This document shows, in pieces, positions 1 to 25,365 of a DNA stretch of 25,365 nucleotides. The notes under the pieces are model-generated. The model worked only from the letters and a program-made list of their open reading frames with translations. It had not been told where the DNA came from and did not search any database. The first letter of the stretch is position 1, and the number at the start of each line of letters is the position of its first letter. The stretch spans positions 1 to 25,365 of the IMG/VR virus record IMGVR_UViG_3300027659_000188; one strand, given 5' to 3'. The stretch is from a virus. A program made the translations under genes and the position numbers.

Positions 1-240
1 GAGCCTAAGTCAGCCAAGCCTGTAACCGTTGACGTATTCGATAGCATGGATTTAAAGACTCAAGAGCTAATTGAGGATATTGCAATGGATGTACGTGTTC
101 TATTGCAAAGAGACGATCTTCAGGGAGCCATTGATTACATTAACTTACAAGAGTTTGACGCAGATTCTAAGACTGCATTTTGGAGTAGGTTAGATAGTAA
201 AGAGCGTAGCGCAATTAAGAAATTTTCAATAGGGAAATAA
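1..240 (+). CDS. C-terminal part of an early phage protein (partial, possibly a recombinase)
   Basis: The reading frame is open from base 1, so the ATG at 46 is probably internal and the gene begins outside the window. The visible 79 residues start with a Pro/Lys-rich linker (EPKSAKPVTVDVF) and continue into an acidic helical region ending in WSRLDSKERSAIKKF. I recall similar C-terminal tails on phage recombination or replication proteins, but no catalytic motif is present and the family cannot be fixed. The next gene begins 1 nt after the stop and looks like a single-stranded-DNA-binding protein. That would suit a recombinase-plus-SSB pair, which is inference. A short stand-alone 64-aa protein starting at 46 is the alternative. 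Confidence 0.55.
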   Translation, partial: EPKSAKPVTVDVFDSMDLKTQELIEDIAMDVRVLLQRDDLQGAIDYINLQEFDADSKTAFWSRLDSKERSAIKKFSIGK

Positions 241-241
241 T

Positions 242-493
242 ATGGAATTCGATAATACTGATCGCGGAGTTTTATACCGAAATGAGAATAAAAGCTCAGA
301 CAATCATCCAGACTATTCTGGTAGCGTTAATGTAGGTGGTGTGGATTACTGGCTCTCAGGCTGGCTAAAAGAATCTAAGAAGGACGCAAAGAAGTTCTTT
401 AGTCTATCGGTACGCCCTAAGACTGACGCGGCTCCTAAGCCCGTTAACAAGCCTGCAAAGCAGGTTGATATGGACGATAGTATTCCTTTCTAG
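242..493 (+). CDS. Small SSB-like single-stranded-DNA-binding protein
   Basis: This 83-aa protein has a compact N-terminal domain of about 60 residues with aromatic and basic strands (VDYWLSGWLKE, KKFFSLSVRPK). A flexible Pro/Lys linker and the acidic tip MDDSIPF follow. The tip matches the SSB C-terminal interaction motif (DDDIPF in Escherichia coli SSB), which recruits replication and repair partners. The architecture is therefore a mini OB-fold domain plus tail. DNA binding itself is inferred from this layout and from similar short phage proteins. The start is supported by AGGG a few bases upstream, overlapping the end of the preceding gene. It is the last gene before a strong terminator. 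Confidence 0.6.
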   Translation: MEFDNTDRGVLYRNENKSSDNHPDYSGSVNVGGVDYWLSGWLKESKKDAKKFFSLSVRPKTDAAPKPVNKPAKQVDMDDSIPF

Positions 494-520
494 CAAGCAA
501 CTTTTATTATTGAGTCTCTT

Positions 521-538
521 CCCCATCCTCCTGTGGGG
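521..538 (+). other. Upstream hairpin of a tandem hairpin pair
   Basis: CCCCA at 521-525 pairs with TGGGG at 534-538, extendable by a T·G wobble, with a short pyrimidine loop. No T-run follows, so alone it is not a terminator. It lies 5 nt before a second hairpin that does have a T-run, and may stabilise the transcript 3' end or assist termination. Confidence 0.5.
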
Positions 539-543
539 ACTTA

Positions 544-570
544 ACAGGGGTTTCGGCCCCTGTCTTTTTA
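544..570 (+). terminator. Rho-independent terminator
   Basis: ACAGGGG (544-550) and CCCCTGT (557-563) form a perfect 7-bp GC-rich stem around the loop TTTCGG, followed directly by CTTTTTA. This is a textbook intrinsic terminator for plus-strand transcription. It separates the recombinase/SSB-like genes from the HTH-led gene cluster starting at 584. The opposite strand lacks a matching T-run, so it appears unidirectional. Confidence 0.85.
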
Positions 571-583
571 TTCTAGGAAATAT

Positions 584-775
584 ATGAAACTGCTAGACAC
601 GATTAAAGAACGCCATTCAATTAAGAGTGACGCTGAACTGAGTAGAAAGCTGGACGTACCACCACCTACGATTAGCAAGATTCGTAGTGGTCGAGTAAGT
701 GTCTCTGCCGAAATAATTCTACGCATCCACGAGACTTTTAATATGCCAGTTAAGGAAATACGTGAACTATTATGA
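584..775 (+). CDS. Cro/CI-type HTH transcriptional regulator
   Basis: The 63-aa protein consists almost wholly of one helix-turn-helix domain of the Cro/CI (XRE) type. Residues about 16-42 give the HTH core (DAELSRKLDVPPPTISKIRSG), in which the Pro-Pro-Thr-Ile-Ser segment begins the recognition helix. There is no room for a dimerisation or cleavage domain, so it resembles Cro rather than a LexA-like repressor. AGGAAATAT precedes the ATG as ribosome-binding site, right after the terminator. The stop overlaps the next ATG by 4 nt (ATGA). The target operator is unknown, and no partner repressor is visible in the window. Confidence 0.8.
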   Translation: MKLLDTIKERHSIKSDAELSRKLDVPPPTISKIRSGRVSVSAEIILRIHETFNMPVKEIRELL

Positions 776-966
776 AAATATTAATCTTTATAGTGTCTGT
801 TTTAGGGGCTATATGGCTGTTTTCTAGCATGGTTGATAGTCGGGTACAGACAGCCTATAGAAAAGGCTATACAGACGGTTCTACGGCCCTTGCTATCGAT
901 TCTCAGTGCGTCTCTTGGTTAATGGAATCTAATTTAAAAGAAGCTAAGAAAAGGATATGTAAATGA
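772..966 (+). CDS. Small single-span membrane protein
   Basis: This 64-aa protein has one N-terminal hydrophobic helix at residues about 2-20 (ILIFIVSVLGAIWLFSSM). A short polar domain follows, with Tyr/Gly (AYRKGYTDGSTALA), two Cys and a basic C-terminus. It is probably anchored in the inner membrane; uncleaved export is also possible. No family is recognised. It is ATGA-coupled both to the HTH gene upstream and to the 112-aa gene downstream, so the three are made together. The same layout, a membrane anchor plus a 'GYxDG' tail, occurs in unassigned small phage proteins. Confidence 0.6.
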   Translation: MKILIFIVSVLGAIWLFSSMVDSRVQTAYRKGYTDGSTALAIDSQCVSWLMESNLKEAKKRICK

Positions 967-1301
967 GCACAGACCATATAGCGGCAAACTTTGCGACATT
1001 TCATTTAGAGAATCCGTGGGTATATACGCGGTTACGCGACCTTGCATTAGCGATGCGTAGCGCAGGGATAAATCATTATGGTATAGGTGGGCTGTACGAA
1101 ACATTACGGTACGAAGCCTCGTTAATATCCAAAGATACAGAAGGATTTAAGTTAAATAATAATTACCGTGCGTTGTATGCAAGAGAACTTGCGCGTAATG
1201 AACCTGAACTAATAAATTTTTTTAAATTCCGCTTACGCAAAGCAAGAGGTACGCAACATCTATCCCCATCGGTAGACGCATGGGATAACCCTATGTACTA
1301 A
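963..1301 (+). CDS. Conserved phage protein of unknown function
   Basis: This 112-aa, mostly helical protein belongs, by recollection, to a widespread phage family. Its pattern is F-H-x-E-N-P-x-V-Y near the N-terminus (residues about 14-22), then G-L-Y-E-x-x-R-Y-E (44-52), then a FKLNNN-Y-x-x-x-Y-A-R segment (62-74). Function is unknown; it is usually found among early replication or regulation genes. The C-terminus is basic (KARGTQHL). It starts by a 4-nt ATGA overlap with the membrane-protein gene. Nothing suggests catalysis. A DNA- or RNA-binding accessory role is possible but not shown. Confidence 0.65.
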   Translation: MSTDHIAANFATFHLENPWVYTRLRDLALAMRSAGINHYGIGGLYETLRYEASLISKDTEGFKLNNNYRALYARELARNEPELINFFKFRLRKARGTQHLSPSVDAWDNPMY

Positions 1302-1334
1302 ATGGGAATCTAAAATTTACACTAATAATTAAAA

Positions 1335-1565
1335 ATGCAAAAAAACAAAATAGATTATAACTGGCAAGCAGTTATCGATGGAAACCGTATAGGAGTAATG
1401 AATGTTATAGACGGGATTCGTAGAGGAGAAGTTGATGAGCTTGAACTAGAGAAACTTAACAATTTTGTTATGTTTTCATTAGCATTAATGCAACTATCAG
1501 GCCCTACTAAGTGGGCGCAAGCTAAACTCAATGCTGAAATGATGCATTACTTAAAAGGAGAGTAA
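1335..1565 (+). CDS. Hypothetical early protein
   Basis: This 76-aa protein is predicted to be helical, with an acidic middle (GEVDELELEKLNNF) and a C-terminal MMHYLKGE. No family is recognised. The ATG at 1335 has no Shine-Dalgarno sequence and follows a 33-bp AT-rich gap. An AGGAG at 1391-1395 lies only 2 nt before an in-frame ATG at 1398, which is too close for efficient use, so 1335 is preferred. Its end contains the AGGAGA ribosome-binding site of the next gene, so the two are likely coexpressed. Confidence 0.5.
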   Translation: MQKNKIDYNWQAVIDGNRIGVMNVIDGIRRGEVDELELEKLNNFVMFSLALMQLSGPTKWAQAKLNAEMMHYLKGE

Positions 1566-1566
1566 C

Positions 1567-1851
1567 TTGAGTTGGAATGAAACAGAAATGGACGTTATTC
1601 GGTGGTCTGAAGCTCGTGGAATTATACCGAATAGCACATCAATAGCTCAATATCGTAAAGCCCAAGAGGAAATGCATGAACTCCACACAGCACTTATCCA
1701 GCGCGACCGTAGATCAATTATTGATGGAATTGGCGACGTTCTTGTATGTCTCATCAATATTGCTACTATTGAAAATGTCACTATGACACATTGTTTAAAG
1801 TCAGCTTACTTGCAAATTAAAGACAGGGAACTTCAATCACCTGCCCCCTGA
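1567..1851 (+). CDS. MazG-like nucleotide pyrophosphohydrolase
   Basis: This 94-aa, all-helical protein resembles the MazG/NTP-PPase superfamily, which hydrolyses (d)NTPs to NMP plus pyrophosphate. The ExxE metal-binding pair is visible in KAQEEMHEL (E35, E38), and the second helix has DGIGDVL (D53, D57), the counterpart of the usual ELGDVL. The length fits a single MazG-type domain. The gene uses a TTG start (1567), well supported by AGGAGA six bases upstream. Possible roles are controlling dNTP pools or (p)ppGpp-like signals during infection. Its last 35 bp overlap the convergent phosphoesterase gene. Confidence 0.75.
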   Translation: MSWNETEMDVIRWSEARGIIPNSTSIAQYRKAQEEMHELHTALIQRDRRSIIDGIGDVLVCLINIATIENVTMTHCLKSAYLQIKDRELQSPAP

Positions 1852-2782
1852 AGTACACTAACCCTTCGGAGATAACCTCGCACAGTTCTGGTGGCATTAA
1901 TTTACCATTCCAAAATGTCAAAATGGCAAATCCTGACCGCCAGTTCTTAGGTGAATCTTCTGCATAATCGAAACTAGGATCATCAATATTAGCTAGTGTT
2001 CCTGTGTCTACACCGTACCTAGTTTTTTCAGAGCTGAAGTCTGTCCACGGAGTAACCTTTAATGAGTGCAAATGTCCTGTAACAAACGACACACCTGATT
2101 TCAATACATTATTATGAATAGCATGAATACCGTTATGCCACCTGTGTTTAATCATCGTATGCTCGTTGACCATTAACGACGTACTAAACTTCCATCGTGG
2201 GAAGTGATCCGATAGATTAAAGCCTTGTACACCTTTAAAAGAGTCACCAACCTGAGACGCTAGACGAGTGTTAAAGCGCATATCGTGATTACCCCATGTC
2301 CAGTGTAGGACAGCACTCTTAGACGCGCTCTCAACCTCATTTAGACGGTCGTGACAGGCTTCTAGTTCCTGCTTTACTGTGGGAGTCTGCTGCCAGCCGA
2401 TAGGGTCATGCCTAGATGCTGATGCACCATCAAATACATCGCCGTTCATAACGACTAGTTTAGGCTTGAGTTCTTTGATTAGATGGACAAATGCCTTATG
2501 AGCCGTTGATATAATTCCAGGGTAATAGTGGCAGTCTGATGCCACCATAATTACACCATTCTCTATTTTTGCTCTGGCTCTAACGCCATTACCAGGGTAA
2601 GTAATTGAGAAGTTTGCAGTACGTGGATCAGTAGCCTGTAATACTTGGCCTGTTCTTGCCTCTATTTCTCTTCTTCTATTAAAAACCGATCTAACGCCAA
2701 TGTCTAATATTGATGCTATCTTTGTTGCTGAACCGTACTTATTCCATAGCTCAATAAACTCTTCTTCCGATACTTTTTGCAT
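1817..2782 (-). CDS. Calcineurin-like metallophosphoesterase with N-terminal HTH
   Basis: This 321-aa protein joins an N-terminal helix-turn-helix-like segment (residues about 5-40) to a metallophosphoesterase domain. The metal-site motifs appear in order: D83-C-H85, G114-D-V-F-D118, G164-N-H-D167, a histidine in KHRWHNG (H213) and G236-H-L-H239. These match two-metal phosphatases and nucleases such as Mre11/SbcD. The HTH suggests a nucleic-acid substrate, but phosphatase activity on nucleotides or proteins is equally possible. It is the last gene of the late operon. The start has only a distant AAGG upstream, so coupling to the Cys-rich gene ending 5 bp before is likely. Confidence 0.85.
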   Translation of the reverse strand: MQKVSEEEFIELWNKYGSATKIASILDIGVRSVFNRRREIEARTGQVLQATDPRTANFSITYPGNGVRARAKIENGVIMVASDCHYYPGIISTAHKAFVHLIKELKPKLVVMNGDVFDGASASRHDPIGWQQTPTVKQELEACHDRLNEVESASKSAVLHWTWGNHDMRFNTRLASQVGDSFKGVQGFNLSDHFPRWKFSTSLMVNEHTMIKHRWHNGIHAIHNNVLKSGVSFVTGHLHSLKVTPWTDFSSEKTRYGVDTGTLANIDDPSFDYAEDSPKNWRSGFAILTFWNGKLMPPELCEVISEGLVYFRGQVIEVPCL

Positions 2783-2786
2783 GATT

Positions 2787-2984
2787 TCAATTTACCTTAC
2801 GAATAAACTCACCGCACCAGTCCGTTCGTTCAGTTACAGGATAGCAACTGTCGTATTCATCTTCTATCTGAAATAATGTCGGTGGATACCTACGGCATAC
2901 GCCTAGATCATCTTTAGGTTCAATGTCAAAGAAAGCACATGAAAAACAAGCTGGCATACAGTCATTAGGAATCTTATTTGCCAT
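2787..2984 (-). CDS. Small Cys-rich, probably zinc-binding phage protein
   Basis: This 65-aa protein has six cysteines. The pattern is C-x3-C-x2-C-x-F-F, then G-V-C-R-R-Y-P-P, a further Cys, and D-W-C-G-E-F near the C-terminus. Spacing of the CxxC, CRRYPP and WCGEF blocks matches a small protein common in phages and prophages, thought to bind a metal ion. Its function is unknown. The start overlaps the end of the Rz gene by 11 nt, and the gene lies between spanins and phosphoesterase. No transmembrane segment is seen, so it should be cytoplasmic. Confidence 0.7.
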   Translation of the reverse strand: MANKIPNDCMPACFSCAFFDIEPKDDLGVCRRYPPTLFQIEDEYDSCYPVTERTDWCGEFIRKVN

Positions 2985-3447
2985 TTAGTTCTTTTCTAAT
3001 TGTTTCGTATTGGGAGTAACACTGCTTGAGGGAGATTCTGAGTTCGTCTGCTTCTCTAGCGATCCCGATAAGAACAGCCCCATCCTCTCTGTAAAGCTCT
3101 TTTCCGGTACAGCCATTTGTTCCATTGCTGGTAGTCGTGGACACTCCACTACTCTCGGTGCGGTTTGGACGGTGCTGCAAGCTGTTAAGCAAAGCGGTAT
3201 TACGAGCATTAGCCTCTCTAAGTTCACGATTCTTATCCTCTCGTAGCTTGTCTGCATTGCCTTGCATTACCTGCTCTTTTTCACGCATGAGAGCAACATT
3301 AGCCGCATATTCATCAGCTAACTTAGCCTTCTCTTTATCCCATTGCTGCTGTACTTTAGCTTGACCTGCTGTATCACCCTGCCAATGACCTGCACCATAC
3401 GCACAGGCCACCGCTATAACAGTACCAGCTATAAAGTAGGGGTTCAT
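2974..3447 (-). CDS. Rz: Rz-like inner-membrane spanin (i-spanin)
   Basis: This 157-aa protein has an N-terminal membrane anchor (residues about 4-20, YFIAGTVIAVACAYGAG). A long charged periplasmic coiled coil follows (about 28-95, rich in Gln, Lys, Glu and Ala), then a Ser/Thr/Cys-rich tail. This is the classic i-spanin layout. With the outer-membrane lipoprotein encoded inside it in another frame, it should bridge the periplasm and fuse the two membranes in the last step of lysis. The ATG overlaps the stop of the upstream small exported peptide (ATGA). Assignment rests on topology, the nested partner and the lysis neighbourhood. Confidence 0.85.
   Translation of the reverse strand: MNPYFIAGTVIAVACAYGAGHWQGDTAGQAKVQQQWDKEKAKLADEYAANVALMREKEQVMQGNADKLREDKNRELREANARNTALLNSLQHRPNRTESSGVSTTTSNGTNGCTGKELYREDGAVLIGIAREADELRISLKQCYSQYETIRKELNGK
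2985..3257 (-). CDS. Rz1: Rz1-like outer-membrane lipoprotein spanin (o-spanin), nested in Rz
   Basis: This 90-aa frame lies wholly inside the Rz gene in a different reading frame. It starts with a basic n-region, a hydrophobic core (LMLVIPLCLTA) and a lipobox ending at C27 (LTAC), so signal peptidase II would leave a lipoprotein of about 64 residues. The mature part is short and Pro/Ser-rich (TAPRVVECPRLP), as usual for Rz1. The ATG at 3257 gives a plausible signal sequence; the internal Met at residue 17 would leave it too short. Full nesting is the arrangement known from lambda-type (overlapped) and T7-type (embedded) spanins. Confidence 0.8.
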   Translation of the reverse strand: MQTSYERIRIVNLERLMLVIPLCLTACSTVQTAPRVVECPRLPAMEQMAVPEKSFTERMGLFLSGSLEKQTNSESPSSSVTPNTKQLEKN

Positions 3448-3602
3448 TTAGTAGGAACTTTAGTACCTTCTAATTTCTTATGAACCTTGATAGTCTTGCA
3501 TACTTGCTTGCCCTTCTCATCGTGGCAGACCTTCTTCATTTCACCACCAGCAAATACAAGATTAACAGTCAGCATCAGTAAAGTTATCAGCGCAATTCTC
3601 AT
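3444..3602 (-). CDS. Small exported peptide with a cysteine pair (52 aa)
   Basis: Direct translation from the ATG at 3602 gives 52 residues. An n-region (MRIA) is followed by a hydrophobic core LITLLMLTVNLV and a likely signal-peptidase I site after FA (VFA|GG). The mature peptide, about 34 aa, is very basic, with Cys-His...Lys-Gln-Val-Cys in the middle and a lysine-rich tail. GGAG with an 8-nt spacer before the ATG supports expression. The stop overlaps the Rz start as ATGA. The position between a holin-like gene and the spanins suggests a periplasmic lysis accessory, which is inference. No family is recognised. Confidence 0.7.
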   Translation of the reverse strand: MRIALITLLMLTVNLVFAGGEMKKVCHDEKGKQVCKTIKVHKKLEGTKVPTK

Positions 3603-3604
3603 AA

Positions 3605-4021
3605 TTAAATCTCCGGTTGTGGTGCAGCAGGTGGAGCAGCCTTACCGCCAAAACCAACAGATACAGCAGACGATAAAGGCTCTAACGATGGTTCTTGACG
3701 TACAACTGTTGTTGTTGTTGTAACTATCGGTTTGATAGGTTGCTCAGTAGCCTGTTTCTCTATGCTTGATGGTGGCGGCACAAACTGTGGCAATGCATCC
3801 TTACCCTTTACAGCTATTAATGTAGCTAGAGCACCAAGAATGTACTTACTCATGTCAGAAAGTAGCAAGAAAAATTGCTTATCTGCTGGAGCCATGCCAC
3901 TCATAGGCTGTGTTACAAATACAACGCTATACATAGATAAACTAGCCATCATCATTAAGATCATGCAAAAGCAGATGCCAATAGCAAACTTTAGCCAAGC
4001 ATTAAGAGTTTCTTCAGTCAT
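3605..4021 (-). CDS. Two-span membrane protein, candidate holin
   Basis: This 138-aa protein has two hydrophobic helices, at about residues 11-35 (FAIGICFCMILMMMASLSMY onward) and about 56-72 (YILGALATLIAVKG). A long Pro/Thr/Val-rich tail follows that contains TTTTTVV and ends in Ala/Pro-rich sequence. Two spans next to an endolysin and spanins suggest a class II-like holin that controls the timing of membrane permeabilisation. The tail of about 60 residues is longer than usual for a holin. The single-span 81-aa protein upstream of the endolysin is the rival holin candidate. Its start overlaps the lipoprotein stop (ATGA). Confidence 0.6.
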   Translation of the reverse strand: MTEETLNAWLKFAIGICFCMILMMMASLSMYSVVFVTQPMSGMAPADKQFFLLLSDMSKYILGALATLIAVKGKDALPQFVPPPSSIEKQATEQPIKPIVTTTTTVVRQEPSLEPLSSAVSVGFGGKAAPPAAPQPEI

Positions 4022-4194
4022 TTAGCCACCTTCTCAGGTTTCGTTACATCGTCAGGACAGGTTTGAGTAGCAGTGCATATAGGAGGCTTACACTCAGCAG
4101 CTTCAAAGTTCTTAGGGTCTTGGCAAGGATACCTAAAGCGATCCTCACAACCAGCTAATAGACTAAGCACCAATAATATGTAGCGCGTGTTCAT
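4018..4194 (-). CDS. Small conserved phage lipoprotein
   Basis: The chosen ATG (4194) has AGGA about 10 nt upstream and gives a typical lipoprotein signal (MNTRYILLVLSLLAGC) with lipobox LLAGC and C16. A 12-residue extension to 4230 would spoil the signal. The mature peptide is about 43 aa with the cysteine-rich pattern RYPCQDP, ECKPPIC and TCPDD. I recall this Cys/Pro pattern from small lipoproteins of environmental podophages. The gene overlaps the last 32 nt of the endolysin gene. An outer-membrane location is likely, and roles in lysis or superinfection exclusion are possible. Function is unproven. Confidence 0.75.
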   Translation of the reverse strand: MNTRYILLVLSLLAGCEDRFRYPCQDPKNFEAAECKPPICTATQTCPDDVTKPEKVAK

Positions 4195-4783
4195 AGTGTT
4201 TGATCCTATCTTCGAGTCCAATAGTGCCACCGTTAATACGTTTCGTTAATGTAAGAATGTCGCCCTTATCAGCCCATTGATTTAGTTTATTAGTCTCCCA
4301 AAACCAGCAAGCAGACTGAGCAGCACCTTCAAACGTGGCTAGATACTCAGGTACATCGTCAATACTCATCTCTAACGAATCAGCAAAGGCTTGATAGTTT
4401 GAGCGACCAGTTAGCTGGATTAATCCTCTTCCGCAAAATTTGAACCCTTCTTTACTAGCCTCATCGCCATTACCCATACGACTAGCGTAAATCCTAGACG
4501 CTATAGCCTCCTGCTTATTAGGCTTAGAGGCGTATTCCTGAGCTATCTGATCGTTATAAAAGTATTTAGGAAAAATCTTACGTAATGATGAAGCCTTGTA
4601 ATTTAGATTCTCTTTAAGAACCATAAACCCACCAGACTCATGAGCACACTGAGCTATGAAAGCAGCCATACGATGAGGGGTACTAATGTCGTACTCAGGA
4701 AACAACTGAGACAAAGCATGATGCCAATGTTCGACATACGGATTTTTAGGGAGGAGTTGCTTCAATTGACTGACGGTTATCAT
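4163..4783 (-). CDS. GH19 chitinase-like endolysin
   Basis: This 206-aa single-domain enzyme is of the glycoside hydrolase 19 (chitinase-like) type that phages use to cut peptidoglycan. The catalytic segment is QCAHESGGF with E49 as general acid. A second acidic candidate is E58 in KENLNY, and the family signature GRGLIQLTGRSNY lies at 118-130. There is no signal peptide, SAR domain or cell-wall-binding module, so export should depend on a holin. AAGGAAAGAG precedes the ATG. It overlaps the single-span membrane protein upstream and the lipoprotein downstream, placing it in the centre of the lysis cassette. Confidence 0.92.
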   Translation of the reverse strand: MITVSQLKQLLPKNPYVEHWHHALSQLFPEYDISTPHRMAAFIAQCAHESGGFMVLKENLNYKASSLRKIFPKYFYNDQIAQEYASKPNKQEAIASRIYASRMGNGDEASKEGFKFCGRGLIQLTGRSNYQAFADSLEMSIDDVPEYLATFEGAAQSACWFWETNKLNQWADKGDILTLTKRINGGTIGLEDRIKHYEHALHIIGA

Positions 4784-4991
4784 CTCTTTCCTTCAGTATT
4801 TGTAATCTAAGTTCACGCATACGCCTAACCTCAGTTAGAGCAGCATTGGTAGCGTTATTTGCATCCATCAACGTAATGCCAACGATAGGCAATGCAATAA
4901 CAATTACCAAAGCCATTACTAATAAACATACCAAGAGAGTCCACGGTACGTGTGGCTCATCCTTATCATTACTAGGACGGTTACTAGCCAT
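4746..4991 (-). CDS. Single-span membrane protein, alternative holin candidate
   Basis: This 81-aa protein has a charged N-terminus (RPSNDKDEPHVP), one long hydrophobic helix at about 17-41 (WTLLVCLLVMALVIVIALPI onward), and a charged helical C-terminus (RRMRELRLQILKERDD). This shape fits a small single-span holin or an antiholin. It sits immediately upstream of the endolysin and overlaps its start by 38 nt. No good Shine-Dalgarno sequence precedes the ATG. Its 5' end overlaps the preceding gene by 73 nt, so translation may depend on coupling. Function is inferred from position. Confidence 0.65.
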   Translation of the reverse strand: MASNRPSNDKDEPHVPWTLLVCLLVMALVIVIALPIVGITLMDANNATNAALTEVRRMRELRLQILKERDDNRQSIEATPP

Positions 4992-5611
4992 AATGTGACA
5001 AAAAGAACAGCACCAAAGTAGGTAATCTGTTCTTTTATCTCCCTAATCATTCGACGTTTTTTAGCTTCGGCTTTTTGTATATCGCGTAGTTCTTGATCTT
5101 TTGCTATCTTCTGTTCTGCTAGTACCTTATCACGCATCTTCTCAAAACGAGTCCACAAGTCACCTAATTCTGGAGGAGTTTTATATACCATCTCCTCTCT
5201 GATCTCGGCTTGTAGCTGGTCTAAACGCGATCTAATCAGTACTCTTTGTAGTGCTCTACGACTAACCGATAACTCACCCTTATAGACCTGTTTAGCGTTT
5301 TTTTCCTCATCCCAAAATATATTTTCAATTTGGTCTAATACATCAAAGAACTTGCCTAAATGGTCACCTATCTGAGTTATCGTATCGTTAGGATCAGCTT
5401 TAGCTATCTGCTGAACCCTCTGCACTTCTTCGTTAAACTGTATCTTCTGCTGATTACTAGGACTAGGTATCTTAGAGAATTGAACTTTTAAATCGTCTAA
5501 GACTTCCTTAACGTCTCCAGCCGCACCTTTAATATCTTTATAAAGTTTGCAGCCTTGCTTACAAGCTGAGACAGCAGCATTTGCAAGCGCAAGTAGAGTG
5601 AACGGATCAAT
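4919..5611 (-). CDS. Coiled-coil membrane protein with apparent non-AUG (ATT) start
   Basis: A conventional start (GTG at 5425) gives 168 aa, but the frame stays open and protein-like upstream. Residues DPFTLLALANAAVSACKQG, then CKLYKDIKGAAGDVKEVL, precede it. Similar phage proteins, as I recall them, begin with M-D-P-[FIL]-T, which places the start at ATT (5611), one base after the previous gene's stop, for 230 aa. It has an amphipathic N-terminal helix, long charged coiled coils and one C-terminal membrane span (ITYFGAVLFVTLWLVTVLVM). No Shine-Dalgarno is seen before the ATT, so reinitiation or a +1 frameshift from the upstream gene are alternatives. The function is unknown. Confidence 0.6.
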   Translation of the reverse strand: MDPFTLLALANAAVSACKQGCKLYKDIKGAAGDVKEVLDDLKVQFSKIPSPSNQQKIQFNEEVQRVQQIAKADPNDTITQIGDHLGKFFDVLDQIENIFWDEEKNAKQVYKGELSVSRRALQRVLIRSRLDQLQAEIREEMVYKTPPELGDLWTRFEKMRDKVLAEQKIAKDQELRDIQKAEAKKRRMIREIKEQITYFGAVLFVTLWLVTVLVMIRMSHTYRGLSWYVY

Positions 5612-5612
5612 T

Positions 5613-5798
5613 TTATTTCGGTAGAGAGCCGTTACCAGCCATCCAGAACATGAGTCCTAGAGCACCAGCACCGACTATCCAGAATATCTTTTTAACAACA
5701 GAGCGACCTACTTCTTCGTATATCTTCTTAAAAGCCACTTCGGCAGCTTTCTCAGCTATATGGTCAATCTGTTCATCGGTTAGTTGTATTTTGTCCAT
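5613..5798 (-). CDS. Small membrane protein with C-terminal anchor
   Basis: From the ATG at 5798 the product is 61 aa: a charged helical N-terminus (MDKIQLTDEQIDHIAEKA), a basic stretch, then one membrane span (FWIVGAGALGLMFWMAG). The start was chosen over the GTG at 5810 because GGTGA lies about 7 nt before this ATG and because 5810 would run back into the fibre gene. Comparable short tail-anchored proteins follow the fibre gene in other environmental phages. It is the first gene of the membrane/lysis cluster. The function is unknown. Confidence 0.7.
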   Translation of the reverse strand: MDKIQLTDEQIDHIAEKAAEVAFKKIYEEVGRSVVKKIFWIVGAGALGLMFWMAGNGSLPK

Positions 5799-5803
5799 AG
5801 CAA

Positions 5804-7048
5804 TCACCACGTGTAAACACGAGCATATCCTGCTGCACCTGCCCCACCTGCTCCACTATTGCCGCTATTATTACCACTACCTCCTCCACCACCACCACCA
5901 GCACCAAATGCACCGCCAGCACCACCAGAACCACCAACACCAGATGGATTTGAGCCGCCGCCACCGCCACCTTGTCGACCTACTCCAGCAACACCTGCGC
6001 CACCTCCAGACGTACCGCCAGCACCACCACCGCCAGCATTTCCTGAAGAACTTCCACCAGGGCCACCAGCATTTGATGCAGAGCCACCACCGCCAAATGA
6101 AGCACCACCGCCACCACCACCAGCAGGGCCACCTTGAAATGACGAACCTCCACCACCTGCGCCAGCATAGCCACCTGTACCGCCACCACCGCCGCCATAA
6201 CCTGCGCCAGCACTACTTGCTCCACCACCAAATCCACCTGTATCATTAGGTGAACCAGAAGTCCCACCACTACCAGCACTTAGTGTACCGCCACCACCGC
6301 CGCCGTTCGTATTAGTACCTCCAGCACCATCAACCCCACCAGGGCCACCACCGCCACCGTATGCAGATAAAAGTGTGCCAAATGTTGTATCACCACCGTT
6401 TGATCCATTATTTCCAGCAGTATCTGAAGCTGTTTGAGCAACCCCGCCAGCACCACCTGCTCCGATAGTTATAGATACCGTCGATGGTAAATCAGCAGCA
6501 GGGAATATACGAGTTACATAAGACCCACCTCCACCTCCACCTCCACCATCAGCATTTACAGCACCTTTTCTACCACTGCCGCCTCCACCACCACCAGCCC
6601 ATAGTTCTACCATTACAAATACATCAGTGGCTTTTTTAGCAAACGTACCATTAGATGAAAATGTAGTTACTGAGCCAGTTACAGAAGCCGTTGCGTATCC
6701 AAGATTACCAGAGCCATCTGTACTAATTAGTTGACCATTAGTTCCTAAAGCAGTAGGTAGCGTTAGCGTATAGTTCGCAGCCAATGTAGTCGGTGCTTGC
6801 AATGCAACATAATTAGATGAATCCGAATCAGATAGTCTGACATCACCCTGAGCTAAAACAGTTAGATTCCCACCGACAGTAAAGCTATCGCCTGACGTGC
6901 CTGTTTGCTGATCTTTCAATTGTGACATTAATTCCCGAATAGCGTTATTAATTCCGCTTGGGGCGCACCCTTCCGCGATGTTAATACTGTCAATATCGGT
7001 ATTAAGTGCAGGGTTTGCATCAAATTCACTAATCTTTGTCTTTGCCAT
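5804..7048 (-). CDS. Glycine-rich tail fibre / adhesin-type protein
   Basis: This is a 414-aa structural protein. Residues 1 to about 130 form an ordered N-terminal part (MAKTKISEFD... then a fibre-like segment with LTLPTALGTNGQLISTDGSGN) that presumably attaches to the tail. From about 150 to 405 it is dominated by glycine blocks separated by short turns, ending in GYARVYTW. Such glycine-rich domains resemble the polyglycine-II sandwich of the S16-type gp38 adhesin, which binds host receptors. The receptor role is inference from that resemblance. AGGAATAAATC precedes the ATG. It is the last structural gene before the lysis cluster. Pro-rich frames on the opposite strand are shadows of its GGT codons. 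Confidence 0.8.
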   Translation of the reverse strand: MAKTKISEFDANPALNTDIDSINIAEGCAPSGINNAIRELMSQLKDQQTGTSGDSFTVGGNLTVLAQGDVRLSDSDSSNYVALQAPTTLAANYTLTLPTALGTNGQLISTDGSGNLGYATASVTGSVTTFSSNGTFAKKATDVFVMVELWAGGGGGGSGRKGAVNADGGGGGGGGSYVTRIFPAADLPSTVSITIGAGGAGGVAQTASDTAGNNGSNGGDTTFGTLLSAYGGGGGPGGVDGAGGTNTNGGGGGGTLSAGSGGTSGSPNDTGGFGGGASSAGAGYGGGGGGTGGYAGAGGGGSSFQGGPAGGGGGGASFGGGGSASNAGGPGGSSSGNAGGGGAGGTSGGGAGVAGVGRQGGGGGGSNPSGVGGSGGAGGAFGAGGGGGGGSGNNSGNSGAGGAGAAGYARVYTW

Positions 7049-7057
7049 GATTTATTC

Positions 7058-8668
7058 CTATTGAGTCAAGCCTAGTAAGCCAGGAACAGCAAACGGTGCA
7101 GCAGTTCTAGCTCTTTGTACTGCCTCTGAAAATGTTGGGTTTCTAGGTGAAAACATCGCTTTTTCACCGTATTTATAATATGGCAATGTGGCTAACCCTG
7201 TTAATGCACCCATCATAGGGTCAACATAAGAAGCACCACCTGTTAATAAAGCACCTGTCATACCACGCGCAGCAGTACCACTATCAGGAACTTTAGAGCC
7301 TAGTACCGACATAGCTGTACCTGACAAATCCTGCATCGGAGCAGCACCACGAGCGAACGCACCTTTACGTGCTGATCTATCTGATTGACGCACAGCAGCC
7401 TCTAATTGAGCAGGAGTAAAGATACCTTCTTCACCTCTAGTCTTTGCCATAGCTGTCTGAACTCGTACAAAGTCTTTAAATGCTGAATCTGCTTTATTTA
7501 AATCTTGAGCAAATTTAGGATTCTGGTTCTTCATTTGTGTCATATATACACGCTGCAAATCACGATAAGCATCAGACAATAGTCGCTCAGAACCTTGAGA
7601 AGTAGCATAAGCATTAGCTGTATTACCTAAGTCTTGTTTAATTGCTTGTGCTCTTGTGCCTGACATCACTTGAGTTGCACTAAAATCAGTTTTTAAACCA
7701 TCAACATAAGTAGAAAATTCTTTCTGCAAACTAGGTGGTAGTTTACCTTTTGCGTACTTGTTTTTCACAGCGTCAAATGCTTTATCTACTCGTGGAGTAT
7801 ATTCAATTTTTAGTTTTGGAACGACAGCCTGATACTGTGCTCCGATAGCATCCTCAACAAATTTAAAAGCATCTCTACCTACAGCGTTCTCAGGAACCTT
7901 TAAGTTAGGGCTAAGGTTTCTAAGAACCTTGTTATACGCAGCAGTATTAAACTTTTCGTATTGCTGTTCACGCGCTCCACTAACAACCCTACCAATAATA
8001 GGCAAACTCTCAGCAGCTTGTTCTACTTGCTGAATACGACCACCAAATGCTGAACCAGGCGTTAATGGAATACCTTGTTCACGTAATGCAGCAGCTTCAG
8101 GACGGATATTAGGAGCAAGCAATCTACCAGCACCACTAAGCGCAGCAGTTCCACCACCTCCAACTAATCCACCTAGTACAGCCTGACCAGCAATATCTTG
8201 TAACTCTGGAGCCATACCTGCACCAGTAGCCGCACCCATACCAGCACCAAGAGCGACATCACCAACCATACCTAAACCACGCGTGATAGGCTTTGCAATA
8301 ACACCTAAAGGAGCAGCTAAACCACCAGCTATTTCAGAAGTTAAAGCCTGACCTGGCCTTTCTTGACGGAATTGACCTTGTTGCGCTCTTAGTTGATCTC
8401 TTATCTTTGTGTATTCAGGCCCACTAATAGCACCAGAACGAATAGCAGCTTCTAACTCATCAGCAGATTGAAATGTAAGTCCACCAGCAGCAGCCCTAAT
8501 AGTCTCAGCCATAGGAGAATACTCAACAGGGGCAACTATAGAAGGCTGCGGAGTTGTTGGCATACCTTGAGCCTCTGCAAATGCTTGAAGGCCAGCAGTT
8601 GATACTTTATCTAACTTGCCAGCCTTTATATATTCCAAGTCTTTAGTAGAGATTTTAGATAAATCCAT
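7058..8668 (-). CDS. Internal virion / DNA-ejection-type protein
   Basis: This 536-aa protein has a Gln/Ala-rich N-terminus and a Gly/Ala-rich hydrophobic zone at about 105-185 with GXXXG-like repeats that could insert in a membrane. The block LREQGIPLTPGSAFGG (196-211) is followed by SLPIIGRVVSGAREQQYEKFN, a pattern seen in large phage internal proteins. The second half is helical. Position after the tail hub and before the fibre matches T7 gp14-16 and the P22 ejection proteins, which leave the capsid with the DNA to span the cell envelope. No lytic transglycosylase motif is visible. It overlaps the previous gene by 1 nt (TAATG). Confidence 0.7.
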   Translation of the reverse strand: MDLSKISTKDLEYIKAGKLDKVSTAGLQAFAEAQGMPTTPQPSIVAPVEYSPMAETIRAAAGGLTFQSADELEAAIRSGAISGPEYTKIRDQLRAQQGQFRQERPGQALTSEIAGGLAAPLGVIAKPITRGLGMVGDVALGAGMGAATGAGMAPELQDIAGQAVLGGLVGGGGTAALSGAGRLLAPNIRPEAAALREQGIPLTPGSAFGGRIQQVEQAAESLPIIGRVVSGAREQQYEKFNTAAYNKVLRNLSPNLKVPENAVGRDAFKFVEDAIGAQYQAVVPKLKIEYTPRVDKAFDAVKNKYAKGKLPPSLQKEFSTYVDGLKTDFSATQVMSGTRAQAIKQDLGNTANAYATSQGSERLLSDAYRDLQRVYMTQMKNQNPKFAQDLNKADSAFKDFVRVQTAMAKTRGEEGIFTPAQLEAAVRQSDRSARKGAFARGAAPMQDLSGTAMSVLGSKVPDSGTAARGMTGALLTGGASYVDPMMGALTGLATLPYYKYGEKAMFSPRNPTFSEAVQRARTAAPFAVPGLLGLTQ

Positions 8669-10164
8669 TACTTACCCTTTCTACGCTCAAGCTCTTGCTG
8701 TACAGCAGCATCAAGATCAAGCTGAGGAATAGCATTAGGTGCTGCCCTACCTGCTTTAATCATTCCAGCATTAATTAGATTTTTAAGTCTTTTAGCTTTA
8801 TCAGAAATTGTTGCTGGCTTATCATTCAATTGTGGGAAATAAGATTTTCTATAACCCTCTAACTGCTCTCTTGTATAAGCCGCACCAGTTCCAAGCGTTA
8901 AAAAAGCATCTAGCATATCAAGTTGCGCTGCCTCTACTTGTTGACGTGCTTCAGGGTTTGCTAGGTTTTTGAGATAATCTGAACCAGTTACATTTTTAAT
9001 TACTTCAGCAGCAAAATTAGGTGATGCTGCACTAGGAGTTTTTCCAATTGCAATTTCATACTGATTAGCTGAATTTTGAGCGCGACTTATTAAATATCCA
9101 GCAGTACGCTCAGACTCACTAGGCATATTGATAGTAGTAGCACCCGCTTTACGTTTAGCAATCTCAAGCTGATCTAGTTTTGTTTGTAGTTGTCCAAGCT
9201 GTATATTATTAAGTGAATTGAATGGAGTATCAGGGAACATACTTCCAGCAACACGTACAGCTTCTTTATTAAAATCTCGCTGAGTATTTTTATATTCAAA
9301 ATCTGCTTTTTGTATGTCTTTAAGACCATCCTGCAAATCTTTAGCTGTTATTCGGCCTGTATCAGCTAGACGTTGCAAGCTATCAACTTGAGGCAATAAG
9401 TTAGGATTTACGGCATTTCTAATTGCACTAAAATCAAAACTTTGAACACTCTCCTCCATTTGTTGTTTTTTAAGTGCATCAATTTGCTTTAAGTTACTTT
9501 CAATAGCCTTTCGTGCAGTCTCACCCGCCAACCCAGTTAGACGCTGATTAGCTGTTTGCAATCTATTTATTTCAATTTGTGCTGGTGATCCGTTTCCTTC
9601 TATAGAAACAGGAGGAAGTTGTTTTGTTCCACCTTCTGGAGTAACACCAGTGAAAGTTGATTGTGCAGCAACTCCAGACTGAGGTGCTGTCTGTGCAACT
9701 TGTGGCTCATACGCCTTCATTACAGCCATGTTCTCGTTAATCCACGCTAGACCTTTTGCTGGATCAGAACGCAATAATGCAACCAAAGCAGGATTACTTG
9801 CCACTTCAGGCATTTGCATTACTCTAGCAACGTCCTGACGTACCAATGCAGCCTGTTCGTATCCAATCTTAGCCTGTTCTTGAGCTAATCTTGCTTGAGC
9901 TAATTGCTGTGCTTGGCTAAAGTTAGTTATACCCTGCTGTACAGCCCCTTGTGATGACTGTAAGCCACCACCAAGAGCAGCAGCTATGTTTTGAGCAGCA
10001 CTAGTGCCACGAGTTCCCATGCCGCCTAGTAAGCCTATAGCAGCACCTAGTAAGCCTTGTGTATTAGCTCTGTTTCGTAGTGCTTCCGTTTCTTGTGCGC
10101 CAAGTAATCCCTCATAATAAGAAGGAACAGCACTAAAAATATTAAGATCGTTTAAAGTTGCCAT
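8668..10164 (-). CDS. Internal virion / DNA-ejection-type protein
   Basis: This 498-aa protein starts with a Gly/Leu-rich amphipathic segment (LLGAAIGLLGGMGTRG, about 39-54). A Gln/Ala-rich coiled coil follows (about 80-125), with a Thr/Pro-rich linker and a helical C-terminal half (about 200-495) ending in ELERRKGK. The composition is like ejection proteins of podophages: low aromatic content, high Gln and Ala, helical. No enzymatic motif is seen. It is part of four adjacent genes of this type and is coupled (TAATG) to the 536-aa protein gene. Assignment to a specific T7 or P22 protein is not possible from sequence alone. Confidence 0.65.
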   Translation of the reverse strand: MATLNDLNIFSAVPSYYEGLLGAQETEALRNRANTQGLLGAAIGLLGGMGTRGTSAAQNIAAALGGGLQSSQGAVQQGITNFSQAQQLAQARLAQEQAKIGYEQAALVRQDVARVMQMPEVASNPALVALLRSDPAKGLAWINENMAVMKAYEPQVAQTAPQSGVAAQSTFTGVTPEGGTKQLPPVSIEGNGSPAQIEINRLQTANQRLTGLAGETARKAIESNLKQIDALKKQQMEESVQSFDFSAIRNAVNPNLLPQVDSLQRLADTGRITAKDLQDGLKDIQKADFEYKNTQRDFNKEAVRVAGSMFPDTPFNSLNNIQLGQLQTKLDQLEIAKRKAGATTINMPSESERTAGYLISRAQNSANQYEIAIGKTPSAASPNFAAEVIKNVTGSDYLKNLANPEARQQVEAAQLDMLDAFLTLGTGAAYTREQLEGYRKSYFPQLNDKPATISDKAKRLKNLINAGMIKAGRAAPNAIPQLDLDAAVQQELERRKGK

Positions 10165-10166
10165 AG

Positions 10167-10883
10167 TTATCCTAACAACGAAGTTCTACGCTGCATTGGC
10201 TGTCTTTTATTCAATAAACTCGCAAAATTAACAGGAGCAAATTGACCACTTTGAATAGGTGGTGCTTGCAATACTTGCGGAGGAGGTTCAGGTCGCATCA
10301 TTTCTCGCGCTGTATTCATCGTTAAATTGGTAAGCGCAGGGTTTTCACTCATTAACCCTCTAACATTACCTAATGTATTCATTGCAGATTGAGTAAATGT
10401 AGGAGCAGGTGGGCCAAAGTCAGCAGCACTATATTGCTGGAAAAGCGATGGATCAAGTGCGCTTGTATAGCTTGATGCGTTACTAACTGCTGGCATAGGA
10501 ATTGATTGAAATGCACCTGACATATCAGTCATTCCACCAACATTTCCAGTTAATGATGTAACTGTTTCAGGAACAACATATGCAGGTTCAATATATGGAG
10601 GATTCATAGCTCCAATCTGATTGCCTTGAAATGCAGCTATATTGGGATCAAGCAGAGTGTTACCAGTCAAAGCACCATTAACACCCGCTGTAATTAACGG
10701 ATTAGCTAAAGCAGCAGTACCAGCAGCACCTAACGCAGCAGTTGAACCAAGAGTCGGAGCCAATCCAGCACCAAGAGTAGCACCACCAAGCATCGTGCCA
10801 GCCATAGTGCCAGTAGCGAGACCAGCAGCAGCAGGAGTAGCCATTGCAGAACCTACAGCAGCTAAAGTAATTGGATCAGCCAT
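10167..10883 (-). CDS. Ala/Gly-rich virion protein, probably ejection-associated
   Basis: This 238-aa protein has an N-terminal 90 residues made almost only of Ala, Gly, Thr, Leu and Met (AVGSAMATPAAAGLATGTMAG). That forms a hydrophobic, glycine-zipper-like stretch that could enter membranes. The rest is Pro/Ser/Asn-rich and ends with the basic tail KRQPMQRRTSLLG. It lies between other internal virion proteins and has GGGG upstream of its ATG. No family is recognised. A role in the transient ejection channel is inferred from composition and position only. Confidence 0.6.
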   Translation of the reverse strand: MADPITLAAVGSAMATPAAAGLATGTMAGTMLGGATLGAGLAPTLGSTAALGAAGTAALANPLITAGVNGALTGNTLLDPNIAAFQGNQIGAMNPPYIEPAYVVPETVTSLTGNVGGMTDMSGAFQSIPMPAVSNASSYTSALDPSLFQQYSAADFGPPAPTFTQSAMNTLGNVRGLMSENPALTNLTMNTAREMMRPEPPPQVLQAPPIQSGQFAPVNFASLLNKRQPMQRRTSLLG

Positions 10884-10912
10884 AATTTACCCCATCAAAT
10901 TGATGCTTAATT

Positions 10913-12040
10913 TCAACCATAATAACCATATTCACCGTAAACATCATATCCACGAGGATTGTTAGATGAATTGCCTGACCTAGCAGTAGTAGTAGAACCT
11001 GCTTCACCTTTAGGAGCTTTGTATTCTTTAGTAATACCACCACGAGGTAATCCAGTAATAAACGCACCGTAGTTTTGTAGCGTTTGATAAGGCAGCATAG
11101 CTTTATAATCCCATTCTTCTTTAGCTGCTCTTTGCATATCTGCCGTGTATCCTTCACTTACCTGTCCAGCAGCCAATAAGCGATCTATATCAGCATAGTC
11201 AGCAGCAGCTAAACCAGGAGCCATTCCAGCAGCTTGTAACTGTGTAGCTATATCAGATTGACGTACTCCCTGAGCACCAGACAATGCAGACATTTGATTA
11301 GCAAACGCTTGCTGTGCAGCCGTACCAAGACCTGTAGCACCAGTTACTCTGTTCACTAGTTCTTGCTGAGATAACCCACCTAATGACTGCAATGCTTGCT
11401 CTTGTAATGCGCGTTCTTGTTGGTAATTTTGCAAGTATGCTTGTTGATTCTGTTCCGCTAAAGCACGAGCAGCAGCATCACCCATCTTAGTAGCTAATTG
11501 TTGCTCTGCACCAGAGCCATAACGACCAGCCATTGATGTTTTACTTTGTAACCCACGAATACCCTCTTGTAAGGATTCAGTAGACAGTCGATTAGCTTGA
11601 GCCAATGCGCTTTCAAGGTATGGACTACCACCTAAATACTTGCCTGTTGATGTTGCTCTAGTACCAGCTAAAGCCTCATTCTGGATTTCACCTGCTTTCA
11701 ATGATTCATAAAATGACTTATTAGGGTCAACATAGCCACCACTTGCTAATCCAGCATATTGAGATTCATAAGGGCTTTGAGTACCCATTAGATTTTGAAT
11801 AGAGCCTTGAGCACCACGCAATAATGGACTTCCTGCCTTTGCTCTAGTTGTTGCTAATTCCAATGCTGAAGTGGTTTGTGCACTAGGAGAGATATAGTTT
11901 TGACCAGTGTAATATTCTGGCCCACCTAGTTCATAAAGCCTTTCAGCCTCACTTAACGCCTTATCTACACGAGGACGCAATTCAGGGTCAAGCATTGTTT
12001 GAGTTGGGGTGAAACTTGGCCCACTTGATCCACCAGACAT
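10913..12040 (-). CDS. Internal virion / tail-assembly-type protein
   Basis: The start at 12040 (MSGGSSGPSF) has GAGG with an ideal spacer, whereas the longer 12106 form overlaps the previous gene, so the product is 375 aa. Early motifs include PELRPRVDKALSEAERLY (about 20-37) and GPEYYTGQNYISP, followed by repeated SAQ/GSP segments and Gln-rich helices. A similar start (a YxPGxT-V-A-P block, then helices) recurs, as I recall, in proteins of environmental podophages at the T7 gp14 position. The C-terminus is Gly/Tyr-rich (YDVYGEYGYYG). Structural, probably inside the virion; the exact function is not shown. Confidence 0.65.
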   Translation of the reverse strand: MSGGSSGPSFTPTQTMLDPELRPRVDKALSEAERLYELGGPEYYTGQNYISPSAQTTSALELATTRAKAGSPLLRGAQGSIQNLMGTQSPYESQYAGLASGGYVDPNKSFYESLKAGEIQNEALAGTRATSTGKYLGGSPYLESALAQANRLSTESLQEGIRGLQSKTSMAGRYGSGAEQQLATKMGDAAARALAEQNQQAYLQNYQQERALQEQALQSLGGLSQQELVNRVTGATGLGTAAQQAFANQMSALSGAQGVRQSDIATQLQAAGMAPGLAAADYADIDRLLAAGQVSEGYTADMQRAAKEEWDYKAMLPYQTLQNYGAFITGLPRGGITKEYKAPKGEAGSTTTARSGNSSNNPRGYDVYGEYGYYG

Positions 12041-12041
12041 A

Positions 12042-12440
12042 TTAAACCTCACATATCCATAAACGAGGACGAAAACCCAATGTTTTAGCCCTTTTATCCC
12101 AGCCACGTCTATGACTAGAGAATGTTATATATTTTGCATTACATTGACTAGCAATGTCTTTTATGTATTTTAAACCAATTTCAAGATTATCATGTCTATT
12201 TTCTAACGCCCAACCAGCCCAAACGTGTAACTCCTGACCGTTTGGCTGTAGTACCCAATAACCAATTACCTTACTTTCATCAAGCAAAACCCAAATCATT
12301 GATTTTTGGTTAAAACAATCACAATACACATCTTCAACAATCCAATTCTCAGGGCTTTTAGCTTTAACATTTTCTAAGCCCGGCTTAATTGAAGGCCACC
12401 ATTCACGCAATTCTTGCGGAGTTATATATTTAATTTCCAT
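12042..12440 (-). CDS. GNAT-fold-like protein, T7 gp13-like position
   Basis: This 132-aa protein resembles a GNAT acetyltransferase fold: an N-terminal ITPQELREWWPSI helix, a central strand VIGYWVLQPNG, then a C-terminal TFSSHRRGWDKRAKTLGFRP segment. The latter ends like the 'GF' region of GNATs. The acetyl-CoA loop (Q/RxxGxG/A) is not obvious, so it may be inactive. T7 gp13, a virion assembly protein encoded just before gp14-16, has the same size and a GNAT-like sequence. Here too the gene lies directly before the ejection genes. It is coupled by TAATG to the jelly-roll gene. The role is inference from synteny. Confidence 0.65.
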   Translation of the reverse strand: MEIKYITPQELREWWPSIKPGLENVKAKSPENWIVEDVYCDCFNQKSMIWVLLDESKVIGYWVLQPNGQELHVWAGWALENRHDNLEIGLKYIKDIASQCNAKYITFSSHRRGWDKRAKTLGFRPRLWICEV

Positions 12441-13225
12441 TAGCCGACAATAATGTATCCGTATGTTTTATCCGCTGTGCTATTCGCCCAATGCGATATA
12501 GTAGCTTGTCCTTGTTGTCTGCTAGAAACATATATATTCGATGATGCATTAGGAGAAACATAATTAACTGTAGTAATTACACTAGGAACTGCCGGTCTAG
12601 TCGGGCTAGTCCCTGCCGCAAATGCCTCAATACTTACAGCCGTATCAGTAACACGCCACATTATCTGAAGGTAATCATTTGCTGCTAATTCAATAAAGTA
12701 GTTCAATGCACCAATAAAATGACTAGGATCACCTGAACTATGTCTTGCCGGAACGCCAAATCGACTATTAGAAGCCGTTATATCCGTACCATTCTTTCTA
12801 AACCATACATCTATATCTTGGCTGCTATTTGTCGTATTTTTGAATTGAATAGAAAATTGCAAGTTGTAAACACCTGCATTTCTAACATTCATCCTAGAAC
12901 TATTAGATACATATACTCCATTGGAGTAGTCAGTTGTATTTAATGTAATAGCATAAGCTGCTGTTGTACTAGCCGCAGTCTGGTTTGTAGAGTCCTGAAA
13001 CGCTCCATACGGCATTGAATCAGCATTAGCAGCAGCAGATATAGGAACAAAGAAAATAAGGCTGTCGTAGCCTATACGCTCGTTATACAGCGTTGTTGTA
13101 GTAGCATTTCCTGTAGCTAGTGTAATTGATCCAGTGTTATTCGTCTTGCCATCCATAACCCCACGGACAACTTCAGCAACAGCTCGCTGATCTCCACCAA
13201 ACGGAGGCAATGACTTAAATTGCAT
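12440..13225 (-). CDS. Virion protein with C1q/TNF-like jelly-roll domain
   Basis: This is a 261-aa structural protein. The N-terminal block FKSLPPFGGDQRAVAEVV (3-20) followed by DGKTNNTGSITL is common to phage structural proteins. The C-terminal half (about 80-200) shows beta-strand patterns typical of C1q/TNF-like jelly rolls: SRMNVRNAGVYNLQFSIQF, WFRKNGTDI, YFIELAANDYLQIMW. Such trimeric domains sit on phage tails or capsids and bind surfaces. It is TAATG-coupled both to the tail hub gene upstream and to the GNAT gene downstream. It could be a fibre tip or a capsid decoration; the sequence does not decide. Confidence 0.75.
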   Translation of the reverse strand: MQFKSLPPFGGDQRAVAEVVRGVMDGKTNNTGSITLATGNATTTTLYNERIGYDSLIFFVPISAAANADSMPYGAFQDSTNQTAASTTAAYAITLNTTDYSNGVYVSNSSRMNVRNAGVYNLQFSIQFKNTTNSSQDIDVWFRKNGTDITASNSRFGVPARHSSGDPSHFIGALNYFIELAANDYLQIMWRVTDTAVSIEAFAAGTSPTRPAVPSVITTVNYVSPNASSNIYVSSRQQGQATISHWANSTADKTYGYIIVG

Positions 13226-14640
13226 TATCTGCCACCCTGCTGAACAATATCAACATCTACCCCGACACACGTAGACCATGTACCAGTAGGTATAACCTGC
13301 GCTCTCATATACCTACCAGCAGACCTTAGTGGGACTCTACCTTCAGAATCAGCAGCTACCGGAGTCGTATAACTAATAGCATCCGATAGACTACTTCTAG
13401 CCGATATAGCAACAGAGGCAGAACCATCATCTACTTTAGGTCTAGCAAGCGTAATTACAGACCTGCCAATATCAATATCACCAGTAACAATAGATGCAGT
13501 CTTATTAGAACCGCCAAATGTAATAATCTTCTGGCCTGATACACCAGCAAACAATGGATCACCACCTGCCCACTGACGAGCGTCTAGCGATACTGGCAAC
13601 GCATCAATACTGGTACTGTATAAGTCCAATCCTTCTAGCGTTACGGATGGCGTAATAGCTATAGCTACAGCAGAAGCAGTAGTCTCAACATACGACCATT
13701 TACCTGTATCAATGCTATATATCAAAATTAACTTACTAGCAAATACGTTAGTAAAACACCAAGCAATTAAGCGTCTTACAGGGTCAACAGCCGATGACAT
13801 TATATTAAAATCATTAGGATCAGCATTATCAAAGAACCATTTATCTACCTTGCCAGCACTTATAGACTTAACTGACTGACCATCGCAGACATAGAATCCA
13901 TCGTTAGCTAAAAAATAAGACAATCCGTTATATTGAACAATGCTTCCATTAGATAAACAACCAATACCACGAGAGATAGCATCAAACTGGAAGAACAAAG
14001 GACTACCGATATAACTCATCCGGTAGATAGCTTTTTCTAACAACACTAGCCCATATTCACCACCAGCTAGACCTATAATATCGCCACCATCTGCGATTAC
14101 TTGGGTATCTGATTGACTTGTAGCACTAGGAGTCCAATTAGTCTCGTCGTTAATATCAGACCAGTAAACCTTGTTCTCAAAATTAGTTACATTAGCAGCA
14201 ACAACAAAATCACGCACCACAGTAATATACTTAGCAGTAGGAGCAGCAGCAGCAACATCAGCAAAGTTATTCGCTGTATTTAAATCAACTGCTTGAATCT
14301 TATTAACGCCATTAGCAGCAAGCATTACATCACCAAACTGCACAACATCCCACGTTTCAATACCTATATAGCCAGTGGTAGTCATGGCAGTTAATGCTCT
14401 AGTGGAATTATTGTATTTGAATATCTGAGTTGCTCCAGCAGCAAATAACGTCGATGTCTGAGCGTACTTACCAGCAAACGCAGTTAATAGCGTCTGACCT
14501 GCACTACCACTCAAATCTGCCTCTGATTTCATTGGCTCATAGCCGTTAAAAACTGGAATACAGTTCTTAGCCTCTGTTACTACACCAGTGATACCAGGCT
14601 GATCTGGAAGCCACTCACCAAATATGATTTTTGTTGCCAT
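13225..14640 (-). CDS. Tail hub / DNA-stabilisation protein (P22 gp10-like)
   Basis: This 471-aa beta-rich protein has repeated blade-like segments (TAFAGKYAQTSTLFAAG, QIFKYNNSTRALTAM, VYWSDINDETNWTP, DGFYVCDGQSVKSIS). These fit the beta-propeller tail nozzle/stabilisation proteins such as P22 gp10. They close the short tail and keep packaged DNA in place. The N-terminus (FGEWLPDQP, then N-C-I-P) is typical for the family. It follows the adaptor and fibre genes and precedes the jelly-roll protein by a 1-nt overlap. Family membership is judged from pattern and position. Confidence 0.75.
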   Translation of the reverse strand: MATKIIFGEWLPDQPGITGVVTEAKNCIPVFNGYEPMKSEADLSGSAGQTLLTAFAGKYAQTSTLFAAGATQIFKYNNSTRALTAMTTTGYIGIETWDVVQFGDVMLAANGVNKIQAVDLNTANNFADVAAAAPTAKYITVVRDFVVAANVTNFENKVYWSDINDETNWTPSATSQSDTQVIADGGDIIGLAGGEYGLVLLEKAIYRMSYIGSPLFFQFDAISRGIGCLSNGSIVQYNGLSYFLANDGFYVCDGQSVKSISAGKVDKWFFDNADPNDFNIMSSAVDPVRRLIAWCFTNVFASKLILIYSIDTGKWSYVETTASAVAIAITPSVTLEGLDLYSTSIDALPVSLDARQWAGGDPLFAGVSGQKIITFGGSNKTASIVTGDIDIGRSVITLARPKVDDGSASVAISARSSLSDAISYTTPVAADSEGRVPLRSAGRYMRAQVIPTGTWSTCVGVDVDIVQQGGR

Positions 14641-14641
14641 G

Positions 14642-15055
14642 TTATATATTTATCCATGTATTTGTTGATGGAGTTATATCTACCCACTCCTCACCTATAA
14701 TTGTACCTATAGTGGTAACAGTAGACTTACCAGATATGGCTGTCGATACTGAGTATGATCCATTGGCATAACAACTCACAGTCGTTAGCGTATTGATATT
14801 TGCTGAACCACCTAGCGCATTTGCGCCCACTGCAACAACGTAAGCATTACCAATTATCTGGGCATCACCATCTCTAATATAGTTACCACTAGCTGCAACC
14901 GTAGCTAATGCAGTAATTGACGCTGACCCTGAAAATACTCCGTTACCAGAACACGCAACAGTAGCAAGCGCATTAACAGCAGCATCGCCAACTACAATTA
15001 AACCAGTTGTACTAGTTGATATTGCAGCAGACGATAATGGATAAAATCCTAGCAT
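14642..15055 (-). CDS. Beta-repeat virion protein with 20-residue repeats
   Basis: This 137-aa protein consists of an N-terminal segment (LGFYPLSSAAIST), about five tandem repeats of exactly 20 residues, and a C-terminal segment EWVDITPSTNTWINI. The repeat positions start at G23, G43, G63, G83 and V103, each with an Ala two residues later. Ile or Val lies at +4 and Val at +10 in every unit, and Asn at +15 in three of the first four. This regular pattern suggests stacked strands or a small solenoid. It lies among tail/fibre genes and is likely a structural or receptor-contact protein. No known family is confidently identified. Confidence 0.7.
   Translation of the reverse strand: MLGFYPLSSAAISTSTTGLIVVGDAAVNALATVACSGNGVFSGSASITALATVAASGNYIRDGDAQIIGNAYVVAVGANALGGSANINTLTTVSCYANGSYSVSTAISGKSTVTTIGTIIGEEWVDITPSTNTWINI
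14690..14989 (-). repeat. Five degenerate 60-bp coding repeats
   Basis: Protein residues 23-122 of the overlapping gene repeat with a strict 60-bp period. Conserved positions are Gly-x-Ala at the start, Ile/Val at +4 and Val at +10. DNA identity between units is only partial, so these are old or selected repeats rather than a recent expansion. Confidence 0.65.
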
Positions 15056-15058
15056 TTG

Positions 15059-15418
15059 TTACTCCGGTTGATCCCAAGATACTGTAATTTCATTCCATGT
15101 ATAAAAATTACCATCATCCGGTTTAGGAATAGGTGGATTCCAAAGGCACGTATCTTCATTTAATTGCCATGATGCATAAGGCTTTGGTGGTATAAACGCA
15201 TCACGATTTTCGTCATACGTATATCCTATACCAGCATAATTCTTTCGCATTTTCCCGTTATAGCTAGTTTGTTTCCAAACACCACCAAGCAGATTATTGC
15301 AAAAATTAATACCAACAACTTCTGACTCGTTGCCATTTGCATCAAGACATTCATTGTTATGTACAACAATAACTTGAGTCACTATGTTGTTTTCATCTAG
15401 TCGTGCAAAGTGAGCCAT
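15059..15418 (-). CDS. Conserved tail-associated protein (MAHFA family)
   Basis: This 119-aa protein begins MAHFARLDENNIVTQVIVV, the characteristic start of a small structural protein frequent in marine and freshwater phages near tail fibre genes. Further recognisable blocks are GGVWKQTSYNGKMRKNYAGIG (split here as GGVWKQTSY and KMRKNYAGIG), then YDENRDAFIPPKPY and W-x-L-N-E-D-T-C-L-W, ending in a Trp-rich tail. Its biochemical role is unknown; it has been seen as a structural or fibre-associated protein in related phages, to my recollection. It lies 4 bp from the repeat-protein gene within the fibre cluster. Confidence 0.75.
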   Translation of the reverse strand: MAHFARLDENNIVTQVIVVHNNECLDANGNESEVVGINFCNNLLGGVWKQTSYNGKMRKNYAGIGYTYDENRDAFIPPKPYASWQLNEDTCLWNPPIPKPDDGNFYTWNEITVSWDQPE

Positions 15419-15426
15419 TTGTTACC

Positions 15427-16248
15427 TTAGAATGTGATTGAACCCGAAGCTGTAAATTTGTATACAGTATTTGATCCAACGGTTGTAACTGTGGGTGATC
15501 CTGTCGTAGAAGCTGCTGCCACTGGAGAGGAAATAATTACTATGCCAGAGCCGCCACTTCCTCCAACACCAAGACCTCCTGCTCCACCGCCGCCACCGCC
15601 ACCACCAGTGTTTACAGTTCCGCTAGTCGCTGCGGTTGCATTAGCACTACCAGCACCGCCACCACCAGAGCCACCAGCCCCCGCTACTCCACCTAATACG
15701 GCGTATGCACCACCACCACCACCACCAGCGTATGTAGTTGACGATCCTAAAATTGATGATGCTTTTCCATTGCCGCCAGCACCACCAGTTCCGCCGCCAG
15801 TCGCTATTCCAGTTTGACCTGCTGCATCCGCTCCTCCACCGCCACCACAAGCATAAGGAGCACCACCACCTGCATTGCCATTACCACCAGCATTTCCTTG
15901 ACCGGATGTTCCAGCAGAGCCATTACCATTATAAGCACCGCCTCCACCAGAACCACCAGTGCCGCTTGCCACACCTTCTTCACCACCTTTACCGCCACCT
16001 GTTGAAGTAATGGTATTAAATACAGAATTACTGCCATTTGTATTTTGTCCACCGCCAGCACCAACAGTAACAGTTAGTGACACTCCAGTAGAAACGGTAA
16101 AGCCAGTAGCAGTTCTGAATCCACCTGCGCCACCACCACCTGCCGTATTATTGCCACCACCACCGCCACCAGCTACGACAAGATATTCAACAACAATCTC
16201 AGGAGCTGCAAAAGTATTACCAAGCATATTAAGCATAATTCCACTCAT
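15427..16248 (-). CDS. Glycine-rich domain tail protein
   Basis: This 273-aa protein has a short N-terminus and the block VVEYLVVAGGGGGG (about 19-32). Long Gly runs with Ala/Ser/Asn follow to about 230, then the C-terminal segment GGSGIVIISS and GSNTVYKFTASGSITF. These ends are hallmarks of the phage glycine-rich domain. Its N- and C-termini differ from those of the 414-aa Gly-rich protein at 5804-7048, so the two are not simple duplicates. A polyglycine-II-like sandwich and host adhesion are inferred. The start overlaps the previous stop as ATGA. The complementary Pro-rich frames are shadows. Confidence 0.78.
   Translation of the reverse strand: MSGIMLNMLGNTFAAPEIVVEYLVVAGGGGGGNNTAGGGGAGGFRTATGFTVSTGVSLTVTVGAGGGQNTNGSNSVFNTITSTGGGKGGEEGVASGTGGSGGGGAYNGNGSAGTSGQGNAGGNGNAGGGAPYACGGGGGADAAGQTGIATGGGTGGAGGNGKASSILGSSTTYAGGGGGGAYAVLGGVAGAGGSGGGGAGSANATAATSGTVNTGGGGGGGGAGGLGVGGSGGSGIVIISSPVAAASTTGSPTVTTVGSNTVYKFTASGSITF
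15709..15726 (-). repeat. (GGT)6 trinucleotide run in a Gly-rich gene
   Basis: Six ACC units on the plus strand encode a run of Gly on the minus strand. Shorter runs of four or so occur elsewhere in this gene and in 5804-7048. Slippage would change length in steps of one residue without frameshift. Confidence 0.8.
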
Positions 16249-16982
16249 GCTAGATTTCCTGTAACTACAGCAACTGTGGCAGTTATAAACAGAATAGTAG
16301 CTACACCTCGTGTAGTCACGCTAAAAGAAGCAATATCCGCATCTGTACCACCCTTGTAAACTGTTGTTACAGCAGAGCAAGTGTTTGATATAGAACCTGA
16401 TGTGTTGTTAAAGATACTAATTGCATCACCAGCAGCAAATACCGAAGCAGGAACTACAACAGAGCCACCAGTTCCTAATTCAATAAACTTACCTACATCA
16501 CTAGCAACTAAAGTGTAGCTAGACGTTTTAGCCCCTGAGTTGGGAATATTACGATAGCCAACACCATTAGTACCATCAGCCGTACAGTTACTTAATGCGC
16601 CAGACGTAGGAGTTCCCAATACTGGAGTAGTAAGCGTAGGCGATGTTAAAGTTTTATTAGTTAATGTTTGAGAAATATCAGTTAACACTGCTCTATCAGC
16701 AGGATACGTACCAAATACATCCTTAGTGCCAGCACTGAAATTAACAGCAGCATCAGAATTAGATGACTTTAGTACCGTAGTACGTGCCAAAGTACCAGCA
16801 CCCACAGTACCTAGACCGATCTCAAACTCTGACCCATTAACGATAGTGTAGTAACAGGTATTAGTATTGCCAATAGCTGTACTAAATGTTTGAAAACCAG
16901 ATACAGCACCAGCTAAAGTCAGCGTACCAGTACCCGTAGTGGTCGATGTCTCACGAACCCTATCAGCAATAACCAGTGCCAT
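16245..16982 (-). CDS. Tail fibre-type structural protein
   Basis: This 245-aa protein begins with the recurrent phage start MALVIADRVRETSTTTGTG. Beta-rich sequence follows to about 110, then a short Thr/Leu repeat spacer (LTNKTLTSPTLTTPVLGTPT, about 103-122) typical of phage fibre shafts. A C-terminal domain of about 110 residues has strands such as KFIELGTGGSVVVPASVF. The layout fits an N-terminal tail-attachment domain, shaft and distal domain. It lies between the gp80-like fibre protein and the Gly-rich protein, to which it is ATGA-coupled. The exact place in the virion is not shown. Confidence 0.75.
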   Translation of the reverse strand: MALVIADRVRETSTTTGTGTLTLAGAVSGFQTFSTAIGNTNTCYYTIVNGSEFEIGLGTVGAGTLARTTVLKSSNSDAAVNFSAGTKDVFGTYPADRAVLTDISQTLTNKTLTSPTLTTPVLGTPTSGALSNCTADGTNGVGYRNIPNSGAKTSSYTLVASDVGKFIELGTGGSVVVPASVFAAGDAISIFNNTSGSISNTCSAVTTVYKGGTDADIASFSVTTRGVATILFITATVAVVTGNLA

Positions 16983-16985
16983 AAA

Positions 16986-17372
16986 TTACTCCAAAGTTAC
17001 AGAAAGGTTTCCAACTGAAATAGTAAATATATCGCCTGAAGTAATCGACTTAGATGCAGTCAATGGTGTGTGATATAGCAAGTTGCCGCTAGTAGCAGCA
17101 TCAAGAATACCAATCCAGCCAACCGTTCCCCATGTACCTGTAGCCGTAGGGAATGTTACTGCGCCACTGTTTGTAGTCACACCATTACTAGGAGCACCAA
17201 ACGTCGCAGCAGTGCGAGCGTAAGAGCCACCAGTTACCTCTGTGCCTGTATTAGCGTCAGTAGGGTCAGTCGTATATAAACCTACGTAGACAGCCGCAGG
17301 AGCCGTGTAAGACGTTGCACGTAGAGTTACATTAAGTAATGCGTTCTCTAAGTAGTTAGACATTTCAGCCAT
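16986..17372 (-). CDS. Small tail fibre-like protein (gp80-type family)
   Basis: This 128-aa beta-rich protein has the signature of a widespread small phage tail protein. The blocks in order are SNYLENALLN, YTAPAAVYVGLYTTDPTD (about 21-38), GGSYARTAATFGAP (about 47-60), GAVTFPTATGTWGTVGWIGI (about 69-88) and GNLLYHTPLTASKSI. It is known from many siphophage and podophage structural cassettes and usually annotated as tail fibre; the molecular role is uncertain. AAGGAATTATT precedes the first ATG, favouring it over the Met three codons on. It is encoded between the adaptor and the larger fibre protein. Confidence 0.78.
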   Translation of the reverse strand: MAEMSNYLENALLNVTLRATSYTAPAAVYVGLYTTDPTDANTGTEVTGGSYARTAATFGAPSNGVTTNSGAVTFPTATGTWGTVGWIGILDAATSGNLLYHTPLTASKSITSGDIFTISVGNLSVTLE

Positions 17373-17381
17373 AATAATTCC

Positions 17382-17996
17382 TTAATTAAAAGACATGGAC
17401 ATGGGTTGTCCACTGTATTCACCAGATTGATCTGCAACCGATATAGCATTGATTGCACGTTCGTACAACGTACCCCATGTCTGTAGCCTTGCATCATTCA
17501 TTAGATACGGTTCAGCCTCACCCAAAGCAGCATAAAGCAGCGCATCAGGGCAATAAGCCAAGAATACGTTACTAGCGTTTGTGGAGCTTAAAAAAGCAGG
17601 TTGAGCGTAGTACAACATCTGTAACCCATAAGCACCATCAGGTATAGGAGCAAGCTGTAACTCAGCAGCTAATACCGTGTAGCTCTTAGGTAAGCCAGAT
17701 TCAGTCGATGTGTTGCGCTTATAGAAAGCGTTAGGAGATTCGTAATTCAATTGACCGTTAGGATTACCAACCACATGAATATCTCGCATTTCCAGATAAT
17801 CAGAAGGTAAGCCAACAGTAGAATCACCACCTGTCGTAGTCGCTTGAGCAGTTACTAGCATCTGACGCATACGTAACTCACGACGCAAACGCTGCTCTGC
17901 CAACGATATAAATGTTGGAATAATGCTATCTAAGTCACTACGAGCTAGATAGCTTGAAATGGTACTGGTTAAGTCTGAATAACTAGCTAGTGGCAT
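17382..17996 (-). CDS. Head-to-tail adaptor protein
   Basis: This 204-aa protein is of the podophage adaptor type (P22 gp4 / SU10 adaptor-like). Typical features are an N-terminal helix YSDLTSTISSYLARSDLDSI, then LAEQRLRRELRMRQM (about 32-46) and LPSDYLEMRDIHV (about 63-75). A pre-C-terminal YCPDALLYAALGEAEPYL (about 147-164) and the final W-x-x-x-Y-E-R-A helix follow. The ring of such proteins sits under the portal and links it to the tail. It overlaps the glycosyltransferase gene by 14 nt and lies after the capsid, in a usual position for this module. Confidence 0.85.
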   Translation of the reverse strand: MPLASYSDLTSTISSYLARSDLDSIIPTFISLAEQRLRRELRMRQMLVTAQATTTGGDSTVGLPSDYLEMRDIHVVGNPNGQLNYESPNAFYKRNTSTESGLPKSYTVLAAELQLAPIPDGAYGLQMLYYAQPAFLSSTNASNVFLAYCPDALLYAALGEAEPYLMNDARLQTWGTLYERAINAISVADQSGEYSGQPMSMSFN

Positions 17997-18657
17997 TATC
18001 GCCCCTCAAGGCATCCTCATCTACATCATCCCAACTATATTCGTGCGTTCCTATGTGTCTAATGTGCATCGATAATTCATGGTCAACGTAGGTATCTATA
18101 CCCGCATCACCAGCCTTAACACAAAAGAATACATCCTCACCCACTACACCAGTTGGCCCCCATCCCGCATCAAACCACGGTACTGTAAGCGTTTCAAATA
18201 CTTTCTTACGGATCATTACCGCACCAAATCCTACAGCAGTAACTATCTCCATACCTTCCTTGCCACGAGAATCAACATTCGACCAATGATGCCTGATTCC
18301 CTTTTCATCCTCACTCTTAACCAATAACTTAGCGGTAGGGAATGATGGCTTACGTCTAGTTACTGCGTTTACACCAACTATGTCCACTTCACGACTTAAC
18401 ATAATTGTTATTAAATCATGCGGGAACCTCATGTCGCTATCAATAAACAGAACAGCGTCACAGCCCTCTTTTAAAGCCACCTGAGCCAACTTCTCACGCT
18501 GGTCGAATATCAACGTGCCAGGCATCGTATAGAGGCTTAGACCACCCTTTCCGTCCTTGCATCTAACTGACGCATCATGAGCACACATACGGGCAAAATC
18601 AAACGCAAATCCTGTATGTACTTCATCACGACATGGTACGCAAACGCCAATTCTCAT
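17983..18657 (-). CDS. GT-A fold glycosyltransferase
   Basis: The chosen ATG (18657) gives 224 aa, preceded by GGGGA with a 5-6 nt spacer and overlapping the upstream stop by 4 nt (ATGA); the longer form from 18708 would be mostly overlap. The N-terminus MRIGVCVPCRDEV is a nucleotide-sugar-binding strand and loop. FIDSDM (D73, D75) is the metal-binding DxD motif. GED (173-175) and a later His (H198) fit the catalytic acid and metal-ligand positions of family 2-like enzymes. The substrate could be a virion protein, phage DNA base or host glycan. Its placement between capsid and adaptor genes makes virion modification attractive but unproven. Confidence 0.85.
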   Translation of the reverse strand: MRIGVCVPCRDEVHTGFAFDFARMCAHDASVRCKDGKGGLSLYTMPGTLIFDQREKLAQVALKEGCDAVLFIDSDMRFPHDLITIMLSREVDIVGVNAVTRRKPSFPTAKLLVKSEDEKGIRHHWSNVDSRGKEGMEIVTAVGFGAVMIRKKVFETLTVPWFDAGWGPTGVVGEDVFFCVKAGDAGIDTYVDHELSMHIRHIGTHEYSWDDVDEDALRGDNATS

Positions 18658-18953
18658 ACTGTTCCCCGATAGATTTTTAAACCAGCTTGGTCTGGATGAT
18701 TCAGCCATGTTCTAAAGGCTTTATCATCTACAATTGCAAACCCTCGCATTATGCCCATCTCGTTTAACTTATCTATTGCTGTAAACGGTATGGAACCAAT
18801 CAAATGCAGGTCATCAGTTGCGCCTGTCCTAGCTTTATCTACCTCTTGAAGAACTTTGTTTCTAGCAAGTATGTCTGTAATGTCTTGGTTAGTCTCGATG
18901 ACGATACCACCATCACCATCCCTATGAACTTTTTGATTTCTAAAGTTTGTCAT
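18654..18953 (-). CDS. Conserved phage protein downstream of capsid gene
   Basis: This 99-aa protein's central pattern (VIETNQDITDILARNKVLQE, about 18-37; DDLHLIGSIPFTAIDKL, about 47-63; LNHPDQAGLKIYRG near the end) matches a small family. In podophages it lies between the capsid and adaptor genes. Its role is unknown, possibly virion assembly. The ATG follows the stop of the HNH gene directly (TAAATG) and has no visible Shine-Dalgarno sequence, so translation may depend on ribosomes finishing the HNH gene. The stop overlaps the glycosyltransferase start (ATGA). Confidence 0.7.
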   Translation of the reverse strand: MTNFRNQKVHRDGDGGIVIETNQDITDILARNKVLQEVDKARTGATDDLHLIGSIPFTAIDKLNEMGIMRGFAIVDDKAFRTWLNHPDQAGLKIYRGTV

Positions 18954-19535
18954 TTATTTAATATGTGACCAAGTTCTTCCAATTCTTACGCCTCTAATGC
19001 AATTAGGTGAGACATTTAATTGCCTTCCAAGCGCAGCATGATTAAGATTGCTTGCTCTAATTAATAAAACCTTTTCAGCATTAAGTAATGATTTACCATT
19101 TTCTTCGCCTAAAGGTGCTACTGTTTTTTTACGACCCTTGCGAATCATATCCTGCGTATTTTCTTTAGCAGTTCCTATTGTAAGATGATTAGGATTAACG
19201 CAACTAGGATTATCGCACTTGTGCATAATGTGCATCCCTTTCGGAATATCCTGATTGTTTGCTAATCTCCAACTTACCCTATGAGCTCCATCCGACCCAT
19301 CTTCTTTACTACCAACACTAAATCTTCCGTACCCATTTGACTGAATATTGCCAGTCCAATTCCAACAATCATTAGCTTCTTTTTTATCAACAAACATCCA
19401 AAATCTAACAACTAATGGTTCATGAGAGTTTTTTCTTGGATCAGAATTCCCATATTTCATTAATCTTTTGTAATGCTTTTGACAAAATCCACGACCTTTT
19501 GCAATTTGATTACAACCATCGTATTTACATTCCAT
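18954..19535 (-). CDS. Free-standing HNH homing endonuclease
   Basis: This 193-aa protein has three parts. An N-terminal zinc finger-like segment has C3, C8, C18 and H21. A central HNH_3-type nuclease has H85 in the HRVSW block, then H105-K-C-D-N-P and C112-V-N-P-N-H117-L; the DNA-binding helix KENTQDMIRKGR follows. A C-terminal HTH-like module (about 150-188, LLNAEKVLLIRASNLNHAALGR) probably recognises the target. Such genes are selfish elements that spread between phage genomes. It interrupts the capsid/99-aa gene pair. Its ATG comes 6 nt after GGGGG, which is buried in a hairpin (19535-19570). Confidence 0.9.
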   Translation of the reverse strand: MECKYDGCNQIAKGRGFCQKHYKRLMKYGNSDPRKNSHEPLVVRFWMFVDKKEANDCWNWTGNIQSNGYGRFSVGSKEDGSDGAHRVSWRLANNQDIPKGMHIMHKCDNPSCVNPNHLTIGTAKENTQDMIRKGRKKTVAPLGEENGKSLLNAEKVLLIRASNLNHAALGRQLNVSPNCIRGVRIGRTWSHIK

Positions 19536-19570
19536 AAGATACCCCCATGAGTTAACACAGGAGTATCTTA
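19535..19570 (-). promoter_or_regulatory. Hairpin masking the HNH gene's ribosome-binding site
   Basis: On the minus-strand RNA, AAGAUACUCC (19569-19560) pairs with GGGGUAUCUU (19545-19536). The stem is 10 bp with one U·G wobble, extendable by one pair at the base. The loop of 14 nt contains the palindrome GTTAAC. The 3' arm includes four of five Gs of the putative Shine-Dalgarno GGGGG and abuts the ATG at 19535. There is no U-run after it, so it is not a simple terminator. Translation silencing of homing endonucleases by such hairpins is known from T4 (I-TevI). The same hairpin could also protect the capsid mRNA 3' end. Confidence 0.65.
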
Positions 19571-19594
19571 CTTCATATCAGCTCATGCGTCAAA

Positions 19595-20539
19595 TCAGAG
19601 TGAGAAGTCAAGATCGGCTACGATCCCGTGAGCAGCCTCGTTTTTCACCTCAAGCGTTACCTCTGCCAGAATCTGAGTCTTATCGCTGTCACCAGATTTA
19701 GCCAACTCGTTCGTCATAAACGGACGGAGGAAAGCCATTGCTGCGTACTCAGGATCAAGGATCAGCATATCTCGTGCGCGCATGAACCTGTCAGGTACTA
19801 TACTCAGAGTCCCAAAATCGCTAGCGTAGAGATCAGCCGCGCCCACGATAACACCAGGCTCTGCTTTCGTTAGTTGATAACGATTAACTGCGATACCAGC
19901 AAAGGTAGAAACCTTCTGCTTACCAGCCGAACCAACGAACACAGCTTTAGGATTACCACCCGCATCAAAGATCGAAGCGATAACAGTCTTGAGCAATGCC
20001 TCAGTAGCAGTACGCTGTGTACCATCAGTACGAGTCGAAGTGCCTGAAGTTGCAGGAGCAGAACCGCTAGTACCTTGTGACGAGTTAGTCTTGATCCATG
20101 ACAGCAGTGAACCCATAGTGCGAGCTACTGTAGATGTACCAGCAGACTTACCCTGATTAGCAGTGATGATAGTCTCCAGATCACGCTTTAGCTCTTGTGA
20201 AGCCTTAGCCAACTGATAAGCCTTCTCAGACTTACGACCAGCTTTGTCTACTGTCTCCAGTGTTCCAGAGACTTGAACAGTCTTAGAAACGATTTGAGTA
20301 TAATTTCCAACGCGAGTCGTAGGAGTCATAGTGCCAGACGTAGCATCTGCACCCTCGACAGCAGCATTAGCTGTAGTAGCAGCAGCCAGAGAGTCAGTCT
20401 GCCACTCGTGATAAACAGCAGTAGCTTTAGTCTTACCAATAGACGACATGATAGGTGTCTCTGTCGGCGATATGTTGTAGATCATATCGGACAAATCTTC
20501 ACGCATACCTATAGCGGTAAATGTTTGATATGTAGGCAT
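19595..20539 (-). CDS. Major capsid protein (DUF5309 / SU10-like)
   Basis: This 314-aa protein has the hallmark N-terminus of the DUF5309 capsid family: TFTAIGMREDLSDMIYNISP (7-26) followed by TPIMSSIG. Further on come a Q-x-x-K-T-V-Q-V-S-G-T block, the KASQELKRDLETIITANQG spine helix (about 111-129), a Ser/Gly/Thr-rich loop and VFVGSAGKQKVSTF. The C-terminal RPFMTNELAKSGDSDKTQI and E-V-T-L-E-V-K-N-E-A-A-H-G end is also typical. It builds the icosahedral head with an HK97 fold. AAAGGAAATTATT is a good ribosome-binding site. It follows the scaffold gene by 11 bp, as expected. Confidence 0.93.
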   Translation of the reverse strand: MPTYQTFTAIGMREDLSDMIYNISPTETPIMSSIGKTKATAVYHEWQTDSLAAATTANAAVEGADATSGTMTPTTRVGNYTQIVSKTVQVSGTLETVDKAGRKSEKAYQLAKASQELKRDLETIITANQGKSAGTSTVARTMGSLLSWIKTNSSQGTSGSAPATSGTSTRTDGTQRTATEALLKTVIASIFDAGGNPKAVFVGSAGKQKVSTFAGIAVNRYQLTKAEPGVIVGAADLYASDFGTLSIVPDRFMRARDMLILDPEYAAMAFLRPFMTNELAKSGDSDKTQILAEVTLEVKNEAAHGIVADLDFSL

Positions 20540-20550
20540 AATAATTTCCT

Positions 20551-21531
20551 TTAAATAAACCGTTCAAATAGTGCCGCAGCGTCTGCTACCCTTCCGGTAG
20601 CCCTTGCTTTAGCCTTTAGTTTCTTAATCTGCTCGTTGTTCGTATCACGAGACTGCGAAACTCCCGACTTCATAACTTTCGGTGCTTCAGCTAGTTTCTT
20701 ATTGATACTAGGCTTTGACTTCTGTAGCTTGTCATACTGCATAGCCTTGTACAACGTAATTACATGACGAGAATCGACAACGCTTGCCAATTCCTCATCT
20801 GAAAACCCTAACTCTTTACCGTAGGCGCGTACTGATTTTCTCAGCACCTCACCCTTTTCAGGATCAACATAGTCAGGTAGCACAGTTGCTAACTTTTCCG
20901 ATTCTTGTCGTACTAGATTAGACATCCACTGCTGCCTGTCTTGCTCTTGTTGCACGTTAATCCGTTGCTGTTCAGCACGAATCTGAGCAATCTGCTTCTC
21001 CTTCTGCGAGAGTTCCGCTACCTTTACGGCGTAACCGATAGGATCGGTCTCCTTTAAGTAGTCAAGATTCTCTGGTTCTTCTCCACGTGAAAGCATTTGC
21101 TCTATCATTTGGAGTCGCTGTGCATACTGATCTCTCAGTTGCTTCGCCTCTTGAACAGCTTGGTATTCGGCCTGAACAGCCTTGCGTTCTTCAGCTACAG
21201 CTTGCGATTTTTTAGTATAGTCCGCGCCAAGTTGATAATTCTTAACAAGCTCGTCTAGGGTGACGTCCTTTTCTTCACCGGCAGCTTTCACACGGTAGGT
21301 ACGTTCCTGTCCTTCTTGTTCGCTATCTTCCTGTTCTTCCCCATCAGATTCATCGTAAGATTCTTCTTCAGGTTCTTCACTATCACCATCATCGGATTGA
21401 GCCTGTGCTTCTGGTTGTCCTTCGTCGGAGCCTTCGTCACCACCCATTAAACCCATGAAAGCGTTAGCCGCTTCGTTTACAGTCAACTCTCCGCTACCGG
21501 ATTCCGGTGTCGCGCTAGTCGTTTCGCTCAT
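20551..21531 (-). CDS. Capsid scaffold protein
   Basis: This 326-aa protein has a strongly acidic, disordered N-terminus (residues about 30-78, rich in Glu, Asp, Ser and Gln). The middle is a long coiled coil of Gln/Ala/Glu (about 100-215), and the C-terminus is basic and helical (KKLKAKARATGRVADAAALF). The basic C-terminal helix is where P22-type scaffolds contact the capsid inner surface. The position immediately before the major capsid gene and the coiled-coil composition fit the role of templating procapsid assembly and then leaving. No protease motif is present. Confidence 0.85.
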   Translation of the reverse strand: MSETTSATPESGSGELTVNEAANAFMGLMGGDEGSDEGQPEAQAQSDDGDSEEPEEESYDESDGEEQEDSEQEGQERTYRVKAAGEEKDVTLDELVKNYQLGADYTKKSQAVAEERKAVQAEYQAVQEAKQLRDQYAQRLQMIEQMLSRGEEPENLDYLKETDPIGYAVKVAELSQKEKQIAQIRAEQQRINVQQEQDRQQWMSNLVRQESEKLATVLPDYVDPEKGEVLRKSVRAYGKELGFSDEELASVVDSRHVITLYKAMQYDKLQKSKPSINKKLAEAPKVMKSGVSQSRDTNNEQIKKLKAKARATGRVADAAALFERFI

Positions 21532-21551
21532 GTTGTTATTTCCTTAATTTT

Positions 21552-21568
21552 ACATGGAACTGCCATGT
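21552..21568 (-). other. Small intergenic hairpin before the scaffold gene
   Basis: ACATGG (21552-21557) and CCATGT (21563-21568) form a perfect 6-bp stem with a 5-nt loop in the 41-bp gap. On the minus strand it is followed by AAAATTAAGG rather than a U-run, so it is no terminator. It may be an RNA-processing or mRNA-stabilising site that sets scaffold/capsid yields apart from the portal genes. Weak support. Confidence 0.3.
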
Positions 21569-21572
21569 CAGA

Positions 21573-21803
21573 CTACAAAATCTTCCAACGCTTTTTATCT
21601 ATGGCTTTCTGAGCTTTCAGCCCTTCTAAATGATCGGTAATACTCTCTAGCGTTCTAAGCCGTATGTAAGCCTGTTCTCTAGCTTCTGTGTCGCCATAGT
21701 CGCTATTAGTAAACTTAGATAACTCGACTTCCCTAAGCTCTGACATTACCTCTTGCCAGTTAGGATCAAGCGTTAGGTTAGTAGCCCAATCTGCCTTATT
21801 CAT
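21573..21803 (-). CDS. Small head-module protein of unknown function
   Basis: This 76-aa, mostly helical and charged protein contains two Trp-bearing helices (MNKADWATNLTLDPNWQEVM) and a C-terminal basic end (KKRWKIL). No family is recognised. Its start overlaps the portal stop by 4 nt (ATGA), so it is translated at levels tied to the portal. Small helical proteins between portal and scaffold occur in other podophages and may be assembly cofactors. That is inference. Confidence 0.65.
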   Translation of the reverse strand: MNKADWATNLTLDPNWQEVMSELREVELSKFTNSDYGDTEAREQAYIRLRTLESITDHLEGLKAQKAIDKKRWKIL

Positions 21804-23893
21804 CGTGTTATCGCACCAATCTCTTTAATCGCCTTTAGAACAATGTCAGCCTGTTTATTGCGACTATCCTCGTCAGCAATGTCCATAGCCAGCACAGCCT
21901 GTAACTGCTTAACCGCTAACTCAGCCTCTTTCAGCTTTAGTTCCTGCTGGTCTTTCTGGTTCTTCATAGCCATCTCTACGCCCTTCTGAGCATAGCTGGC
22001 TTCCAAGTTCTGACGATCTAGCTGCAACTTAGCAGCGTCAATCTGAGACATAGCCTGATTCTTCTCACGAGCTACCTGAGCCTTTTCCTGCTCAACCTGT
22101 GCCATCATCTTGGCAAACTCAGCCTGAGAATCTGGTGGTGGTGGCTTAGGAGCAGCTAACTGAGCCTCTATCTCCGGCGTAATCTTGTTCATGAACTGGT
22201 CTGCATCCTTAAAGCCAGCAGCCTCAATGAACTTAGCCAATGTATTACGATACTGACCAACAGTTACCAATGGATTACCTGGCCCATATTGCTGTAATAC
22301 CTGCTCTTGCTTAGAGATAATCATCTGCAACATAGCTAACTGCTGCTCTTTATTGCCAGAACCAAGTCCAACATTAATCGAAACGTCATACTGGTTAGAC
22401 CATTCACGCGGGTCGAACGGTACATACTCACCATTCATACGGATAACACGAGGCTTATCTTGGTATTTACACAACATCTGCAAGATACCCTGAAACAATG
22501 ATTTAACACCTGTCTCAGCAAATATACGAGCAATCAGCTCTAACTTACCAGTGCTGGCCTGTGTCATTGCAGCTACAGCCGCAGCCGTTACATTACTAAG
22601 AATGTCAGGATTTAATCCCTGCTGTGCGTCTGATACACCTGTACGCTTGGCTTGTACGCTATCCATGTACTCCAGAATAGGGAAAGCCTGAGCTGTCACG
22701 CTAGGAACCTGAATCGGCACAATAGCGTTAGGATTCTTCATCCGTACAACACCACCAGGTGTAGCGTTCAATAAGTCATCGATATTTACCTGACCATCAA
22801 CCGCACCGATACGGGCATTGTTAGTTAAATAAATGTTATCAAGCATCTGGCGAGTAACCGTAGACTTGATTAACTGAATATCCATAGTTCTGTCAGCTAA
22901 TGACTGACCAAAGAACTTGTGAGGTATCGGTATAGGGCAAATCGAATGGAATGGGACGCTATCTGTTTCTTCATCCTCCAGTATCTCACTACCGCAATAC
23001 ACAATACGACGTAGCTCTGCAATGCCATCATCATTAACGTCTAGCTTGATGTAGCACTCATACACCTCAACACGCTGCATTGAAGGGTCAAGAGACTGGT
23101 CATCTGGCTCCTCACCATTTGCAAACCTAGCAATACGTTCAGGGCTAAATGTCAGATCGTCATACGATGGCAAGTTCATCACAGTGTCTTTGTCGTAGCC
23201 CATAGCAATCATTTCTGACCGTGGGACTAAACGACGGTGCGCTGTAAACGGACTATCAGCAATAGTCTTAGCGTTCTTACTTATCAGGAATTCTTCAGGT
23301 GGAACATTCTCAATGACAACATTCCCCGAATTCTTTACCTTCTTAACTGTTACTTTATGCATCGCAATAGGAACACCACCCATGTCCACTATCTCTGTCT
23401 TTTGCTTGACGATCTCCATTGATTCGTCAGACAACAGCAAGGCAATCTCATCATCTGTCAGGTTATTGTAAGTTTCCTTAGTGACATCCGTACTATCATT
23501 CCAATAGGCTTTCACCACTCCAACCTTCTGAAGTAGCGCATCTTTGAACCAATTGTGTAGGATTAATAGACCAGCATTATCACGGTAGAAAACCCAATTA
23601 CAGTATTGAGTAGCCTGTTTAGCTGTAGCCTCATCGTCAGCCGATTGTGGCTCAAATAGGACAATATCTTCGGTGGTTGTGAATACTCGTATTAGCTGTG
23701 GCAATGCGCCATCTACAGCCTCTGCTACCTCACCAGTTACGATCTGGCTGCGACCTTCTACCTCATTCCCATACGGATCACGGAGATAGTATTCGAGTGC
23801 TTTCTGACGTTCTTCTGTAGTTTCTGAGTCAATAAAGCCAAGAGAGTTGTCGATCTCGGCCTCAAGAATTCCTTTGATTTCTTCCGATTCCAT
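21800..23893 (-). CDS. Portal protein
   Basis: This 697-aa portal is of the P22/SU10-like kind. The N-terminal part includes YYLRDPYGNEVEGRSQIV (35-52), a helix with LPQLIRVFT and the segment NWFKDALLQKVGVVKAYW (about 113-130). The wing/stem region contains VPPEEFLISKNAK and SICPIPIPHKFFGQSLAD. The helix-rich crown and the C-terminal barrel are Gln/Lys/Ala-rich (about 590-680), with a PKPPPPDS linker before them. The dodecameric portal is the DNA gate and terminase docking site. It follows the large terminase with a 24-bp gap that carries a possible promoter. Confidence 0.9.
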   Translation of the reverse strand: MESEEIKGILEAEIDNSLGFIDSETTEERQKALEYYLRDPYGNEVEGRSQIVTGEVAEAVDGALPQLIRVFTTTEDIVLFEPQSADDEATAKQATQYCNWVFYRDNAGLLILHNWFKDALLQKVGVVKAYWNDSTDVTKETYNNLTDDEIALLLSDESMEIVKQKTEIVDMGGVPIAMHKVTVKKVKNSGNVVIENVPPEEFLISKNAKTIADSPFTAHRRLVPRSEMIAMGYDKDTVMNLPSYDDLTFSPERIARFANGEEPDDQSLDPSMQRVEVYECYIKLDVNDDGIAELRRIVYCGSEILEDEETDSVPFHSICPIPIPHKFFGQSLADRTMDIQLIKSTVTRQMLDNIYLTNNARIGAVDGQVNIDDLLNATPGGVVRMKNPNAIVPIQVPSVTAQAFPILEYMDSVQAKRTGVSDAQQGLNPDILSNVTAAAVAAMTQASTGKLELIARIFAETGVKSLFQGILQMLCKYQDKPRVIRMNGEYVPFDPREWSNQYDVSINVGLGSGNKEQQLAMLQMIISKQEQVLQQYGPGNPLVTVGQYRNTLAKFIEAAGFKDADQFMNKITPEIEAQLAAPKPPPPDSQAEFAKMMAQVEQEKAQVAREKNQAMSQIDAAKLQLDRQNLEASYAQKGVEMAMKNQKDQQELKLKEAELAVKQLQAVLAMDIADEDSRNKQADIVLKAIKEIGAITR

Positions 23894-23916
23894 GCAATAC
23901 CCCTAGAATTTTACTA

Positions 23917-23947
23917 ATTATACAACCCATTGCACGTTATTTGGCAA
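23917..23947 (-). promoter_or_regulatory. Possible sigma-70 promoter in front of the portal gene
   Basis: On the minus strand, TTGCCA (23947-23942) and a perfect TATAAT (23922-23917) are separated by 19 bp. The -10 box overlaps the large terminase stop codon. The -35 box matches five of six consensus bases, but the spacer is 2 bp longer than ideal. It would start a transcript just before the portal gene. Tentative. Confidence 0.3.
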
Positions 23948-25189
23948 CTTTGATGACCATGAAGTCTCAGTATCGTCAAGACTTATCGCTAAATATCTGA
24001 AAGCGTCTGATGCATGGCTAGACCAATCGTGAAGCGGCTTGTCATAGAACACTTGCTGCTTCTCGTTATACTCCCTGCGGTAGTTCCTAAGCGCATCTAA
24101 CCCTTGCTTAGTCTTATGATCGAACCAGCATTGCGGTAATAGCCTTCTAACGGCTTGTATACCGTCTGCAATCGACAAACGAGGAGCCACTGTTATATCC
24201 AGTCCAGCTTCCTGTAAAACCTCTTTACGGCTCTTTCCTGTGCCTAGCTCCCTTACTTCCACATCATGAGGAAGGAACTGCGTGAAGCCTTCGTACTTGT
24301 TCTCTTTAAGCCAGGATACATACCAGTCCAGACCGACTCCGTGGTTCTCCGTAAAGTCAATGAGGCGTACTTCCTTTCCAACCACCTGAGCAACCCACAA
24401 AGAAGTAGAATCGCTAATCCCCAAATCCCAAGCAACATAAGACTTACATAAGTCATCACGCTCAATAGTGGTGAATCGGTTCTTCGCCTCAAGATCGTTG
24501 ATAATCTGCCCAAAATAACTCCCTTGAATGGCTGCATCGAAACTGCACTCGAATTCCTGAAAATATCGATCGTCCCCCATTTCCTTGCGAGCATCTTGGA
24601 GTTCCTTTTCTGCCAGTATCTTAGTATCACTAGCCTTAAACTCTAGTAGCGTCCATCCTTCAGCAGTCTTAGCCCTGTCCCTAAAGTCTGCAAAGTGATT
24701 CCTACCTTTAGGTGTGCCAATGAATAAGCACCACGTAGGGCTATCTTCAGTATTCCTATCCGCTAGTGCTGGCCTGATAACCTCGTTCCATATCTTAGGG
24801 TTCTGATCGCCTATCTCGTCTAAGATAACACCATCAAAATACTGGCCCCTAAGGCTGTCAGCATTATCAGAGCCGTAGAGACTAATACGACGCCCCCAAA
24901 AATCAACCCTAAGCTCGCTGATGTTAGCCACAGCCCCAAGAGGACGAGTAAATTCCAGCAGATAATCCCAAGCCACACGTTTCGACTGAGCATAAGTTGG
25001 AGCAATATAGGCAAATCGTGGGTTGGGCTTATTGCACTCAATGGCAGCCTTAATTAAATGGTTAATAGCACTTACAGTCTTGCCGAATCTTCTATGGGCA
25101 ACTACAACAGTAAACCTATGGTTATCTACAGCCTCATGTATCTGCTTCTGTAGCTCTCTAGGCTTATAAGGTATGACTATTTCTGCCAT
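23918..25189 (-). CDS. terL: Terminase large subunit
   Basis: This 423-aa packaging motor has an N-terminal ATPase and a C-terminal nuclease. Walker A is AHRRFGKT (31-38, the arginine-rich variant usual in these terminases), Walker B with catalytic Glu is VILDE (121-125), and the coupling motif is FIGTP (156-160). The RNase H-like nuclease shows WDLG (D255) and D260, D309, and the final D395 in the block HASDAFRY. It cuts concatemeric DNA and pumps it through the portal. The start overlaps the small terminase gene by 13 nt, and no clear Shine-Dalgarno sequence is seen, so coupling is likely. Confidence 0.95.
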   Translation of the reverse strand: MAEIVIPYKPRELQKQIHEAVDNHRFTVVVAHRRFGKTVSAINHLIKAAIECNKPNPRFAYIAPTYAQSKRVAWDYLLEFTRPLGAVANISELRVDFWGRRISLYGSDNADSLRGQYFDGVILDEIGDQNPKIWNEVIRPALADRNTEDSPTWCLFIGTPKGRNHFADFRDRAKTAEGWTLLEFKASDTKILAEKELQDARKEMGDDRYFQEFECSFDAAIQGSYFGQIINDLEAKNRFTTIERDDLCKSYVAWDLGISDSTSLWVAQVVGKEVRLIDFTENHGVGLDWYVSWLKENKYEGFTQFLPHDVEVRELGTGKSRKEVLQEAGLDITVAPRLSIADGIQAVRRLLPQCWFDHKTKQGLDALRNYRREYNEKQQVFYDKPLHDWSSHASDAFRYLAISLDDTETSWSSKLPNNVQWVV

Positions 25190-25365
25190 GTCACATTATG
25201 CTGTTGTGGCCCACCATCAGCACCAGTCAGCTCAGTCCTAGCCAGCTTAGGTATATGGTATTCACTTAGCTTATTCATTAAGTCTAAGGCTTTATAAGGA
25301 TCATCTTGAGCTACTTCATTGAGCCATCTGTCCATGTTAGGAGCATTGCGCTCTAGTAGATTAGC
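25177..25365 (-). CDS. terS: Terminase small subunit, C-terminal part (partial)
   Basis: This minus-strand frame enters from the right edge, so its 5' end is missing. The visible 62 residues include LLERNAPNMDRWLNEVAQDD and KALDLMNKLSEYHIPKLART, followed by ELTGADGGPQQHNVTW. The 'PKLART-E-(V/L)-TG-(K/A)-DGGP' ending is characteristic of small terminase subunits or their close relatives upstream of TerL. The protein recognises the packaging start and regulates TerL. The overlap with terL (13 nt) agrees with this. The missing N-terminal HTH should lie to the right of the window. Confidence 0.8.
   Translation of the reverse strand, partial: ANLLERNAPNMDRWLNEVAQDDPYKALDLMNKLSEYHIPKLARTELTGADGGPQQHNVTWQK

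Follow-up and report, generated by a model that had tools for sequence, protein, structure and literature searches.

In phages of the T4 type, homing endonuclease genes follow a rule by which the gene stays silent on the message of its host operon and is switched on from a promoter of its own. I-TevI, I-TevII and I-TevIII, together with segB of T4 and mobE of Aeh1, carry hairpins that sequester the ribosome-binding site, and the transcripts initiated at their own promoters lack the 5′ arm of the stem (PMC2988022, PMC3014915). The leaders of T4 genes e, soc and 49 are similarly off on read-through RNA and on from an internal promoter, with an effect of ~100-fold for e (PMC3014915). The literature on hairpin-controlled homing genes that proved relevant here consists mainly of T4 reviews, subscription papers being poorly covered, and is weak evidence as to novelty. 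We propose that the T4 rule likely has a counterpart in dozens of uncultured freshwater phages, where the controlling element lies outside the T4-like group, uses host-type promoters and resides in the capsid operon.

The window, by which we mean the whole 25,365-base virus record (IMG/VR IMGVR_UViG_3300027659_000188), carries its late gene block on the minus strand in the order terminase, portal, scaffold, major capsid protein (MCP), HNH, a 99-aa gene, a 241-aa gene and tail genes. The gap between the MCP stop and the HNH start at 19535 measures 59 nt and is framed by the following features:

19595–20539, minus strand: major capsid protein gene (SU10_MCP; Pfam PF17236, 1.1e-102; phrog_1328), upstream gene of the late operon
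19597–19595, minus strand: MCP stop codon TGA, read from the sequence
18954–19535, minus strand: HNH endonuclease gene, 193 aa, assigned by Pfam HNH_3 and PHROG matches
18654–18953, minus strand: 99-aa gene of the head/tail cluster (phrog_3982), starting TAA/ATG after HNH and lacking a Shine-Dalgarno (SD) sequence

The HNH open reading frame matches PF13392 (HNH_3, 3.1e-11) and the PHROG category 'HNH endonuclease' (3e-36); by inspection, the protein comprises an N-terminal zinc-finger-like part, the central HNH_3 domain and a C-terminal helix-turn-helix-like part, and H85, H105, N109, N114 and H117 of the HNH_3 protein are invariant among 15 relatives. An Rfam scan of the window gave 0 matches at the gathering threshold, and thus neither a group I intron nor another known RNA family, the tRNA scan was empty, and no intron was found at the capsid/HNH locus. 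Judged by sequence, the gene is probably a free-standing HNH homing-endonuclease unit, with presumed homing activity, placed between the capsid and 99-aa genes, and the 59-nt gap in front of it probably acts as a switch, in which a single hairpin overlaps a sigma70-type −10, an anti-SD and the SD itself. We assign a probability of roughly 0.77 to this reading as a whole, gene and switch taken jointly.

Read 5′ to 3′ on the minus strand, the gap runs from the MCP stop TGA into TTTGACGCATGAGCTGATATGAAG TAAGATACTCCTGTG uuaacu CATGGGGGTATCTTA TG, and folding resolves it into the following elements:

19556–19570, minus strand: hairpin 5′ arm UAAGAUACUCCUGUG, from folding, including the anti-SD CUCC
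19550–19555, minus strand: hairpin loop UUAACU, 6 nt, from folding
19535–19549, minus strand: hairpin 3′ arm CAUGGGGGUAUCUUA, from folding and covariation; its last base is the A of the HNH ATG
19542–19546, minus strand: HNH Shine-Dalgarno GGGGG, within the 3′ arm and 6 nt ahead of the ATG (19535–19533)

The initial annotation had described a 10-bp stem that occludes the SD; the hairpin is real, its 3′ arm including the SD and its foot lying at the ATG, but the stem is longer, with 15 bp joining 19570–19556 to 19549–19535 and one pair more in RNAfold (15–16 bp). The minimum free energy of the 111-nt hairpin region is −33.4 kcal/mol against −20.2 ± 3.0 in 200 dinucleotide shuffles (z = −4.47), and 0 of the 200 shuffles were as stable. 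The window hairpin carries no U-tract and drew no terminator call on the minus strand, and so does not qualify as an intrinsic terminator.

To place the element in an evolutionary context, we scanned viral contigs using the HNH protein as query and then an alignment, which yielded 49 non-redundant regions between an MCP stop and an HNH ATG (HNH+), and two further scans brought in more distant HNH+ loci. Every one of the 49 gaps comes after an SU10-type MCP; a hairpin sits just 5′ of the HNH ATG in all 49, over a range of capsid identity of ~55–100%, and it buries the SD in 48, L021 being doubtful. In alignment A2 (13 sequences, 14 pairs), 98.3% of cells are paired, compared with 44–59% in slid registers, and 18 cells show double changes, distributed over five pairs (e.g., A-U/G-C/C-G at columns 12–39). 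In alignment A3 (22 sequences, 13 pairs), the paired fraction is 90.2% versus 42–59% when slid, with eight pairs changed on both sides and 45 double-change cells (0 of 500 shuffles as good). The compensatory changes in both alignments thus identify the SD hairpin as a selected RNA stem, and the conservation and covariation among relatives sharing the HNH gene that had been set beforehand as a test of the hairpin are borne out.

These data also bear on a reading that places the function of the inverted repeat in the DNA, as an operator or binding site of the HNH protein for autorepression as in I-TevI, with the RNA hairpin secondary. I-TevI does bind an operator that overlaps its own promoter (PMC2988022), and the palindrome here overlaps the −10; however, the arms vary widely among relatives while the pairing and the SD stay, and many of the pairs are G-U, which makes sense only in RNA, so that we regard the operator as very improbable.

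The HNH+ regions fall into several classes with respect to the sequences embedded in the element. Class A relatives read TTGAC[A/G/C/T]-N17-TA[A/G/T]G[A/G/C]T, and their spacers are unrelated in sequence; in class B, TATAAT abuts the anti-SD shortly after the MCP stop; class C carries TGATATAAT or TGATACAAT (extended −10) together with a U-tract 3′ of the 3′ arm. The hairpins of class D, whose MCP is ~50% identical (L369, L371, L374, L375, L377, L378 and L387, together with L020 and L022), are strong and of the terminator type (e.g., CCGGAGG-UUUUU-AUG), with TTGAC or TTTAC upstream in most and a weak −10 in the loop. In two further sequences (L026, 217–1525, and L027, 1956–3264), the HNH gene is split into two separated halves, the C-terminal half shares its reading frame with another stretch that is possibly terminase-like, and the hairpin SD is altered from GGGAGG to GGTAGG; the split gene may be a decaying copy or an assembly join.

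The comparison with 51 non-redundant relatives that lack the HNH gene (HNH-minus) addresses whether the hairpin is simply a 3′ element of the capsid mRNA, be it a terminator, an attenuator or a 3′-end stabiliser, whose occlusion of the SD would be incidental because such hairpins are C-rich and then G-rich. Nearly all HNH-minus gaps do hold a hairpin after the capsid stop, and the closest relatives present textbook intrinsic terminators (GCCCCUGAC-UUCG-GUUGGGGGC-UUUUU); in addition, UUUU precedes the ATG in 15 of the 49 HNH+ hairpins. The HNH-minus hairpins are nevertheless of a different kind, GC-rich with a UUCG- or UAAC-like tetraloop and often a U-tract, whereas those of HNH+ relatives differ from them in sequence, loop and register, bear a −10 and have their 3′ end at the HNH ATG, and that of the window is devoid of a U-tract. 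Further evidence comes from L019, which has both the SD hairpin and the native terminator, and whose flanks are 93–96% (upstream) and 97–98% (downstream) identical to those of the empty relatives L098 and L095. Its insert consists of exactly the leader with its hairpin and the HNH ORF, lodged between the MCP stop and the intact native terminator, which indicates that the SD hairpin entered together with the HNH gene. Comparison of HNH+ with HNH-minus loci, and of L019 with L098 and L095, thus reveals a presence/absence polymorphism of HNH at one site with a clean empty site, and the hairpin of the HNH-minus relatives is a different element, so the SD hairpin is not the shared capsid 3′ element that the initial annotation had named as its refuting case. 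We therefore consider the capsid-element reading improbable and retain that of a hairpin belonging to the HNH unit. The gap after the MCP normally houses a capsid terminator or attenuator, which the HNH unit usually replaces. That a terminator or attenuator hairpin is already present in the HNH-minus gap also tempers the earlier proposal that the hairpin serves as a brake on toxicity, which is not the sole possible reason for its presence.

Three HNH-minus relatives (L070, L102 and L116) carry, right after the MCP stop, ~14 nt near-identical to the start of the class B leader (e.g., CGGATTTTGATATA), followed by the native tetraloop hairpin; the match could represent scars of HNH loss or pre-insertion sequence.

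A capsid-proximal hairpin is familiar from phage T7, where the Tφ terminator hairpin follows capsid gene 10 and has neither an SD nor a promoter for the next gene. The hairpin of the HNH-minus relatives resembles Tφ in its position just after the major capsid gene, and the window hairpin departs from it in containing both an SD and a candidate promoter for the gene that follows.

That candidate promoter is embedded in the gap, which reads TTGACG-N17-TAAGAT, with TAAGAT forming the base of the hairpin 5′ arm:

19588–19593, minus strand: −35-like hexamer TTGACG, directly 3′ of the capsid stop; conserved in class A at N17
19565–19570, minus strand: −10-like hexamer TAAGAT, in the outer part of the hairpin 5′ arm, N17 from the −35
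19558, minus strand: predicted transcription start, placing +1 7 nt after the −10; 23 nt ahead of the ATG, leaving 3 nt of the 5′ arm

Scored over the whole region, the promoter is modest at any single locus (shuffle p = 0.025 in the window; median p = 0.06 across loci), and a 9/12 consensus scan gave a lower site count for the region than for its shuffles. As the promoter is weak locus by locus, the case for it rests on comparison, and we replaced whole-region shuffle scoring with a register-anchored comparison of −10 sequences against the HNH-minus relatives. A TANNNT motif placed for a start at the loop occurs in 41 of 49 HNH+ but only 6 of 51 HNH-minus hairpins, and the −10 scores of the two sets differ with a rank-test p = 3e-11, a figure to be read with the relatedness of the sequences in mind, which leaves about five independent contrasts. 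Anywhere in the gap, TANNNT is found in 46 of the 49 HNH+ regions, relatives having TATAAT or TACAAT, and 42 of these 46 also possess a −35 matching at least 5/6, a TGn extension or a perfect TATAAT; the extended TGn −10 is present in 14 HNH+ loci. Class B promoters have no clear −35, and class D and L020–L022 offer only weak −10s in the loop. From the fixed register we infer promoter activity and the start site, with which the transcripts of the HNH+ relatives would retain 3 nt (median) of the 5′ arm.

A simpler account would dispense with the promoter and retain RBS occlusion alone, with low HNH translation arising through read-through, breathing of the hairpin or its unfolding by capsid-translating ribosomes. 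The stem and its overlap with the SD are indeed the best-supported features of the locus, and the window promoter score is modest; against this stand the −10 register, fixed in 41/49 versus 6/51, and the class A TTGAC at N17 and the TGn −10 in 14 loci, which lie partly outside the stem. Pairing alone is no explanation for the conservation seen outside the stem, which covers the −35 TTGAC, spaced at exactly N17, and the initial letters of TATAAT, and we regard occlusion without a promoter as rather unlikely. The initial annotation had taken the element for a brake only; the brake is kept, and the embedded sigma70-like promoter that it had missed would turn it into a switch.

In the switch that we favor, capsid mRNA reading through the gap would form the full hairpin, burying the SD and leaving HNH untranslated from the abundant late message. 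Transcription from the embedded promoter would begin at the loop or within 3–5 nt of it, and the resulting transcript, lacking most of the 5′ arm, would have its SD free and HNH translated. Consistent with this, the predicted median probability that the SD is unpaired is 0.00 on read-through RNA versus 0.45 on RNA from the predicted +1. In the window the two values are 0.00 and 0.32, with residual structure around the SD remaining on the own-promoter RNA; the exposed SD holds for start shifts of 0 to +4 nt and is lost at shifts of −7 or more. In classes C and D, where a U-tract is present, the hairpin would also be expected to terminate the capsid message, which does not apply to the window. 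A host sigma70-type promoter would permit expression from early in infection. Such a switch would account for the position of a selfish, DNA-cutting gene behind the late gene with the highest expression.

Measured against the described systems, the element shares with I-TevI, I-TevII and I-TevIII an endonuclease of the homing kind whose SD lies in a stable stem on read-through RNA, as indicated here by prediction and covariation. A promoter that skips the 5′ arm, as in T4, is predicted from the sequence: the −10 coincides with the base of the 5′ arm, and a transcript from the predicted start would lack nearly all of that arm. Unlike I-TevI, which resides in an intron and uses a T4 late promoter (TATAAATA), the window gene is free-standing after the capsid gene with a predicted sigma70-like promoter; the gap contains TTGACG-N17-TAAGAT and no match to the T4 late promoter. 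Moreover, the message silenced here is the late one, and whereas the T4 late promoter delays expression, a sigma70-type promoter would reverse that order. The free-standing position between genes of a phage operon, combined with a hairpin and an own (predicted) promoter, recalls mobE of Aeh1, itself an HNH gene, and segB of T4, but those belong to T4-like phages, lie in the nrdA/nrdB or tRNA region and use a late promoter, while the present element occupies the capsid gap of an SU10-MCP phage and has terminator-like versions in relatives. T4 e, soc and 49 share its on/off logic and, unlike the window HNH, are not homing genes. We therefore file the element under the same logic as I-TevI control and not as a member of the T4-type late-promoter group. 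The T4-like silencing of read-through messages invoked in the initial annotation accordingly survives both comparisons as SD-occluding logic, the translation block and its size being predicted from sequence.

Downstream, the 99-aa gene does start directly after the HNH stop, and no SD-like sequence is found in the 15 nt before its start. Explaining this as a plain insertion scar, as had been suggested, is too simple: the HNH stop and the next start overlap in 30 of the 49 HNH+ loci (mostly as ATGA) and abut in six, an SD-like motif before the 99-aa homologue is kept in 12, and the nearest empty relatives show only a weak SD-like sequence there. Translation of the gene is probably coupled to that of HNH, on which its level may then depend. 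One could accordingly suppose that the embedded promoter is an internal late-operon promoter that mainly serves the 99-aa and tail genes, with HNH as a passenger that makes those genes dependent on it. The overlapping or abutting junctions (36/49), mostly devoid of a separate SD, would suit such an arrangement, but with a comparable −10 in 6 of 51 HNH-minus relatives the downstream genes manage without the promoter, and we give this explanation little chance compared with a promoter for HNH itself. In L390 (MW202462), L106, L107, L109 and L111, the 99-aa homologue follows right after a strong seven-T terminator, without an SD.

To gauge how specific the composite signature is, we examined 5,453 ORF starts from all loci collected to that point, the window included, a set enriched in HNH genes because HNH had been the query. 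Of these starts, 68 lie close to a stem of 11 bp or more whose 3′ arm contains an SD, and 59 of the 68 belong to HNH genes; the full composite of hairpin, SD and −10 occurs at 40 HNH starts and at 0 others, so that the ~60-bp part provides a searchable signature that picks out only HNH genes in this set. HNH genes do not carry the module as a rule, given that no such hairpin is present in the GenBank HNH relatives checked (Nepra, PPWS4, VAC1, Katbat, Footloose, Rousseau, Jinkies and others), where most HNH genes are directly coupled to the preceding gene; it is likewise absent from the distant viral HNH matches L028–L039. As a marker, the plain DNA pattern of the arms (GATACTCC...GGRGTATC) was discarded, since it occurs at more than 100 mostly unrelated sites in viral contigs and the arm sequence is thus uninformative.

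More tentatively, the hairpin of ~40 nt, into which promoter, anti-SD/terminator and SD are packed, could be a portable, self-insulating 5′ part of HNH units with repeated origins beyond the T4-like phages, namely in the SU10-MCP clade, in a phage with a P22-like coat and, at a tail-gene site, in a second HNH family; by coupling the next structural gene to HNH translation, the unit would make its own loss costly to the phage; we hold this possible and, on sequence comparison, doubtful.

In L395 (MW202691, 1412–1495), an HNH gene lies 52 nt downstream of a P22-like coat gene, preceded by a 15-bp stem with TATAAT within its 5′ arm and GGAG within its 3′ arm. The phage clade of the window also contains a second, unrelated HNH family (HTH + HNH_3), inserted between tail genes (L405–L422 and L426), where TGATATAAT (extended −10) abuts a weaker stem ending at the ATG; the site corresponds to the junction near 16983 of the window, which does not carry this HNH gene. 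The tail region of the window also encodes, on the minus strand, two very glycine-rich predicted proteins of 414 and 273 aa (5804–7048 and 15427–16248).
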